Source: Halorarum halophilum (GTDB lineage Archaea; Halobacteriota; Halobacteria; Halobacteriales; Haloferacaceae). Taken from it: a DNA stretch of 64,000 bases. The notes under the pieces are model-generated. The model had not been told where the DNA came from. It did no database searches and was given only the letters and a program-made list of their open reading frames with translations. Positions within the stretch are counted from its first letter, which is position 1. Every line of letters starts with the position of its first letter. Of this stretch, positions 1 through 64,000 are shown piece by piece. The stretch covers positions 2,108,001-2,172,000 of the forward strand of contig NZ_CP058529.1 in the NCBI RefSeq assembly GCF_013401515.1. The letters are read 5' to 3'. The position numbers and the translations under genes are program-made.

Positions 1-312
1 GCCCGGCGGTTCGTGAGCGCGCTCGTCGTCCCGAACTTCCCGGCCGTCAGGGAGTGGGCCGCCGAGGAGGGCATCGACCTCCCCGAGGACCCGGCCGGAA
101 TCTGCCGAAACGACCGGGTGAACGCGCTCGTCCAGGAGGAGGTCGATCGGGTGAACGGGAACTTCGAGCGGCACGAACGGATCAAGCAGTTCCGCCTCGT
201 CCCCGAGGAGTTCACCGAGGACAACGACCTGCTCACGCCGACGATGAAGAAGAAGCGCCGGAACATCCTCGACCGGTACGCGGACGACGTGGACCTCCTC
301 TACGAGGCGTGA
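1..312 (+). CDS. Long-chain acyl-CoA synthetase (AMP-forming), C-terminal fragment
   Basis: This is the last ~103 codons of a gene that begins before the window; the frame is open from base 1. The product resembles the C-terminus of the FadD15-type AMP-dependent synthetases, which activate fatty acids to acyl-CoA using ATP in the cytoplasm. The lid-domain signature LTPTMKKKRRNIL near the end, followed by a short tail ending in DLLYEA, is typical of that family. The adenylation core is outside the window, so substrate cannot be judged. No partner gene is visible downstream; the next gene starts 145 bases later with its own ribosome binding site. Confidence 0.8.
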   Translation, partial: ARRFVSALVVPNFPAVREWAAEEGIDLPEDPAGICRNDRVNALVQEEVDRVNGNFERHERIKQFRLVPEEFTEDNDLLTPTMKKKRRNILDRYADDVDLLYEA

Positions 313-457
313 CCCCACCACCCGTTCATGTATTCGTTATCTCGCATCGATAGGTTCCGGAATCGTTCCCGAACGCGCCGGATGGCTGGCGAAACATCCG
401 GGTAACGGTGGACTTATCGGATTCCTCCGAGAATCTGCCGCCAATGGAGGGGCGATA

Positions 458-2317
458 GTGGCTGGCGACGGAACGCTCATCGCGCTGGTCGCCGCGATCA
501 TCGGGGTCGGGGTTGTCGCGCAGATCCTCTCCGATCGCTATCAGGTCCCGAGTATCATCTTCCTCCTGGCGGCGGGCATCACGCTCGGCCCGGAGGGACT
601 CGGCGTCATCTCCTCCGAGTCGTTCGGCGACGCGCTTCCCGCCATCGTCGGGCTCTCGGTCGCCATCATCGTCTTCGAGGGGGCGTTCCACCTCCGCATC
701 GAGAAGCTGCGCGAGGCGCCCAAGGAGACGCTGCGGCTCGTCACGCTCGGCGCGATCATCGCCTTCGTCGCGACGACCGTCGTGGTGCGGTACGCACTCG
801 GCATCCAGTGGGGCATCGCCGCGCTCATCGGCGCGCTCCTCGTCGCGACCGGGCCGACGGTCGTCACCCCGATCCTCGAGGTCGTCCCCGTCCGGGACCG
901 GGTGGAGGCGGCCCTCGAGACGGAGGGGATCGTCAACGACGTGACCGCGGCGATCCTCGCCGTCGTCATCTTCGAGGCCATCCTCGCCGGCACGACGGCT
1001 CCCGGCGCGCTGCTCACGCTGTTCGTCGAGCGACTCGGCACCGGCGTCGTCATCGGCGGGATCGTCGCGGCCCTGGTGTTCTACGCCCTCCGGTACGTCG
1101 ACCTGTCGCCGGGGAACGCCCCCCAGAACGCTCGCCTGCTGGTGCTGGCCGGCGCGCTCGTCTCCTACGGCGCAGCCGACTTCATCGTCCGCGAGGCAGG
1201 CATCGCGGCGGTCGCGACCGCGGGGATACTGCTCGGGAACATGGACATCCCGTACGAGGAGGACGTCACCGACTTCAAGGGCGACGTGACGCTGCTGGTG
1301 CTCTCGTTCGTGTTCATCGCGCTGGCCGCGCTGCTGCGGTTCGAGGACCTCCTCCTGCTCGGCTGGGGCGGAATCGCCGTCGTCCTGGCGATCATACTCG
1401 TCATCCGGCCTGCGCTCGTGTTCCTCTCGTCGGTCGGCGACCGCTTCTCGCGGCAGGAAAAGCTGTTCATGTCGTTCGTCGGCCCGCGCGGGATCATCCC
1501 GGCGTCGGTCTCGACGCTGTTCGCGGTCGAACTCACCGAACTGGGGATGGCGGGGGCCGCGAACGTGCTCGTCGGCACGGTGTTCCTCGTCATCCTCGCG
1601 ACCGTCGTGCTCGAGGGCGGGTTCGCCCGCCGCATCGCGGAGACGCTGGACGTGATACCAATGCGTGTACTCATCATCGGGGGCGGTACCGTGGGACGAA
1701 CCCTCGCGACCCGCCTCGAAGACCGGGGAGAGAACGTCGTCATCATCGACGACGACGAATCACAGGTGCAGCTAGCCCGCAACGAGGGCCACACCGTCCA
1801 CCACGGGGACGGGACCGACACGGGCGTGCTCCAGTCGGCCGGCGCCGACAACGCGCGCATCGTCGTCGCCGCCACGGGGGACGACGACGTCAACCTCCTC
1901 GTCTCCCAGCTGGCCGCCTCGAAGTTCGAGCCCGAGACGATCCTCGCGCGTGCGAACAACCCGGAGAACGTCGAGGCGTTCGAGGAACTCGGCGTGCGGA
2001 CGGTCGCCTCCACCATCGCTACGGCGCAGGCGATGGACAACTACATCGAGCGACCCGCGCTCGCCAACTGGATGGGCGAACTCGGCCGCACCGGCGACGT
2101 CCAGGAGGTCGAGGTGACCGCCGAGGAGTTCGCCGGCCGGACGGTCCGCGACATCGGTCCGGACCTCCCCGGCGGCAGCATCATCGCGCTCGTCGCCCGC
2201 GACGGCGAGGCGGTGGTCCCGAACGCCGACTTCACGATGCAGACCGGCGACCGCGTCACCATCATCGGGAACCGGGAGGCCGTCCGGGAGGCGATGAGCG
2301 AGTTCCACCCGAGCTAA
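458..2317 (+). CDS. NhaP-type cation/H+ antiporter with C-terminal TrkA (RCK) domains
   Basis: A 619-aa inner-membrane antiporter, probably exchanging Na+ or K+ for protons. Residues ~1-390 are a string of hydrophobic helices of the CPA1 type and include an Asn-Asp pair (N160-D161 in GIVND) at the ion site. From M402 a TrkA-N nucleotide-binding domain begins (IIGGGTVGRTLATRL, then VVIIDDDE), followed by a TrkA-C domain from ~535 to the end. The TrkA pair suggests gating by NAD(H) or nucleotides, as known for related antiporters; the ion preference is inference. The GTG start is chosen because GGAGGGG lies just upstream. A T-rich stretch after the stop may end transcription. Confidence 0.9.
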   Translation: MAGDGTLIALVAAIIGVGVVAQILSDRYQVPSIIFLLAAGITLGPEGLGVISSESFGDALPAIVGLSVAIIVFEGAFHLRIEKLREAPKETLRLVTLGAIIAFVATTVVVRYALGIQWGIAALIGALLVATGPTVVTPILEVVPVRDRVEAALETEGIVNDVTAAILAVVIFEAILAGTTAPGALLTLFVERLGTGVVIGGIVAALVFYALRYVDLSPGNAPQNARLLVLAGALVSYGAADFIVREAGIAAVATAGILLGNMDIPYEEDVTDFKGDVTLLVLSFVFIALAALLRFEDLLLLGWGGIAVVLAIILVIRPALVFLSSVGDRFSRQEKLFMSFVGPRGIIPASVSTLFAVELTELGMAGAANVLVGTVFLVILATVVLEGGFARRIAETLDVIPMRVLIIGGGTVGRTLATRLEDRGENVVIIDDDESQVQLARNEGHTVHHGDGTDTGVLQSAGADNARIVVAATGDDDVNLLVSQLAASKFEPETILARANNPENVEAFEELGVRTVASTIATAQAMDNYIERPALANWMGELGRTGDVQEVEVTAEEFAGRTVRDIGPDLPGGSIIALVARDGEAVVPNADFTMQTGDRVTIIGNREAVREAMSEFHPS

Positions 2318-2356
2318 CCCCCGCCCCGAAAGAGGGTCCGTTTTCCCCGCCGCCCA

Positions 2357-3067
2357 CTACTCCGACCGCCGTCGCCGGAGGAGTTCACCGCCGCCGATGA
2401 GCCCCGCGACGGTCGCACCGACGCCGAAGCCCGGGATCGAGGTCTCCGTCCCGGAATCCGCCCCGTCGTTCGCCCCGGCCCCGGCGGTCCGGATGTTCGC
2501 GGCGCCGACCTCCTCGAGTTGCACCTCCGTGTGTTCGGAACCGCAGGACCGCTGTCCCGTGACGATGAACAGCTTTCCGTACTCGACCGTATCGTCGTCC
2601 ACCTCCGCGAACAGCAGCGTATCCCCCTGAGGAGTTCCGGCCGACTCGCGGTCGATGAGGGTGACGTCGTACGCCACGACTGCATCGTCACTCTCCACGA
2701 ACGGGCAGCCGCTCACGTTACGGGTCGAGGCGTCCTGGTTCACGCCGGCGACGTGGACGAAGAGCCCGGTGTAATCGGAGTTCCCGAGCATCGGCGCGTC
2801 CGCCGCGAACGCACCTCGCGTCGTGACCGTATCCGCCTCCTCCTCGCCCTCCTCGGCCCCCGTCTCGGTTCCGGTGCCCTCCTGGGCGCTGACGCCGTCG
2901 ACGGTCGCTGTGCCGAGACCTGCCGCGCCGGTCGCGAGACCGGTACCGGCAGCCGTGGTCCGGCGGAGGAACGTCCGCCGGTCGACACGGGCGTTCGTGT
3001 CACCGGTCGAGGCGTCCGAGTCACTATGCGAGGCGTCCGCGTCGCCGCGAGGGTGCTCCGCGGGCAT
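2357..3067 (-). CDS. Tat-exported protein with PGF-CTERM anchor, function unknown
   Basis: A 236-aa surface protein. R30-R31-T-F-L followed by an Ala/Gly stretch is a Tat signal, so it should be exported folded. A Glu/Thr-rich low-complexity linker follows, then a ~120-residue core with two cysteines (in VSGC and RSCGSE) that could form a disulfide. The tail PGFGVGATVAGLIGG then RRRR matches the PGF-CTERM sorting signal processed by archaeosortase A. I do not recognise the core domain. The frame stays open for several hundred more codons upstream, but that part is only the mirror of the + strand membrane gene at 3167; the ATG at 3067 places the Tat signal correctly. Confidence 0.75.
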   Translation of the reverse strand: MPAEHPRGDADASHSDSDASTGDTNARVDRRTFLRRTTAAGTGLATGAAGLGTATVDGVSAQEGTGTETGAEEGEEEADTVTTRGAFAADAPMLGNSDYTGLFVHVAGVNQDASTRNVSGCPFVESDDAVVAYDVTLIDRESAGTPQGDTLLFAEVDDDTVEYGKLFIVTGQRSCGSEHTEVQLEEVGAANIRTAGAGANDGADSGTETSIPGFGVGATVAGLIGGGELLRRRRSE

Positions 3068-3166
3068 ACGAGGCCATCCGGTCTCGACGGGTGTTATGCT
3101 ACGTGGCCAACCCCCGTCTTCCTCGAGAGTGAAGGTCCAAGTGGGAGCTTCACGAAGCCCGACACG

Positions 3167-4069
3167 ATGTCCCCCGCGCCCCCGCCGTCGGCACCTCCAC
3201 CCGACGCCCCCGGGCCGGGAACGCCACCGCCCGTCGAGTGGTCGTCCTCGGGCGGCGAGCGCGTCCGCGTCGTGGTCCACCACCTCGTCGCCGGCGTCCT
3301 GCTCGCGACGGGCCTGCTCGCGCTCCTCGTGGTCGCGTTCGTCATCGTCTCGTCGGTCCGGTCGGGCGCCTCCGACCGGATCGTCCTGTTCGTCGTGCTC
3401 GCGCTCGTCGGCGGCCCGCTGTCGCTCGTCTACCTCGCGGTCGCCGCCGAGCACGGCGACCCGGGACGTCTCATCGAACTGTTCCCTCCCGCTACGTCGC
3501 TCCGCCCGCGCTGGCTGGCGGTGACGGTCCCGGTCGGCGTCCTGCTCGTGTTCGCGGGGTTCGCGTACCCGCCGCTGCTCGCCGCGTACCTCGGCGGCTT
3601 CCTCCTCCTCGCCGTCGCCGGATCGGCGCTGTTCCCCGAGGGGCGCCTCGACCCGGCGGCGGGGACGTTGGCGGTCCCGGTCGGCGACCGGGAGCACGAG
3701 CACGACCTCTCCGGCCTGCGGTCGGTCTCCACCCTGCGGGTCGGGGACGTCGTGCTCTGCCGGCTCGGGTACGCCGGCGTGCGGGGTCTGAGCGCGCCGT
3801 TCCTGATCGGGGTTCCGGCGGACCGGTCCGACGAGATCCGCCGGGGACTGGAGGCGATCCGGGGCCGGACCGACGTGGAGGCGGCGGGACAGTCGCGGGC
3901 CGTAGTGGCCGTGCTGGTGGCGTTCGGGGGGTTCTTCCTGCTCGTCGCGCTGGGGATGGGAGTGCTGTCGTGGCGGTCCGGGGAGCCCAGTCTCACGGTG
4001 TACGGGGGTTTGATGACCGGCGGACTGGGGTTGCTGTTCGTTTGGCTCGGCCGGGTCTCCCGGCGGTGA
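3167..4069 (+). CDS. Multi-pass membrane protein, unknown function
   Basis: A 300-aa protein with a Pro-rich cytoplasmic N-terminus (first ~25 residues), about four hydrophobic helices between residues 40 and 160, a soluble middle (~165-245), and two further helices at the C-terminus ending in an Arg pair. No enzymatic motif is visible. The ATG at 3167 is chosen because it begins just before the Pro-rich tract; the frame is open further upstream but overlaps the divergent Tat gene. The two genes are transcribed outward from the ~100-base region 3068-3166. Codon use is typical of the window. Confidence 0.65.
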   Translation: MSPAPPPSAPPPDAPGPGTPPPVEWSSSGGERVRVVVHHLVAGVLLATGLLALLVVAFVIVSSVRSGASDRIVLFVVLALVGGPLSLVYLAVAAEHGDPGRLIELFPPATSLRPRWLAVTVPVGVLLVFAGFAYPPLLAAYLGGFLLLAVAGSALFPEGRLDPAAGTLAVPVGDREHEHDLSGLRSVSTLRVGDVVLCRLGYAGVRGLSAPFLIGVPADRSDEIRRGLEAIRGRTDVEAAGQSRAVVAVLVAFGGFFLLVALGMGVLSWRSGEPSLTVYGGLMTGGLGLLFVWLGRVSRR

Positions 4070-4148
4070 GCCCTGTGCGTTCCGGGGGCCCACACTGGCC
4101 GAATCCGGGCGTCCTGGTCGGGAGCGTCGCCGACCGACCCGGTCGGGA

Positions 4149-4156
4149 ACTTAAGT
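4149..4156 (+). promoter_or_regulatory. Candidate TATA box for the leader ORF / alcohol dehydrogenase
   Basis: The A/T-rich octamer ACTTAAGT stands out in GC-rich flanks. It lies about 27 bases upstream of the ATG at 4180, the spacing expected when an archaeal transcript starts at its initiation codon (leaderless). The next GTG candidates of the alcohol dehydrogenase (4215, 4224) lie 35-44 bases further on. Confidence 0.45.
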
Positions 4157-4179
4157 CGACCGCGGCCCACGTGGTACCA

Positions 4180-4227
4180 ATGCGCAACCGCAACACGGAG
4201 GACGTTCGTCGGGGGTGGCGCCGGTGA
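4180..4227 (+). CDS. Possible 15-aa leader peptide overlapping the alcohol dehydrogenase start
   Basis: A short ORF, Arg-rich (MRNRNTEDVRRGWRR), starts ~27 bases after a TATA-like box, as a leaderless message would. It ends with TGA inside GTGA, so its stop overlaps the GTG at 4224 of the next gene. This arrangement suggests translational coupling or attenuation. It may equally be a chance reading frame with the real signal being the GGAGG at 4197-4201. No homology can be claimed at this length. Confidence 0.3.
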   Translation: MRNRNTEDVRRGWRR

Positions 4228-5537
4228 ACTACGAGCGGTCGGTCTCGGCGATCCCGCACGAACTCGCGCCGGAGACCGTCTGGAACGTCGAGATGCCGGA
4301 GCTCCGGGTCGGCCGCGGTGCGATCGAGGAGCTCGGCGCACAGCTCTCGGCTCTCGGCGTCGACGAGGACGCCCGCGGGCTGATCGTCACCGACGGGACG
4401 CTCGTCGACCTCGGCCACGCCGACCGCGTCGCCGACAACGTCGAGGCGGCGGGGTTCGTCGTGGACGTGTACGACGGCTCCGAGCGCGAGCCGTCGATCG
4501 AGAGCGTCGAGCGGTGCATCTCGTTCGTCCGCGAGGAGCTCGGCGAGGAGGGGTACGGCTTCTACGTCGGCCTCGGCGGCGGGAGCTGTCTCGACACCGC
4601 GAAGACGACCCGGGCGGTCGTCGCCAACGGCGGCGAGATCCTCGACTACGTCGCCGAGCCGACAGGCGAGGGGGAGCCGCTCACCGACTCGGGCCCGCCG
4701 CTGGTGCTCGTCCCGACGACCGCCGGCACCGGCTCGGAGATCTCGCCGGTGACGATCCTCTCCGTCGAGGAGAAGAACGTGAAGGAAGGCATCTCCAGCG
4801 CGAACGTCCGCGCCGACGCCGCGCTGCTGGACCCGACGCTCACGACGACCCTGCCGCCCGAACTCACGGCGCGGACGGCGATGGACGCGCTCGGCCACGC
4901 CATCGAGGGGTACACGACCCACGCCTACGACGAGTTGCTTCGCCCGGAGGACCCGGCCGACCGCCCGGTGTACGCCGGCCGGACGGGGTTCACCGAGATG
5001 TTCAGCGAACGGGCGATCGCGCTCCTCTCGGGGAACGTCCGGAAGGCCGTCAACAACGGCGACGACCTGGACGCCCGCGGCGCGATGTTGAAGGGCGCGC
5101 TCTACGGCGCGATCGCGGGGCTGACCGCCGGCGCGAACCTCTGTCACGCGATGGCGTACCCGGTCGGCAACAACTATCACACCTACCACGGCGAGACCAT
5201 CGCCGTGCTCACCCCCGCGAGCACGCTCGGGTACAACGTCGCCAGCGACCCCGAACGGTACGCCAGGGTCGCGGAACTCCTCGGCGCGAACACGGAGGGG
5301 CTCGGCACCCGGGCGGCCGCCGACCTCGCGCGCGAGGAGTTCCTCCGCCTCCAGCGCGACCTGAACGTCCTCCCGAGCGGGCTCCACGACCTCGCGGGCG
5401 TCACCGAGGACGAGATCGACCGGCTGGCCCGGCAGACGGTCGACACCCAGCAGCGCCTCCTCCGGTGTAACCCCCGACCGGTGACGAAGGCGGACGTCGT
5501 CGACGTGTTCGAGGACGCGCTGTACAACTGGGAGTGA
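4224..5537 (+). CDS. Iron-containing alcohol dehydrogenase family protein (hydroxyacid-oxoacid transhydrogenase-like)
   Basis: A ~437-aa cytoplasmic oxidoreductase of the Fe-ADH (type III) family. The NAD(P)-binding Gly-rich loop GLGGGSCLDTAK, the PTTAGTGSEISP motif, and the metal-site segments DALGHAIEGYTTHA, LCHAMAYPVG and YHTYHGE are all present. The pattern is closest in my memory to ADHFE1-like hydroxyacid-oxoacid transhydrogenases; the actual substrate is not determined by sequence. Starts are GTG 4215 or GTG 4224; 4224 overlaps the stop of a leader ORF (GTGA), while 4215 would add three residues. The gene appears monocistronic; the next ORF begins 125 bases later with its own GGAGGGG. 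Confidence 0.85.
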   Translation: MNYERSVSAIPHELAPETVWNVEMPELRVGRGAIEELGAQLSALGVDEDARGLIVTDGTLVDLGHADRVADNVEAAGFVVDVYDGSEREPSIESVERCISFVREELGEEGYGFYVGLGGGSCLDTAKTTRAVVANGGEILDYVAEPTGEGEPLTDSGPPLVLVPTTAGTGSEISPVTILSVEEKNVKEGISSANVRADAALLDPTLTTTLPPELTARTAMDALGHAIEGYTTHAYDELLRPEDPADRPVYAGRTGFTEMFSERAIALLSGNVRKAVNNGDDLDARGAMLKGALYGAIAGLTAGANLCHAMAYPVGNNYHTYHGETIAVLTPASTLGYNVASDPERYARVAELLGANTEGLGTRAAADLAREEFLRLQRDLNVLPSGLHDLAGVTEDEIDRLARQTVDTQQRLLRCNPRPVTKADVVDVFEDALYNWE

Positions 5538-5662
5538 GTCGTCGGACCCGAAGTCGCCCGACTGGACGTCGACCCGGCCGAACGACGGGCGCGGGCGACG
5601 GTCGGCGTCCGGGAACCACGGACGGGTTAACAAAGACGATGGAGGGGCGATGACGCGAACGT

Positions 5663-6160
5663 ATGGCCGAATCAGTCGAGGCGCCGTCGTGGGTACACCT
5701 CGCCGCCGGCGAGGACGTCGTCTGGGCCGGCCGACCGAGCCCCTACCTCGTCAAGCGCCGGCTGACTGTCGCGGCGGTCGTCTTCCTGGTCGGCATCGGG
5801 CTCGTCTCCGGACTCCCCGGGGAGTGGACCTGGGTCGGGTGGCCCGTCGCCTTCGCCGGGCTGGGGGCGGGCGTGGTCGCGTACGTGCGGAATCAGAGCG
5901 TCACCTGCGTCATCACCACCGCGAAGCTGACGAAGCGGACGGGAATCGTCGGGAAGTCGGTGAAGACGGTACCGCTCGACCGCGTCCAGAACGTCTCGCT
6001 CACGCAGTCGTCGCTCCAGCGGGTCGTCGACTGCGGCGACGTCTCGGTCGAGACCGCCGGGGCCGACGGCGACGAACTCGTGTTCGAGAGCGTCCCCAAC
6101 CCGGTCGCGGTCAACGGGATGCTGGTCGATCAGACCGCGTCGACCCGCGTGGATCGGTGA
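5663..6160 (+). CDS. bPH2 (YdbS/YdbT-type) PH domain membrane protein
   Basis: A 165-aa protein with two adjacent hydrophobic helices (about residues 34-54 and 58-75) followed by a bacterial-PH-like domain (about 78-150) carrying the usual TTAKLTKRTG and VPLDRVQNVSL signatures. Families of this type sit in the cytoplasmic membrane with the PH-like domain in the cytosol; their role is poorly defined and often linked to membrane or stress functions. The N-terminal segment DVVWAGRPS is also typical. The ATG at 5663 is the first start that includes this segment. It converges on the regulator at 6251-6907. Confidence 0.8.
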   Translation: MAESVEAPSWVHLAAGEDVVWAGRPSPYLVKRRLTVAAVVFLVGIGLVSGLPGEWTWVGWPVAFAGLGAGVVAYVRNQSVTCVITTAKLTKRTGIVGKSVKTVPLDRVQNVSLTQSSLQRVVDCGDVSVETAGADGDELVFESVPNPVAVNGMLVDQTASTRVDR

Positions 6161-6250
6161 GCGACAGGGTCGAAGTCGACGCGTCGCTGAGGGTCGCGGT
6201 GGAAGGGACCTCCGAGCCCCTCGGCGTGACCGCGGTCCCCGGAAGGCGGG

Positions 6251-6907
6251 TCACCGAGCGAGCGCGCCGAACACCCGCTCCTCGGCCTTCCGGAGGTGTT
6301 CGCCGGCGGTCGTCGGCGCGATCCCGACGGCGGCGGCCACGTCGGCGTGGGTCGCCTCGCGGGGGGTGCTGTAGTACCCGACGTCGACCGCCGCCTCGAG
6401 CACCTCCCGCTGGCGGCCCGTCAGCAGTCCCATGAGCGTCCCCCTACCCGGTTCGTACTCGCCCGTCCCCACGACCTCGAACGACACGTCGTCCCCGTCT
6501 GCGACCTCCCGGACCAGTTCCCCGAAGCGCTCGTCGCTCCCGAGGTACGTGATCCGGAGCGAGCCGTCCGCCTCGAAGCGGATCGGCGTCTCGATGGCGA
6601 CGTCCGACTCGCGCCCCAGTTCCAGCGCGCGCCGGGACGCGTCCGTCGGCTCGAGCCGGCTCATCGCGGTCCACCTGTCCTCGCCGGTGACGAGGTACTC
6701 GAGGACGTGCGGCGAGCCGCGCATGATCTCCTCGTACCGCTCCCGGTCGCCGCTCCCCTCGGCGAGCAGCAACACGCTCCCGTCGGCGAGCAGGTCCACG
6801 TGGTGGATCGCCTCCCGCCTGACGGACGGTTCGGCCGTCAGTTCGGCCCCCAGCGGGTGGAACGCGCCCGCGTCGGACGGCCGAACGAGGACGGTGAGAT
6901 ACCGCAT
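6251..6907 (-). CDS. Bat-type (bacterio-opsin activator HTH) transcriptional regulator
   Basis: A 218-aa DNA-binding regulator. The C-terminal ~55 residues are the HTH_10 bacterio-opsin activator domain (LTGRQREVLEAAVDVGYYSTP, then ADVAAAVGIAPTTAGEHLRKAE). The N-terminal ~150 residues form the beta-rich sensor-like module common to haloarchaeal Bat homologs without PAS or GAF domains. The ATG at 6907 gives MRYLTVLVRP, the usual start of such proteins; an upstream in-frame ATG adds eight unlikely residues. It is divergent from the FAD monooxygenase at 7133, separated by ~225 bases, so regulation of that gene is plausible but unproven. Confidence 0.88.
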   Translation of the reverse strand: MRYLTVLVRPSDAGAFHPLGAELTAEPSVRREAIHHVDLLADGSVLLLAEGSGDRERYEEIMRGSPHVLEYLVTGEDRWTAMSRLEPTDASRRALELGRESDVAIETPIRFEADGSLRITYLGSDERFGELVREVADGDDVSFEVVGTGEYEPGRGTLMGLLTGRQREVLEAAVDVGYYSTPREATHADVAAAVGIAPTTAGEHLRKAEERVFGALAR

Positions 6908-7132
6908 ACGGGGACGGGACGGAGTGGCCACTTAAAGGAGCGTGGATACCCCGCAGTCGACGCTTCCCGGTGGCGGCCGAATCGGCGTCCGTGAACGTAC
7001 CACTCCTCACAGCCTCACAGCGTCTGGACCCAAAATCGGAGCCGGCGGTCGGCCGTCGACCAGCGATTCCGCGAACACGGACCCGGCGTCGGGACCGGCC
7101 GTCGCGGGCCGCGACTCGCGTCGGAGGCGACG

Positions 7133-8329
7133 ATGACGCGTGAGACCCCCGAAGTCACGATCGTCGGCGGCGGGATCTGCGGGCTCACGGCGGCGATCGC
7201 GCTCGAACGGCGGGGCTGGACGCCGACCGTCTACGAGGCCGCCTCGGAGTACCGGCCCGTCGGCGCCGGAATCCTGCTGCAGACGAACGCGCTCCTCGTC
7301 CTGGACCGGCTCGGCCTTGCCGACCGGGTTCTGGCCGACGGGGTCCCCCTCGAGGACAGCCTGATCCGGTCCGCGGGCGGGCGGGTGTTGACGCGGTTCG
7401 ACCTGGACCGGGTCGAGCGGGCCGAGTTCGGCTACGGGTTCGTGGCGATCCACCGCGCGGACCTGCAGCGCATCCTCCTCGAGGAACTGGACGCGGCAGT
7501 CGAGACGGGGATGCCGTGTACCGCGGTTCCCGGGACGGACCCGCCGGTCGCCCGCTTCGCCGACGGCATCCGCGTCCGTCCGGACGTCCTGATTGGAGCG
7601 GACGGCATCGGCTCGACCGTCCGCGATGCCGTCGCCCCCGGCGTCGAACGGCGGGCGCTGGACGGCGTCGTCTACCGGGCGGTCACGACCGTCGACCTCC
7701 CCGAACGGTACCGTGCGCAGGGCGTCGAAGTGTGGGGTGACGGCTCCTACGCTGGCGGGGCGCCCATCAGCGACGATCGGTTCTACTGGTTCGCCACGGC
7801 GACGCCGCCCGTCGCGGAGCGGTCGGCCGGCGCCGAGGCGACGACTGCGGCGCTCCGCGAGCGGTTCGCCGCGTTCCCCGAGCCGATCCCCTCGGTCGTC
7901 GGCTCGCTCGACGACGACGACGTCTTCGTCACCGAACTGGAGGAGGTGCCCGAACTCGACCGGTGGTCGCGCGGTTCGGTCGCCCTCGCCGGCGACGCGG
8001 CACACGGGATGCTGCCGTTCGCCGGACAGGGGGCGGCACAGGCGATCGAGGACGGCCTCGTACTGGCACACGCCCTCGACACGCACGAGGACCCGGAGGC
8101 CGCGTTCGAGGCGTACGAGGCCGAACGGAAGCCGCGTGCGGACCGGATCCGCGCCGAGTCGCACCGCCTCGGACGGCTCGGGACGGTTCGGTCGCGAGCG
8201 GGGGCGAGAGCGCGGAACCTCGCGGTCGGCCTGCTCCCGGACGCCGTCTTTCGGCGGGCAAGACGACGACGCGCGTCCGGTACGTCGCTCCCGGAGCCCG
8301 CCGTGCCCGACCGCCGCCGGCGGGGCTGA
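7133..8329 (+). CDS. FAD-dependent monooxygenase (PHBH/UbiH-like)
   Basis: A 398-aa flavoprotein hydroxylase. An N-terminal Rossmann motif (TIVGGGICGLTAAIALERRG) binds FAD, a DG-type motif LIGADGIGSTVRDAV lies mid-protein, and the second FAD motif VALAGDAAHGMLPFAGQG is near residue 290. This is the aromatic hydroxylase family that uses NAD(P)H and O2; the substrate is unknown. The C-terminal ~30 residues are Arg-rich and probably flexible. It is divergent from the Bat regulator and ends 15 bases from the convergent beta-CASP gene. Confidence 0.85.
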   Translation: MTRETPEVTIVGGGICGLTAAIALERRGWTPTVYEAASEYRPVGAGILLQTNALLVLDRLGLADRVLADGVPLEDSLIRSAGGRVLTRFDLDRVERAEFGYGFVAIHRADLQRILLEELDAAVETGMPCTAVPGTDPPVARFADGIRVRPDVLIGADGIGSTVRDAVAPGVERRALDGVVYRAVTTVDLPERYRAQGVEVWGDGSYAGGAPISDDRFYWFATATPPVAERSAGAEATTAALRERFAAFPEPIPSVVGSLDDDDVFVTELEEVPELDRWSRGSVALAGDAAHGMLPFAGQGAAQAIEDGLVLAHALDTHEDPEAAFEAYEAERKPRADRIRAESHRLGRLGTVRSRAGARARNLAVGLLPDAVFRRARRRRASGTSLPEPAVPDRRRRG

Positions 8330-8344
8330 GCCGTCCGCCTGGCC

Positions 8345-9595
8345 TCAGGGACAGGTGACGACGGCCCCGAGCTCCGGCGCCCGCGCCTCGTACCCCTCCT
8401 CGCGGAGCTCCTCGGCGAACGCCTCGCACCGGTCGCCGTGGTTCACGAGCACCGTCGCGTCGCGGTAGGCGTCGAGGAAGCCGAACAGCCCGTTCCGATC
8501 GGCGTGCGCGGAGAAGTCGTACTGCTCCACCCTGGCGCCGACGGGCATCACCCGGCCGTCGATCTCGGCGCTCCCAGTCTCCAGCAGGTCGCGACCGGGG
8601 GTCCCCTCGACCTGGTAGCCGGTCATGGCGATCTTGTTGGTCGGGTTGGCCCGGATCTCGGGGATGTACGTCATCGCGGGGCCGCCCGAGAGCATCCCGC
8701 TGGTGGTGATGATGGCGGCCTTCTGGCCGGCGATGCGCTTGCGCTGGCCGTCGCGGCCGGTGACGAACCGCGCGTGGGATTTCGCCCGTCGGAGCGCGTC
8801 GGCGTCGCGGACGAACTCGGGATACTGCCGAAGCATCTCCGTGACCTCCGTGCCCATCCCGTCGACGTAACAGGGGATGTCGTACTCGTCGCAGACGAGC
8901 ATCATCTCCTGGGTCCGTCCGATGGCGAACGCCGGGACGACGACCGTCCCGCCCTCCCAGAGCGTCGTCTTCACGCTCTCGGCGAACCGCTCCTCGACGA
9001 CGGCTCGGTCCTCGTGCTCGACGTCGGAGTACGTGCTCTCGCAGAGGACGACGTCCGCGTCGGGGCGGTCGGTCGTCCCGGCAACGAGGCGCTGACTTCG
9101 GGTGTGGAAGTCGGCGGTGTACAGCAGCCGGGTGTCGCCGTCGTCGACGAGGACGTGCGCGCTCCCGGGGATGTGGCCCGCGTTGTAGAACGTCACCTCG
9201 TGGCCCGCGGCCGCGAACGGCTCCCCGTAACCGTGCTCCTCGGAAACCTCCCCGACGCGCCGCACGTCCTCCCCGGTGAAGGGGCACTGTGGACTGTTCC
9301 CGTGGAGTTTCAGCGTGTCGCGGGCGAGCAGGAGGGCGAGTTCGCGCGTCGGGGGCGTCCAGTGGATCGCCGGCCGCGCGCTCCCCGAGAGCAGCGCCGG
9401 CACCGCGCCGACGTGGTCGAGGTGGCCGTGGGAGACGACGACCGCGTCCGGGTCGACGCCGCCGGCGCCGAGGGCGCCGACCGGGTACTGCGGCGGGTTG
9501 TCGGCCAGCATGCCGAAGTCGAGGAGGAGCGAGTCGTTCACGAGGACCGCGCTGCGCCCCACCTCGCGGGCGCCGCCGAGGAACTGGACGTCCAT
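8345..9595 (-). CDS. Beta-CASP metallo-beta-lactamase ribonuclease (aCPSF2-like)
   Basis: A 416-aa metal-dependent nuclease of the CPSF/RNase J superfamily acting on RNA in the cytoplasm. Metal-ligand motif HGHLDHVG (H56, H58, D60, H61), the later NAGHIPGSAH and LLYTADFH motifs, and the beta-CASP motifs (FAIGRTQE, TTSGMLSGGP, FSAHADR) are present. It lacks the N-terminal KH domains of aCPSF1, so it resembles the shorter aCPSF2 group, implicated in archaeal mRNA processing or decay. ATG 9595 starts directly on the conserved MDVQFLGGAREVG; an upstream ATG at 9631 would add a poor-looking leader. Confidence 0.85.
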   Translation of the reverse strand: MDVQFLGGAREVGRSAVLVNDSLLLDFGMLADNPPQYPVGALGAGGVDPDAVVVSHGHLDHVGAVPALLSGSARPAIHWTPPTRELALLLARDTLKLHGNSPQCPFTGEDVRRVGEVSEEHGYGEPFAAAGHEVTFYNAGHIPGSAHVLVDDGDTRLLYTADFHTRSQRLVAGTTDRPDADVVLCESTYSDVEHEDRAVVEERFAESVKTTLWEGGTVVVPAFAIGRTQEMMLVCDEYDIPCYVDGMGTEVTEMLRQYPEFVRDADALRRAKSHARFVTGRDGQRKRIAGQKAAIITTSGMLSGGPAMTYIPEIRANPTNKIAMTGYQVEGTPGRDLLETGSAEIDGRVMPVGARVEQYDFSAHADRNGLFGFLDAYRDATVLVNHGDRCEAFAEELREEGYEARAPELGAVVTCP

Positions 9596-10037
9596 CGGGG
9601 AGTGGTTCCCGGGGGAACGGTTTTCCTCCATCGGTTTCGATCGGTCCGTATCGGCGTGTCGCCCGGCCAGTTCCGGTGATCCGGATGGACCCGGCCGCGA
9701 ATCTCCATCCCCACCGATCCGACGGTTCCCCACCGATCCGGCCGTACTCCTCGACCCCGGGCGCCGCGCTCGTCGACCGGGGTGCCGCTCCGTTAGACGG
9801 CCCTTTCCGGGACGATTCGGACGTTAGTCGAACGACTATCCCCGGCGGTTCGGGCAGGCGCCCGGTAAGCCCTGTAGTACAATGTTTCCGGCACGTGGAG
9901 GTCGTTGCCGTGGCACCCTCCACCGGGTTCGAGTGGCACTGCTCGCCGCCGCGGCCGGATAGTCCCGCGGATCGACCGGACAGGCACGTCGACGGACCGG
10001 ATAGCCGCGTCGGCCGGTCGACCAGTCCACGGGTCGT
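9596..10037. other. Intergenic region without a recognisable gene
   Basis: This 442-base gap separates the divergent beta-CASP nuclease and the surface-protein gene. It contains no convincing ORF, tRNA or strong hairpin; the open frames across it are Arg/Pro-rich shadows. It should hold the two promoters, but I see no clear TATA box. Confidence 0.5.
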
Positions 10038-13000
10038 GTGAACCCCCGGATGTCGTCCGCTCGGCTCCTCCGACTGCTCGTCGCGACGTGGGTAGTGGCG
10101 TCCGCGACGTTCGGTGCAGTCGTCGTGGATGGCTCGCTCCCGTCGGCGACGGCCGGTGATCGGTCGACCCCGGCTGATTCCTCGCCCGCCATACTGTCTG
10201 AGGACGACGAGACCGAGACGGCGACGCCGTCCGCGACCAGGACGCCCCACCCGTCGTCGACGGACACCGGGACAGCGGACGGGACGAACGGGGACGAAAC
10301 TGAAGGGGACGGAGCGGAGGGGAGTGGAGCCGAGGGGACCGGAACGGAGGAGGCTGGAACCCCGGAAGCCGGGACGCGCGGTGACGGGGCGGACGGGACG
10401 GGGACGCCCGCGACCGGAACGACGGCGACGACGACCGCGACGGGACCTGAGTCGACGGCCGCCCCCGAGGACGGCGCCGTCGAGGGAGAACCCGACCTCG
10501 GCGCGTTCGCCCCGAACAACACGGTCGCACCCGGCCAGCGCACCCGCCTCGTCGTCCAGGTCACCAACGGCGGAACGGTCGACGACGGCGGGCTGGACAC
10601 GCCCCCCGAGGCGGAGCGGCGGGTCACGACCGCGAGGGACGTCAGCGTCACCCTGGAGGCGGGCGACGCGCCCGTCGACGTGCGGACCGGAACGACGGCG
10701 CTCGGCGACCTCCCGAGCGGCTCCATCGCCCAGTCGGGCTTCGACGTCGTCGTCGACGAGGACGCCGAGCCGGGCGTGTACGAACTGGACGTCGTCGTCG
10801 AGTACGACTACACCGAGTCCGTCTCCGGGGACGAGCGCGACGACGAGTCGGAGACGGAGACGTTGACTGTCACCCTCGTCGTGACCGAGAACGCCCGGTT
10901 CGAGGTGGTCGACGTGGACAGCGACCTGCAGGTGGGCGAGCGGGGGACCGTCGAGGTCACGTTCGAGAACGTCGGCGAGGAGACGGTGCGGGACGCCGCG
11001 GTCACGTTCCGGTCGCGGAACGCCGACCTCCGGGTCGACACCGGGTCGGAGACCGCGCGCTTCGCGGGGGAGTGGGAGCCCGGCGAGGAGAAGACCGTGG
11101 AGTTCCAGGCCACCGCGGCGAACACCTCCGCCCCGCAGCGGTACGCTCTGGAGGCCACGGTCGCCTACACCGACGGCGACGGCGTCCGGCGGAACTCGAC
11201 CCCGCTCGTGTTCGGCGTCCGGCCGGACGAGGAGCAGCGGTTCTCCGTCGACGACGTCGAGGGCGACCTCCGCGTCGGCGAGGACGGGACGGTGACGGGG
11301 ACCGTCACCAACGAGGGGCCGGGCCCCGTCGCCGACGCGGTCGTTCGGCTCGTCGACGAGGACGGGGACGTCGTCGCCCGGCGGTCGGCGGCGGTCCTCG
11401 GCGACCTCGACGACGGCGAGGACGCCGACTTCTCGATCCCGGTCCGCGTCCCCGACGACGCCGAACCCGGGCAGCGACAGCTCTCGTTCGTCGTCGAGTA
11501 CCTGAACCGCGACGGCGACCCCCGGACCAGCAACCAGCTCCGCGGGACGGTCGACGTCGACGAGGAGCGCGACCGCTTCGAGGTGACCGACTCGAGCGCC
11601 GACGTCCAGGCCGGCGAGTCGGGGACGCTGTCGGTGGAGATCGAGAACGTCGGCGACGAGGACATCACGGACGCGACCGTCGTCCTCAGTTCGCCGGACG
11701 AGGACCTCGTGCTCGACTCCGGCGGCAACGCCTCGCGGTTCGTGGGCGCCTGGGACGAGGGCGACGACGAGACGGTGACCGTCGAGGCGACCGCGGCGAA
11801 CGGAACCGGCGGCCAGCGCTTCCCGGTCGAAGTGACGGTCAGGTACACGGACGCCGACGGCGACCGGCGGCGCTCGGACGCGCTCGTCGTCGGCGTCACG
11901 CCGGAGGCCGAACAGCGGTTCGCGGTCGGGGACGTCACCAGCACGCTCCGGGTCGGCGAGGAGGGCCGCGTGAACGGTACGGTCACCAACACCGGACCCC
12001 GCGGCGTCTCGAACGCGGTGCTCCGGCTGACGAGCACCGACGAGAACCTCGACCCGCGGGAGACCGAGGCGGTCCTCGGCGACGTCGGGGAGGGCGACGA
12101 CGCCGGCTTCTCGCTCCCCATCTCGGTGCCCGACACCGCCCAGCCGGGCGAGCGCCGACTCACGTTCGTCGTGGAGTACGTCACCGCCGGCGGCGACCGC
12201 CGGACGAGCGACCCCATCTCGGTCGTCGCGAACGTGACGAGCGGAACCGACCGGCTCGTCATCGAGTCGATCAGCTCCGAGCTACAGGCGGACGACACCG
12301 GCTCGGTGGTACTCGAAATGACCAACCGGGGGAACGAGACGCTCACGGACGCCACGGTGTCGCTGGCAGTCGAGAGCCGGCAACTCCGGGTCGGCGACGG
12401 CGTCAACGACACCCGGTTCGTCGGCGACTGGCCGGGCGGCGAGACGCGCACCGTCAGGTACCGCGTGCGCGCGGAGAACGGGACGGGCAACCAGACGTTC
12501 CCGTTCCGCGCGTCCGTGGACTACGAGGACGAGGAGGGCCAGTCCCGGCGCTCGGATGCGCTCCCGTTCGGGGCCACCCCGGCCGCCGAGCAGTCGTTCG
12601 CCACCCGAGCCGTCGAGAGCACCCTGCGGGTCGGCGAGGAGGGGCGGGCGACGGTGCGGCTCACCAACCGCGGCCCCGGGACCGTCTCGGCGGTCGCGCT
12701 CGAACTGCTGACCGACGTGCCCAACGTGAACCCCGTGGAGACGGAGGCCGCGGTCGGCGACCTCGCGCCCGGGGAGTCGACGACGCTCGCGTTCCCCGTC
12801 GAGATCAGCGAGAGCGCCGACGCCGGGACGCGACAGCTCACCTACCGCGTCCGCTACGCGGACGACGACGGCGACCGCCGGACGAGCGACGTCCTCACGA
12901 CCGACGTCCGGGTCGCGCCCGAGCGGGACCCGTTCGTCGTCGACGCCGCGGAGGCGACGGTGATCGTCGGTGAGGACGGGACGCTCGTGCTCAACGTGAC

Positions 13001-13427
13001 GAACAACCGCGGCGAGCCGCTGCGCGACATCCAGGCGAAGGCGTTCGCCGACGCCCCGCTCTCGGTCGACGACGACCAGGCGTTCGTCCAGTCGCTCGGT
13101 CCGAACGAGTCCGCGACCATCGAGTTCGACGTGTCCGCGAGCGGGGAGGCTGGCACCAAGACCTACCCGCTGTCTGTCGACTTCCTCTACACCACCCCCG
13201 ACGGCGACCAGCGGCTCTCCGACCCGGTCGACGTCGGCGTGACCGTGGTCGAGCCCCCGGACGACAACGTCCTCGAACTGGTGCTCCTGTTCCTGGGAGT
13301 CGTCGCGCTGCTGCTGATCGCGCTGTGGCTCCTCCGCCGGCGGCGGCGCGGCCGAGGTGACGAGGCGGAGGACGCATCGGCGGACGGCGGAGTGGACGAT
13401 GCGTCGGCGGGCGACGACGGCGTATGA
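10038..13427 (+). CDS. Giant CARDB/COG1361-like repeat surface protein with C-terminal membrane anchor
   Basis: A 1129-aa (or 1125-aa if the ATG at 10050 is used) exported protein. A signal peptide (LLRLLVATWVVASATFGAVV) is followed by a Thr/Gly/Glu-rich linker to ~residue 150 and a first beta domain (~150-285). Seven Ig-like units then follow, starting at R287, R401, R513, R627, R739, S853 and P965. Unit lengths alternate exactly 114/112 aa, so an A-B pair is repeated three times plus a final A. A transmembrane helix (~1077-1098), an Arg cluster and an acidic tail end the protein. The ATG of the RND exporter overlaps its stop by four bases, so the two are coupled. A role as a surface partner of the exporter is inference. 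Confidence 0.8.
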   Translation: MNPRMSSARLLRLLVATWVVASATFGAVVVDGSLPSATAGDRSTPADSSPAILSEDDETETATPSATRTPHPSSTDTGTADGTNGDETEGDGAEGSGAEGTGTEEAGTPEAGTRGDGADGTGTPATGTTATTTATGPESTAAPEDGAVEGEPDLGAFAPNNTVAPGQRTRLVVQVTNGGTVDDGGLDTPPEAERRVTTARDVSVTLEAGDAPVDVRTGTTALGDLPSGSIAQSGFDVVVDEDAEPGVYELDVVVEYDYTESVSGDERDDESETETLTVTLVVTENARFEVVDVDSDLQVGERGTVEVTFENVGEETVRDAAVTFRSRNADLRVDTGSETARFAGEWEPGEEKTVEFQATAANTSAPQRYALEATVAYTDGDGVRRNSTPLVFGVRPDEEQRFSVDDVEGDLRVGEDGTVTGTVTNEGPGPVADAVVRLVDEDGDVVARRSAAVLGDLDDGEDADFSIPVRVPDDAEPGQRQLSFVVEYLNRDGDPRTSNQLRGTVDVDEERDRFEVTDSSADVQAGESGTLSVEIENVGDEDITDATVVLSSPDEDLVLDSGGNASRFVGAWDEGDDETVTVEATAANGTGGQRFPVEVTVRYTDADGDRRRSDALVVGVTPEAEQRFAVGDVTSTLRVGEEGRVNGTVTNTGPRGVSNAVLRLTSTDENLDPRETEAVLGDVGEGDDAGFSLPISVPDTAQPGERRLTFVVEYVTAGGDRRTSDPISVVANVTSGTDRLVIESISSELQADDTGSVVLEMTNRGNETLTDATVSLAVESRQLRVGDGVNDTRFVGDWPGGETRTVRYRVRAENGTGNQTFPFRASVDYEDEEGQSRRSDALPFGATPAAEQSFATRAVESTLRVGEEGRATVRLTNRGPGTVSAVALELLTDVPNVNPVETEAAVGDLAPGESTTLAFPVEISESADAGTRQLTYRVRYADDDGDRRTSDVLTTDVRVAPERDPFVVDAAEATVIVGEDGTLVLNVTNNRGEPLRDIQAKAFADAPLSVDDDQAFVQSLGPNESATIEFDVSASGEAGTKTYPLSVDFLYTTPDGDQRLSDPVDVGVTVVEPPDDNVLELVLLFLGVVALLLIALWLLRRRRRGRGDEAEDASADGGVDDASAGDDGV

Positions 13428-15934
13428 GCGGTTTTCGGCGACTCCTCGAGACCGTCGACGACCTGATCGTCGAGCGCCCGGCGGTCGTCGTCCTCGCGTT
13501 CCTCGTCGTCACCGGGGGGTTCGCCGTCGGCCTGGGGAACGTCTCGACGGAGGCGGGCACGAGCCAGTTCACCGAGGACCTGCCCGCACAGCGGGCGTTC
13601 GAGGCGTCCAACGAGAAGTTCACGCCGTCGTTCGCCCCCGACACGGGCACGACCCAGCTCATCCAGTCGAACCGGAACGTGCTCGCGAAGCCGTCGCTGC
13701 TGCGCATGCTCGAAGCGCAGCAGCGACTGGAGGAGCGCCCGTCGCTGCGGGTCGTCTCGACCACGAGCGCCGCCTCCACGGTCGCGACGACGCTCGACCC
13801 GAACGCCACCTCGACCGACGCCCAGGTCCGGACGGTCGAGGAGGCGACGCCGGGCGAGATCGACGCCGCGGTCCGCAGGGCCGCGAGCAACCGGTCGTTC
13901 AGGAACCGGCTCAGCGACGACTTCAATCGGCCGGCCGCCCGCGCCACCGGGACCGTCGCCGTCGTCCAGCACGAGGTGCCGGCGGGCGTCTCGACGGACG
14001 CCGGCGCGGACACCGCCAGTCCGTTAGCCAGCCTGCAGCAGCGGTCCCAACCCGTCGTCGACTCGGTCGGCGGCGACATCCGGGTGTTCGGCTCGGGCAT
14101 CATCTCGGCCGAGTTCGAGAACGTCATCTTCGACTCGCTGATCGTCGTCCTCCCCGCCTCGATCACCCTCATCCTCCTGTTCCTGGTCGTCGCCTACCGC
14201 GACCCCATCGACCTGCTGCTGGGCGTCCTCGCGCTCGGGGTCACGCTCGTGTGGACGTTCGGGTTCATGGGGCTCGCGGGCATCTCGTTCTCGCAGATCC
14301 TCATCGCCGTGCCGCCCCTCCTGCTGGCGGTCGGCATCGACTTCGGCATCCACAGCGTCAACCGCTACCGCGAGGAGCGCGTCGAGGGGCGGGCCGTCGG
14401 GCCGGCGATGTCGCGCGCCAGCCGCCAGCTCCTGGTGGCCTTCTTCATCGTGACGGGCACCACCGTCGCCGGGTTCGCCTCGAACGTCACCAGCGGCCTC
14501 GCGCCGGTCAGGGAGTTCGGCGTCGTCGCGGCCGTCGGCATCACGTTCACGTTCCTCATCTTCGGCGGCCTCCTCCCGGCGACGAAGGTCCTCACGGACC
14601 GGGTACGCGAGCGTCGCGGCGTCCCCCAGTTCAGCCAGCGTCCGCTCGGCCTCTCGGGGTCGGTGCTCGGCGCGGTGCCCGCGCTGGGGATGGCCGTCGC
14701 CCGGCGCGGCCCCGCGCTGTTCCTCGCGCTCGTGGTCGTACTGTCGGTTGGTTCGGGGGTGTACGGCCTCGGCGTCGACACCACGTTCTCCGAGGAGGAC
14801 TTCCTGCCGCCCGAGGACACCCCGCCGTACCTCGAGGACCTGCCCGAACCGTTCCGGCCGAGCGAGTACACCGCGACCCGCGACGTCAACTACCTCGACG
14901 AGGAGTTCACGGCCGCGCAGGGGGAGACGGTCACCGTCTACGTCGAGGGGCCGATGACGCGGGACTACGCGCTGGAGTCGTTCGACCGCGCCGCCCGGAA
15001 CCCGCCCGACTCGTTCGTGACCGACGGCCGCGAGGCGGAGGTGCAGAGCATCCGCACCGTCGTCCGGGCCCACGCGAACGAGTCGGCGTCCTTCCGGCGG
15101 CTGGTCGACCGGAACGACGTCGACGACGACGGCGTCCCCGACGACAACCTCGAGGAGGTGTACGACGCGCTGTTCGACTCGGCCGCCGGCGACGAGGCGC
15201 GCCGGTACCTGACTGAGGACCGCCGGGCGGCGCGGGTCGTCTACACGACGGAGGCCGGCGCGTCGCAAGAGGCGGTCGCCACGGACGCGGGCGATGTCGC
15301 CGACCGGTACCGGTTCGAGGCGATCGCGACGGGGGAGGTCGTCGTGTTCCAGGAGGTCTCGGACGTCATCCTCGCCTCCGCGATCCGGAGCCTCGTGCTC
15401 GCGCTCTCCGCGACCGCGGTGTTCCTGGTCCTCGTCTACTACGGCCTCGAGGGCACCCCCACGCTCGGTCTGCTCAACCTCGTCCCCATCGTCCTCACCG
15501 TCACCCTGCTCGCCGGGTCGATGCGCGCGCTCGACCTGCCGTTCAACGCCCTGACCGCGACCATCCTCTCGATCACCATCGGGCTGGGCACCGACTACTC
15601 CGCCCACGTCGTCCACCGCTTCGCCGACGAGTACGACGGGACGGGGGGCGTGTTCGACCCGCTCGAGGCCGCCGTCCGCGGCACCGGCGGCGCGCTGACG
15701 GGGAGCATGCTCACGACGACGACCGGCATCGGCGTGCTCGTGCTCGCCATCACGCCCATCCTCGGCCAGTTCGGCGCGCTCACCGCGCTCTCGGTCCTCT
15801 ACTCGTACCTGACCGCCGTGCTCGTCACGCCGTCGCTGGTCGTCGTGTGGGACCGGGCCCGTCCGCCGGGGGCACCCCTCGCCGACCGGCCGGGACGCTC
15901 CGGAGCGGGCGACGGGGACGCCGGAACCCGTTGA
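13424..15934 (+). CDS. RND-superfamily (MMPL/HAE3-type) exporter
   Basis: An 836-aa membrane transporter built of two homologous halves, each a helix, a large extracytoplasmic loop and a five- to six-helix bundle. The first loop spans about residues 40-220 and the second ~455-640. The proton-relay style helices contain VGIDFGIHSVNRYREE in the first half and GLGTDYSAHVVHRFADEY in the second. Members export lipids, hopanoids or drugs using the proton gradient; archaeal substrates are unknown. It starts with ATGA overlapping the stop of the repeat surface protein, which implies a joint function at the cell surface. It ends 16 bases before the convergent corA. Confidence 0.87.
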   Translation: MSGFRRLLETVDDLIVERPAVVVLAFLVVTGGFAVGLGNVSTEAGTSQFTEDLPAQRAFEASNEKFTPSFAPDTGTTQLIQSNRNVLAKPSLLRMLEAQQRLEERPSLRVVSTTSAASTVATTLDPNATSTDAQVRTVEEATPGEIDAAVRRAASNRSFRNRLSDDFNRPAARATGTVAVVQHEVPAGVSTDAGADTASPLASLQQRSQPVVDSVGGDIRVFGSGIISAEFENVIFDSLIVVLPASITLILLFLVVAYRDPIDLLLGVLALGVTLVWTFGFMGLAGISFSQILIAVPPLLLAVGIDFGIHSVNRYREERVEGRAVGPAMSRASRQLLVAFFIVTGTTVAGFASNVTSGLAPVREFGVVAAVGITFTFLIFGGLLPATKVLTDRVRERRGVPQFSQRPLGLSGSVLGAVPALGMAVARRGPALFLALVVVLSVGSGVYGLGVDTTFSEEDFLPPEDTPPYLEDLPEPFRPSEYTATRDVNYLDEEFTAAQGETVTVYVEGPMTRDYALESFDRAARNPPDSFVTDGREAEVQSIRTVVRAHANESASFRRLVDRNDVDDDGVPDDNLEEVYDALFDSAAGDEARRYLTEDRRAARVVYTTEAGASQEAVATDAGDVADRYRFEAIATGEVVVFQEVSDVILASAIRSLVLALSATAVFLVLVYYGLEGTPTLGLLNLVPIVLTVTLLAGSMRALDLPFNALTATILSITIGLGTDYSAHVVHRFADEYDGTGGVFDPLEAAVRGTGGALTGSMLTTTTGIGVLVLAITPILGQFGALTALSVLYSYLTAVLVTPSLVVVWDRARPPGAPLADRPGRSGAGDGDAGTR

Positions 15935-15950
15935 ATCCGGACGCAGTCGG

Positions 15951-16916
15951 TCACAGCCAGCCCTCCCGCCGGAAGTAGGCGGTGAGGATGAGCGCGACCG
16001 CGCCCATCCCGAGCATCGTCGCGTGGTAGGCGTACGGCCACGTGAGTTCGGGCATGACCTCGAAGTTCATCCCGAACACCCCGGCGACGAACGTGAGCGG
16101 CAGGACGATGGTCGCGACGACGGTGAGCCGGCGCATCACCTCGTTCGTCGACTGCGAGAGCGTGTTGAGGTAGATGTCGCGCGCGCCGGCGGTCAGGTCG
16201 CGGTACGTCTCCGTGAGTTCGACCACCTGCACGAGGTGGTCGTACACGTCGCGGTAGTACTTCTCGATGGGCTCGGAGACGTGGTCGGTGTCGCCGCGGT
16301 AGAGAACGCTCGCGGCGTCCCGCGTCGGCCACACGACGCGGCGGATGGACAGCAACTCGCGCCGGAGGTCGTTGATGATGGGGAGTGTGTCCGGGTCCGG
16401 CTCGTCGAGCACGCGCTCCTCGACCGTCTCGATGTCGTCGACCACCTCGTCGAGCAGGGCGAAGTAGCCGTCCACGATCCGGTCGAACACGAGATAGCCG
16501 GTGAAGTCGGCTCCGCTCGCGAGCGCCCGGCGGTCGTCGGCGGCCACGCGGGTCCACACCTCGTCGACGGGCGCCACCTCCTCGGTCGTCAGCGTGACGA
16601 GCCAGTCGTCCCCGATGAAGATGCCGACCTGGCGCGTCCGGATCTCCTCGAGGAACGTCGTCTCGCCGATGCGGAAGCGCGCGGCCCTCACGAGCAGGAA
16701 CGTGTACTCGTCCAGCACCTCCGTCTTGGGGCGCACGTCGTTGAGCACGTCCTCGACGTGCAGCGAGTGGATGCCGAAGCACTCGGCGACCGAGTCCAGT
16801 TCCGCCCGGTCCGTCGATGCCGCCCACGCCCACGTCGTCCCCGGCGCGTCGATGGCCGCCTCCGGGTCGTCGAACGCCGCGGCCCCCTCGGACGTGTACG
16901 ACAGCGAGCGCTTCAC
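15951..16916 (-). CDS. corA: CorA-type magnesium/cobalt transport protein
   Basis: A 321-aa divalent-cation channel of the CorA family. A soluble N-terminal domain (~1-255), rich in acidic helices, is followed by two C-terminal membrane helices. The family signature GMNF stands at the end of the first helix (GVFGMNFEVMPEL), and the short acidic periplasmic loop is present. It mediates Mg2+ (possibly Co2+) entry as a pentamer, by family knowledge. The start is GTG at 16916, embedded in the stop of a small upstream membrane-protein gene (GTGTGA), which indicates translational coupling. Confidence 0.92.
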   Translation of the reverse strand: MKRSLSYTSEGAAAFDDPEAAIDAPGTTWAWAASTDRAELDSVAECFGIHSLHVEDVLNDVRPKTEVLDEYTFLLVRAARFRIGETTFLEEIRTRQVGIFIGDDWLVTLTTEEVAPVDEVWTRVAADDRRALASGADFTGYLVFDRIVDGYFALLDEVVDDIETVEERVLDEPDPDTLPIINDLRRELLSIRRVVWPTRDAASVLYRGDTDHVSEPIEKYYRDVYDHLVQVVELTETYRDLTAGARDIYLNTLSQSTNEVMRRLTVVATIVLPLTFVAGVFGMNFEVMPELTWPYAYHATMLGMGAVALILTAYFRREGWL

Positions 16917-17077
16917 ACCGACTCACCCCAACTGAACGTCACCGCCGCGAGCGTCACGCCCGCGAGGAGGCCGACGATGCACGCCTCGCGGCCGGGGTAC
17001 GGCGCCACGACGCCGGCGACGTAGCCGACGAGCGAGAGCGCCGTCAGCGCCGCGGCAGCGAGGAACGTCCGGTCCAT
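16913..17077 (-). CDS. 54-aa two-helix membrane protein coupled to corA
   Basis: A small ORF beginning MDRTFLAAAALTALSLVG and ending in SWGESV. It has two hydrophobic helices separated by a short loop containing PYPGREAC. Its TGA stop overlaps the GTG start of corA, and no other gene occupies the 16917-17235 interval, so it is probably the first gene of a two-gene unit. I do not recognise the family. Possibilities are a CorA accessory protein or an unrelated membrane microprotein. Coding quality looks real (strong GC preference at third positions and sensible hydrophobic pattern). Confidence 0.6.
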   Translation of the reverse strand: MDRTFLAAAALTALSLVGYVAGVVAPYPGREACIVGLLAGVTLAAVTFSWGESV

Positions 17078-17235
17078 GCGCTCGCCAACACCCCCGCGGT
17101 CGTTAATGGTTCGGGCGTTCCCACGAAGAGACGCGACCGCCGACGTGCCACCCGCGTGTTCCCGCTCGAAACGTCGGCAGAGGCCCCGCCGGCACCGTCC
17201 AAAGCTACAGGCCGCCGTGGTGCCTACCCCGACGC

Positions 17236-17652
17236 ATGCCCGAGGATGGCGACCCCGAACCGACGCTCACGGAGACGGAACGCGACGCCCTCCACGAGGC
17301 GCAGCTCGGCGTCGAGCACGTCTTCCGGGCGTACGGCGACCTGCTCGGCTGTCACCACCGAACCGGCCACGCGATGGAGAAGTTCGCGCGGGCCGAGTCG
17401 CTGCTGCGCGAGGCCGGACACGAGGAGTTCGCCGACGACCTCCGGGACCGCCTGCTCCCCGCCGGAGCGGTGGAGGACGCCTGGACGTTCGAACTCGTGG
17501 AGGCGTTCCGCGGCGGCTTCGTCGACGAGGTGGAGGCGTTCGAGTCGGCGCTCCGGAAGGAACTCGCCGAGGGGCGCAACCACGTGACCGAGCGGGAACA
17601 GCAGCGCCGGTGGCGCGAGCGCGCCGAGTCGGACGACTGGCGCGAGGACTGA
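17236..17652 (+). CDS. Conserved-looking small helical protein, unknown function
   Basis: A 138-aa soluble, strongly charged and mostly helical protein with a recognisable middle segment GCHHRTGHAMEKFARAE and a C-terminus rich in Arg/Glu. The paired histidines (GCHHRTGH) could bind a metal, but this is speculation. No signal peptide or membrane segment is seen. It converges on the DUF5808 gene 38 bases downstream. I do not recognise a named domain. Confidence 0.65.
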   Translation: MPEDGDPEPTLTETERDALHEAQLGVEHVFRAYGDLLGCHHRTGHAMEKFARAESLLREAGHEEFADDLRDRLLPAGAVEDAWTFELVEAFRGGFVDEVEAFESALRKELAEGRNHVTEREQQRRWRERAESDDWRED

Positions 17653-17690
17653 AGCGGCGGAGGACACTCGGAGGCCGGTCGGTCCGGGCC

Positions 17691-17975
17691 TCAGTCGTCG
17701 TCGACGATGACTTCGACGGGACCCTCGTCGGCGTCGTCGGTCAGTTCGGCGGATTCGCGCGACTTGCGTTCCTGGAACAGCAGTCCGCCGGCGACGAGGA
17801 GCACGGCCCACGAGCGCCAGTTCGCGAGGTTCAGCGTGTAGCCGATGCCGAACGGCTTCTCCACGAGCATGCCCTGCCCGGGCTGCCAGTACGACGAGAG
17901 GAGTCGACTGATGCTCGGTCGGTCGAAGTTGTACGGGACGCCGAACAGGTCGCCGGACTGGGGTTTGTCTGCCAT
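17691..17975 (-). CDS. DUF5808 family small membrane protein
   Basis: A 94-aa protein with the recognisable DUF5808 block: DLFGVPYNFDRPSISRLLSSYWQPG followed by KPFGIGYTLNLANWRSW. One hydrophobic helix lies at about residues 53-67, and the tail is acidic. Such proteins are common in haloarchaea and some bacteria, and their function is unknown. ATG 17975 begins the conserved region with a short polar lead; longer frames upstream are not supported. Confidence 0.8.
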   Translation of the reverse strand: MADKPQSGDLFGVPYNFDRPSISRLLSSYWQPGQGMLVEKPFGIGYTLNLANWRSWAVLLVAGGLLFQERKSRESAELTDDADEGPVEVIVDDD

Positions 17976-18314
17976 ACCGGGGATAACGACCCCTTGTGAT
18001 AAATCGTTTTGGCCGCCCCCGCGCTGTCGTGAGCGTGTTCGACTCGTGCTCCCAGCGTGGGTCGGCCGCCGGGTCGTCGGCCCTACCCGTCCACCGACGA
18101 TTTCAAGGTGGCCGCGTCGATCGGCGCGGTCGACGAAACTGTGACACGACGACACCTCCGTCGGTCGGGCTCGAACCCCCGCGTCGTCTGCTGGAAAGCC
18201 CGTCCACATCGACAGTACGTTCGGCCAAAGGAATTCGACGCTCGACCTACCTGAGCGAACCGATTAGCTACGGCCTAGATAACGAAGGCGGCGGCGGTCG
18301 ACCGTGCAGTCGGT
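17976..18314. other. Intergenic region, no gene seen
   Basis: This 339-base gap lies between divergent genes (DUF5808 on minus, DUF4397 on plus). It carries no coherent ORF. A GGCTCGAACCCCC stretch near 18165 recalls a tRNA T-arm, but no cloverleaf can be built around it. Promoters of both flanking genes must lie here. Confidence 0.5.
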
Positions 18315-19190
18315 ATGGCACCAACGTTATCACCACAAGCGAAGCGGATCGTCGGCCTCGCGCTGACGGTCACACTGATCGGAAGCGTCGTCCTCGGGGG
18401 CGCGGCCCTCGCGGTATCGAACACGGCGGCTCAGGAGGAGCAGGGAGACGCGACCGTTCGCATCGTCCACGCGTCGCCTGACGCCCCCGCGGTCGACGTG
18501 TACGTCGACGACGAGCAGATCGCCTCCGGCGTCGAGTTCGGCACCGTGACCGACTACATGTCCGTCTCGCAGGGGATGCACAACGTCACGGTCACCGCCG
18601 CAGGTGACTCCGAGGACGTCCTCTTCGAGAGCCAGGTCGACGTCGATGCGAGCGGGACCTACACCGTCGCCGCCTCCGGCGAGGTGAGCGAGGACGCCGA
18701 GACGTCGTTCGAACCGGTCGTCTTCACTGACGACGCGTCCCAGCCCGCCGACGACGAGGCGGCCGTCCGACTAGCCCACCTCTCGCCCGACGCCCCGGCC
18801 GTCGACGTGACGGTCGAGGAGACGGGCGACGTGCTCTTCGACAACGTGACCTTCCGGAACGCGACGGAGTACCAGACCGTTCCGGCCGGCGACTACACGC
18901 TCGAGGTCCGGGCGGCAACCGAGTCGAACGACGGTGACGTCGTCGCCACGTTCGACGTCTCGCCCGAGGGCGGCACCGCCTACACCGCGTTCGCCGTCGG
19001 GTACCTCGACGCCGAGGACGACGAGGAGGGGTTCGACCTCGTCGTCGCGGAGGACCAGGTGAGCGAGGAGGAGACCGCCACCGGGACGGAACTGCCGACC
19101 GAGATGGGGACCGAGACCGAGATGGGGACCGTGACGGAGACGGAAGAGGAGACGGAGACGGAGACCGAGACGGAAACGCCCGCGGAGTAA
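18315..19190 (+). CDS. Secreted DUF4397 domain protein with two repeats
   Basis: A 291-aa exported protein. A signal sequence (~residues 10-40, ending near NTAAQ) is followed by two DUF4397 repeats, each opening with the family motif: VRIVHASPDAPAVDVYVDD near residue 48 and VRLAHLSPDAPAVDVTVEE near 153. The C-terminus is a low-complexity Glu/Thr tail of repeated ET units. Many haloarchaeal relatives carry a PGF-CTERM tail after such a linker; here the protein stops inside the linker (ending ETPAE), so it may be released rather than anchored. Function is unknown. Confidence 0.8.
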   Translation: MAPTLSPQAKRIVGLALTVTLIGSVVLGGAALAVSNTAAQEEQGDATVRIVHASPDAPAVDVYVDDEQIASGVEFGTVTDYMSVSQGMHNVTVTAAGDSEDVLFESQVDVDASGTYTVAASGEVSEDAETSFEPVVFTDDASQPADDEAAVRLAHLSPDAPAVDVTVEETGDVLFDNVTFRNATEYQTVPAGDYTLEVRAATESNDGDVVATFDVSPEGGTAYTAFAVGYLDAEDDEEGFDLVVAEDQVSEEETATGTELPTEMGTETEMGTVTETEEETETETETETPAE

Positions 19191-19326
19191 GGGCGTCCCC
19201 TCTCGAACTCCGGCAGAGAGCGCCGACCACTGGCGGCCCGGCACCGGACGCATCCGGCTTCGAGCCGCCGACACCCGTTCTTTCGAACACCGAGGCGTCG
19301 TAGCCTCGCCTCCGCCACGCGTTCGT

Positions 19327-21147
19327 TCAGACCCGAGCGTCTCGGGCGGAGGACGGTCCGGAACCGCCCGACTCCTCGCCGGGGTCGTACAGCCAGATCA
19401 TGTTGTGCTCGTGGTCGGAGGTGTCCTCGCCGACGACGACGCGGCCGTCCGCGAGGACGACGAGGTTGTCGGGGTTGGCGATGGCGTTCTCCGGGTCGAC
19501 CGACGGGGCGCTCCCCAGCAGGTTGGTCCCGAGGAAGCCGAACTGCCCATCCTCCTCGTCCTCGCGTCGCGGGTCGAGCGCGCAGTCGGCACAGACGCTG
19601 CTGTCCGCGTTCGGCGACGCGTCGTACGGACAGCCGCCGCAGATGTTCGCGTCCGGCCCGCCCGTGAGGACCGGTTCGAGGCGGGTCACGTCGTAGTCCG
19701 ATTCCAGGGGCATTCGGTATACCGCACCGTACTCGTTGCCCGCGAGCTGGACGTCGCCCTCGCCGTCGGCCATCGTCGCGTCCACCTTCGACATCGAGAC
19801 GTACAGGGAGTCGCCGGGCCGGGCGTCCGGGGCGGCGTTGATCCCCTCCATCTTGCGGAACTCGGTCGTCGCCCCGACCGCCTCCGCCGCCCGCATCGTC
19901 TCCAGGAACGCGACCCGGTCGTCCGCCGCGTCGCCGTTCGCCCACGCCTCGATCTCGTCGTCTGTGACGTAGCTCGTCCCCCCGTCCTCGTAGTCGTCGT
20001 AGCCGATGCCGTCGTACTCGGCGATCCACGCCTCGATCCCCGCGTCGGTGCCGTGGGCGAGTTCGAGCCACTCGATGTCGAAGCCGACCGTCGCGACCTC
20101 GTCGCCCTCGTCCTGGGTGTGTTTCGCCGCGTAGAGCGTCCCCGCCGACAGGTCGCCCGGCTCGTCGGCGACGAACTTGTAGAACGACTTCGCTGAGCCG
20201 TCGTCGGTCAGGTACGCCGTCCGCTCGTCGGGCATCACGGCGGCCGTCTCGTGTGCGAACCGCCCCATCGCGAACCGCTTCTCCGGCGCCGGCGTCGCGG
20301 ATTCGGGTTCCGCGATCTCGACCATGTAGCCGTAGCGGTACGGGTTCGGGTGTCGGCCGAGGTACGCCGCGAGGTTCGCCACCTCGTCGCCGTCCTCGTC
20401 GTCCCCGCGGTCCCAGTCGGGGTCGTTCCAGCGATCGGTCATCGCGGCCGAGAAGTTCTCCTCGGCGGACAGCGGCGTGTTCCACGGGGTGACCGAGCCG
20501 AAACAGTTCCCCCACGTCCCCTCAACCGGGCGGAAGTCGACGTTCGTGCTCCCGAGCACCGACCACGACCCGTCGGCCCCCCGCCGGAGATGGAGCCGGC
20601 TCACCATCCCCGGCCGGGACTCCCAGTTGGTGAACAGGTAGCCCTCGTCCGGAGCCGCGGAGGAGGGGACGAACCCGTTGAAGTCCGGGAGGTTCGCGTC
20701 GGACAGCGCCTCGCCGTCGGGCGAGTACGGGACGCCGAGTTCGGCGTCGTCGTCGGTCGGGTCGCCGCCGTTCGCCAGCACGCGGTAGCTCCCGGCGGCC
20801 GTCCGGACCTCCTCCCCTTCCCCGTCCTCGGGCACCTGGACGCTCGGGGCGTCGCTCGGCAGGTCCGCGAGCGAGACGCCCTCGACCGCCCCGACGCCCC
20901 CGTGATCGAACGGCTCCGGGTTGTCCGCGTCCGGGTGCTGGACGTTGAAGAACAGTTCCCCGGCGGGCGAGACGCAGAGGCCCGTTATCTCCGCGCCCGG
21001 CACGGTGGTGGCGAGCCTGGTCAGCGTCGGCCCGGCGTCCGCCGCCCCCTCGTCGTCCCCCTCCTGTACCCCCGACAGCGTGGCCCAGTCCGCGCTCGTC
21101 GCGAGCGCGAGCAGTTCCAGCGTCCCCCGTCTCGTGACGTCGAACAT
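19327..21147 (-). CDS. PhoX-like DUF839 protein (putative alkaline phosphatase)
   Basis: A 606-aa protein of the PhoX/DUF839 beta-propeller family, whose characterised members are Ca2+/Fe-dependent alkaline phosphatases outside the cell. The N-terminus MFDVTRRGTLELLALATS resembles a weak Tat signal (RR at 6-7). Family features include FTNWESRPGMVSRL, a GTWGNCFGSVTPWNTPLS segment that contains the family Cys, and the late GDANICGGCPYDASPN-like region (here GPDANICGGCP) with clustered cysteines. ATG 21147 places the RR near the start; longer upstream starts lengthen the lead without improving it. Its enzymatic identity is inferred. Confidence 0.78.
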   Translation of the reverse strand: MFDVTRRGTLELLALATSADWATLSGVQEGDDEGAADAGPTLTRLATTVPGAEITGLCVSPAGELFFNVQHPDADNPEPFDHGGVGAVEGVSLADLPSDAPSVQVPEDGEGEEVRTAAGSYRVLANGGDPTDDDAELGVPYSPDGEALSDANLPDFNGFVPSSAAPDEGYLFTNWESRPGMVSRLHLRRGADGSWSVLGSTNVDFRPVEGTWGNCFGSVTPWNTPLSAEENFSAAMTDRWNDPDWDRGDDEDGDEVANLAAYLGRHPNPYRYGYMVEIAEPESATPAPEKRFAMGRFAHETAAVMPDERTAYLTDDGSAKSFYKFVADEPGDLSAGTLYAAKHTQDEGDEVATVGFDIEWLELAHGTDAGIEAWIAEYDGIGYDDYEDGGTSYVTDDEIEAWANGDAADDRVAFLETMRAAEAVGATTEFRKMEGINAAPDARPGDSLYVSMSKVDATMADGEGDVQLAGNEYGAVYRMPLESDYDVTRLEPVLTGGPDANICGGCPYDASPNADSSVCADCALDPRREDEEDGQFGFLGTNLLGSAPSVDPENAIANPDNLVVLADGRVVVGEDTSDHEHNMIWLYDPGEESGGSGPSSARDARV

Positions 21148-21400
21148 CGTCGGAGGGTTCGGTAGGACGAACGTAATCGTAGTTACCAGTCGCCGATGCC
21201 GGTTTCGAGGCGGTCGTGTGGCGGGGACCAACCGACGGGAACCAGGACGAATGGGTCGCGTACCGGTACCTATCCGGTCGGAGTATCCCGGTGAGAGGAA
21301 CCGATACTCGACCAGGAACGGCCTACGTCCGCCCCGAAGGGAGGGGGTGGCTTCCGGAGCGCGCAGGGGGAGCCGAGTCCGCAGGTCGATCGGGTTCCAC

Positions 21401-21408
21401 CTTTATCG
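21401..21408 (+). promoter_or_regulatory. TATA box of the SHOCT membrane protein gene
   Basis: CTTTATCG in GC-rich context lies ~40 bases before the ATG at 21445. Initiation about 25 bases downstream would leave a short leader containing the GGAGG at 21431-21435, consistent with the chosen start. Confidence 0.5.
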
Positions 21409-21444
21409 TCCGGCGTGGCGAACTTCCGATGGAGGATTCAGACG

Positions 21445-21801
21445 ATGGCGAACTACGAGACAGGTGAGTCGATCGTTCGGATCGTGCTCGTCGTGCTCGC
21501 GGTGCTGCTCCTCGCCCCCCTCCTGCTGATGGCCGTCGCGATGCCGATGATGGGGATGATGGGCTGGGGGTGGGGTGGGTTACCCGGCGGACTCTCCCCG
21601 CTCTGGGGCGTTGGGATGTTGCTCCTCTGGCTGGTCGTGCTGCTGGGGGTCGGCGTCGCACTCTACCGCGCGTTCGCCAGTCGTGGCGGGACGGGGCGCC
21701 CCGATCCCGCCCTCGAGGAGCTCCGGACGGCGTACGCCAGGGGTGATCTGACCGACGAGGAGTACGAGGAGCGCCGGGCGACGCTTCGGTCGGAGGAGTG
21801 A
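21445..21801 (+). CDS. SHOCT domain membrane protein
   Basis: A 118-aa protein with two hydrophobic helices (about residues 12-30 and 50-75). Between them is a Met/Trp/Gly-rich loop (MPMMGMMGWGWGG). A C-terminal SHOCT motif follows, with the characteristic LEELRTAYARGDLTDEEYEERRATL. Met-rich loops are often seen in copper-related membrane proteins, and the next gene is His-rich, so a metal link is possible but inferred. The ATG at 21445 follows GGAGG; the GTG at 21415 would add ten residues. Confidence 0.75.
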   Translation: MANYETGESIVRIVLVVLAVLLLAPLLLMAVAMPMMGMMGWGWGGLPGGLSPLWGVGMLLLWLVVLLGVGVALYRAFASRGGTGRPDPALEELRTAYARGDLTDEEYEERRATLRSEE

Positions 21802-21904
21802 CCTCCGGTCCATCCCGTCCCCCGGTCACACCGTCGGAATCGGCCGCACAGGTGAGCGACACCCGCCGGGGAATCGGTAAGTCGCCCGCGACCGAACGCT
21901 GCCC

Positions 21905-22687
21905 ATGGCGGGACACGACGATCACGGCGAACACGGAGCACACTCCCCCGACGCACCCCGCGGGTACGGTCCCGAGGGTCACGCCGCGCTCGGCGGGCTC
22001 GCCCTCGCAGCGAACGGACTCCGGTTCGAGCCCGCGGAGACGCGGTTCGAGCCGGGGGAGCCGACCGACTGGTCGTTCCGACTCGTCGACGCCGGGGGCG
22101 AGGCGGTCGCCGAGTACGAGACGATACACGGCGAATCGAGCCATTTGATCGTCGTCCGGCGCGACCTGAGCCGGTTCCAGCACCTCCACCCCTCGCTGGA
22201 GACCGACGGCACCTGGACCGTTCCGGGCCTCACGCTGCCGGACCCCGGCGTCTACCGTGCGTTCGTGGACGTCGTCGTCGACGGCACGCCGACCACGCTG
22301 GGGTTCGACCTCTTCGCGTCGGGATCGGACGACGTCGAACCCCGTCCGACGGCGACGCGGCGGGCGACCGCGGACGGGTACGACGTCACGCTCCTCGCCG
22401 AGGACGTCTCCGCGGCCGAACGCACCCAGTTGCTGTTCGACGTCCGTCGGGACGGCGAACTCGTCGCGGACCTTGCGGAGTACCTGGGCGCGCTCGGGCA
22501 CCTCGTCGCGCTCCGGGAGGGCGACCTCGCCTACCTCCACGTCCACCCCGAGACGACCGATCCGGGGAGCGGTCGCGTCGAGTTCGGCGCGATCTTCCCG
22601 ACCCCTGGGCGGCACCGGCTGTTCCTCCAGACGAAGCCGGACGGGAACCTGGTGACGACGGCGTTCGACGTCCGGGTCGACGAGTGA
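21905..22687 (+). CDS. His-rich protein of unknown function, possibly metal-related
   Basis: A 260-aa soluble protein with no signal peptide. The N-terminus is His-rich (MAGHDDHGEHGAHSPDAP). The body consists of two beta-rich halves with conserved-looking HLIVVRRDLSRFQHLHPSL (near residue 80) and LGALGHLVALREGDLAYLHVHP (near residue 195). I have seen this HLHP/HVHP pattern in proteins beside copper or heavy-metal genes in actinobacteria and haloarchaea, but no domain name is certain. It follows the SHOCT gene by ~100 bases and converges on the pst genes. Confidence 0.65.
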   Translation: MAGHDDHGEHGAHSPDAPRGYGPEGHAALGGLALAANGLRFEPAETRFEPGEPTDWSFRLVDAGGEAVAEYETIHGESSHLIVVRRDLSRFQHLHPSLETDGTWTVPGLTLPDPGVYRAFVDVVVDGTPTTLGFDLFASGSDDVEPRPTATRRATADGYDVTLLAEDVSAAERTQLLFDVRRDGELVADLAEYLGALGHLVALREGDLAYLHVHPETTDPGSGRVEFGAIFPTPGRHRLFLQTKPDGNLVTTAFDVRVDE

Positions 22688-22718
22688 CCGCCCGCCGACC
22701 GGAACGCGCGGTGTGCTG

Positions 22719-22760
22719 ACCTCCGGCCCGGGCGACCTCGAAGTCCGCAAGGCCGGAGGT
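22719..22760. terminator. Inverted repeat between convergent His-rich gene and pstA
   Basis: ACCTCCGGC at 22719-22727 is the exact reverse complement of GCCGGAGGT at 22752-22760, with a 24-base loop. It lies between the two convergent stops and could act as a bidirectional terminator. It also lies inside the short frame that begins at the pstA stop. Confidence 0.4.
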
Positions 22761-22774
22761 GTTCTCCGACACGG

Positions 22775-24496
22775 TCATCGCCCCCGCTGGTACCTGTTCC
22801 GGACGAGGATCGCCGTCCCGTTCATCACGAGCAGGACCACGAGCAGCGTGACGACGCCGGCCGCCAGCACGCCGAAGCGGAAGTCCGCGTCGAACTCCGA
22901 GGACCACGCGAAGATCTGGCGCGGCATCGCGCTGAACTTGTCGAAGAAGCCGTCGGGCGCGAGCCGCACGCTCGAGGCCGCGCCGATCATCAACAGCGGC
23001 GCCGTCTCGCCGATGGCGCGACCGAGCGCCAGGATCGTCCCGGTCAGGATGCCGGGGAGCGCCCGCGGGAGCACGACGTTCCGGGTGGTCTGCCACCGCG
23101 TGGCGCCCATCCCGTAGGAGGCGCGACACTGCGAGTCGGGGACGGCGCGGATCGACTCCTGTGCCGAGATGATGATGATCGGGAGGACAAGCAGGCCGAC
23201 CGTGAGCCCGCCGACGACGACGATGCCGGACTGCAGGTCCATCCCCTTGATGAACAGCGCGAGTCCGAGCAGCCCGTACACGACGGACGGAACGCCGGCG
23301 AGGTTGCCGATGTTGATCTCGATGAGGTCGACCAGCCTGCCGGCAATCCCGCCGTCGGGCGCGTACTCCTCCAGATACACCGCCGCGGCGACCCCGACCG
23401 GGAACGCCGAGACGACGATGACGACGAGCATCATGACCGAGCCGACGAGCGGCGGGTAGATCCCGGCCCGTTCGGGGTCCCGCGAGGTCGGGCTTGTGAG
23501 GAAGCCCCAGTCGAGCCAGGCCTCGGGGCCGGCGAACCCGAGGGCTCCCACGAGAGTCGTCCCGAGCAGGCCGCCCGCGACGAGCACGACCGGGAAGGCG
23601 AGGCCGCTGGTCCCCTCGCGGCGCCTGAGGACGCCCTCCAGGTAGGTGCCCGTCGGGATCACCGTGACCGAGGCGAGGACGACCCAGTTCTCCGCGTTCA
23701 GCCCGACGAGGGGGGCGAGGAAGACGCCAGCGGAGACCACGACGACCGACGCGGCGATCGTCTCCCACACGCCGCGGTCGTCCTCGCGCCGGTGTGCGAC
23801 GATCCGGCCGAACAGGAACGCGGTGGGAACGGTCACCGACGCGACGAGGAGCACCCAGCCGACCGGACGGATCGGCAGCGCGCCGAACAGTTCGGGGACG
23901 CTCGACAGGAGTTCCGGCGTCGAGAACGCGACGGTGAACAGTTCCGTCCCGGTCAGCGGGGTTCGGGCCGTCCAGTCGACTGCGACCGCGGGGACGCCGA
24001 CGACGGCGAGGAGCGGCGCGAGGAGCGTCACTGCGAGTCTCTCGACGGCCGCGTCCGGCCTGAGACGACGGTGAGCCAGGACGACCGCCGCAGCGAGAAG
24101 GAGGACGAGCAGGGTCCCGAACCACTGGACCGGGGTCACGATCTCGACGAAGAGGACGACGAGCCCGCCCCCGACGAGCAGCCCGACCACCGGGATCCCG
24201 GTCGCAGCCAGCGCTACCTCCCCGGCAGCCGGGTCCCGGAGGTAGTAGTAGCCCACGAGCGCGAGCGTCGGGACGACGAGGACACCGAGGAACACCAGGT
24301 ACCAGCCGGCGTCGGCGGTGAGCGGTCGCAGGGCGTCGTTGAACACGTACGCCAGCAGGAACGTGACGGTGACGATGCCGAAGGCGGTCGCCCCGAACGT
24401 CACCGCCTCGAAGACCCGACCGCGGAGGCGGCTCACCGCGTGCTCCCCCGTGAGCGGGTTCCGGTCCGAGGACCGCGAGGACGTCTCGTCGCTCAT
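22775..24496 (-). CDS. pstA: Phosphate ABC transporter permease PstA (long form)
   Basis: A 573-aa membrane subunit of the Pst phosphate importer. The C-terminal ~290 residues are the standard PstA domain, including the permease-ATPase contact motif (MGATRWQTTRNVVLPRALPG, then GRAIGETAPLL). The N-terminal ~270 residues add about eight hydrophobic helices of unclear function, an extension seen in other haloarchaeal PstA proteins. Its ATGA start overlaps a short upstream ORF, and its TGA stop overlaps a further ATG (CGATGACC), as if another gene followed. The expected pstB is not there. Confidence 0.9.
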   Translation of the reverse strand: MSDETSSRSSDRNPLTGEHAVSRLRGRVFEAVTFGATAFGIVTVTFLLAYVFNDALRPLTADAGWYLVFLGVLVVPTLALVGYYYLRDPAAGEVALAATGIPVVGLLVGGGLVVLFVEIVTPVQWFGTLLVLLLAAAVVLAHRRLRPDAAVERLAVTLLAPLLAVVGVPAVAVDWTARTPLTGTELFTVAFSTPELLSSVPELFGALPIRPVGWVLLVASVTVPTAFLFGRIVAHRREDDRGVWETIAASVVVVSAGVFLAPLVGLNAENWVVLASVTVIPTGTYLEGVLRRREGTSGLAFPVVLVAGGLLGTTLVGALGFAGPEAWLDWGFLTSPTSRDPERAGIYPPLVGSVMMLVVIVVSAFPVGVAAAVYLEEYAPDGGIAGRLVDLIEINIGNLAGVPSVVYGLLGLALFIKGMDLQSGIVVVGGLTVGLLVLPIIIISAQESIRAVPDSQCRASYGMGATRWQTTRNVVLPRALPGILTGTILALGRAIGETAPLLMIGAASSVRLAPDGFFDKFSAMPRQIFAWSSEFDADFRFGVLAAGVVTLLVVLLVMNGTAILVRNRYQRGR

Positions 24497-24612
24497 CGGC
24501 CGGACCCCTCACTCGTCGACGTGCCGGTCGTCGCGTCGCCGACGGCCGATACGCCGTCGCCGATCGGTGGCGTGCCGTCGCCGGTCGGCGCCGGGTCGTC
24601 GAGGTCGGTCAT
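24493..24612 (-). CDS. Possible 39-aa ORF between pstC and pstA
   Basis: This ORF (starting MTDLDDPAPTGDGT) fills the gap between pstC and pstA, and its TGA overlaps the pstA ATG. It is rich in Gly, Thr, Asp and Pro with no hydrophobic segment. It may be a spacer frame that couples translation rather than a functional protein. Confidence 0.25.
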   Translation of the reverse strand: MTDLDDPAPTGDGTPPIGDGVSAVGDATTGTSTSEGSGR

Positions 24613-24626
24613 CGGCGGAGAGAGCG

Positions 24627-25562
24627 TCACTGGTACTCCTCCCGGTACCGCGAGGCGATCGCGTTGCTCAGGTAGTTCATCAGGAAGGTAATCGCGAACA
24701 GCGTCAGTCCGAGCGCGAACATGCTCTTGTACGTCGGCGACGCCGCGGAGACGTCGCTGGTGACGGCCTGCACCATCGCCGAGGTCATCGTCTGGCCCGA
24801 CTCGGAGAGGCTCCCGAGCGGATCGGCGAGATCGAACATCCGGGGCCGCAGCCCCATCGCCATGACGACGATCATCGTCTCGCCGATCGCCCGCGAGAGC
24901 GCGAGGATGAACGAGGCGAAGATGCCCGAGAGGGCCGCCGGCACAACCACGCCGGTCGAGACCTCGTACTTCGTCGCACCGAGGGCGTACCCACCCTCCC
25001 GCAGCGAGTCGGGCACCGCGCTCATGGCGTCCTCGCTCAGGCTCGACACCATCGGGACGATCATGATGCCGACCATGATCGACGCGCTCAACACGTTGAA
25101 CGTCCCGAGTTCGAGCCCGAGCGTGCGGAGGAACGGCGTCAGGTAGACGAGCGCGAGGTAGCCGTACACGACCGTCGGGATGCCGGCGAGGATCTCCAGG
25201 CCGGGCTTCAGTACCGACCGGGCGCGGCCGCTCGCGTACTCGCTGAGGTAGATGGCCGCGCCCACGCCGACCGGAACGGCGACGAGCGCCGCGACGGCGG
25301 TCACGAGCAGCGTGCCCGTCACGAGCGGGAGCACGCCGAACTGGTCACGGGCCGTCACCCACTCGGTCCCCGTGAAGAACTCGACGGGGCCGACCATGCC
25401 GAAGAACTGCACGGCGTCGACGGCCAGCGCCAGGACGATGCTCGCGGTCACGATCACCGACAGCGAGGCGCTCAGGAACAGCAACCAGTGGTACAGCCGC
25501 TCCCGGGTCGCGCGGCGTCGTCGCCCGCCGGAGAGTTGCAGCCGATGTGAATCGTTGCTCAT
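24627..25562 (-). CDS. pstC: Phosphate ABC transporter permease PstC
   Basis: A 311-aa permease subunit with six hydrophobic helices and the cytoplasmic-loop motif LGATKYEVSTGVVVPAALSG followed by SRAIGETMIVV. It pairs with PstA to form the channel of the high-affinity phosphate importer. It follows pstS by ~45 bases in the same direction, and the order pstS-pstC-pstA is the usual one. Length and helix content are normal for PstC. Confidence 0.93.
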   Translation of the reverse strand: MSNDSHRLQLSGGRRRRATRERLYHWLLFLSASLSVIVTASIVLALAVDAVQFFGMVGPVEFFTGTEWVTARDQFGVLPLVTGTLLVTAVAALVAVPVGVGAAIYLSEYASGRARSVLKPGLEILAGIPTVVYGYLALVYLTPFLRTLGLELGTFNVLSASIMVGIMIVPMVSSLSEDAMSAVPDSLREGGYALGATKYEVSTGVVVPAALSGIFASFILALSRAIGETMIVVMAMGLRPRMFDLADPLGSLSESGQTMTSAMVQAVTSDVSAASPTYKSMFALGLTLFAITFLMNYLSNAIASRYREEYQ

Positions 25563-25608
25563 CGAAGTGAGTCGAGTTCGGGAGACAAGTTCGGGCGGTT
25601 TCGCCCGA

Positions 25609-26658
25609 CTAGTTCCCCGCGACGTCGTCGAGCTTGCTAAGGTTCTCGTCGCGGAGTTCCGTGCTGGAGGGGACGTACCCGATCTCGGAGACCATGTCCG
25701 TCTCGGCGCGCTCCAGGTAGAACGAGAGGAACTCGTACACGGTCTCGCGCCGGATGGCGCTCTCGCTGGGGTAGATGAACAGCGGCCGGGCCATCGGGTA
25801 GGAGCCGTCCTTCGCGTTCGCGAGGCTCGGCTCGGAGGGCCCGTCGCCCTTCTCCTTCTCGATCTCGACCGCTTTGACCGCGTCGGAGTTCTCCTTGTAG
25901 TACGCGAAGCCGAAGTAGCCCATCGCGTACTGGGAGTCCTGGATCCCCTGGACGATGAGGTTGTCCTCCTCGGTGGGCTCGTGCTGGGCGGTGTGGTCGT
26001 ACTCCTCGCCGACGACGTTCGCGTTGAACCAGTCGTACGTGCCGGAGGTGGAGGCCGGGCCGAACAGTTCGAACTCCTCGTCGGGCCAGTCGTCGCGGAC
26101 GTCCGACCACTTCTGCGCGCCGTCGGCGCGCCAGATCCGGGACAGCTCGTCGAACGTCATGCTGTCGACCCAGTCGGCGTCGTTGTTGACAGCCACCGTG
26201 AGCGCGTCGCCGGCGATGCGGAACTCGACCGGTTCGACGTCGTTGCTCCGGCAATGCTCGACCTCCCCGTCCTTGATCGGCCGGGACGCGCCGTTGATGT
26301 CGGAGTTGCCCGGACAGAAGTGGTTCTCGAACCCGCCGCCGCTCCCCGTCGAGTCCACCGTGACGTTCACCTCGGGGTGGTCCTCCATGAACCGCTCCGC
26401 CATCGCGTCCGAGACCGGGAAGACGGTACTGCTGCCGGTGATCACGACCTGGCCGGAGAGCCCGTCTCCCCCGCCGTTGCCGCCGTTCGACCCCCCGTTA
26501 TCTCCGTTGCCGCCGTTGCCACCATTACCGCCGTTGCCGTCGGAATCGCCGCTTCCCGTGGTACAGCCAGCGAGGGCCGTGACCCCCGCGGCCCCGGAGG
26601 CGAGGAGGAAGTTCCGTCGCGATGCAAGGTCGGACGCGTCCGATCGGTCGTCTACCAT
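25609..26658 (-). CDS. pstS: Phosphate-binding lipoprotein PstS
   Basis: A 349-aa extracellular solute receptor. A Tat signal (R14-R15-N-F-L) leads to a lipobox ALAGC with C32 as the lipidated residue. A Gly/Asn-rich linker of about 30 residues tethers the domain to the membrane. Phosphate-site motifs include TGSSTVFPVSDA near the start of the domain, DSTGSGGGFENHFCPG and GPASTSGTYDWF. It captures phosphate for PstC/PstA. ATG 26658 gives the Tat motif its normal position; the upstream in-frame start is not needed. A clear TATA box lies upstream. Confidence 0.93.
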   Translation of the reverse strand: MVDDRSDASDLASRRNFLLASGAAGVTALAGCTTGSGDSDGNGGNGGNGGNGDNGGSNGGNGGGDGLSGQVVITGSSTVFPVSDAMAERFMEDHPEVNVTVDSTGSGGGFENHFCPGNSDINGASRPIKDGEVEHCRSNDVEPVEFRIAGDALTVAVNNDADWVDSMTFDELSRIWRADGAQKWSDVRDDWPDEEFELFGPASTSGTYDWFNANVVGEEYDHTAQHEPTEEDNLIVQGIQDSQYAMGYFGFAYYKENSDAVKAVEIEKEKGDGPSEPSLANAKDGSYPMARPLFIYPSESAIRRETVYEFLSFYLERAETDMVSEIGYVPSSTELRDENLSKLDDVAGN

Positions 26659-26691
26659 CGGGTGACACGTCCCGGCGTAATAGTAAACTCG

Positions 26692-26700
26692 TTTATAATA
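26692..26700 (-). promoter_or_regulatory. pstS: TATA box of the pst operon
   Basis: On the minus strand the sequence reads TATTATAAA and lies ~35-42 bases before the pstS ATG. It is the strongest A/T-rich block in the interval, so a short leader of about 10-15 bases is expected. Confidence 0.6.
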
Positions 26701-26746
26701 GTGGTATCGGGAGGTAGAGGGGAGCACTGCTCACAACAGCTACATC

Positions 26747-26759
26747 CCTACCGGGTAGG
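26747..26759. promoter_or_regulatory. Palindromic candidate operator upstream of pstS
   Basis: CCTACC-G-GGTAGG is a perfect 13-base palindrome about 50 bases upstream of the pst TATA box. A second short palindrome, GAGCA-C-TGCTC, lies at 26722-26732. Either could bind a phosphate-responsive regulator; this is inference from position. Confidence 0.35.
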
Positions 26760-26850
26760 AGAGCTACAGAGGCGTCCCGAAATGTCGATACAGGGATAGT
26801 ATCCTGCGCGCGGCGTATCGAAAGGGACGGATGGGAGCCGGGACGGCGGG

Positions 26851-27315
26851 TTACGAGCGCTCGATCTCGTCGAAGAGGTCGGCGACGCGCCCCTCGATCT
26901 CGTCCCGTATCTCGCGTACGTCCTCCAGTTCCTGCCCGTCGGGATCCGTCAGCGCCCAGTCGCGGACGTCGACGTCCTCGCCGACCTCCCCGACGTCGAG
27001 CGTGGAACAGCCCATCGTCGCCACGTAGTCGCACGAGCGCAGTTCCTCGATCGTGATGGCCCTCGGCGTCCGGTCGGAGAGGTCGAACCCCTCCTCCCGC
27101 ATCACCTCGACGACCTCCTCGTGGACGTGTTCGGCCGGGGCGGTTCCGCCGGTGAGCAGTTCGACGCGGCCGGTCAGCCCGCGGCGCTCGCGCTCGCGTT
27201 CGGCGAACGCCGTGGCCATCTGGGACCGCCCCGCGTTGCGGACGCACATGAAGGCGATTCGGATCGTGTCGGCGGTAGCATCGGTGTCCGAGTCCGGGTC
27301 GGTGGAGTTCGTCAT
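26851..27315 (-). CDS. Low-molecular-weight phosphatase / arsenate reductase (ArsC, thioredoxin-type fold)
   Basis: A 154-aa cytoplasmic enzyme. The P-loop CVRNAGRS (C24 to R30, CX5R) and the general-acid pair in LTDPDG are the hallmarks of the LMW-PTPase fold. Further cysteines at RSCDYV and MGCST correspond roughly to the resolving pair of thioredoxin-coupled arsenate reductases, so arsenate reduction is the more likely role. A Ser/Thr/Asp-rich N-terminal tail of ~16 residues precedes the fold. It lies ~190 bases upstream of pstS, same strand. Arsenate enters cells through Pst, so the neighbourhood is sensible. Confidence 0.82.
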   Translation of the reverse strand: MTNSTDPDSDTDATADTIRIAFMCVRNAGRSQMATAFAERERERRGLTGRVELLTGGTAPAEHVHEEVVEVMREEGFDLSDRTPRAITIEELRSCDYVATMGCSTLDVGEVGEDVDVRDWALTDPDGQELEDVREIRDEIEGRVADLFDEIERS

Positions 27316-27560
27316 GGGTGGTTGATTCGGATGTGGTCGTCGGTCCGAGGGGGGTCAGTCGGAGTACGTTACGTCACCAGGTTCGGCCGGGGTCGTTCCC
27401 GCACCAGTCGCGGAGTTCGTCGGCGACGAGCCGTTCAGGACGGTTCGTGGTGGCCGTCGGTGAACGATCGGAGCACCGTTCGTATTGGTGTTTTCCTCGT
27501 GCCGGTTCGGTGCGGGACCGGACCAGCCCTGTTAAGTGGTTGACCTGAGCACTGGCGGCC

Positions 27561-28313
27561 GTGACCCTCAGAGTTGGTTCCTCGCTCTCCGGCGGAATCG
27601 GTCGCGTCCTCACGCGAAACGGCCTCGTCCTCGTCGTCGCGGCGCTCGCCGTCGGCCTCCCGTGGACGGTCGCGTTCAACTCCCTGTTCGTCCATTGGCT
27701 GGGCGGGACGGGCCTGGACGCGGACACCGTTGCGACCAGCATGCCGACGGTCGCCCTGCCGATGTCCGTGCTCGCGGTGCTCGGCGTCCTCCTCCTGCTC
27801 GTCTTCGCCTGGCTCAACGTCGTCGCCGTCCGCACGTTCGTCAGCGGCCTCGCGGACGGGATCCCGCGCGAGTTCCTCACGCGCCGGATCGGCTGGGTGC
27901 TCGTGAACTCGTTCGTGGCCGGCATCCTCGTCGGCCTCGCCGTGTTCGTGGGGACGATCCTGCTGATCGTCCCAGGGATCATCGCCTACGTCGCGCTCGT
28001 GTTCGCGCCGTTCTTCGTCGCCGTCGAGGACGAGAACGCCGTCACGGCGCTCCGGGAGAGCTGGCGGCTCACCCGCGGAAACTGGATCCGGCTGTTCGTC
28101 CTCCTCCTCGTGCTGTTCGTCGTCGTCGGGCTGGGATCGGCTGCGTTCAACCTCGCCGTGACCGCGCTCGCCGGCCCGGCGAACCCGGCCGGTCAGCTCG
28201 TCACGTCGGCCGTGAGCTACCTCGTGTCGTTCCTCACGCTCGGCGTGCTCGCGGAGGCGTTCACGCAGCTCCGTGCGGACGCGACCTCCCGTGTCGACGA
28301 GGCGTCGCCCTGA
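27561..28313 (+). CDS. Multi-pass membrane protein (DUF7847-like), unknown function
   Basis: A 250-aa protein with about six hydrophobic helices. The middle segment, VPGIIAYVALVFAPFFVAVEDENAVTALRESWRLTRGNW (residues ~133-175), is typical of a common haloarchaeal family related to the glycerophosphodiesterase membrane-domain group. The GTG at 27561 is taken as the start. No functional residues stand out. It is convergent with the DHH gene. Confidence 0.7.
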   Translation: MTLRVGSSLSGGIGRVLTRNGLVLVVAALAVGLPWTVAFNSLFVHWLGGTGLDADTVATSMPTVALPMSVLAVLGVLLLLVFAWLNVVAVRTFVSGLADGIPREFLTRRIGWVLVNSFVAGILVGLAVFVGTILLIVPGIIAYVALVFAPFFVAVEDENAVTALRESWRLTRGNWIRLFVLLLVLFVVVGLGSAAFNLAVTALAGPANPAGQLVTSAVSYLVSFLTLGVLAEAFTQLRADATSRVDEASP

Positions 28314-28333
28314 GTGACGGCGGTCGACAGACG

Positions 28334-29395
28334 TCACGTCCGGCCGGACGACGTTCCCCTCTCGTCGTTGGCGGCGCCGTTTCCGCTATCGTCCCGGAGG
28401 TTGAGCCCGTCGACGAGCCGGGTCGTGATGATCTCCTCCACGATGTCGATGAGTCGGTCCCGGTCGTCGCCGTAGTCGGCGAACAGCCCGAGCGGGATCT
28501 CGCCGCCCGCCATCTCCCGGTGGCCGCCGGCGCTGCCCACGTCGTCGAAGATCATGCCGAGCGTGTCGCCGATGTGGATCCGCGCGTCCGTCGAGCGGGC
28601 GCTGAGCTGGATCGTCCCGTCGATGATGCCGAAGACGACCGTCGTCTCGACGCCCTCCAGGCTCGCGAGGTAGTCCGCGGCCTGCGGCAGGGCGTCGCGT
28701 TCGGTCGTCCGGCCGACGTGCGAGATGAGCACCGACCCGCGGACGGTCCGGTTCTCGATGGCGTCGGCGATGGCGTCGACGGTGGCGCCGCTCACCGATG
28801 GGTTGACGAGCCGCCTGAGCAGGTCGTGGTCGGCGTGGTCGTGTAGCGTCCCCGCGGCGGTGTACTCGTCGTGCGTGGCCCCCCGGAGGAAGCCCAGCGT
28901 CTCGCGCCGGATCGCGAACAGGAGCGCCGTCGCGAGGATGGCGTCGATCTCGATGTCGAGGTCGCTGAGGTACCCGGTGAGGATCGTCGCCGTCGCGCCC
29001 ACGCTCTCGCGGTTGTCAACGAACCGGGCGCGGATCCCCTCCGCCGAGTGGTGGTCGACGACGACGTCGACCGGCGTCCCCTCCGGCACCTCGTTGTTCG
29101 ACCCGGGGATGGAGTGGTCGACGAACGCGAGCAGCGACCCCTCCGGTCGGTCCACGACGGCGGCGGGGTCGAACGGGTGGAGTTCGACCTCGATGAGGTT
29201 GACGAAGGCGCGGTTCTGCTGGTGGGAGATGCTGCCGCTGTAGAGGATGTGCCGCTCGTCGATGCCGGCGTCCGCGGCGATCCGGCCCAGCGCGAGCGCG
29301 CTCGCGAGACAGTCCGGGTCCGGGTTGTTGTGGCAGACGATGGTGAGCTCCTCGCCCTCCGCCAGCAGTTCGTGGAGTGACTGCGCGGCGTCCAT
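28334..29395 (-). CDS. DHH/DHHA1 family phosphoesterase (NrnA-like)
   Basis: A 353-aa soluble phosphoesterase. Motif I HNNPDPDCLAS, a DHS segment (FVDHSIPG), the name-giving VVDHHSAEG, and the C-terminal DHHA1 motif GGHREMAGG are all present. Relatives degrade nanoRNA, pAp or cyclic dinucleotides with Mn2+; which applies here cannot be told. The tail of ~25 residues is polar and probably disordered. It starts ~140 bases after the stop of the CNNM gene on the same strand. Confidence 0.87.
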   Translation of the reverse strand: MDAAQSLHELLAEGEELTIVCHNNPDPDCLASALALGRIAADAGIDERHILYSGSISHQQNRAFVNLIEVELHPFDPAAVVDRPEGSLLAFVDHSIPGSNNEVPEGTPVDVVVDHHSAEGIRARFVDNRESVGATATILTGYLSDLDIEIDAILATALLFAIRRETLGFLRGATHDEYTAAGTLHDHADHDLLRRLVNPSVSGATVDAIADAIENRTVRGSVLISHVGRTTERDALPQAADYLASLEGVETTVVFGIIDGTIQLSARSTDARIHIGDTLGMIFDDVGSAGGHREMAGGEIPLGLFADYGDDRDRLIDIVEEIITTRLVDGLNLRDDSGNGAANDERGTSSGRT

Positions 29396-29532
29396 CCCCT
29401 CGACGTTCCCGCCCCAGACGGATTGGTAGCGGGCGCTTTCTCGAACGGGACGCGCTTGCGGTGGTTGCTACCCAGTTTAGAACGGGGGTTCGTTCGGGAG
29501 CCGGGGACGTCTCAGTCGGGCGTTTCCCGGGC

Positions 29533-30894
29533 CTACTCGTCCGCCCCGTCGTCGAGCGCGCCGCCGTCTCCATCCTCGTCGATCTCCCGCAGGGAGACGG
29601 CCATCACCCTCGCCCCCTCCACGTCCTCCACGCGTAGCCGGTAGCCGTCGACGTCGACGCTGTCGCCGACCTCGGGGGCGCGTCCGAGCTGGCTCAGGAC
29701 GAACCCGCCGACGGTCTCGAACCCGTCGCTCTCGAAGTCGGCGTTCAGCGCCTCGTTCACTTCGACGAGGGGAACGCTCCCGTCGATCGCGTAGTCGCCG
29801 TCCTCGAGGGGTTCGATCGACGGTTCGGGGTCGCGCAGGTCGAACTGGTCGCGGATGTCGCCGACGATCTCCTCGACGACATCCTCGATCGTCACGAGCC
29901 CCTCGAACGAGCCCCACTCGTCGATCACGGCCGCCATCTGTCGGTGTTCGCTCTGGAACTCGGTGAGGAGTTCGTCGACGGTGAGCGTCTCCGGGACGAC
30001 GATCAGGTCGCGGGCGAGGTCGTTGGCGGTGACGTCGCCGGTCTCCCCGTCGAGGGACTCGCTGGTCCGCAGGATGTCCTTCACGTCGACGAACCCGATC
30101 ACCTGGTCGCCGTCCTCGTCGTCGACGACCGGGTAGCGCGTGTACTCGGCCTCGATGGCCATCGACTGCAGGTCCGACAGCGGCGTGTCCGACGGAACGC
30201 TCGTCACGTCCGGTCGGGGCCGCATGATCTCGCGAACGATCGTGTCGTCCAGGTCGAAGATCCGCTCGATCATCTCCACCTCGCCCGCGTCGACCCGGCC
30301 CGCCTCGCCCGACTGGGAGAGCATCGACAGGATCTCCTCCTCGGTGTGGCTCTCCTCCGACTCCGAGGCCGGGGACACGCCGATCAGCCGCGTCGAGAGG
30401 TTCGCGACCCCGTTGAACACTATGATGCCGGGCACGAACAGGTAGTAGAAGAACTTCATCGGTGGGGCGACCAGCAGCGCGACCCGCTCCGCCTCCTGGA
30501 TGGCGACCGTCTTCGGCGCGAGTTCGCCGTAGACGACGTGGAAGAACGTGACGATGCCGAACCCGACGGCGACGGAGACGGCGTGGACCGCGCTCTCCGG
30601 GAGGAACGACCCCAGCAGCGGATCGACGAGCACCGCGACCGCGGGTTCGCCGATCCAGCCCAGGCCGAGCGAGGAGATGGTGATGCCGAGCTGGCAGACG
30701 GCGAGGTAGTCGTCGAGGTTCCGGGTGGCCTCCTGGACGAGCCCGGAGAACCGTCGCCCCTCCTCGACCATCGAGTCGACGGCCACCGGGCGCAACCGGA
30801 CGAGCGCGAACTCCGCGGCCACGAAGAACCCGTTCAGGAACACGAGGAAGAGCGCGACCCCGATCCGGGATGCGGCGAAGACGAGATCGACCAT
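29533..30894 (-). CDS. CNNM/HlyC-type membrane protein (DUF21-CBS pair-CorC domain)
   Basis: A 453-aa membrane protein. An N-terminal DUF21 domain (~1-190, four helices) is followed by a CBS pair (~215-335), then a CorC_HlyC domain (~350-440). Signatures include AEFALVRLRP, LGLGWIGEPAVA, FFHVVYGELAPKTVAIQ and the CBS-end motif VIDEWGSFEGLVTIED. Members are implicated in Mg2+/Co2+ efflux or ion homeostasis; the CBS pair likely binds ATP or adenosyl ligands. Acidic C-terminus. Together with CorA at 16 kb it could handle divalent cations, though the two are not linked. Confidence 0.9.
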   Translation of the reverse strand: MVDLVFAASRIGVALFLVFLNGFFVAAEFALVRLRPVAVDSMVEEGRRFSGLVQEATRNLDDYLAVCQLGITISSLGLGWIGEPAVAVLVDPLLGSFLPESAVHAVSVAVGFGIVTFFHVVYGELAPKTVAIQEAERVALLVAPPMKFFYYLFVPGIIVFNGVANLSTRLIGVSPASESEESHTEEEILSMLSQSGEAGRVDAGEVEMIERIFDLDDTIVREIMRPRPDVTSVPSDTPLSDLQSMAIEAEYTRYPVVDDEDGDQVIGFVDVKDILRTSESLDGETGDVTANDLARDLIVVPETLTVDELLTEFQSEHRQMAAVIDEWGSFEGLVTIEDVVEEIVGDIRDQFDLRDPEPSIEPLEDGDYAIDGSVPLVEVNEALNADFESDGFETVGGFVLSQLGRAPEVGDSVDVDGYRLRVEDVEGARVMAVSLREIDEDGDGGALDDGADE

Positions 30895-31255
30895 CCGCTA
30901 CCCCGCGACCCCCGACGGAAGCGACCGCTCGTCGCCGGCACGAGGTCGTTCGACGGGGGCTGTGGCGGCGGGCGTCGTCGCCCGGCGTGCGAACGGGCCG
31001 TCGGTACGGCCCGCCAGCCACTCGTCCGTTCGCCGTGGGGGGCGCGCGTTGAACGGCCGACAGTGAATCGACATGGCCGAATGTACCAATCACCGCGCTA
31101 AAACCGTGGCGCTCGAAGGGGCGCCGGCGAACGGGGATCGGTGGAACGACCGCCTCGTCCGGCGGTCCGGGGTGGCGTGTGGCGGAGAGCATCCGAGAAC
31201 CATGCCGTAACAACCCTCTATGCTCGTCCGAGTCGTATCCCTGTGGGACGATATC
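30895..31255. other. Divergent intergenic region
   Basis: This 361-base gap lies between the CNNM gene (minus) and the FAD oxidase (plus). Only Arg-rich shadow frames cross it. A 63-codon minus frame ending at 30898 abuts the CNNM start but has no plausible composition. Nothing else is seen except A/T-richer patches near 31080-31110 and 31205-31220 that may be promoter elements. Confidence 0.45.
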
Positions 31256-32674
31256 ATGGCACAATCATCACCGGATTACACTCACGACATCGACGAGGAA
31301 CTGGCGCGACTCCGCGGGGGGAGCAGGGGTGACGTCCTCCGTCCCGAGGACGAGGGGTACGACGAGGTGCGACAGGTCTGGAACGGGATGATCGACCGAC
31401 GGCCCGCCGTCATCGCCCGTCCCACCGGGACCGCGGACGTCGTCGCCGCGGTCGAGTTCGCCCGCGCGACCGGACTGGACGTCGCCGTCCACGGCGGCGG
31501 GCACAACGTCGCCGGGAACGCGACCACGGACGGCGGGCTGATGATCGACCTCTCGGGGATGAACGGCGTCCACGTCGACCCCGAGAACCGCAGGGTCCGC
31601 GCCGAGGGCGGGGCGACGCTGGGCGACGTCGACCACGAGACCCAGCTGTTCGGCCTGGCGACCGCGCTCGGCGCGGTGTCGGAGACCGGCATCGCTGGCC
31701 TGACGCTCAACGGGGGCTACGGCCACCTCTCGCGCGAGTACGGGCTCGCGGCTGACAACCTGACGTCCGTCGAGATCGTGACCGCGGACGGGGAGGTCCG
31801 GGTGGCGAGCGAGGACCGGAACGGGGACCTGTTCTGGGCGGTCCGCGGCGGCGGCGGGAACTTCGGTGTCGTCACCTCCTTCGAGTACGAACTCCACGAG
31901 GTCGGCCCCGAGGTGTACGCGTTCTTCCCCTGGTTCGACGCCAACGACGCGGGCGCGGTGCTGGACGCGTTCCGCGAGTGGGCCGACGACGCCCCGCGGA
32001 ACGCGGGTGTGCTCCCGTTCGCCGGCCACGTCCCCGCGCTGGACCCCTTCCCCGAGGACTCCTGGGGCGCCCCGTGTCTCGCCATGCTCGGCTCGTACCG
32101 GGGCGACCTCGACGAGGCGTCGGACGTCTTCGCGCCCCTCCGAGCGGCCGCGACGCCGATCGTCGACCTCAGCGGCCCGATGCCGTTCGAGGACCTCCAG
32201 CGGATGCTCGACGAGGACTACCCGGACGGCATGCGATACTACTGGAAGTCCGTCTTCCTCTCGGAACTCACCGACGAGGTCGTCGACGTCGTGCTCCGGT
32301 ACAACGAGTCGGCGCCGTCGGCCCTCTCGACCATCGACCTCTGGCAACTCGGGGGCGCCGTCGCCGACGTCCCGCGGGACGCCACCGCGTTCCGACACCG
32401 GGACAAGCCGTTCATGGTCAACTTCGAGGCGAACTGGGAGGACCCCGCGGACGACGAGGCGAACGTGAACTGGGCGCGCGAGGGCTTCGCCGAGATCGAG
32501 GAACTCCAGGTGGCCTCCGGCCGCTACGGCAACTTCCCGGGACTCGGCGAGGACCCGGCTCGCCTGATCTACGGGGAGAACTACGACCGGCTGGTCGACG
32601 TCAAGACGAAGTACGACCCGGGGAACCTGTTCCACCTGAACCAGAACGTCGTTCCGCGGGCCGACGAGGACTGA
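31256..32674 (+). CDS. FAD-linked oxidase (BBE/berberine-bridge-like)
   Basis: A 472-aa flavoprotein with an N-terminal FAD_binding_4 domain and a C-terminal BBE motif. HGGGHNVAG contains the histidine that family members link covalently to FAD. The second, cysteine attachment site common in plant enzymes is absent (the loop reads SETGIAGLTLNGGYG). The C-terminal YGENYDRLVDVKTKYDPGNLF and HLNQNV are classic BBE features. Reactions in the family are oxidations of sugars or secondary metabolites; the substrate is unknown. ATG 31256 is used; a more upstream ATG at 31220 would add twelve residues. Confidence 0.87.
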   Translation: MAQSSPDYTHDIDEELARLRGGSRGDVLRPEDEGYDEVRQVWNGMIDRRPAVIARPTGTADVVAAVEFARATGLDVAVHGGGHNVAGNATTDGGLMIDLSGMNGVHVDPENRRVRAEGGATLGDVDHETQLFGLATALGAVSETGIAGLTLNGGYGHLSREYGLAADNLTSVEIVTADGEVRVASEDRNGDLFWAVRGGGGNFGVVTSFEYELHEVGPEVYAFFPWFDANDAGAVLDAFREWADDAPRNAGVLPFAGHVPALDPFPEDSWGAPCLAMLGSYRGDLDEASDVFAPLRAAATPIVDLSGPMPFEDLQRMLDEDYPDGMRYYWKSVFLSELTDEVVDVVLRYNESAPSALSTIDLWQLGGAVADVPRDATAFRHRDKPFMVNFEANWEDPADDEANVNWAREGFAEIEELQVASGRYGNFPGLGEDPARLIYGENYDRLVDVKTKYDPGNLFHLNQNVVPRADED

Positions 32675-32687
32675 GGCCCCCCTTCGA

Positions 32688-34778
32688 CTATCGGTCCCGC
32701 GCCTTCTCCAGGGTCCGCCGTGCCGAATCGCGGACGAGGTCCCGTGTCGCTCTGCGCTCGCCGTGGTACGGGTCGCCGTTGAGGCTCATCACGTAATCGT
32801 CGTCGGCGAGCAGCGCGAGGACGTCGTCCGTCGAGTGGACGTCGGCCTGCACCGCGGAGGTTCCGACCAGGTGGAAGACGTCCTCGGGGTCCTCGTTCAG
32901 GATCCGCGTCACGCTCCCGATCGGAACCGTCTCGACCACCGGCGCCCAGCGGACGATCTCGTGTTCGTCTGGGGCCATCGAGCGCGCGTCGATCTCCGCG
33001 TGGATGAAGCCGTGCTCCCGGCGGACGAGTACGTGCGTCGGCTTCCCGAAGAACCTGTACGACGGCGTCAGTTCGGCGAGCGCCGCGCCACGTTCGACGC
33101 TCCCGCCGACCGCGAGCAGCGACGCGAACCGCCCGAGTTCCGCGACAGACGGCGGCGCGTCGAGGGCCAGCCCCGCGACCGCGCCCCGTCCGACCAGCGC
33201 CGTCTCGTCGGCGGGTTCCATTGGCGCCCCCACGGCGACGACCGGCGGGCACTGGTCCCCCGAACGCGCCGAATCCAGCAGATTCCCCAGCAGACGGCTA
33301 TCGCCGACTGCGTCACCGGTGTCGCTCCGATCACGGTCGGCGGCGGGTTCGTAGTAGAGGAAGTCCGGGTCGTCGTCGAGCAGCGGGGCGACAGTCCCGG
33401 CCCCCCGGTTCACGACCACGTCGACCGTGGCCGCGCGGAGCCGGGACTGGCGGGCGTTCGCGACGTACTCCCGGAGGCGCTCGGCGCGGTCCTCGTCCGC
33501 GACGACGACGGCGAACCGCGCGTCGCTCGGCTCCGGTATCGCCCGGTCCAGCGCGGTTTCGAACGCGTCGGGAAGGAGTCGGACCGCGCCGTCGGGTACC
33601 CGCTCGGCCGTCGTCGCCGGGGACGGCGGGGGCAGATCACGACGGCCGGCCGACGCAACCGAGACCGCCCCGTCCACGTCGCCGACGCGGATCGGGACGA
33701 GCGAGTCGAGGAGCGACGGGAGCAGTTCGGCGTCCGTCGGGTCGGGCCGGAGGGTGGGGAGGTACGGCCACTGGGGGCGGTACGGCGCGAGCACGTCGGC
33801 CTCGACTTCGAGGTACTCGAGGAGCTGCTCGGGGAGCGACACGTCGTAGAGGTTCGGGGGGTAGAACGGGAGCTCGGGCGCGAGCTCGTCGTACTCGTGC
33901 CGCGGCATCGAGTAGTAGCCGCCGATGCGGGCCAGCGAGTCCAGCAGAAGACACCGCCCGAGCAGTTCGTCGAGCCGCTCCTCCACGGACCGTCGCGGCG
34001 TCTCCAGCGGCTCGACGTGGCCGTTATCGAGGTGGAGCGCCGGCTCGTCGCCGGCGACGAGGTCGGCGCCGAGGTAGAACGCGAGGGGTGCGACGCGGTA
34101 GACGTCCGCGTAGGTCGGCGGGACCTCGATGGAGACGCCGGTGTCGGGTTTCGAGAGCGACTTCGGAACGTGGAGCCGGTCGCCGCGTTCGATCGCGGGC
34201 GGGTGGCCGCGGAGGGTCGGCCACGAGCGCTCGGGGGAGAACTCCTTCACGGAGGACGCGAGGAACGGAACGGCTTCCAGCAGCGCCCCGGGTTCGTCCG
34301 GGACGGTGACGGTCGTCTCCGGCCGGGTGTGGACGGAGCGCGCGCCGATCTCGATCCGCGTCGGCGACTCGAACGTGACGTCGATGGGCGCGTAGTCGAG
34401 GTTCGCGGAGCGGTACGCGGCCGTGAACCGGCCCCCGGAGACGCGGACGTAGACCTTGGGGGTCCCCTCGATCTCAAGGTGGTAGGTGCCGCCTTCGAAC
34501 TCCCGCGGGTTCGACGTGAGCCCCCCGAGGTGCTCGCCGTACTCGTCACGGACGTGCACCATGGAGTGGGGGCCGACGGTGAACCGGCCGGTCGTCACGC
34601 CGACGGCGTCGTCGACGGGGAACAGGAACAGGTCCGTCGACGCCGGCTCGAGGCCGTCGTGGTCCGGGACGATCAGATCGAGCTGCTGTTCCTCGAGTTC
34701 GTCCCGGACGCTGATCGTTCCCTCCCCGCGGTCGGCGACGAAGGAAACCAGCTCCTCGGGGTCGCCCTGAACGGTCAC
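32688..34778 (-). CDS. Large haloarchaeal protein of unknown function, possible degenerate CHAT-like domain
   Basis: A 696-aa soluble protein without signal or membrane segments. The N-terminal ~170 residues are beta-rich, and the middle (~200-350) contains YADVYRVAPLAFYLGADLV and LHLDNGHVEPLE. The region ~430-600 follows the order of elements in CHAT (caspase-like) domains: a strand DPDFLYYEP, a strand PPVVAVGAP, then GRGAVAGLALDAPPSVAELG and a Gly-Ser-x-Glu helix. The catalytic His and Cys of CHAT are not at those places, so it would be inactive. This resemblance is my inference; otherwise I do not recognise the gene. It ends convergent with the FAD oxidase. Confidence 0.6.
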   Translation of the reverse strand: MTVQGDPEELVSFVADRGEGTISVRDELEEQQLDLIVPDHDGLEPASTDLFLFPVDDAVGVTTGRFTVGPHSMVHVRDEYGEHLGGLTSNPREFEGGTYHLEIEGTPKVYVRVSGGRFTAAYRSANLDYAPIDVTFESPTRIEIGARSVHTRPETTVTVPDEPGALLEAVPFLASSVKEFSPERSWPTLRGHPPAIERGDRLHVPKSLSKPDTGVSIEVPPTYADVYRVAPLAFYLGADLVAGDEPALHLDNGHVEPLETPRRSVEERLDELLGRCLLLDSLARIGGYYSMPRHEYDELAPELPFYPPNLYDVSLPEQLLEYLEVEADVLAPYRPQWPYLPTLRPDPTDAELLPSLLDSLVPIRVGDVDGAVSVASAGRRDLPPPSPATTAERVPDGAVRLLPDAFETALDRAIPEPSDARFAVVVADEDRAERLREYVANARQSRLRAATVDVVVNRGAGTVAPLLDDDPDFLYYEPAADRDRSDTGDAVGDSRLLGNLLDSARSGDQCPPVVAVGAPMEPADETALVGRGAVAGLALDAPPSVAELGRFASLLAVGGSVERGAALAELTPSYRFFGKPTHVLVRREHGFIHAEIDARSMAPDEHEIVRWAPVVETVPIGSVTRILNEDPEDVFHLVGTSAVQADVHSTDDVLALLADDDYVMSLNGDPYHGERRATRDLVRDSARRTLEKARDR

Positions 34779-34883
34779 TGTCCGGAGTGCTGTCGTCGGC
34801 GAACGTTAACGTAGCGGTCCTGTGGGAACCTTGCTGGCTTCGTTCGGCACCAGGGCTAAGTCGAAGGGGCGATAAATGCTAAC

Positions 34884-35669
34884 GTGACACAAACCCACTC
34901 GATCGGACTGCTCGGGTACGGTCGGATCTGCCGGGCACTCGCCGACTACGTCGAGCGGGATCCGGCGTTCGAACTCGCGTACGTCTACGTCCGGTCGCCG
35001 CGCGACGACCTGCCGACGGACCGCCAGGTGACTGACCTTGCCGAACTGTCGGACCGCCCCGTCGACCTCGTCGTCGAGGGGGCCGCCCCGGAGGCCGTCG
35101 CCGGCCTGGGGGACGCCGTCCTCCCCACGAGCGACCTCATGCTGCTGTCCGGGTCCGCCCTGGTGGACCCCGACGTGGAGGAGGGGCTCGAACGCCTCGC
35201 CGACGAACACGGGACGGCCGTCTACCTCCCGCACGCCGCCCTCCTGGGAGTCGACGGCCTCGTCGACGCACGGTCGGAGCTCGAGTCGGTCGACATCGAG
35301 GCGACGAAGGCACCGTCCCACCTCGATTTCGACTACACCGACGAGTGGGACGAGGAGGCGGTCACCGAGCGGACGGTGCTGTACGAGGGGCCCGTTCGCG
35401 GCCTCTGTCGGATGTTCCCCCGCAACTTCAACTCCCACGCGGCGGTCGCCCTCGCGTCGCTCGGTCTGGACGACACCCGGTCGCGACTCGTCGCCGACCC
35501 CGACGCCGACTCGGCCCTGCACGTCATCTCTGCCAGCGGGGAGGGGTTCGACCTCGAGATCACCCGCGACAGCGCCATCGAGGGCGTGACGGGCGACTAC
35601 ACGCTGGTCTCCATCTGGGGGTCGATCCGGCGGGTCCTCGATGCGGACGGGGGGCTTCGGTTCGTCTGA
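34884..35669 (+). CDS. nadX: L-aspartate dehydrogenase family protein
   Basis: A 261-aa NAD(P)-dependent enzyme. The N-terminal Rossmann motif is GLLGYGRICRAL, and the middle and C-terminal segments (PHAALLGVDGLVDAR, ATKAPSHL, MFPRNFNSHAAVALASLGLD) match the aspartate dehydrogenase (DUF108) family. It converts aspartate to iminoaspartate or oxaloacetate, feeding NAD synthesis with quinolinate synthase in archaea lacking NadB; here no nad partner is adjacent. The GTG at 34884 is preceded by a short A/T-richer stretch (GATAAATGC). Divergent from the large unknown gene. Confidence 0.85.
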   Translation: MTQTHSIGLLGYGRICRALADYVERDPAFELAYVYVRSPRDDLPTDRQVTDLAELSDRPVDLVVEGAAPEAVAGLGDAVLPTSDLMLLSGSALVDPDVEEGLERLADEHGTAVYLPHAALLGVDGLVDARSELESVDIEATKAPSHLDFDYTDEWDEEAVTERTVLYEGPVRGLCRMFPRNFNSHAAVALASLGLDDTRSRLVADPDADSALHVISASGEGFDLEITRDSAIEGVTGDYTLVSIWGSIRRVLDADGGLRFV

Positions 35670-35813
35670 GGGGGCCGCTACCGGACGATCGGACGCGAAG
35701 GTTCTTGTGCGAAACCGGGACCACTCGCCGCGTGCGCTGAATCCCGCCGCCGACTGGTCTGCGGTTGCGCGGTCCCCCCGTCGGCGTCCCCACTCCGCGA
35801 CCGCCTGTTCGCC

Positions 35814-37403
35814 CTACTGGTAGCGACCGCGGCCCTCGATGCCGCGGAGCCGGTCGAGCACCTCGTCCGCACCGACGGCCCGATAGCCCTCCTCGAACGC
35901 CGCCACGAGGGCCTCCGGCTCTGCGGCGGTCCCCTCCAGCGACTGCTCGAACACGTGGAGGTCCATCGCGTGGTCCTCGACGTGGCCGGAGCCGTAACCC
36001 AGCCCGAAGTCGATGAGGAACACCCGTTCCTCCCCCACCCTGACGTTCCGGGTCGTGGGGTCGCCGTGGACCACGTCGGCCGCGTGGATCCGGGCGAGGT
36101 ACTCGCCGACCGTCCGGACGTTGGCCTCCGTGAGCGCCGCGGCGAGGTCCCGCTCCCCGACGCGCTGCATCCGGATGGTCGCCTCCGCCACGTCCACGTC
36201 CCGCACGAGCGGCGTCGGCACCCCCTGTTTCCGCGCGTCCGCGAGCAGCCGAGCTTCCAGCACGGTGCGCTCGCGTCGCAGCGTCTCGTCCAGTTCGGGG
36301 TGACGGTACCCCTTCGGGAGCCGTCGCTTCGTCACCTCGTCGCCCGCGATCTCGACGATCGCCTCGGCACCGCGGAGGTCGTCGCCCGCGGCCACGCTCC
36401 GCGACGCCGACTCGTCGCCGTCCCGCCAGGTCACCGGCACCTGGTCCGGACGGAAGTTCGGGTCGATCGCCGAGTCAGCCACCTCGACCGTATCGCCAAC
36501 ACTCGCCATCCTCGCGCCGAGCTGGGCGATCATCCCGGCGTTGTCGCGGAGGAACCGCGGTTCGGGCGCGTAGAACGAGGCGCCACGGTCGGCGCACATC
36601 CCGGCGAGCATCTCGCGCAGGCGGTCGTTCTGGCCGACGCCGCCCCCGAGCACCAGTTCGTCCGTGCCTGTGAGCGAGAGCGCCCGCTCGGCGACCTCGG
36701 TGAGCATCGCGAACGTGTGCTCCTGCAGCGAGAAGCAGACGTCCTCGACGGGGACGCCGTCGTCGTAGGCGTCCTTCGCGGCGCTCATGATCCCCGAGAA
36801 GGAGAAGTCCATCCCCTTCACCACGTACGGGAGTTCGACGTAGCTCCCCTCGGCCGCGTGAGCTTCGATCTTCGGCCCGCCGGGGTGGGTCCACCCGACG
36901 TGGCGGGTGAACTTGTCGAGTGCGTTGCCGACGCCTGTGTCCATCGTCTCTCCCAGCACGCGGTATCGACCGTCCCGGTAGCCGAGCAGGTGGGCGTTCG
37001 CCCCCGAGGCGTTAAGGCAGACCGGCGAGCCGAAGCCCGAGCGGTAGCGGCCGATCTCCAGGTGGGCCACCATGTGGTTCACGCCGACCAGCGGAACGTC
37101 GAGCGTTCGTGCGAGCGCCCGCGCCGCCGTTCCGACGATACGGAGACAGGGGCCGAGTCCGGGGCCCTGCGAGAACGCGACCGCGTCGATCGCGTCCGAG
37201 CCGTACTCCTCGCGTGCGTACCTCAGCGCCGTCTCGACGACGCGCGGGATGGCCCCACCCATGTGCTCTGCGGCCTCGCGCGGGTGAATGCCGCCGCTGT
37301 CGGGCTCGTACGCGTCGGATTCGATGAAGAAGTCACCCCCGGCGTCGTCGAACACCGCGGCGCTCGCGCACCACGCGGTGCCTTCGATGCCGAGAACGCG
37401 CAT
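35814..37403 (-). CDS. Kae1-Bud32 fusion: tRNA threonylcarbamoyltransferase and KEOPS kinase
   Basis: A 529-aa bifunctional protein. Residues ~1-325 are Kae1, with the metal-binding HMVAH motif (H110, H114), the FSQGPGLGPCL loop and the GGGVGQND nucleotide loop. Residues ~340-529 are the Bud32 kinase/ATPase, with VHGDPTTRN and IDFGLG catalytic loops. It makes the t6A modification at position 37 of ANN-decoding tRNAs within the KEOPS complex. The fusion is known from many euryarchaea. It follows rps24e by only 16 bases and closes the information-processing cluster. Confidence 0.95.
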   Translation of the reverse strand: MRVLGIEGTAWCASAAVFDDAGGDFFIESDAYEPDSGGIHPREAAEHMGGAIPRVVETALRYAREEYGSDAIDAVAFSQGPGLGPCLRIVGTAARALARTLDVPLVGVNHMVAHLEIGRYRSGFGSPVCLNASGANAHLLGYRDGRYRVLGETMDTGVGNALDKFTRHVGWTHPGGPKIEAHAAEGSYVELPYVVKGMDFSFSGIMSAAKDAYDDGVPVEDVCFSLQEHTFAMLTEVAERALSLTGTDELVLGGGVGQNDRLREMLAGMCADRGASFYAPEPRFLRDNAGMIAQLGARMASVGDTVEVADSAIDPNFRPDQVPVTWRDGDESASRSVAAGDDLRGAEAIVEIAGDEVTKRRLPKGYRHPELDETLRRERTVLEARLLADARKQGVPTPLVRDVDVAEATIRMQRVGERDLAAALTEANVRTVGEYLARIHAADVVHGDPTTRNVRVGEERVFLIDFGLGYGSGHVEDHAMDLHVFEQSLEGTAAEPEALVAAFEEGYRAVGADEVLDRLRGIEGRGRYQ

Positions 37404-37419
37404 TCGGGGGGCGGGTACC

Positions 37420-37728
37420 TTACGCCTCTTCGGCCTCGGCGTCCTCGTCGACGCCGATGGCGTTGCGGTCGAGCATGTGCTGCTGCTCGACGTCCTCGGC
37501 GTCCTCGGCGGTCTCGTACACCTTCGCGTAGCCGACCGTCTTGCGCATGCCGAACTTCGTGTTCAGCTCCTGCACGACGACCTCGTTGGCGCCCTTGTCG
37601 AGCTTCGCGGCGAGCGAGTCACGGACCTGCAGGCGGGCGGGCGTGGCCTCGTCGTGAACGATCTCGAAGCGGACGTCGGTTCGGTGCAACATGGGGTTCT
37701 CCTCCTCGGAGATGATGTCGATGTCCAT
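37420..37728 (-). CDS. rps24e: Ribosomal protein eS24
   Basis: A 102-aa small-subunit ribosomal protein. The start MDIDIISEEENPMLHR, the LNTKFGMRKTVGYAKVYE segment and an acidic haloarchaeal tail identify it. In many haloarchaea it is followed by rps27ae before kae1-bud32; here only 16 bases separate it from kae1, so eS31 (S27ae) is missing from this place. An ~670-base non-coding stretch lies upstream between it and the dephospho-CoA kinase gene. Confidence 0.93.
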   Translation of the reverse strand: MDIDIISEEENPMLHRTDVRFEIVHDEATPARLQVRDSLAAKLDKGANEVVVQELNTKFGMRKTVGYAKVYETAEDAEDVEQQHMLDRNAIGVDEDAEAEEA

Positions 37729-38399
37729 GGTTCAGTTGCCGGAAAATCCGGCCGAAGAGGGGAAAAGGATTTCGAAGCGGCCGGCGCGGTCGACGACGGG
37801 TGGGAATCCGCACGAGGTCGTGACTCGCTCGCACGCGGATCAGGAGGGCGTCACCCGGACGGCGCTGTGCTTGTACTCGGGGATCTTCGAGGTCGGGTCG
37901 AGGTCGTCCATGCATCCGATTTACACCCATCGGCCAAAAGTGCCGGCCCGGGAAGCCGTCACCCGCGACGGAATCACCGTCCCACACCGACTTATCTCCC
38001 CACCCGTGTCGGTCGGCTGCGCCTCCGCGCCACGGCCGACTCGTCGTCTTCGCGGCCGACCCTGCCGGCGTTCGAATCGACCGTCGGCTCGGGGGTCGTG
38101 CTACTCGACTGATCCGTCCGAACACCCGAATACCGTTCACGGCGACGGCGGATCGGCCGGCTGCGACGAGGGTTGGCGGTCACCCATCCCCATATCGGTG
38201 ACGTACACTCGCGTCCGAAGCCGGTCTCACGGGCATTGTGGCCGTCTCGTCGGTAATCGGCGGTTGCCACGCCGTCGTAGCTGGCGAGCCGTCGGCGTTC
38301 GCTCCACTGCAGCGCTTCCTTCGCTGGCACCGTTCACGAGGCGCGGCCCCGCTCAGTCCAACCCGTACGGATGGTTGGCACGGCGTCGTGGACGAAAAA
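37729..38399. other. Non-coding gap within the information-gene cluster
   Basis: About 670 bases separate the dephospho-CoA kinase gene and rps24e, although the cluster is otherwise packed with gaps under 20 bases. Apart from the 23-codon relic at 37840-37911, I see no coherent coding on either strand. No tRNA or strong terminator is evident. The region looks like a scar of rearrangement. Confidence 0.5.
37840..37911 (-). pseudogene. C-terminal relic of a molybdopterin oxidoreductase (formate dehydrogenase/nitrate reductase type)
   Basis: A 23-codon frame reads DPTSKIPEYKHSAVRVTP followed by TGA. This closely matches the extreme C-terminus of NasA/FdhF-type molybdopterin enzymes (…DP.SKIPEYK..AVRV). 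The frame is closed by TAA three codons before the ATG (TAA ATC GGA TGC ATG), so the rest of the gene is gone. The match rests on my memory of that conserved ending and has not been searched. Confidence 0.45.
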
Positions 38400-38933
38400 T
38401 CAGTCCTGCCGCGTCAGTCGATCGATCCCCGCCTCGCTGTCCCCGTCCATCCGCTGGAGGAGCGCGCGCGCCTCGGCCCTCGACTCCGGGGTGACGGGGA
38501 CGAGCACCATCCCCTCGTCAGGCTGACCGTAGACGACGCTCGCACCGTCGGGGGCGGCGACGATAGCGGGGAGCGTGGCGAGGTCCTCCTCGCCGGTGAC
38601 GTGGATCACGACGTGTGCGTCGCGGTCGATGGCCTCCCGGAGCGCGTCGAGCATGTCGGGGGAGAGCGTGGCCGGTTCGTTCTCCACCTCGATGCGGGGG
38701 TTCTCGCCTGCGAGGACGGACGCGATCTCCTCGCTCACGGCCTCGCGTTTGGTCTTCCCGTCGAGAACGGAGACGTCGGGGTCGCGGCCGGCGACGCGGA
38801 GGTGGTAGGTGACGACGTCGCCGACGGCGAGTATCGGGTCGCCGGCGTCGGCGAGCAGCGCGGCCGCGTCGGTGTAGACGGCCCCGAGGGGATCCTTGAA
38901 CGCGCCGCGGAGGTCCTCGGGGAGCCGGAGCAT
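38400..38933 (-). CDS. GTP-dependent dephospho-CoA kinase (DUF359)
   Basis: A 177-aa enzyme of the archaeal DUF359 family, which phosphorylates dephospho-CoA to CoA with GTP. Signatures include a PLGAVYTD segment, VGDVVTYHLR, DGKTKRE, VENEPATLS and the acidic VTGEEDLATLPAI motif. It follows spt4 by five bases in the same direction, the standard archaeal arrangement. Length is typical. Confidence 0.9.
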   Translation of the reverse strand: MLRLPEDLRGAFKDPLGAVYTDAAALLADAGDPILAVGDVVTYHLRVAGRDPDVSVLDGKTKREAVSEEIASVLAGENPRIEVENEPATLSPDMLDALREAIDRDAHVVIHVTGEEDLATLPAIVAAPDGASVVYGQPDEGMVLVPVTPESRAEARALLQRMDGDSEAGIDRLTRQD

Positions 38934-38937
38934 CCCG

Positions 38938-39135
38938 TCAGCGGACCTTCAGCGCGTAGCTGCCCGCCTGAGTCACGTTCATCTCGGGGGCGATCTCCGA
39001 CTTCTCGGGGTGGGTGATGATGATGTAGCCGGCCCAGTCCTCCGTCAGCGAGGAGGAGCCGCAGTTGTCGCACGTCTGGCTGTCCGGCCCGTTCACGTAG
39101 TGGCACTCGCGGCACGCGAGCCGGTCTTCCGCCAT
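38938..39135 (-). CDS. spt4: Transcription elongation factor Spt4 (RNA polymerase subunit E'')
   Basis: A 65-aa zinc-ribbon protein with two CXXC pairs: CRECHYVNG and CDNCGSSSL. It pairs with Spt5 to increase RNA polymerase processivity. The late WAGYIIITHPEKSEIA motif is diagnostic. Its ATG directly abuts the stop of rpo7 (39136), so it is cotranscribed with it. Confidence 0.95.
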   Translation of the reverse strand: MAEDRLACRECHYVNGPDSQTCDNCGSSSLTEDWAGYIIITHPEKSEIAPEMNVTQAGSYALKVR

Positions 39136-39711
39136 CTAGCTCCCCTCCGCGGTCGCCTCGTCGCGCTTGGCCGCCTCGTCCTCGAGCCAGCCGTGCTTGC
39201 CGAGGCCGGGCTGTTTCGCTGTGAGCCCGATCTTCGAGTCGCGGGGGTTCCGCTCGTCGATGCTCTTGGTCACGACGCGCACGCGGACGGCGTCCTCGAC
39301 GCCGAGCGTGCGGTTCGACTCCGTCGAGGCGAGCTGCTGGTTCTCGCCGTCGTACGCGAGGTACTCGTCGGAGATCTGCGAGACGTGGAGCAGGCCGTCG
39401 ACCGGCCCGATGCCGACGAAGGCGCCGAACTCGACGACCTCGACGACGTTCCCGTCGACGACCTCCTGCATGTCGGGGTCGAACGTGATCGCGTCGAACT
39501 CCGCCTCGTAGTACACGCCGGGCCTGCTCGGAAGCACCGCTCCGTCGCCGATGTCCAGCACCTCGACGACGCTGACGACGCTGCCGACGTCCTCGTCCAT
39601 TCGCCCTTCCAACTTGTCCTGCAGGAGCTTTCGCACCCTGCTGTTCGTCACGTCGGCCAGGTGCTCGGGTGGCACCTCGACCGTGTCCTTGAGTCGAACC
39701 CGTTTGTACAT
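39136..39711 (-). CDS. rpo7: DNA-directed RNA polymerase subunit Rpo7 (E')
   Basis: A 191-aa stalk subunit of archaeal RNA polymerase. The N-terminal RNP domain opens MYKRVRLKDTVEVPPEHL; an S1 domain from ~80 reads VVEVVEFGAFVGIGPVDGLLHVSQIS. With Rpo4 it binds nascent RNA and helps open promoters. The C-terminus is Lys/Glu rich. It starts one base after the PIN-domain gene ends. Confidence 0.95.
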   Translation of the reverse strand: MYKRVRLKDTVEVPPEHLADVTNSRVRKLLQDKLEGRMDEDVGSVVSVVEVLDIGDGAVLPSRPGVYYEAEFDAITFDPDMQEVVDGNVVEVVEFGAFVGIGPVDGLLHVSQISDEYLAYDGENQQLASTESNRTLGVEDAVRVRVVTKSIDERNPRDSKIGLTAKQPGLGKHGWLEDEAAKRDEATAEGS

Positions 39712-39712
39712 G

Positions 39713-40093
39713 TTATGGCTCTGTTACCGCCAGTGTGTTCGCGCCCCTTAAACAGATTACGCGAACGGCGCGGTCCGCTAGCCGTTCGCGCAGGGGCCCG
39801 TCGTTCGTGACGACGAAGCCGTCGAACTCGCCCGACGCGAGTTCGACCACGGCGTCGTCTGCGTACGATTCGTGCGTCTCGACGACCCGACAGCGCTCGG
39901 CGAGGTCGCGGCCGACCGCGGCCGCCGTCGCCTCCTCGCCCGCGCCGTCGGACAGCTTCTCCAGTTCCGCGACGACGGCCGCCGGCGTGACCAGTTCGGC
40001 GTCGGTCACCAGCCGGTCGATCTCCTCGAACACGCGCACGTCGCACTCCACCGGCATCATCAGCGCGTTCGTGTCGAGGATCACCGTCGTCAC
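39713..40093 (-). CDS. PIN-domain protein (FCF1-like)
   Basis: A 126-aa protein with PIN nuclease acids in order: D7 in VILDTNALMMP, an E in VVAELEKLSDG, and D in DDAVVELA and VVTNDGPLR. It belongs to the archaeal FCF1/Utp23-like group encoded next to aIF2 gamma in many euryarchaea, with a suspected role in rRNA processing. It is not a toxin in this setting: no antitoxin gene is adjacent and the neighbours are translation genes. Confidence 0.88.
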   Translation of the reverse strand: MTTVILDTNALMMPVECDVRVFEEIDRLVTDAELVTPAAVVAELEKLSDGAGEEATAAAVGRDLAERCRVVETHESYADDAVVELASGEFDGFVVTNDGPLRERLADRAVRVICLRGANTLAVTEP

Positions 40094-40103
40094 GGCTCGG
40101 TCC

Positions 40104-41330
40104 CTACTTCAGGGTGCCGACGCCGATGAGGCGCCACCGGGCGCCCATCCGTCGGTTGATGGCGATCTTCGCGCCCTCCTCGGCACAGACGGGGCGCTTC
40201 AGCGACACCTCGCACTCGCCCTCGCGGGCGCTCGTGACCGCGCCGACGGTCGTGGCCGTGCCCACCGTGAGCATCAGCGGCTCGCCGGTCGAGATCTCCT
40301 CGACCTCGCCCTCGCCGACGACGCGGTCGAGCAGTTCGACGTCCATCTCGAACGCCTCGCGCGTTGGCGGGAGGCTGCCGGGAACGCCGGCGACCTGCCC
40401 GGCCAGCGCGTCGCCCTTCGTCAGGCTCGGGTCGAGGCCGGTGCCGACCCCGAGGAGGCCGCCAGGGCCGACCTTCTCGGCCGGCTGGCCGCCGGCCTGG
40501 AGCGACCGGACGTTCGTCTCGATGGACCGATACTCGGACTGACCGCCCTCCTCGACCTCGCGGCCGGGGCGGAGTTCGAGGTCGTCGCCGGCCTCGAGGG
40601 TGCCCTGCGAGAGCGACCCGCCGAGCACGCCGCCGAGCAGTTCGTCGGCGGTCGTGCCGGGCCGGTTGATGTCGAACGAGCGCGCGACGAACATCCGCGC
40701 GGGGAGCGTCTCGTCCCGGTCGGGCGTCGGGATCTCGTCCTCGATGGCGCCGATGAGAAAGTCGACGTTGATCTCCTGCTGGGCGCTGATGGGGACGATC
40801 GGCGCGTCCTCGGCGACCGTGCCCTCGACGAACTCCTGGATCTGCTCGTAGTTCTCGCGGGCGCGTTCGGCGCTCACGAGGTCGATCTTGTTCTGCGCGA
40901 TGACGATGTTGTCGATGCCGATGATGTCCAGTGCCATCAGGTGCTCCTCCGTCTGGGCCTGGGGCACGTCCTCGGTGGCCGAGACCACCAGGACGGCGCC
41001 GTCCATGATGGACGCGCCGGACAGCATCGTCGCCATCAGCGTCTCGTGACCCGGGGCGTCGACGAACGAGACGGTCCGCAGGACCTCCGTCTCGACGTCG
41101 TGCTCCGGGCAGGTCTCCTCGACAGTGAACGCTTCGGGCTCGTCGCACTCGGGACACTTTCGCAGCGTCGCGTCGGCGTAGCCCAGCCTGATGGAGATAC
41201 CGCGCTTCATCTCCTCGCTGTGCTGGTCGGTCCACGACCCCGAGAGGGCCTGCACGAGGGTCGTCTTCCCGTGGTCCACGTGGCCGACGAGTCCGATGTT
41301 CACCTCCGGTTGTGTTTTCTCCGTCACCAT
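40104..41330 (-). CDS. eif2g: Translation initiation factor aIF2 subunit gamma
   Basis: A 408-aa GTPase that carries initiator Met-tRNA to the small ribosomal subunit as part of aIF2. G1 is [10 protein letters not shown]3 DAPGHE and G4 NKID; a zinc-knuckle-like CPEC...CPEH insert follows the G2 region. Beta-barrel domains II and III occupy the C-terminal half, ending [12 protein letters not shown] 41330 is preceded by GGAGGT. It heads the cluster PIN-rpo7-spt4-dephospho-CoA kinase. Confidence 0.96.
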
Positions 41331-41376
41331 TGACCTCCGAGAGATAATCTCGTTCGGTAAATTCGCCTCCTGCGAG

Positions 41377-41385
41377 TGATAAAGG
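41377..41385 (-). promoter_or_regulatory. eif2g: TATA box of the aIF2 gamma operon
   Basis: The minus strand reads CCTTTATCA about 50 bases before the aIF2 gamma ATG. Initiation ~25 bases downstream leaves a leader that includes the GGAGGT next to the start codon, so this gene is probably translated from a leadered message. Confidence 0.5.
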
Positions 41386-41563
41386 TGCTGTTCTCCGCTT
41401 CCACGCCCCCTTGCGGTTTTGTGTCGTGGTTTCGTGTGGTTCGATGTCACGCAATCGTGCCTTTGGATTTCAGTCGGTTCAGCATCAGCAGTGGCTTAGT
41501 GTGGTGGCGAGATCGGGTTCGGGGGAGCAGACCACTACTACTTGGCGTGACGAGACACCACCG

Positions 41564-41634
41564 GCCTCCCCAGCCGATTCGCTCTCTATTGGCGCGCCAC
41601 GAGGGCGCGCCGGCTCGCTCATCCCTCGCGCGCG
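41564..41634 (-). repeat. Head module of the structured element, region A copy
   Basis: On the minus strand this stretch contains CGCGCGCGAGGGATGAG and, after a GGCGCGCC-ACGAG-GGCGCGCC hairpin, GCGAATCGGCTGGGGAGGC. The same two blocks occur in the same order at 59523-59570, only with a different spacer. It lies in the non-coding interval between aIF2 gamma and the Nog1-type GTPase. Function is unknown. Confidence 0.6.
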
Positions 41635-41853
41635 ATGCTCGCCCCTGAGGGGGCTCGCGTCACGCGCGCCAGCCGCAAGAACGCACATGACAGCACCGCC
41701 ACTACAAACGCGACCTGCCGTCGGACGGGCGAACGCTTCGGAGGACTGCCGAAGGCGGCGCGAGCGGTAGTCGGGGCGCTACGCGGGACCTGCGGCCCCG
41801 CGAGCTCACACTCGCTTCGCTCGCGTGAGCGATGCGCAGCCGAAACCACCATC

Positions 41854-42090
41854 GGGTAGGAATGAAAGGGGCCGCGGCTCTGCGGGAAGCACGACGTTCA
41901 CGAGAGCAGAGCTCTCGTGAGCTCGCGGGACGGGTCCCGCGAACGAGGCAAGCACCGTGGTTCGAGGGAGCATAGCTCCCTCGTCATCACGAAACGGCTT
42001 CACCGTCTCGAACGACAGGAACGAGGCCAGAGGCCGAGTGACGAGGAGCGCAGCGAGGCGCGCGACCGCAGAGCCGCGGGGGCTTTCGAG
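41854..42090 (+). repeat. Structured element, copy A (covarying stem)
   Basis: The copy opens GGGTAGGAATGAAAGGGG and ends GGGCTTTCGAG. CCGCGGCTCTGC at 41872-41883 pairs perfectly with GCAGAGCCGCGG at 42068-42079, and GAAAG (41864-41868) faces CTTTC (42083-42087) outside it. Inside are tight hairpins: 10 bp at 41898-41920, 8 bp at 41924-41941 and 9 bp at 41963-41983. An AAGCACCG block and a GACGAGGAGCGCAGC block are shared with the other copies. No credible protein is encoded. It could be a structured RNA or a non-autonomous mobile repeat. Confidence 0.65.
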
Positions 42091-42217
42091 CGGTTCGCCA
42101 TCGCGGTAGCAGCAGTGTCCTCAATCGTCGTCGCCCCACGCGCTCCCCTCAAAAACACGAACGAACGCGCTTTTACGGCCTCAGGACCACCAAACACGTA
42201 ATCAACCACGAATCGCC

Positions 42218-43180
42218 ATGATATTCGAAAACCTTCCAACCACGCCCCGCGCCGAGGAACTGGTCGACAAGGCGTTCTCGCGCGCGGCCCGCGCCGGCCG
42301 CGCCAAGGGCGGCATCGAGGCCCAGGAGTCGATGCTCCGCACCGCCGGCAACATCCTCTCGGACAACCTCGAGAACGTCTCCAACGACTGGCCCGACTTC
42401 GAGTACGAGGTCGACCCGTTCTACTACGAACTCGCCGACGCCGTCGTGAACGTCGACGACCTGCGGCAGTCGCTCTCGGAGGTCAACTGGGCCTCCAACC
42501 AGATCGCCGAACTGCGCTCGGAGTACGCCAGCAAGATACGGAAGTCGAACGTCGACACGGCCCGCAAGCACCGGAAGCAGGCGTTCGCCCGGATGGCCGA
42601 CATCGTCGACGAGATCAGCGACGACCTCCTGGCGGTCGGCGAGGCCCGCGACGCGCTGAAGGGCCTGCCGGACATCCGCCCGGACGAACCCGCCATCGTC
42701 GTCGCCGGCTACCCAAACGTCGGCAAGTCCTCGTTCGTCAACGAGGTCACCCGCGCGAGCAACGAGATCGCCTCCTACCCGTTCACGACGAAGGCCGTCC
42801 AGATCGGCCACTTCGAGCGCGATCGCATCCGCTACCAGATCATCGACACGCCGGGCCTGCTCGACCGACCCGCCCACGAGCGCAACGACATCGAGCGCCA
42901 GGCCGTCTCCGCGCTCACCCACCTCGCCGACGCCGTCCTGTTCGTCGTCGACGCCTCGGGCGACTGCGGCTACCCGCTGGACGACCAGCTCGCGCTGCTC
43001 GAGGAGGTCGAGGCGACGTTCGACGCGCCCGTCCTCCTCGTCTGCAACAAGAGCGACCGCTCGCGGGACGTGGACGCCGACGCCTACATGAGCGTCACCG
43101 AGGACGAGAACGTGGACGAGGTGCTCGACATGGCGGTCGAGGCCGTCGGGTTCGAACCCGACCTGCCCTCGCGGAACTGA
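42218..43180 (+). CDS. Nog1-type GTPase
   Basis: A 320-aa GTP-binding protein of the NOG1/OBG-HflX class, expected to act in large-subunit ribosome assembly. An N-terminal helical domain (~1-155) precedes the G domain: G1 AGYPNVGKSS, G2 region SYPFTTKAVQIGHF, G3 DTPGLLDRP, G4 NKSD. It is shorter than eukaryotic Nog1, as usual for archaea. The ATG at 42218 is preceded by an A/T-richer leader. It is downstream of the non-coding structured region. Confidence 0.9.
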   Translation: MIFENLPTTPRAEELVDKAFSRAARAGRAKGGIEAQESMLRTAGNILSDNLENVSNDWPDFEYEVDPFYYELADAVVNVDDLRQSLSEVNWASNQIAELRSEYASKIRKSNVDTARKHRKQAFARMADIVDEISDDLLAVGEARDALKGLPDIRPDEPAIVVAGYPNVGKSSFVNEVTRASNEIASYPFTTKAVQIGHFERDRIRYQIIDTPGLLDRPAHERNDIERQAVSALTHLADAVLFVVDASGDCGYPLDDQLALLEEVEATFDAPVLLVCNKSDRSRDVDADAYMSVTEDENVDEVLDMAVEAVGFEPDLPSRN

Positions 43181-43236
43181 ACTGAGCGGGCGTCTCGAAA
43201 ACGGCGGCGCGGGAAGTCGGGCGCCGCGTACTGCGG

Positions 43237-43950
43237 TTACTCCAGTTCGTAGGTCACCGTCACGGACGCGGTGACGGACACGGGGCCGGGCTCGAAGGAG
43301 GTGCCGCCCTCGGCCGCGTCGGCGGTGTACCGGACCTCGTAGGGCGAGTAGCCCGAGGAGCCGACCTGCATCGACAGCTCCGTGCCGATCGAGCGGTTCG
43401 CGGCGCCGGCGACCGCCTCGGCGTCGCTTCGGGCGTCGTTCACCGCACCCTGGAGCGCCTGCTGGCGGAGTTCGGCGCGGTGGTCGTCGCTCAGTTCGAA
43501 CCGGACGTTCTGTACGGCCGTGGCGCCGTTGTCGACCGCGAGGTCGACCGCGTCGCCGGCGGCGTCGGGTTCGGCCTCGAACTCGAAGACGTGGACCGCG
43601 CGGTAGCCGACCTGTTCGCGCTGACCGGCGCTGTGGTCGTACTCGGGCGCGAGGCGGAAGTCGACCGTCTCGACCTCGTAGCCAGCGTCGGCGAGCGCGG
43701 TCCGGAGGGAGTCGGCGTCGGCTGCGACCTGCGAGCGCGCCGCGGCGGCGCTGTCGGCGGTCGCCTCGACGCCGACGACCACGACCGCGACGTCGGGCGC
43801 GGCGGTGACGGACTCGCTGCCCGACGCGGTGACGCTGTTCGTGTTCGACGAGTCGCCGGGTTCGGCGTTCGGCGTGGCGTTCGTGACGGCTCCGGTGCAG
43901 CCGGCCAGGAGGACGACCAGCACCGTGAGGAGGATCGATGTTCGCTTCAC
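43237..43950 (-). CDS. SIMPL domain lipoprotein
   Basis: A 237-aa exported protein with a clear lipoprotein signal (VKRTSILLTVLVVLLAGC, Cys 18). A polar linker follows, then a SIMPL (DUF541) domain with VTAAPDVAVVVVGVEA, VETVDFRLAPEY and a region of QALQGAVNDARSDAEAVAGAA. SIMPL proteins are periplasmic or surface proteins of uncertain role, and some bind kinases. The GTG at 43950 places the signal at the N-terminus; the alternative TTG at 43980 adds ten residues and is less likely. Confidence 0.83.
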   Translation of the reverse strand: MKRTSILLTVLVVLLAGCTGAVTNATPNAEPGDSSNTNSVTASGSESVTAAPDVAVVVVGVEATADSAAAARSQVAADADSLRTALADAGYEVETVDFRLAPEYDHSAGQREQVGYRAVHVFEFEAEPDAAGDAVDLAVDNGATAVQNVRFELSDDHRAELRQQALQGAVNDARSDAEAVAGAANRSIGTELSMQVGSSGYSPYEVRYTADAAEGGTSFEPGPVSVTASVTVTYELE

Positions 43951-44009
43951 GACAGCAGGGACGCTGCGTGACGGCTTCAACGTAGCTTAGGCACAAATAG
44001 CGGTTTGTC

Positions 44010-45368
44010 TCACGCCGCGTGAGCCGTCACATCGCCAGCCGTCGACCCCGTCGTCTCCTGACCGGTGGTCGCCGACTCCGCGGCGATGTAGCGGACCCTG
44101 ACGGTGACGTTCGCGCTGCCGCCGATCCCGAAGGGCGCCTCCGCGTCGTCCGCGAGGCTGGCGGCGAGCGGTTGCGCGAGCTCCGGAGGTTCCTCCCCGC
44201 GCGGGTGGCCGACCGTCACGGTCACCGCCGTCGGCTGGCGGAACGGGTACCCGCCGTACGCCACCTCCACGTCGAGGACGGTTCCGTCGTCGCCGACGAG
44301 CGCGGCCGCCTCCTGGGTCGCCGACTCCTCGAACGTCGCGCTCTGGTAGGAGGCGAAGGTGACGCCGACGAGGAACGTCGTCGAGAGCAGGATGATGACC
44401 CCGAGCACGGCGATGTGCTTCACGGTCGCCGACCGGGCATCGCCGAGTTGGAAGAGTCGATCGGGGCGGTACCCCTTGTACCAGAGCACGGCGAGCGCGG
44501 TGAAGTTGATGGAGACGAAGTTCACGACGACCAGCAGGAACGAACCCGAGACCGTCATGGGCTCCCCCCAGGCGAGTCCGATGCCCACGACCGCCGTCGG
44601 GGGCACCAGCGCGGCGGCGATCATCACGCCGACGAGCGCCGTGGAGACGCCCGAGGAGATCGAGAGCGCGCCGGCGACGCCGGCGCCGAGCGCGATGGGC
44701 AGCGAGAGGACGTCGGGCGCCAGCCGCTCGCGTACCTCGCCGATGGTGAACACCTCCGTCCCGGGCGGGACGACGTTCGCGAACCGCATCACCGCGGCGA
44801 ACAGCGCGGCGCTCGCGATCGCGAGTACCGCGCCGAGTACCTGGAGGCGGACCCCCTGACGGAACAGGTCGGCGTCGTCGATTACCGTACCGACGCTCGT
44901 CGCCATCGCCGGGCCGACGAGCGGCGCGATGACCATCGACCCCACCACGACGGCCGGCGAGTCGAGCAGCAACCCTGCCGTCGCCACGATGGCGCTGATG
45001 GCCGTCATCACCACGAAGGTCGACAGCTCCGGCGCCATCTCGTCGGCCCGCGCGGCCAACTCCTCGCGGGCGATGCGGTCGCCGTTCTCGTCCTCCTCCT
45101 CGTAGCGCTTCTCCAGGTCCTCGAACCGGCGGGAGATGACGGTTTCCGCGTTGAGCACGACGGTGTAGGCGTCCCGTTCGAGCCCGACGTCCCGGAGCTG
45201 CTGCAGCATCGGCTCGACGGCCTCCGTCGGCAGCGGAAACGAGACGACGGCGGTGTACTCCCGACCGCTGGTCTCGTCGGAGAGCACGTAGTCGATCCCC
45301 TCCTCGTCGAGCGTCGAGAGGACCGACTCGCGCTTGCCCGCCGGGACCATCACCTGGACGAGTCGCAC
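44010..45368 (-). CDS. DUF389 (TIGR00341) membrane protein
   Basis: A 452-aa protein. The cytoplasmic N-terminal ~75 residues form an ACT-like fold (MRLVQVMVPAGKRESVLSTL). A membrane domain of about six to seven helices (~125-345) bears the family sequence SPAVVVGSMVIAPLVGPAMATSVGTVI and VSTALVGVMIAAALVPPTAVVGIG. The C-terminal ~100 residues are a soluble domain. Function is unknown; the family is widespread in haloarchaea. Confidence 0.88.
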   Translation of the reverse strand: MRLVQVMVPAGKRESVLSTLDEEGIDYVLSDETSGREYTAVVSFPLPTEAVEPMLQQLRDVGLERDAYTVVLNAETVISRRFEDLEKRYEEEDENGDRIAREELAARADEMAPELSTFVVMTAISAIVATAGLLLDSPAVVVGSMVIAPLVGPAMATSVGTVIDDADLFRQGVRLQVLGAVLAIASAALFAAVMRFANVVPPGTEVFTIGEVRERLAPDVLSLPIALGAGVAGALSISSGVSTALVGVMIAAALVPPTAVVGIGLAWGEPMTVSGSFLLVVVNFVSINFTALAVLWYKGYRPDRLFQLGDARSATVKHIAVLGVIILLSTTFLVGVTFASYQSATFEESATQEAAALVGDDGTVLDVEVAYGGYPFRQPTAVTVTVGHPRGEEPPELAQPLAASLADDAEAPFGIGGSANVTVRVRYIAAESATTGQETTGSTAGDVTAHAA

Positions 45369-45473
45369 ACGGAGGCGTGGCCGCGCCGCGGCAAATAACC
45401 CTCGGCCTGCACGGGTACCGCGAACTCCCGTTCGCCAGTCACCCCGTCTCGATAGGGCCAGGCCGCGGGCGAA

Positions 45474-46178
45474 TCAGCGCGGGTCGAGCCGCTGCAACAC
45501 CGGAATCTCCGAGAGCTTCCCCTCGCCCAGCGCGTCCCAGTCTACGCTGTCGGGCCGCGCCCCACGTTCGGCCCGAATCGTGCGCTCGGGGGTACAGATC
45601 AGGTCGAGCGGAACGTCGTGGGCGTCCAGTTCGACGTCGTCGACGACGACCTGTCGCTCGTGGACGGTCGCCGCGACGGTCGTGTCCGCGTCGGCCGCGC
45701 CCAGCTCCGTGAGCACCGCGAACTCCAGGTCGGCGTACCCCTCCCCCTTCCCGATCCGCCCGCCGGTTTCAGTGACGGCGACGCTGCCGGAGACGACGAG
45801 GTCGACGTGCGGGACCTCGTCGGGACCCACGGGGACGCCGTGTTTCGACGACCCCGACACCGTCGTCGCCTCGTCGATGTCCGACACCTCCTCGGGCGCG
45901 AGCCGGAGAAAGGGGTGCTCCTCGCGCAGGCGCGGGACCGCCATGTAAACGGTCTTGCCGGCGCGGAGCGCGGTCCGGCGAACCGGGAGCTGCGGGGCGT
46001 CGGGATTGCACTTCAGGACGTTCGCGTCGGCCCACTCGTCGGTCGCGGTCAGTCGGTCGCACGCCTCGTCGGCGCCGGCGAAGTTGGGAATCCTCCCGTG
46101 TGGGGGGAACGGGAACCGGGCCTCCCCGCTCTCCTCCAGGGCGTCCCAGACGCGCTCGCGGAGGCGCTGTTTCTCCAT
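45474..46178 (-). CDS. 5-formyltetrahydrofolate cyclo-ligase family protein
   Basis: A 234-aa cytoplasmic enzyme of the MTHFS/5-FCL family, which forms methenyl-THF from 5-formyl-THF with ATP. The N-terminal KQRLRERVWDALEESG, KCNPDAPQLPVRRTAL with the basic phosphate-binding residues, and the late GGRIGKGEGYADLEFAVL (glycine motif) are present. Its resemblance is to the MTHFSD-like subgroup, so folate chemistry is probable but not certain. ATG 46178 avoids an extra 27-residue lead present in the longest frame. Confidence 0.83.
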   Translation of the reverse strand: MEKQRLRERVWDALEESGEARFPFPPHGRIPNFAGADEACDRLTATDEWADANVLKCNPDAPQLPVRRTALRAGKTVYMAVPRLREEHPFLRLAPEEVSDIDEATTVSGSSKHGVPVGPDEVPHVDLVVSGSVAVTETGGRIGKGEGYADLEFAVLTELGAADADTTVAATVHERQVVVDDVELDAHDVPLDLICTPERTIRAERGARPDSVDWDALGEGKLSEIPVLQRLDPR

Positions 46179-46395
46179 GGGTGGTCTGTGGTCTGCCGGG
46201 GGATTAACGTCGGCGCCCACGACCCTCGGACGGACCGTGATTTGCCGCTCGTTCGCCACGTCCCTGGTCCTCTAGCGGTTCCGACGACCCCCTGAACGAA
46301 ACTGAGCGAGATCTGACCGGGGTTCAGGCAGTAAACAAATGGTTTTCCACACTAGAGTAATCTTTTTGTGTTTTCCTGTCGGCTATATAAACAGA

Positions 46396-47556
46396 ATGAG
46401 CCCGAACACGGATTCGGACCGAAGACCCTCTGAATCGTCCTCCAGGCACCCCGCGCGCTCGGTCGATCGGCGGACCTTCCTCTCGTCGGGCGCGGCCGTC
46501 ATCGGCGGCACGGCGCTGGCCGGCTGCATGGGCGGCGGCGACGGTAACGGCGACGGCAACGGAGGCGGGGACGGCGGCTCCGGTGGCGACACCACGAACA
46601 TCGCCATCGTCTCCAGCCCCGCCGGCTTCGACGACAACGCGTTCAACGACCTCGCGCTGGAGGGCCTCCAGACCGCGGCCGAGGAGCACGACATCGAGAT
46701 CAACCAGGTCGAGGAGACCGAGCAGGCCCAGTACCAGTCGACCCAGTCGGAACTCGCCGCGAGCGGCGACTACGACCTCATCGTTCTGGTGTCGTACAAC
46801 CACACGGAGGCGCTCTCCCAGAACGCCGCAGACTACCCCGACCAGAACTGGATGCTGATCAACGACCACGTCGACGAGCCGAACGTCGCCGGCTACACGT
46901 GGGCGAACCACGAGATGTCGTACCTCGCGGGCGTCCTCGGCGGGACGATGACGACCCAGGAGCTCTCCCACGAGGACAGCCAGACCGATCCGGGGAGCGC
47001 CCAGATCGGGTTCGTCGGCGGCGTCGACGGGTCGCTCATCAACGCGTTCGAGCGCTCGTACGTCGCCGGCGCGGAGTGGGTGAACTCCGACGTCCAGGTC
47101 AACGTCGGCTACATCGGCGACTACACCGACACGGACACGGCCGCCGACATCGCCAGCTCCCAGTACGACGACGGCGCGGACATCGTCTACCACGCCGCCG
47201 CGGCCGCGGGCCGTGGCGTGTTCGAGGCGGCCCAGAGCAACGGCCGCTTCGCCATCGGCGTCGACGCCGACCAGTCACAGACGCTACCGGACTTCCAGGA
47301 CGTCATCCTCGGCTCAGCGGTGAAGTACATCAACGAGGGGACGCGGGAGGTCGCCATCGCGGTCGCGGAGGACGACTTCGGCTCGGTCTCCGGGGCGAGC
47401 ACCCTCGGGCTCGAGCAGGAGGCGGTCGACTGCGTCATCGGCCAGGCGTTCGAGGGCGAGCTCCCTGACGCCGTCGCCACGAACCTCGAGGAGGCGAAGC
47501 AGGGGATCGCCTCCGGCGACATCGACGTGCCCTGCACCGCGGCCGGCTGCAACTGA
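46396..47556 (+). CDS. BMP-family nucleoside-binding lipoprotein
   Basis: A 386-aa extracellular receptor of the BMP (PnrA) family. A Tat signal (R25-R26-T-F-L) runs into a lipobox LAGC (C44). A Gly/Asp/Asn linker tethers the domain. The ligand-binding domain contains SSPAGFDDNAFNDLALEG, LIVLVSYNHTEAL, GFVGGVDGSLINAF and YHAAAAAGRGVFEAA, all family hallmarks. It delivers nucleosides (purine type in known members) to the ABC transporter encoded directly downstream. The TATATAA at 46384-46390 is too close to the ATG to be its TATA box. Confidence 0.92.
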   Translation: MSPNTDSDRRPSESSSRHPARSVDRRTFLSSGAAVIGGTALAGCMGGGDGNGDGNGGGDGGSGGDTTNIAIVSSPAGFDDNAFNDLALEGLQTAAEEHDIEINQVEETEQAQYQSTQSELAASGDYDLIVLVSYNHTEALSQNAADYPDQNWMLINDHVDEPNVAGYTWANHEMSYLAGVLGGTMTTQELSHEDSQTDPGSAQIGFVGGVDGSLINAFERSYVAGAEWVNSDVQVNVGYIGDYTDTDTAADIASSQYDDGADIVYHAAAAAGRGVFEAAQSNGRFAIGVDADQSQTLPDFQDVILGSAVKYINEGTREVAIAVAEDDFGSVSGASTLGLEQEAVDCVIGQAFEGELPDAVATNLEEAKQGIASGDIDVPCTAAGCN

Positions 47557-47595
47557 CTCGGTTCTCCACCTCTCCCATGACCACAGTTCTCCATC

Positions 47596-49194
47596 ATGAC
47601 CGGTAATCCAGGGTCGCCCGCCGTCAGGCTCGATGGGATCACCAAACGGTTCGGCGACGTCGTCGCGAACGACGGGATCGACTTCACGCTCGAGCGGGGG
47701 TCAGTCCACGCGCTCCTCGGGGAGAACGGCTCCGGCAAGACGACGCTCATGAGCGTCCTCTACGGGCTGTACAACCAGGACGCGGGCACCATCACCGTCG
47801 ACGGCGAGCCCCGGACGTTCGACTCGCCCCGCGACGCGATGGACGCGGGCGTCGGCATGATCCACCAGCACTTCCAGCTCGTGGGGCCGATGACCGTCCT
47901 CCAGAACGTCATCCTCGGCCACGAACCGACGGAGAACGGCCTCGTGGACGAATCGGCCGCCCGGGCCGACGTCGAGGCGATCTGTGACCGCTACGACTTC
48001 GACGTCGACGAGCACCTCGACGAGCGCGTCGTGGACCTCGACCTGGGCGTGCGCCAGCGCGTCGAGATCGTCAAGAGCCTCTACCGCGGCGCGGACGTGC
48101 TCGTGCTCGACGAGCCGACGGCCGTGCTCACGCCCCAGGAGGTCGAGGGCCTGATCGACGTGATGACCGACCTCGCGGCGGCCGGCCGCTCGCTCGTCTT
48201 CATCACGCATAAGCTGGACGAGGCGCTGTCGGTCGCCGACGAGATCACGGTGCTCCGGGACGGCGAGGCCGTCGGCACCGTCGCCGCGGACCGTACCTCG
48301 GAGCAGGAACTCGCCCGGATGATGGTCGGCCGCGAGGTGCTGTTCGACCGTCGCCCACGCGATACGACGCCCGGCGACCCCGTCCTGCGGGCGAGCGACC
48401 TCCGGGTCACGGGCGACCGCGGCCTCGAGCGGGTCACAGACGTCGATCTCACCGTCCGCGAGGGCGAGATCCTCGGCGTCGCTGGCGTCCAGGGTAACGG
48501 CCAGACGGAACTGGTCGAGGCGCTCACCGGACTCCGCCCCGTCGACTCGGGGACCGTCAGTTTCCACGGGGCGGACATCACCGGGTCGAGCCGCCGGGAG
48601 CGCATCCGCGCCGGCATCGCCTACATCCCCGAGGACCGTCAGACGGAGGGACTTGTGCAGGACTACGACCTCGTCCGGAACGCGCTGCTCGGCAACCAGA
48701 CAGTGGAGCCGTACGTCAGCGGGGGGTTCATCGACTGGCCGGCTGTCCGCGAGCACGCGGAGGAGGTCGTCGACGAGTACGACGTCCAGCCCCCGACTGT
48801 CGAGTCGGAGGCGGCGTCGCTCTCTGGCGGCAACCAGCAGAAGTTCATCGTCGGGCGCGAGATCGAACACGACCCGGACGTCATGGTCGCCTCGCACCCG
48901 ACCCGCGGCGTCGACATCGGTTCCATCGAGTTCATCCACGACCGCCTGCTCGACCTGCGTGACGACGGGCTCGCGGTGCTGCTCGTCTCCTCGAAACTGG
49001 AGGAGATCCAGAAGCTGTCGGACCGCATCGCGGTGATGTACGAGGGCGAGTTCATCGATACGGTCGACCCCGAGGACGTGACCGAGGAGGAGCTCGGCCT
49101 GCTGATGGCCGGGCGTCGCCTCGACGACGCGACGGCCGTCGAAGACTCCGGGACCGGGTCCGCGACCGTCCAGGACTCCGAGGTGGAGCAGTGA
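47596..49194 (+). CDS. ABC transporter ATPase, dual-domain, for nucleoside uptake
   Basis: A 532-aa protein made of two ABC ATPase domains in tandem. The first has Walker A GENGSGKTT and a derived signature (DLGVRQRVEI) with VLVLDEPTAVL. The second has a diverged P-loop GVQGNGQTE and signature SLSGGNQQKFIVGREI. This arrangement is typical of the sugar/nucleoside class (BmpA-NupO-P-Q). It energises the two permeases that follow; the next gene's GTG overlaps the end of this one. Confidence 0.94.
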   Translation: MTGNPGSPAVRLDGITKRFGDVVANDGIDFTLERGSVHALLGENGSGKTTLMSVLYGLYNQDAGTITVDGEPRTFDSPRDAMDAGVGMIHQHFQLVGPMTVLQNVILGHEPTENGLVDESAARADVEAICDRYDFDVDEHLDERVVDLDLGVRQRVEIVKSLYRGADVLVLDEPTAVLTPQEVEGLIDVMTDLAAAGRSLVFITHKLDEALSVADEITVLRDGEAVGTVAADRTSEQELARMMVGREVLFDRRPRDTTPGDPVLRASDLRVTGDRGLERVTDVDLTVREGEILGVAGVQGNGQTELVEALTGLRPVDSGTVSFHGADITGSSRRERIRAGIAYIPEDRQTEGLVQDYDLVRNALLGNQTVEPYVSGGFIDWPAVREHAEEVVDEYDVQPPTVESEAASLSGGNQQKFIVGREIEHDPDVMVASHPTRGVDIGSIEFIHDRLLDLRDDGLAVLLVSSKLEEIQKLSDRIAVMYEGEFIDTVDPEDVTEEELGLLMAGRRLDDATAVEDSGTGSATVQDSEVEQ

Positions 49195-50324
49195 GCGGCG
49201 CCGACCCGGGTCGAGGCCGGACGCTGCTGGACGCCGCCGCGGCCCGGATGCTGGGGGCGAGCGCGCTCCAGCGCCTCGGCATCGCGACTGCGTCCACGGC
49301 GCTCGCGCTGGCCATCGGTCTGGTCGTCGTCGCCGCGGCCGGCTACGACCCCGGGACGTTCCTCGCGGACATGTTCGAGGGCGCGTTCGGCGACCGGAAC
49401 GCGATCGGTCGGACGCTGAAGTTCACGACGGTCTTCATCCTCGTCGGCGTCGCCGTCGCCGTCGCGTTCCGTGCCGGCGTGTTCAACATCGGCGTCCAGG
49501 GCCAGTTCATCGTCGGCGGCTTCGCCACCGTAGTCTCCATCCTCTGGCTCGCGCCGCTGCTGCCAGGCGGTACCGTCGGCGGCCTCGCGCTGCTCGCACT
49601 CGGCACGGTCGCCGGCGTCGTCGCGGGCGGCCTCTACGCCGCGCTCCCTGGGATCCTGAAGGCGTACGGCGGCGCGAACGAGATCATCACGACCATCATG
49701 CTGAACTTCATCGCGGTCGGCGTCGTCGGCTACCTCGTCGAGGGACCGCTCCGCGGCGAGGGGAACCGCGCGCCCAACACTGCCCGCATCCCCGAGTACG
49801 TTCGGCTCCCCTCGGTCGTCTTCGACAGCCCCGACTTCTCGATCGTGGGACTGGCGGTCGCGCTCGTCGTCGTCGGTATCGTCTCGGTCGTCATGATCCG
49901 GACGCGGATCGGCTACGACATGGTGACGAGCGGCCACCAGGAGGCGGCCGCGACGTTCTCCGGCGTCGACGCCGGGCGGACCATCGTCACGACGATGACG
50001 TTCTCCGGAATGGTGGCCGGCGTCGCGGGCGCGGTCTTCGCCATCATGATCCAGGGCTACTACAGCGATCCGGGCGGCGTGGCGACGTACGGCTTCGACG
50101 CTATCGCCGTGAGCCTGCTCGCCGCGAACAACCCGCTGGGCGTCGTCCCCGCCGCGCTCCTGTTCGGCGGACTCGACTCCGCGGGCACCCACATCGGCAT
50201 CAACAGCGACGTCCCCCCGCAGCTGATCGACGGGGTCGTCGGGCTCGTCGTCCTGTTCGTCGCCGCCCCGGAGCTGTTTCGGATGGCGGCCCGGCGGACG
50301 GGCCTCGGGGGTGAGAGCCGATGA
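49191..50324 (+). CDS. ABC transporter permease (nucleoside, NupP-type)
   Basis: A 377-aa permease with about nine to ten hydrophobic helices. Family motifs include FRAGVFNIGVQGQFIVGG, LKAYGGANEIITTIMLNFIA and FDAIAVSLLAANNPLGVV. The GTG start overlaps the stop of the ATPase gene by four bases (GTGA). It forms one half of the channel of the nucleoside importer. Confidence 0.93.
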   Translation: MSGADPGRGRTLLDAAAARMLGASALQRLGIATASTALALAIGLVVVAAAGYDPGTFLADMFEGAFGDRNAIGRTLKFTTVFILVGVAVAVAFRAGVFNIGVQGQFIVGGFATVVSILWLAPLLPGGTVGGLALLALGTVAGVVAGGLYAALPGILKAYGGANEIITTIMLNFIAVGVVGYLVEGPLRGEGNRAPNTARIPEYVRLPSVVFDSPDFSIVGLAVALVVVGIVSVVMIRTRIGYDMVTSGHQEAAATFSGVDAGRTIVTTMTFSGMVAGVAGAVFAIMIQGYYSDPGGVATYGFDAIAVSLLAANNPLGVVPAALLFGGLDSAGTHIGINSDVPPQLIDGVVGLVVLFVAAPELFRMAARRTGLGGESR

Positions 50325-51370
50325 GCGTCGCGGGTTACGTCGAGCGGAACCGGCTCGGGATCGGGGGCGCCGTCGCGGTGGTCCTGCTGGCGCTGGTACT
50401 CGCCGTCGCGCTCGACCTCCCGGTCGCTGCCATCGTGACGGTCGGGTTCGTCGAGCGGGCGCTCCAGGCGGCCACGCCCATCGCGCTGGCGGCCATCGGC
50501 GGGCTGTACGCCGAGAAGAGCGGCGTGTTCAACATCGGCCTCGAGGGGTTCATGATCCTCGGGGCGGCGAACGCGGCGGCGTTCGTCTGGCTGCTCGGCG
50601 GCGAGTCGCCGACGCAGGGCGACCTCTGGCTCGCCATCCTCGCCGCGGTCCTGGTGAGCCTGGTGTACACGCTGCTGTTCGCCGTGCTGCTCATCCGGTA
50701 CCGGGCGGACCAGATCGTCGCCGGCCTCGCCGTCTGGTTCATCGGGCTCGGGTTCGGCCCGTTCTCGGCGGTACTGCTGTGGGGCAGCCGGAACAGCCCG
50801 GGGCTGGTGAGGGTGAACGACGTGACGGTGCCGGTGCTCGCGGACCTGCCGCTGCTCGGCCCGGTGCTGTTCGACACCTCGCCGCTGGTGCTGGCCACGG
50901 CCGTCGTCGCCGTCGTCGCCTGGGTGGTGCTGTACCGGACCCGGTACGGCTACTGGGTCCAGGCGGCCGGCGAGAACCCCGAGGCGCTGGCCACGGCGGG
51001 CGTGAGCGTCAGGCGCGTCCGCTACGCGTCGGTGCTCTTCTCGGGCGCGATGGCCGGCCTGGCCGGCGCGGTGCTGCTCGCACACGCCGGGTCGTTCACC
51101 GGGACGGGCGACACGATGGTCAACGGCCGCGGCTGGATCGGCATCGTCGCGTACCTGTTCGGCAACTACAACCCCGTCGGGGCCGCGGCCGCCGCGCTCC
51201 TGTTCGGGGGGCTGGACATGCTGCAGATCCAGTTCCAGACGGCCGGCATCGAACTGCCGAACCGGCTGGTGAACCTGTTTCCGTACGTCGCCGTCGTCGT
51301 GGTGCTGACGGTCTGGGGCTCGACGCGGATGCCCTCTGCCGTCGGCGAACCGTACGAGAGCGAGGAGTAG
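50321..51370 (+). CDS. ABC transporter permease (nucleoside, NupQ-type)
   Basis: A 349-aa permease, the second channel half. It holds the typical IALAAIGGLYAEKSGVFNIGLEGFMI motif near residue 50-75, YRADQIVAGLAVWF, and the late GRGWIGIVAYLFGNYNPVGA loop. The ATG overlaps the stop of the previous permease (ATGA). This ends the four-gene transporter operon. Confidence 0.93.
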   Translation: MSVAGYVERNRLGIGGAVAVVLLALVLAVALDLPVAAIVTVGFVERALQAATPIALAAIGGLYAEKSGVFNIGLEGFMILGAANAAAFVWLLGGESPTQGDLWLAILAAVLVSLVYTLLFAVLLIRYRADQIVAGLAVWFIGLGFGPFSAVLLWGSRNSPGLVRVNDVTVPVLADLPLLGPVLFDTSPLVLATAVVAVVAWVVLYRTRYGYWVQAAGENPEALATAGVSVRRVRYASVLFSGAMAGLAGAVLLAHAGSFTGTGDTMVNGRGWIGIVAYLFGNYNPVGAAAAALLFGGLDMLQIQFQTAGIELPNRLVNLFPYVAVVVVLTVWGSTRMPSAVGEPYESEE

Positions 51371-51550
51371 CTGGGTCGGTTCGGCGATGATGGTTTTCGG
51401 GCGTGAAGTGCCGTTCGAACGACAGCGGTCGTACTGACCCGAGCGCCGTCGGGACTTTCGAGGCAGTCGTCACCGACGAACCATCCATAGAGACTCCCAG
51501 GACGGAGTCCAGCCACACCCCTTATCCGCCCCCTCGTCCAACCGAATCCC

Positions 51551-52174
51551 ATGACCTTCGAGGGACGACCCGACCGCGACGCCGAGGTGGTGCTCGTCGG
51601 CCGGTCCAACGTCGGGAAGTCCACGTTGATGCGGGAGCTCACGGGCCACGACTTCACGACGGGGAAGAAACCCGGCGTGACCCGCCAGCCGAACCACTAC
51701 GACTGGGCCGCGGAGGACTTCATGTTCACCGACCTCCCCGGCTTCGGCTTCATGTCCGGCGTCGAGGCGGACCGTCGGGAGGCGATCAAGACCGACCTGG
51801 TGCGGTACGTCGAGGACAACGCCGAGCACATCCTCGCGGGCGTGCTGGTGGTGGACGGCAAGAGCGTCGTCGACATCATCGACCGCCACACGAACGAGGA
51901 GGAGATCCCCCACGACGTGGAGCTGTTCTCGTTCCTCCAGGACGTGGACGTCCCGCCGGTCGTCGCCGTCAACAAGATGGACAAGGTGGACGACCGCGAC
52001 GAGCGCCTGAACGAGCTGTGCGACCGGCTGGGGCTGTATCCGCCGTGGCAGCAGTGGGACCACATCGTCGCGCCCATTTCGGCGAAGCGCGGGAGCATCG
52101 AGCCCCTGCTGGAGATCCTGCGGGAACGGTTCCACGAGGCGAAGCGAGACGACCTGTTGAAGTTCGTCTCGTGA
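51551..52174 (+). CDS. engB: GTP-binding protein EngB
   Basis: A 207-aa GTPase of the YihA/EngB family, which assists ribosome or cell-cycle functions. G1 [10 protein letters not shown]2 region [10 protein letters not shown]3 DLPGFGF, G4 NKMD, and the short C-terminal PISAKRG segment (G5) are present. The ATG at 51551 is preceded by an A/T-poor leader. It follows the permease by 180 bases and is probably separately transcribed. Confidence 0.93.
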
Positions 52175-52277
52175 GGTTCGGGTGTCATTACGGAGGGCAG
52201 AGATACCTTCCCCTCAGGGCTCAGTGAATGTCAGCCACCAGAAGGCATTTAGTCGCAGTCAGGGGATAGGAATTAAA

Positions 52278-52753
52278 ATGAATCGTCCCCTTCGTCCAGT
52301 TTTCATCGGTCTACTGTTGGTCACAACAGGATGTCTTGCTGGCCCGGGTGGAATCACATCAGGGACTGCCTCGGACTCAACACTGTCACGAACAGCGACG
52401 GTAACTGCCGAACCGATCTCGTTTCCGGACGGGCCGAAGGAGCGTCCTGACCATCCGGAGCCGCTCAACGACGCATCCGTTCGGGAGTACGTCTCTCTGA
52501 TGGAATATCGATACGTGTACAATTCCTGTGGCGCGGACAACATACGGACGTAGAACTGTCCTGTGAGGTTGAACAGGTGGAGAGTCGAGATGGAGGGTAT
52601 AAAGCCGTCGTTGCGTGCGGTGGCTACGCTGATATCGAACTGCCGGAGAACAGTACGGCAACTCCCGGACCGCACTACGACTATTTCACTCAAGTGTACC
52701 GTTACATCGTAACCGAAGAAACGGTCCGTCGAACGTTCGTCGAAGAACGGTAG
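52278..52753 (+). pseudogene. Frameshifted small lipoprotein gene
   Basis: The gene starts ATG at 52278 with a lipoprotein signal (FIGLLLVTTGC, Cys 19) and stops early at 52551-52553. In the -1 frame the coding sequence resumes with DVELSCEVEQVESRDGGYK and runs to TAG at 52753, so a one-base loss or a sequencing error between ~52520 and 52550 is likely. The restored protein would be ~155 aa. The segment before the break resembles part of the lipoprotein at 55245. A/T content is clearly higher than in the flanks. Function unknown. Confidence 0.65.
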
Positions 52754-52871
52754 GTATTCACCCTGCACCGATCGATAGGGTCGGTCCGAAATCACGGGGG
52801 ACATCGATTCATACCCCTATGTTGATATATCCTGGTGGAGAGGACACCTGATGACATCGTGAGATTTCACA

Positions 52872-53037
52872 GGGGCTTTCGACCGTCTCGAAAGCCCCCG
52901 GGGCGCTCGACTCCGGGGCCTCGCTGTCGTTCGAGAGAGCTTCGCTCTCTCGTGATGCTGTCGGATTCTGTCGAATCCGACCGCTAACGGGAAATCTTCG
53001 ATTTCCCGCAATGACGAAAGACGCTTCGCGCCTTTCG
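52872..53037. repeat. Tandem hairpin array related to the structured element
   Basis: Five hairpins follow one another. GGGGCTTTCGA/TCGAAAGCCCC is an 11-bp stem at 52872-52898. CGAGAGAG-CTTCG-CTCTCTCG lies at 52932-52952, and a 9-bp stem GTCGGATTC/GAATCCGAC at 52960-52981. CGGGAAAT-CTTCG-ATTTCCCG is at 52988-53008, and a CGAAAG.../CTTTCG stem with one mismatch at 53015-53037. The first hairpin and the next bases reproduce the CTCGAAAGCCCC end box of the other elements. No ORF is supported here. It fills most of the 52754-53201 gap. Confidence 0.6.
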
Positions 53038-53201
53038 AACCCCGCTCCTCGCTCCCTCCTTCAGTCGTCCCTCGCGTGAACGCGGCGGACACGAAGGTCC
53101 GCCGACACGCGCCGTGTCGGTGATCTCCCACTTCTGTCTCCCGTTCCCCGCCGTGATTCCCGGAGGGCAACCTTCTTGCCGGCGCGCCCGCGCCGTCGGG
53201 T

Positions 53202-53975
53202 ATGCACAGGCCGGCCATCGACGACGCGATCATCGAGGCCGTCGCCGCGAACACCGGCTTCGAGGCGACCGACGTGAAGGTCGGACTGCGGACCCTCCAC
53301 GACGCCGTCCGCGACCGGGTCGCCGAGGAGTTCTCCGCGGCGCGCGACGCCGAGGGGCCCGACCACCTCCTGCTGGAGGGTCCCGACGCGGCGTGGTTCG
53401 CGCTCGACTACCGGGAACTCGAGGCGACGCTGGCGGACGCCGGCTACGAGATGGACGAGGACCTGCTGGCGGCCGCCGCGGCGACGAACCTCCGGGCGTT
53501 CCAGGCTGGCGAGGGCCGAACCGTCTCCTTCTCGCGCTCGCTCGCAAAGGAGTACGAGGCACCGTTCCTCTACCCCGTCCGCGTGAACAAGTCCGAGTCG
53601 TGGCGGGCGGCGGAGCGACACGCGCTCGACTGCGTGACGGACCTGCTGGACGCGGGATTCTCGCCTGCCGACGCGCTCGACGCCTGGGCCGTCGAGTGGC
53701 TGGGTGTCCCCGTCGCCGAGTGGGCCGAACGGCGCGGCGTCGACGAATCGACCGTCCGCGGCGCCGTCGAGCGGTCACGCGATCATCGCGAGACGCCGGG
53801 GGGCCGGGTCGACCCCGGGAACGACGTGACCGCGCCGTCGACCGACGCGACGCCCGCGGATTCCGCGTACGACCCGGAGACGGACCGGCTGTTCATCCCG
53901 ACCGACGAGCACGTTCCGCCGGAGGAGGCGGAGAACCTGCTCGCTGGTGACGCCGACGACCCGGGATCGGAGTAG
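53202..53975 (+). CDS. Soluble haloarchaeal protein, unknown function
   Basis: A 257-aa acidic, mostly helical protein without signal or membrane segment. Visible features are an N-terminal HRPAIDDAIIEAVAANTGFE, a central RAFQAGEGRTVSFSRSLAKEYEAPFLYPVRVNKSE segment, and a C-terminal HTH-like stretch (VAEWAERRGVDESTVRGAVER) with an acidic tail ending DPGSE. The HTH-like region hints at DNA binding, but I cannot name a family. It stands alone between a hairpin array and a DUF5518 gene. Confidence 0.6.
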   Translation: MHRPAIDDAIIEAVAANTGFEATDVKVGLRTLHDAVRDRVAEEFSAARDAEGPDHLLLEGPDAAWFALDYRELEATLADAGYEMDEDLLAAAAATNLRAFQAGEGRTVSFSRSLAKEYEAPFLYPVRVNKSESWRAAERHALDCVTDLLDAGFSPADALDAWAVEWLGVPVAEWAERRGVDESTVRGAVERSRDHRETPGGRVDPGNDVTAPSTDATPADSAYDPETDRLFIPTDEHVPPEEAENLLAGDADDPGSE

Positions 53976-54058
53976 GGTCCGGGGAACCGACGGACCGGGA
54001 GCGCGGCGCGAACACGTCCGGGGAAACGTAGATACGCGCGGCTGCCGTCGCTTCGACC

Positions 54059-54424
54059 ATGGTTGACTGGCGCGCGGTCGGCTGGGGCTTCGTCACCTTC
54101 CTCGCGGTCGCACTCTTCGGCGCTGGACTCCCCATCGTCGGCCAGCTCGGCGCGGGCATCGTCGGCGGGCTCGTCGCCGGCTACCTCGCAGGCGGCGGGC
54201 TCCTCAACGGCGCGGTCCACGGCGCCGTCGCCGGGTCGCTCACCGGTGTCGCGTTCGTGATCGTCATCGCCCTCTTCGGCGGCCTCCTCGGGTTCGCGGG
54301 CGGCGGGCCGTTCGGCAGCGTCCTCGCCGGGACCGGCGTGCTGGTGCTCGGGCTCCTCGTGACGATCGTGTTCGCGATCGACTCGGCGATCGCGGGCGCC
54401 ATCGGCGGGGCCGTCGCCGAGTGA
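54059..54424 (+). CDS. DUF5518 small membrane protein
   Basis: A 121-aa hydrophobic protein with Gly-rich helices. The start MVDWRAVGWGFVTFLAVALFG and later LPIVGQLGAGIVGGLVAGYLAGG are the hallmarks of DUF5518, a haloarchaeal membrane family. The Gly-zipper pattern suggests oligomerisation; function is unknown. Confidence 0.85.
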   Translation: MVDWRAVGWGFVTFLAVALFGAGLPIVGQLGAGIVGGLVAGYLAGGGLLNGAVHGAVAGSLTGVAFVIVIALFGGLLGFAGGGPFGSVLAGTGVLVLGLLVTIVFAIDSAIAGAIGGAVAE

Positions 54425-54451
54425 GGACGCGCCGACGCGCCGGCCGAGACG

Positions 54452-54946
54452 TTAGCGGTCGAGATACTCCCCCTGGACGGCGACGACCTCGCTCGAGTCC
54501 GCACACTCGCTGTACCGTCGGAGGGGCTCCTCGTTCATCTCGAGGAAGGTCTCGCCCCAGGTGAACTTCGCGAGGATCCGCTCGGCGTGCTCCGCCTCGC
54601 CGAAGATCCGGAGCGCCGCCGCCAGCGCCTCGACCGTCGTGAGCCGCATCGGGCGGCCGAAGTTGACGGGGTTGGCGGCGACGAGGTACGGGAGGGCCCG
54701 GTGCTCGCCGGGGAGCGAGAACCGCGCCTCCCCGGCCGACTCCCACGAGCAGTCGAGCGCGACGAGGGCGTTCGACTCCGCGGCGTCGGCGGGCGAGAGC
54801 GCCCGCTCGGCGTGCGGGTTGAGCACGACCCCGAACGGCGTGGCGCGGTCCGACCGGTGGAGCTCCGCGAGGTCGAACCGCGCGAGCTTCCGCGCCGTGC
54901 ACTTGTCGGGGTCGTCGTCGCCCTCGTACCTGACGTGCAGGTCCAC
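54452..54946 (-). CDS. tsr3: 16S rRNA aminocarboxypropyltransferase Tsr3
   Basis: A 164-aa SAM-dependent enzyme (DUF367) that transfers an acp group to a small-subunit rRNA uridine. Motifs include [13 protein letters not shown] near the N-terminus, [44 protein letters not shown] and the late [21 protein letters not shown] 54946 begins the expected [12 protein letters not shown]; longer upstream frames are not supported. Converges on DUF5518. Confidence 0.92.
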
Positions 54947-55064
54947 ACCCCGAGTCCGGGCCTGGCCGGCATAAGCGACGCGGAGCGTGGACCCCGGAGC
55001 AACCAGTTGGATTCCCGTACACACGTCGGAATCCGTGTTGGGACGTTGCTCGACCGAACAGCCA

Positions 55065-55085
55065 CGGGTGGGAATGGAAGGAGCC
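55065..55085 (+). repeat. Decayed head of the structured element
   Basis: The stretch reads GGGTGGGAATGGAAGGAGCC, two changes from the GGGTGGGAATGAAAGGGGCC of the intact copy at 59595. No matching tail is found; from about 55140 onward the sequence becomes A/T-rich. Confidence 0.5.
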
Positions 55086-55202
55086 ACGCTCTCGTCGTCC
55101 GTGACTCGCTGTGCTCTTCGGCTCGCTCGCTATCAGCAGATTGTAGCATGGTTTTCCCTGTTCAGAGTAAACCGAAATACTCGCGGCAAGTTCGGGGAAA
55201 AC

Positions 55203-55210
55203 ATTTATCG
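55203..55210 (+). promoter_or_regulatory. TATA box of the lipoprotein gene
   Basis: ATTTATCG in an A/T-rich context ~35-40 bases upstream of the ATG at 55245. Spacing allows a short leader. Confidence 0.4.
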
Positions 55211-55244
55211 ACAGAGTGTAAATGTGCGAAAAGTGAAAGATGGA

Positions 55245-55868
55245 ATGCGTCGCCGCAATCTACTTATCCTCACAGGAGCCGGGTTTTCAGGTATTCTCGC
55301 CGGTTGTCTCAGTACTGAACGACTTGCTGGGAACGACGATACCGAAACAGTGTCAGAGCAAACAGACACTTCTGCGGAAGCCACTTCGTTTGAGGATCGG
55401 GAGGGACCACCAGAATACGACTGCGATACTGCCGAGCGACCAGAGCCTGACGCACTCGATACAAGTGATGAAGATGCAGTGGAACCCGTTTCCTATCCCG
55501 CACCCCTCGATTCGACTGCGAACCAGGATACGGTGGTTACGTACATCAAGGAATACGAGCAAGCATACCGACGAAATGAATCGGTTTCGAGGTGGGAAGC
55601 ACAGCTTGACCAATTTTCTATGGGATTTAGCGATACCAGGGTCTACGATTCACCTGTCAACGCGGCACTGGTCCGGGTTCAATACCAATACGGGGAAACG
55701 ATTGAACAGTCGGGTGAAGTCGTTTATGCTGATTCCCCAATCATATTCGTGACGTACTACGTCGACCAGTCTGTTGTCATCCGCGCAGAGAGTGGTCGAA
55801 CACCTGAGGACCCAGACACGCTTTACCCTGACCCGTGGCTGGAGGGCAATCCCGTCCAATGTTTTTGA
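55245..55868 (+). CDS. Low-GC lipoprotein, unknown function
   Basis: A 207-aa exported lipoprotein with signal MRRRNLLILTGAGFSGILAGC (Cys 21). A Thr/Glu/Ser-rich linker leads to a ~120-residue domain with YPAPLDSTANQDTVVTYIKEYEQAYRRNES and VYADSPIIFVTYYVDQS. It is a likely relative of the frameshifted gene at 52278. Base composition is unlike the neighbours (26 G/C in the 60 bases 55201-55260), a sign of recent transfer. Function unknown. The ATG at 55245 starts the signal directly. Confidence 0.7.
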   Translation: MRRRNLLILTGAGFSGILAGCLSTERLAGNDDTETVSEQTDTSAEATSFEDREGPPEYDCDTAERPEPDALDTSDEDAVEPVSYPAPLDSTANQDTVVTYIKEYEQAYRRNESVSRWEAQLDQFSMGFSDTRVYDSPVNAALVRVQYQYGETIEQSGEVVYADSPIIFVTYYVDQSVVIRAESGRTPEDPDTLYPDPWLEGNPVQCF

Positions 55869-56134
55869 GTAACCGTTCGCCCTCATAGCTTCGCACACCT
55901 ACTTAGCGGATCGACCGGTTCAGTCTCTGACACCGTTCCGAAGAGAGGAATCGTGTTACCGTCTACTACTATGTTCACTCGCCTGTGGTGCTTACTTCGT
56001 CCAGATCGACGAGAGTGCAGGGACTGGCGAGGAACCGGTACCGACGGAAACGATCGCGCGAACGCCATCGGGGAATCCGAACCCGGAGGACAGCCGACCG
56101 ATTCAAGCGTCCGCTCGAAATACACCCACACCGA

Positions 56135-56524
56135 ATGAGCGCGGAGGAGACCGCCCGGCGCTACTACGAGACCATCGACGGCGACGACTACGAGTCGCTC
56201 GCGGCGCTCCTCCGCCCCGAGTTCACCCACTACCGCCCGGACCGGACGCTCGCCGGGCGCGAGACGTTCGTCCGGTTCATGCGCGAGGAGCGCCCGCGGA
56301 CCGACACGATCCACGCGATCGACGCCGTCTATCGGGACGTCGACGACGTCGAGAGCATTGCCGGGGACAACGACGACGAAGCCGAGTCCGACGAGGTAGC
56401 GGTCCGCGGTCGCCTCCGTGCCGAGGACGGTCGGGAGCTGTTCGGGTTCGTCGACGTGTTCGTCTTCGAGGGCGACGCGGTCGCAGAGTTGATCACCTAC
56501 ACCGGCTCGCTCGAGGATCGATGA
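56135..56524 (+). CDS. SnoaL-like (NTF2-fold) protein
   Basis: A 129-aa protein of the NTF2/SnoaL fold, starting MSAEETARRYYETIDGDDYE. HIS/ASP pairs of the pocket (FTHYRPDRTLAGRETFVRFM, then VRGRLRAEDGRELFGFVDVFVFE) follow the usual beta pattern. Members bind or isomerise small hydrophobic molecules; the ligand is unknown. The gene lies ~265 bases after the low-GC lipoprotein, where composition returns to normal. Confidence 0.75.
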   Translation: MSAEETARRYYETIDGDDYESLAALLRPEFTHYRPDRTLAGRETFVRFMREERPRTDTIHAIDAVYRDVDDVESIAGDNDDEAESDEVAVRGRLRAEDGRELFGFVDVFVFEGDAVAELITYTGSLEDR

Positions 56525-56531
56525 GTCGGGG

Positions 56532-57485
56532 TCACTCGAACTCCGGGAGCACCTCCTCCTCGTAGAACTCGAAGAACGAGTCCTGGTCGGGGCCGACCTG
56601 GTGGACGTACACGTGGTCGTAGCCCGCGTCGACCGCCTCCTCGATGCTCTCGACGTGGTCCGCCGGGTCGGGGCTGGTGATGATGCTCGACTCGGCGACG
56701 TCCTCCTCCGAGACCATCTGACAGGCCTGCTCGAAGTGGACGGGCGTCGGAAGCTGGGAGCTTAGTTCGCCCGGTAGCGCCGAGTTGGGCCACCACTCGT
56801 GGGCGGTCTCGATGGCCTCCGACTCGTCCTCGGCGTAACAGACCGTGAGCTGGGTGTATCGCGGCCCCTCGCCGCCCGCCTCCTCCCAGGTGTCGACGAC
56901 GTCCTGCGGGCCGACCGTCCAGAACCCGTCGCCGATCTCGGCGGCGGAGCGGGCGGCGGCCGGGCCGTACGCCGAGACGAGGATCGGCGGCGGCTCCTCG
57001 GGCAGGGTGAACAGCTGCGCGTTCTCGACGGTGAAGTGCTCGCCGTCGTAGCTCCGCTGTCCGCCCTCCCAGAGCGTCCGGATGATCTCCACCGCCTCCT
57101 CGAGCATCTCCAGCCGCTTCGCGTGTGGGGGCCAGTGCTCCCCCACGACGTGCTCGTTGAGGAGTTCGCCGGTTCCGACGCCGAAGACGAACTGCCCCGG
57201 CAGCATCTCGGCGACGGTCGCGGCCGCCTGCGCGACGTTGACCGGGTGGTAGCGCATGATCGGGCAGTTCACGCCGACGCCGACGGGGATGTCGTCGGTC
57301 GCGTGCGCGACCCCGCCGAGCGTCGACCAGACGAACCCGGCCTCGCCCTGCTGGCTCACCCAGGGGTGGAAGTGGTCCGAGATGGAGAGGAAGTCGAACC
57401 CCAGTTCCTCGGCCCGGGCAGCGTGGCCCACCAAGTCGCTCGGCGGATGCTCCTCGCTGGAGAGCGTGTAGCCGAGTTCGACCAT
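56532..57485 (-). CDS. LLM-class F420-dependent oxidoreductase (TIGR03557 type)
   Basis: A 317-aa TIM-barrel enzyme of the luciferase-like family that uses coenzyme F420 as hydride donor or acceptor. Signatures include GYTLSSEEHPPSDLVGHAARAEELGFDFLSISDHFHPW, PVGVGVNCPIMRYHPVNVAQAAAT and FGVGTGELLNEHVVG. The group resembles F420-dependent glucose-6-phosphate dehydrogenase-like proteins; substrate unknown. It converges on the SnoaL gene with 7 bases between stops. Confidence 0.87.
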   Translation of the reverse strand: MVELGYTLSSEEHPPSDLVGHAARAEELGFDFLSISDHFHPWVSQQGEAGFVWSTLGGVAHATDDIPVGVGVNCPIMRYHPVNVAQAAATVAEMLPGQFVFGVGTGELLNEHVVGEHWPPHAKRLEMLEEAVEIIRTLWEGGQRSYDGEHFTVENAQLFTLPEEPPPILVSAYGPAAARSAAEIGDGFWTVGPQDVVDTWEEAGGEGPRYTQLTVCYAEDESEAIETAHEWWPNSALPGELSSQLPTPVHFEQACQMVSEEDVAESSIITSPDPADHVESIEEAVDAGYDHVYVHQVGPDQDSFFEFYEEEVLPEFE

Positions 57486-57652
57486 TCAGCGGCCCTCCCG
57501 CGGTCCGACCCGTCCCGTCGATCCGAGTCGCCCCGACTCCCCGACGCGTTTCGCTCCTCCGGTTCGGTCCGCGCGTCGCTCCCGAGGTGTACCTCCGGGT
57601 CGTGTCATGGCGTTCCGAATTCGGGACGAACGTCCAAAGTCGTGGTGCCTGC

Positions 57653-59035
57653 TCACTCCTTCTCGCCCGCGCCGACCGCCGACTCGCCGACCTTCTCGCT
57701 CCCCGTGATGACCTCGCGACCGCCGAGGTACGGGCGGAGCGCCTCCGGCACCTCGACCGTCCCGTCGTCGTTCTGGTAGTACTCCAGGATGGCGACGACG
57801 ACCCGCGGGACCGCCAGCCCCGAGCCGTTGAGCGTGTGGAGGTACTCGGCCGACTCGTGCCGCTCGGGCCGGTAGCGCAGGCCGGCCCGCCGGGCCTGGA
57901 AGTCCTCGAAGTTCGACACCGACGACACCTCGAGCCAGCGGCCGCCCTCCTCGGGGCCGTCCGCCATGTCGTCGCCCGGCGCCCAGACCTCGATGTCGTA
58001 CTTCTTCGCCTGGGTGAACCCCAGGTCCCCGGTGCACATCTCCAGGATGCGGTAGGGGAGCTCCAGCCTCCGGAGCACCTCCTCGGCCTCGTCGACGAGG
58101 CCGTCGAACCGTTCGTCGCTCTCCTCGGGCCGGACGAAGTTCACCATCTCCACCTTGTTGAACTGGTGGACCCGGACGATGCCCCGGGTCTCGGTGCCGT
58201 GCTCGCCCGCCTCCTGCCGGAAGTTCGGCGAGTACGCTTGGTGTTTCAGCGGGAGGTCGTCGTCCAGCAGGATCTCGTCGCGGTACATGTTCGTCACGGG
58301 CACCTCCGCGGTGGGGAGCAGCCAGAGGTCGTCCTCGTCGTACGGCTCCTCGTTGTCGCCCTCGATGCGGTAGGCGTCCTCGGTGAACTTGGGGAACTGG
58401 CCGGTGCCCTCCATCGACCGCGACTTGACGGGGAGCGGCGGGAACACGTCGACGTACCCCTGCTCGCGGTGGACCTCCAGCATGAACTGGACCAGGGCGT
58501 GTTCGAGCATCGCGCCCTCGCCCTTGGCGAAGTAGAAGCCGCCGCCCGACACCTTCGCGCCGCGCTCGAAGTCGAGGATGTCGAGGTCCTCGCCGAGGTC
58601 GTAGTGGGGGACGACGGGGTCGGGCAACTCGCGCAGGTCGTCGAACCCCTCGCGCCGACGCTCCACGTTCTCGTCCTCGTCCTCCCCGACGGGGACGTCC
58701 TCCTGGGGGATCTGCGGAACGGTGAGCATCGCCTCGTGGAGGTCGTCCTCCAGTTCGTCGGCGCGGTCCTCGATCTCCTCGAGTTCGGCCTTGAGGCTCT
58801 GCGATTTCTCGATGGCCTCCTGGGCCGCCTCCTCCTTGCCCTCCTGTTTGAGCTGGCCGATCTTCGATGAGACCTGGTTTCGCTCGTGGCGGAGGGTGTC
58901 GCCCCGCCCCTTGAGGTCCCGCCACTCGTCGTCCATCTCGATGATGCGGTCGAGGTCGACGTCGTCGACGCCCTTGTCTTCGAGCGCGCGTCGGACGGTG
59001 TCGGGCTCGTCCCGGAGGAGCTGCCGCGAAATCAT
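57653..59035 (-). CDS. serS: Seryl-tRNA synthetase
   Basis: A 460-aa class II aminoacyl-tRNA synthetase. The N-terminal coiled-coil arm (~27-105) is Lys/Glu rich and reaches the tRNA; motif 2 reads SPNFRQEAGEHGTETRGIVRVHQFNKVEM, and motif 3 (NGSGLAVPRVVVAILEYYQ) is near the C-terminus. It is the standard bacterial-type enzyme, not the rare methanogen type. ATG 59035 starts the usual MISRQLLRDEPD. Its upstream side is the large non-coding interval with two structured elements. Confidence 0.95.
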   Translation of the reverse strand: MISRQLLRDEPDTVRRALEDKGVDDVDLDRIIEMDDEWRDLKGRGDTLRHERNQVSSKIGQLKQEGKEEAAQEAIEKSQSLKAELEEIEDRADELEDDLHEAMLTVPQIPQEDVPVGEDEDENVERRREGFDDLRELPDPVVPHYDLGEDLDILDFERGAKVSGGGFYFAKGEGAMLEHALVQFMLEVHREQGYVDVFPPLPVKSRSMEGTGQFPKFTEDAYRIEGDNEEPYDEDDLWLLPTAEVPVTNMYRDEILLDDDLPLKHQAYSPNFRQEAGEHGTETRGIVRVHQFNKVEMVNFVRPEESDERFDGLVDEAEEVLRRLELPYRILEMCTGDLGFTQAKKYDIEVWAPGDDMADGPEEGGRWLEVSSVSNFEDFQARRAGLRYRPERHESAEYLHTLNGSGLAVPRVVVAILEYYQNDDGTVEVPEALRPYLGGREVITGSEKVGESAVGAGEKE

Positions 59036-59177
59036 TTGTCGTCGCTTCCGGCGGGTGGCGCAAAACCGTGTCGGGTCCGTTCGACCGATTGGCACGGTGT
59101 GTTCGAGTTCGTGATTCGGCGTGGTCGAGTTTCGAGGGTGGTTTCTGCGGTATCTTCGTTTCCACGGTGAGCAGTAG

Positions 59178-59306
59178 CTCGAAAGCCCCCGCGGCTGTCG
59201 ACTCGAGGGACCGCGCCTGTGCTCCTCGTCGCTCGCGTTGCTCGCTCCTGCGGTGCTTACCGGGTCCGCCGTCGTCGACAGCCGCGGCCCCTTTCAGTCC
59301 CACCCG
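59178..59306 (-). repeat. Structured element, copy C1 (covarying stem)
   Basis: The compact copy, read on the minus strand: GGGTGGGACTGAAAGGGG, then stem CCGCGGCTGTCGAC, a loop with GTAAGCACCGCA and a GGACC/GGTCC inner pair, the stem partner GTCGACAGCCGCGG, and the GGGCTTTCGAG end box. On plus coordinates the arms are 59189-59202 and 59274-59287, a perfect 14-bp match. Upstream on the same strand is TTGGGGAGGG. No coding. Confidence 0.65.
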
Positions 59307-59522
59307 ACCGCATCTCACCCTCCCCAACCGGCGAGGCCCTTCCTGGCCGTCGGGACCTCGCCCCTCGCACGAGCAGCCGCGCAGAGCGCGGCCGCCGCGC
59401 GCCACGTGGACCGAGCGGGCTGGTGCGGTCGGCGTGTGCCGGCGGGCCTCCGTTCACGCGAGTGAACGCAGTGAGCGAGGGTGAACTCATGGGACCGAAG
59501 GTCCCAGGTAGTGCCCGCCGGA

Positions 59523-59570
59523 CGCGCGCGAGGGATGAGTGAGCGAAGCGAGCGAATCGGCTGGGGAGGC
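59523..59570 (+). repeat. Head module of the structured element, region C copy
   Basis: CGCGCGCGAGGGATGAG (59523-59539) and GCGAATCGGCTGGGGAGGC (59552-59570) recur exactly on the minus strand at 41564-41634. A short GCTGC/GCAGC hairpin follows, leading directly into copy C2. Confidence 0.6.
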
Positions 59571-59594
59571 CTGTGGCTGCTGTGCGGTGGCAGC

Positions 59595-59806
59595 GTGGGT
59601 GGGAATGAAAGGGGCCGGCTGGCTACGCGAACCCCGGGCCCGGTGAGCCGAGCCTGCGAGGCGAGCCTCGGGAGTCGCAGCCCGCACAGCGAGGCGAAGC
59701 CGAGCGAGCAGGACCGTCTCCCGTAGTAAGCACCGCAACGCGACCGCAGGGAGCGTGAGGAGCGCAGCGTGGTCCGCGGGAGCGTAGCCAGCCGGGGGCT
59801 TTCGAG
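59595..59806 (+). repeat. Structured element, copy C2 (covarying stem)
   Basis: Opens GTGGGTGGGAATGAAAGGGG. CCGGCTGGCTACGC (59615-59628) pairs perfectly with GCGTAGCCAGCCGG (59782-59795); the copy ends GGGCTTTCGAG at 59806. The interior carries GTAAGCACCGCA, a GGACC/GGTCC pair and GAGGAGCGCAGCG. The stem sequence differs from copies A and C1 but is fully complementary. It lies between serS and the thiolase gene and encodes nothing credible. Confidence 0.65.
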
Positions 59807-59929
59807 AACAGCTACATGGAGAGCGAATCTCGAAGCCAACCGACTGGGCGCTTTCGAGTCACTCCGATTCCCCAAACGCTCGACTCAGTAATCCACAGCG
59901 GAAAACGAAGAACCGCAGAAACCCGAGAT

Positions 59930-61063
59930 CTACCGACCGAATTCGATCGCCGCGCCCTGCCCGAACCCGACACACAGTGTCGCTAGCCCGCGATCAACGT
60001 CGCGCTTGATCATCTCGTGGATGAGCGTCACGGGAAGCCTGGCACCGGACGCGCCGAGCGGGTGCCCGATCGCGATGGCGCCGCCGTTGACGTTGTACTG
60101 GTCCTCGGGCACGCCCAGCTCGCGTCGGGCGTACTCGCACTGGGAGGCGAACGCCTCGTTCAGCTCCACGAGGCCGTAGTCGTCGATGGAGCGCCCGTTC
60201 CGCTCCAGCAGGCCCCGCGTAGCCGGGACCGGGCCGATACCCATTACCGTCGGGTCGACGCCCGCGACGTTGTTCATGCCGACCTCCGCGAGCACGTCCA
60301 GCCCGTGTTCGTCGGCGAACTCCCGCGAGCAGACGAGCGTCGCGGCCGCGCCGTCCGAGATCTGCGAGGAGTTCCCTGCCGTGACTGTGCCGTCGCCGGT
60401 GAACGCCGGCGGGAGATCCGCCAGGGCCTCGACGGACGTGTCGCGGCGGATGCCCTCGTCCTCCGTGACGACGCCGTCATCGGTTTCGACGGGGACGATC
60501 TCGTCGTCGAACCGGCCCGAGTCGGTCGCCTCGGCCGCGCGTTCGTGGCAGCGGGCGGCGTACTCGTCCTGGGCCTCTCGCGAGACGTCGTACTCCTCGG
60601 CGACCTTCTCGGCGGTCATGCCCATCTGGAGCTGGAAGACGTTGTACCTCTCCGAGAGTTCGGGGTGGAGGTGCTCGTAGGAGTCGCCGTCCATCGGGAC
60701 CCGGGACATGTTCTCCACGCCGCCGGCGACGATGCAGTCGCGGTTGCCCGCCGCGATCGCGTCCGAGGCGGAGATGACCGCCTGCATTGAGGAGGCGCAC
60801 CATCGGTTGATGCTCGTCGCCGGCGTCCCCTCGCCGAGCTCCGAGAGGAGCGCGATGACCCGTGCGACGTTGTTGTCCTGCTCGCCGCGCTGCTGTGCGA
60901 CGCCCCACATGAGGTCGTCCACGTCGTCCGGGTCGAGGTCGTACTCCGCGAGGATGTGGTCGATGAGCGTGACGGACAGGTCCTCGCTCCGGGTGTCGGC
61001 GAAGGCGCCGCCGCCCTTGCCGAACGGGGTCCGGTGGGCGGCCGCGATGACGGGCGTTGCCAT
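59930..61063 (-). CDS. Thiolase / acetyl-CoA acetyltransferase
   Basis: A 377-aa thiolase. The nucleophilic Cys lies in SINRWCASSMQAV, the NEAFASQ motif near residue 300 is present, GGAIAIGHPLGASGAR supplies the catalytic His, and LATLCVGFGQGAAIEF supplies the second Cys. It degrades or condenses acyl-CoA; substrate length is not predictable. ATG 61063 gives MATPVIAAAHRTPFGK, the normal start. No partner beta-oxidation gene is adjacent. Confidence 0.92.
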   Translation of the reverse strand: MATPVIAAAHRTPFGKGGGAFADTRSEDLSVTLIDHILAEYDLDPDDVDDLMWGVAQQRGEQDNNVARVIALLSELGEGTPATSINRWCASSMQAVISASDAIAAGNRDCIVAGGVENMSRVPMDGDSYEHLHPELSERYNVFQLQMGMTAEKVAEEYDVSREAQDEYAARCHERAAEATDSGRFDDEIVPVETDDGVVTEDEGIRRDTSVEALADLPPAFTGDGTVTAGNSSQISDGAAATLVCSREFADEHGLDVLAEVGMNNVAGVDPTVMGIGPVPATRGLLERNGRSIDDYGLVELNEAFASQCEYARRELGVPEDQYNVNGGAIAIGHPLGASGARLPVTLIHEMIKRDVDRGLATLCVGFGQGAAIEFGR

Positions 61064-61337
61064 ACCACGAACTCGGAGGTCCATGCCAATAAATCCGGGA
61101 GAACCGCGCCCCCGTTGCCCGACGTTGGAGCCGTCGTCGGGGCTCCGTCAGCGGCCGAAAACCGAACGGAAAACACGCCCTCTCCGGTACTGTCAGTAAC
61201 GTACGCTTCCCCGACAGCGGAGCTGGGAGATCATCGAACCGGTCACCGAACGGAACGGGCAGCCCGTCGGACGACCCGTTCATCGGCGTGGAGGAGGGAC
61301 GGTCCAGTCCCCATCAACTGCGAGACCAGCTCTCGAG

Positions 61338-61781
61338 CTACGCGGGTGGAACGCGGGCCCGTTCGAACCAGAACTCCTTGACCGCCTTCGCCAACGAGGC
61401 GTACTCCGCTGGGTCGTTCGGTTTCTCGATGTACGCGCTCGCGCCGAGGTCGTACCCCCTGCGAACGTCCGCTTCGTCGTCCGAGGTCGTGAGCAGGAGG
61501 ATCGGACGCGGGGGGAACTTCGGGTCGTCGTTCAGCGATCGGATGATGGTGAACCCGCTGCTCCGCGGGAGGTGCAGGTCCAGGAGGAGCAGATCCGGAT
61601 ACGCGGTCGACTCCGTGTTCAGACAGCCGGTCAGGAACTCGATCGCGTCGTCCCAGGTCGAGGCGGTGTGCACTTCAGGGTCGAAGTTCACCTCCGAGAA
61701 CGCTTCCTCGAGGAGGCGGACGTCGCCGGGGTTGTCCTCGACGAGCAGGATGGTGAACGTGTCCGCGGTTTCGTTTGTCAC
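61338..61781 (-). CDS. Single-domain response regulator
   Basis: A 147-aa receiver domain. Acidic pair E15-D16 near the start, phospho-acceptor D68 in LLLLDLHLPRSSG, the Thr of LLLTTSDD, and Lys in YIEKPNDP are in place. There is no output domain, so it would relay phosphate or bind a partner, similar to Rcp1-type proteins. No histidine kinase is near. It is divergent from the Agl23-like gene. Confidence 0.9.
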   Translation of the reverse strand: MTNETADTFTILLVEDNPGDVRLLEEAFSEVNFDPEVHTASTWDDAIEFLTGCLNTESTAYPDLLLLDLHLPRSSGFTIIRSLNDDPKFPPRPILLLTTSDDEADVRRGYDLGASAYIEKPNDPAEYASLAKAVKEFWFERARVPPA

Positions 61782-61968
61782 TGGCGATTCTCGTGAGAGC
61801 GTATGCTCTTCGTACGCAAAGGTACGAGCCCTAAAGAATTAGAACGGCATCGGGTTGACACTCCGCCAACGGACGAATCCCGGCGGGGGCCAGGTGGTTC
61901 GCGTCCGATCCGCTCGGGGGGACGACGACTCGGGAAGACACTTACCACAGGCAGTCGCAGTCGCCCCC

Positions 61969-63675
61969 GTGACGCCCCGCCGTACCGCCCGGACCGCCGC
62001 CGAAATCCACCGGAACCCCGTCCGCGCGGTCGCCCTCCTCTCCGTCCTCGCGCTCGCCCTTCGGCTCTGGGGCCTCGGCGCCCGCGCGATGCACTTCGAC
62101 GAGGCCCGCGTCGGCTACTGGACGCTCAGGTACCTCGAGACCGGCGATCACGTCTACCGACCCATCGTCCACGGGCCGTTCCTCGAACTCGCGACCGCGC
62201 CCCTCCTCGACGCCCTCGGGCCGACGGGGTTCGCCGTCCGCCTCCTCCCCGCGCTCCTCGGCGCGGCGCTCCCGCTCGCCGCCCTCGCGTTCCGCGGCGC
62301 CCTGGACGACGCCGAGGTCGTCGCGCTCGCCGGGTTCCTCGCGCTCAACCCCCTGCTCCTGTTCTTCTCGCGGTTCTTCCGCGCGGACGTCCCCCTCGCC
62401 GCCTTCGCCTTCGGCGCGTTCGCGCTTGCCCATCGAGCGCACCGGACCGGCAGCCGACGGGACCTCCTCGCGGCCGGGGTCCTCCTCGGTCTCGCGCTGA
62501 CGACGAAGGAGAACGTCGTCGTCTACCTGCTCTGCGTCGCCGGCGCGGCCGCCGTCGGACTCGCGGTTCGATGGTGGTCCGACGGCGGCGACGGCGTCCG
62601 CGACGCGGTCGGCCGACTCCGTCCGCTCGTCCCCGCGGCGGTCCCGGCACTCCTCGTCGCCGTCCTCGTCGCGTGGTTCTTCTACGTCCCCCGCGGCCAC
62701 TCCCCCGGCCTCGACGACCTCGCGACGCGGCCGGTCGCGGTCCTCGCCGCCGGCACCGTCAGCGCGTGGGAGACGTTCGCCGGGAGCCTCTGGGCCGGGA
62801 CCCACGACCAGCCGTACCTCCCGTTCCTCGGACACCTGCTCGGCAGCGTCGCCATCGGCGGTGCGGCGCTGTACGGGTGCGCGCTGCTCGGCCTCGCGGG
62901 CGAACTCCGCCGCGCGTTCTCTCGACCCGTCGACGTCGCCAACTCCTGCCCGTCCGTCCGCCCCCTCGTCGTCGCCACGGCCGCCTGGGGGCTCGTCGCG
63001 CTCGCGGGCTACCCGGTCGCGGCTGACATCAAGGCGCCGTGGCTCGCCGTCCACGCGCTCGTCCCGCTCGCGGTCCCGGCGGCGGTCGGCGCGGTCGCAC
63101 TCGTCCGGCGCGGCCGGCGGTGGTGGACCGAGGGGGATCGCCTCGCCGCCGCCTCGCTCGCCTGCGTGGTGCTCCTCGTCGTCGGGCAGGCGGGGTTCGT
63201 CGCGTTGGCGACGTCCTACACCGAGCCGACGCCCCGGGTGAACCTCCTCGCGCAGGGGGCCCAGCCCGGCGACGACCTCGACCCGCTGGCGGCCGCCATC
63301 GGCGCGTCCGCGGACCGGGGCGGCGTGCTCTACTACGGCGAGCGGTTCTGGCTGCCGAACGAGTCGGTCGACGACGCACCGCCGGGCCCGGACGCGAACT
63401 GGCTCGGCTACTGGATCCGCCGGCTCCCGCTCCCGTGGTACACCGAGCGGGTCGGCGCCGAGACGTCGTACGCCCGCACCCCCGAGGACGTCCCGGACGA
63501 CCCGCCGCCGGTCGTGGTCGCCGCACCGGACGAGGCCGGGGAGGTCGCCCCGCTGCTCGACGGCTACGGACGGCGGTCGTACGACCTCGCGCTGTTCGGC
63601 AACCCGGTCGTCGTCTTCACCGACCCGACGCTGTACGACCTGGAGTCGAGCGACGCGAAGCGGGACGGTTCCTGA
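61969..63675 (+). CDS. Agl23-like membrane protein (TIGR03663, flippase-associated)
   Basis: A 568-aa multi-helix membrane protein of the GT-C-like TIGR03663 group, known in haloarchaea as Agl23 or flippase-activity-associated. The first extracellular loop holds AMHFDEARVGYWTLRYLETGDHVYRPIVHGPFLELATAP (about residues 40-78), with the conserved FDEA and HGPF. About ten helices follow, then a soluble C-terminal ~140 residues. It is probably involved in lipid-linked glycan handling; no other agl gene is in the window. GTG 61969 is taken as the start. Confidence 0.85.
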   Translation: MTPRRTARTAAEIHRNPVRAVALLSVLALALRLWGLGARAMHFDEARVGYWTLRYLETGDHVYRPIVHGPFLELATAPLLDALGPTGFAVRLLPALLGAALPLAALAFRGALDDAEVVALAGFLALNPLLLFFSRFFRADVPLAAFAFGAFALAHRAHRTGSRRDLLAAGVLLGLALTTKENVVVYLLCVAGAAAVGLAVRWWSDGGDGVRDAVGRLRPLVPAAVPALLVAVLVAWFFYVPRGHSPGLDDLATRPVAVLAAGTVSAWETFAGSLWAGTHDQPYLPFLGHLLGSVAIGGAALYGCALLGLAGELRRAFSRPVDVANSCPSVRPLVVATAAWGLVALAGYPVAADIKAPWLAVHALVPLAVPAAVGAVALVRRGRRWWTEGDRLAAASLACVVLLVVGQAGFVALATSYTEPTPRVNLLAQGAQPGDDLDPLAAAIGASADRGGVLYYGERFWLPNESVDDAPPGPDANWLGYWIRRLPLPWYTERVGAETSYARTPEDVPDDPPPVVVAAPDEAGEVAPLLDGYGRRSYDLALFGNPVVVFTDPTLYDLESSDAKRDGS

Positions 63676-63838
63676 CATCCGCGAGATCGTGCGTGTTCGA
63701 GGGCGGGCTGACGATTGCAGACCGTACGTGTGGATCCTCGCTCGACGCGAACGACGACGCGAACGAGTTCGTCGCGTACGTACACGCCCGGGTGGGGAGG
63801 ATAGGCGTACACCGGCAGGTACTCGCGCGCTTCGACGT

Positions 63839-63847
63839 GCTTAAACC
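63839..63847 (+). promoter_or_regulatory. TATA-like box of the terminal gene
   Basis: GCTTAAACC lies ~27 bases before the ATG at 63871, matching leaderless initiation at that codon. Confidence 0.45.
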
Positions 63848-63870
63848 GGCGCAACGGGAAGATGTGTGGG

Positions 63871-64000
63871 ATGAGTGACCCGGCAGTGGACGTGGTCGAA
63901 CTCCTCGTCACCGCACGCCGATACAGCGAGGACCGGGCCCTCGACGCCGACGACCTCCCGCCGCGGTACCGCCGCGTCTTCTGGAGCGAGGCAGCCGAGG
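63871..64000 (+). CDS. Start of an unidentified gene (N-terminal 43 codons)
   Basis: The frame opens ATG at 63871 (MSDPAVDVVELLVTARRYSE) and runs off the window edge. The visible part is charged and helical. An earlier ATG at 63862 is in frame; the TATA-like box favours 63871. Not recognised. Confidence 0.55.
   Translation, partial: MSDPAVDVVELLVTARRYSEDRALDADDLPPRYRRVFWSEAAE

Follow-up and report, generated by a model that had tools for sequence, protein, structure and literature searches.

A hairpin array of Halorarum halophilum belongs to a dispersed intergenic repeat family of haloarchaea

What kind of sequence puts five hairpins one after another into 166 nt of intergenic DNA? This question is raised by positions 52872–53037 of the stretch of the Halorarum halophilum genome analysed here (64,000 nt in full, hereafter the window, to which coordinates refer). 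A sequence-only reading had described five perfect or near-perfect hairpins at this place, two of them with the same CTTCG loop, and had proposed a processed RNA, a protein-binding array or an insertion target. By sequence inspection, we have confirmed the five hairpins at these coordinates. Folded as RNA, the 166 nt reach −90.4 kcal/mol, compared with a mean of −59.1 (sd 4.0) for 200 dinucleotide shuffles (z −7.8); as a DNA single strand they reach −56.0 kcal/mol (z −8.7), and in both cases none of the 200 shuffles folds as well. In addition, the window holds 26 perfect hairpins (stem of at least 8, loop of 3–6) against 13.9 ± 3.6 in 30 Markov-1 controls, and four perfect hairpins fall within 200 nt at the array, where the maximum over the 30 controls is two. 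The hairpins thus stand as described, with folding and density far beyond chance.

The repeat family, its intact element and the parts of the array

A search of the H. halophilum genome with the surrounding 401 bases returned 36 matches, including one that shares 91% identity with the array over 164 nt. Since the same composite recurs in this genome and also in two congeners (76–85% identity), the array does not stand alone, and it is a member of an intergenic family of dispersed repeats. The copies share the plan of a half-element, that is, the left end box CGAAAGCCCCC, then a side arm, then the right box GGCCCCTTTCAGTCCCACCC. At up to 3 mismatches, the right box has 71 sites in this genome, with 0 for a reversed control pattern; at up to 2 mismatches, it has 62, 105 and 93 sites in three members of the genus (105 in the congener G001). 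An exact box scan of species genomes found at least 120 stretches, and all among the matches listed are from haloarchaea.

Across the class, a covariance model of the intact arm matches 121 of the 145 sampled genomes and 48 of the 58 genera, with very uneven numbers per genome, from 0 to at least 25 (the highest value given by this count). According to a simple codon model made for this analysis, which is not an annotation, the box lies within a predicted gene in 0 of 62 cases in H. halophilum, 0 of 71 in G001 and 1 of 156 named cases. The repeat is also found on haloarchaeal plasmids, where the best match lies over no annotated feature in any row with a gene table (22 of 24 rows, two records being without annotation). 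A phage collection of 50,697 records gave no match to the repeat, so a viral origin is rejected. A known RNA family is rejected as well, given that Rfam has 0 matches at gathering score across the whole window, intact copies included. A search of the openly licensed literature, box sub-strings included, did not find a description of the family, which is not proof of absence. Overall, the lasting result is the family itself, which is class-wide, kept in structure and without an Rfam match.

Half-elements frequently occur as tail-to-tail doublets, and we have located 49 such inverted-pair units. The gap between their boxes is 18–27 nt in many genera and at least 139 nt in the genus of H. halophilum. 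Within a unit, box pairs with box and end box with end box, while each arm forms a fold of its own; for four units from named genomes, the predicted structure is a cloverleaf, at −183 to −203 kcal/mol for 264–293 nt. The 49 pair units have the inverted ends GAAAGCCCC / GGGGCTTTC, and single half-elements have one end only. The end pairing extends outward in several units, with GAACAGCC before the end box and GGCTGTTC after it. Arm-less forms also exist, in which the end box is joined directly to the right box. One intact unit lies in the window at 59180–59804 (half-elements 59180–59305 on the plus strand and 59597–59804 on the minus strand), and G001 is occupied at the same place (L302). Another half-element of the window, carrying hairpin modules in its arm, lies at 41854–42088 on the minus strand.

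Two side observations concern these boxes. The widest gaps, 722 and 838 bp, separate the inverted box pairs of L308 (469–1226) and L072 (343–1216), which enclose reading frames that are candidates for cargo or for chance neighbours. These two gaps were read with an autonomous copy in mind, and such a form may exist. The reverse complement of the right box (for example at 59286–59305) is GTGGGACTGAAAG, which we take to resemble the 3' end of haloarchaeal CRISPR repeats.

An end box had been noticed earlier on the first hairpin of the array; the box is present, but it is part of a larger element that extends beyond 52872–53037. Hairpin 1 (52872–52898, 11 bp, loop CCGTC) consists of an inverted end-box copy facing the end box (GGGGCTTTCGA / TCGAAAGCCCC), and among the listed copies of this genome only this one has an inverted box just outside. 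The left end box itself (type A, 52889–52899) is common to the left ends of 60 copies in this genome and 155 other copies, and lies on the plus strand, as do the arm strand, frames, linkers, short stretch and tail that follow. Next comes the 5' strand of the arm (52900–52925, covering the base stem and the first part of the inner stem), whose 3' partner is missing here on comparison with intact copies.

Hairpins 2–5 are a four-hairpin module, a variant also seen in L014, L148, L260, L264, L301 and L304. It begins with the left frame of module C, GTCGTT (52926–52931). Hairpin 2 (52932–52952, 9 bp, loop TTC) has the stem CGAGAGAGC, and after the linker TGATGCT (52953–52959) hairpin 3 (52960–52981, 9 bp, loop TGTC) has the GTCGGATTC stem, which occupies the same place in L260, L264, L301 and L304. 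The linker CGCTAA (52982–52987), elsewhere CGCTGA or TGCTGA, leads to hairpin 4 (52988–53008, 9 bp, loop TTC, stem CGGGAAATC), and the linker CAATGA (53009–53014) leads to hairpin 5 (53015–53037, 10 bp with one mismatch, loop TTC, CGAAAGACGC/GCGCCTTTCG). The right frame (53038–53043) is AACCCC here and AACCAC in others. It is followed by CGCTCCTCGCTC (53043–53054), a short stretch found in both the arm and the downstream tail of intact copies, and by a type D tail (53068–53113), which in intact copies stands beyond the right box and matches L207 at 82.6% over 46 nt (E 2.9e-8).

In the family at large, the modules sit within arms and beside boxes, and follow the plan GTCGTT, hairpin, TGATGA, hairpin, AACCAC. 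A script picked out 45 candidate modules. The left frame is present in 39, and among these the two-hairpin form with the TGATGA linker accounts for 29, each of which carries a right frame, AACCA or GACCA. The 58 stems of the two-hairpin modules comprise 22 sequences in 24 combinations, the commonest being CGAGAGAGC (19), CGAAAGGCGC (7) and CGAGACGGC (5). Loops of 3 nt are the rule and vary freely, with up to seven different loops on one and the same stem and with both complementary forms present (GAA 16 and TTC 8, TCC 6 and GGA 4, TCT 3 and AGA 2), as would be expected if loops flip on hairpin extrusion. Since the loops vary in this way, the shared CTTCG loop is no signature: the idea that its repetition marks a function has not been borne out, and a functional CTTCG loop is rejected.

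Some further observations were made on linkers and hairpins. The linkers of module C (for example at 52953–52958, and in L301) contain GTGATGA and CTGA, which presumably resemble, in sequence, boxes C and D of archaeal guide RNAs. A type B hairpin element, with CCTCTTTT near or directly after a stop codon, occurs at L005, L006, L007, L042–L045, L048 and L050; its order is a hairpin, AAAACCCG, two hairpins resembling hairpins 3 and 4 of the array, CCAAAA and another hairpin. It may mark transcription ends and have cassettes in common with the cloverleaf family.

Orthologous sites and the history of the window copy

The array is flanked by a lipoprotein-like reading frame that appears frameshifted by eye, and by a reading frame at 53202–53975 without a Pfam match. 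The former frame (52286–52756) adjoins the array and has an early stop or frameshift; a similar-looking frame stands 2.5 kb on, at 55200–55868, and the two form a paralogue pair as judged by eye only. In the relative G002, both flanking genes are kept with a shorter gap between them, which holds element-like remnants by eye, and in G001 they lie apart. Comparison with relatives, which had been named as a check on the array, has therefore a divided outcome: the composite is found at 76–85% in two congeners, but the hairpin module of the window is absent from the orthologous gap of G002.

The window copy can be described as a left end and a four-hairpin module fused to a downstream tail, and it is partly deleted. 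Because the module runs into a tail that elsewhere stands beyond the right box, the right arm strand and the right box have been lost from this copy. They were probably lost by recombination at a short shared stretch, and CGCTCCTCGCTC at 53043–53054 is the probable deletion joint.

When places in H. halophilum and G001 were matched by their coding flanks, at least 13, taken from the best-scoring matches, were found to be shared among 58 loci of the former and 60 of the latter (the G001 set being 60 fetched regions with 71 boxes, of the 105 genome-wide at up to 2 mismatches). We have viewed nine of these shared places. Only one of the two species has the whole arm at L185/L272 and at L214/L257, and only one has the module at L040/L299 and at L207/L301. 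In the H. halophilum genome, nothing recognisable as a counterpart of the G001 unit L298 is seen in the 168-bp gap, and for L265 no flank pair was recovered in that genome. Inspected by eye, the 49 pair units show no target duplication; no clean empty site was found, and the non-coding flanks of H. halophilum and G001 are too diverged to reveal sharp insertion joints. Overall, many element positions are old and shared, which also fits a useful resident element, and modules within arms vary in presence at orthologous sites in a way compatible with insertion or deletion.

Stem turnover and strand asymmetry

Both boxes are present in 215 copies, and in 193 of these the arm measures at least 60 nt. 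In their 11-bp base stem, 1865 of 2123 cells are Watson-Crick pairs. After removal of the 14 arms in which fewer than 7 of the 11 positions pair, 1805 of 1969 cells are paired in the 179 arms left, compared with 903.5 ± 23 when partners are re-dealt among copies; these statistics take the best of 12 offsets per arm, which slightly favours pairing, and keep arms with hairpin modules. At the same time, 145 of the 179 arms have distinct base stems.

We have further aligned 60 of 91 non-redundant arms, which form one length class (of the other arms, 21 were not included and 10 were set aside, two of the latter as odd). Changes on both sides are seen in 14 of 21 pairs, and the loop letters of the arm are conserved. 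The covariation score is 0.395, compared with 0.107 ± 0.010 in shuffles (0 of 500) and at most 0.076 with partners slid, where kinship inflates the counts and the structure, being derived from the same alignment, is favoured over its slid versions. Kinship would nevertheless hardly produce a fivefold drop on sliding. Since the stems alter their letters but stay paired, what evolution preserves seems to be a folded single strand and not a fixed sequence. In the inner arm stem (alignment A1, columns 53–57 with 99–103), a central mismatch is kept, mostly A.A on the favoured strand, and the pairs flanking it covary (CG/GC/UA).

The imperfect pairs of the base stem are not evenly distributed. When the strand opposite to the box as written (minus) is read, the filtered arms have 75 G.U and 13 A.C pairs (49 and 13 distinct contexts), and 92 and 28 are counted without the filter. 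By class, the G.U to A.C counts are 69:13 in single copies, 15:5 in short-gap pairs and 18:4 in long-gap pairs, although the short-gap class taken by itself does not reach significance (12 to 5 distinct contexts, p 0.14). The G.U excess has the same sign for boxes on either genomic strand. Since the sign is the same in all classes, the preference goes with the individual element end rather than with a single strand of the unit as a whole.

This excess of G.U over A.C, which falls on one strand when each element end is taken as the reference, points to a strand that folds by itself. It could be accounted for by a factor recognising each end in folded, single-stranded form or by two outward RNAs, but not by one long transcript. 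Strand-biased mutation could mimic such a wobble asymmetry.

Candidate explanations and known systems

With somewhat better than even confidence, we regard the array as one decayed copy of a palindromic mobile repeat, non-autonomous and spread across the haloarchaeal class. Of the three readings proposed at the outset, the insertion target comes nearest, because the array is a nested composite, namely the left end of a dispersed repeat carrying a module found in like elements; module presence also differs between species. A putative RNA is still admissible, since covariation and one-strand wobble support a single-strand structure. The earlier interpretation was therefore right in spirit, the array being structured and apparently insertion-related, and wrong on the loop. 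As for mechanism, each end would be recognised as a folded single strand, on the strand with its 3' end directed outward from the element, by a putative recombinase or similar factor reading shape more than sequence. Such recognition would keep the stems paired while their letters drift, and would permit gain, swap and loop flip of hairpin modules. No mobilising protein was found for the repeat, with Y1_Tnp as the family tested, and the window copy is probably immobile now because its right half is missing.

As the main alternative, the family might be a structured non-coding RNA, with the half-element transcribed on the minus strand as 5'-GGGUGGGACUGAAAGGGGCC-arm-GGGGGCUUUC-3', which would fold and act as a putative processed RNA or mRNA end element, the window array again being a decayed copy. 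We consider this rather unlikely. Covarying stems, the minus-strand preference for G.U over A.C and the conserved arm loop all suit it, and so does the orientation of single copies in tandem gene pairs, whose favoured strand runs with the genes in 60 cases and against them in 36 over three sets (43 single copies at locus edges were not classed). On the other hand, this bias is weak outside H. halophilum (18:4 there, 15:12 in G001 and 27:20 in named genomes), and Rfam gives no match. Tail-to-tail pairs with 18–27 nt between boxes would leave no room for two outward promoters, and because the asymmetry points outward in both arms, one transcript through a unit would have one arm in the unfavoured sense. 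Less probable still is a double-strand DNA site, in which the cloverleaf would be extruded as a cruciform and bound by a nucleoid, junction-binding or resolving protein for chromosome organisation, with the hairpin modules as tolerated extras. The cloverleaf fold of the four full units folded, the old and shared positions, and the two complementary loop forms, which extruded hairpins would be expected to show, argue for it, and proteins binding four-way junctions and cruciforms are described in the accessible parts of published work. Cruciform use, however, is strand-neutral whereas the wobble is one-sided, and genomes differ greatly in copy number (0 to at least 25).

That the family consists of ordinary REP/REPIN or IS200/IS605-derived (PATE) repeats moved by a Y1 transposase is very unlikely, although the palindromic, intergenic and paired inverted layout agrees with it and Y1_Tnp (PF01797) is present in 99 of the 145 sampled genomes. 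Y1_Tnp has 0 matches in the H. halophilum genome, where a Y1/RAYT-driven repeat is therefore rejected, while 5 of the 14 control genomes, Haloferax volcanii among them, do have matches. It is absent as well from G001, so that two genomes with 71 and 105 boxes are without it, and from five further genomes with at least 25 arm matches each, such as G063. Conversely, G007, G003 and G010 have 8, 5 and 5 Y1 matches and no arm match. Across the class, neither the arm family nor Y1_Tnp needs the other. The element also carries terminal inverted repeats, whereas PATEs, as defined in the accessible text of the 2011 Haloquadratum paper (PMC3119063), have near-terminal palindromes but no such repeats. 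Finally, chance hairpins or a cluster of transcription terminators in GC-rich intergenic DNA can hardly be credited, and have nothing in their favour except the intergenic place of the array. Chance is ruled out by the shuffles (0 of 200 fold as well), the Markov-1 controls and the 71 box sites genome-wide. The family is class-wide, and a T-run of intrinsic terminators follows none of the five hairpins, the bases after them being CGGGG, TGATG, CGCTAA, CAATGA and AACCC.

Beyond the reading of the array as a decayed mobile repeat, we tentatively put forward a broader proposal, which is possible and still doubtful: a class-wide element inherited by shape, with a cloverleaf, few conserved boxes, stems rewritten nearly per copy, pairing maintained on one strand, and cassettes that are inserted, swapped and loop-flipped. 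If true, the family would represent a novel type of single-strand-hairpin recombination system, or of ribonucleoprotein element. In any case, a family in 48 of 58 sampled haloarchaeal genera is a concrete target in the search for either a novel recombinase acting on single-strand DNA or a novel RNA of archaea.

Several known systems resemble the family in part. REPs and REPINs, which go with RAYT transposases (Y1 enzymes) and have a GTAG or CGTC tag next to a palindrome of 20–40 nt, are intergenic palindromes and form inverted pairs, as here, whereas the cloverleaf elements are several times longer and have a side arm per half and stems not fixed in sequence, and the H. halophilum genome has no RAYT. 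Integron attC sites have variable stems that are recognised as a folded single strand with one strand preferred; the variable stems and the strand preference are shared, and the architecture differs. Parvovirus inverted terminal repeats form a T- or cross-shaped palindrome with side arms, whereas here dispersed copies lie in cell genomes, outside any viral context. PATEs and other IS200/IS605 derivatives, as far as the accessible text describes them, are similar in their single-strand hairpin ends and many decayed haloarchaeal copies; the cloverleaf family differs in its terminal inverted repeats, and the H. halophilum genome is without a Y1 transposase.

The nearest published kind, within what the accessible part of the 2011 paper covers, is the small mobile repeats (SMR) of Haloquadratum. 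There, SMR-A of Haloquadratum walsbyi is described as about 110 bp long, with inverted ends, many copies and no coding capacity, and as inserted within palindromes of other elements (PMC3119063). Like SMR-A, the 49 pair units have inverted terminal repeats and are too short for a transposase. On the other hand, SMRs of one type are commonly more than 95% identical (PMC3119063), whereas the arms here differ nearly per copy (145 distinct in 179), with pairing alone kept, and SMR-A belongs to one species whereas this family is class-wide. Since the within-type identity fails, the family cannot be filed as an SMR on that description. The mobilisation of SMRs is termed 'enigmatic' by the authors (PMC3119063), and the many copies described here, with arm-less and module-free forms among them, allow a direct test of this question.
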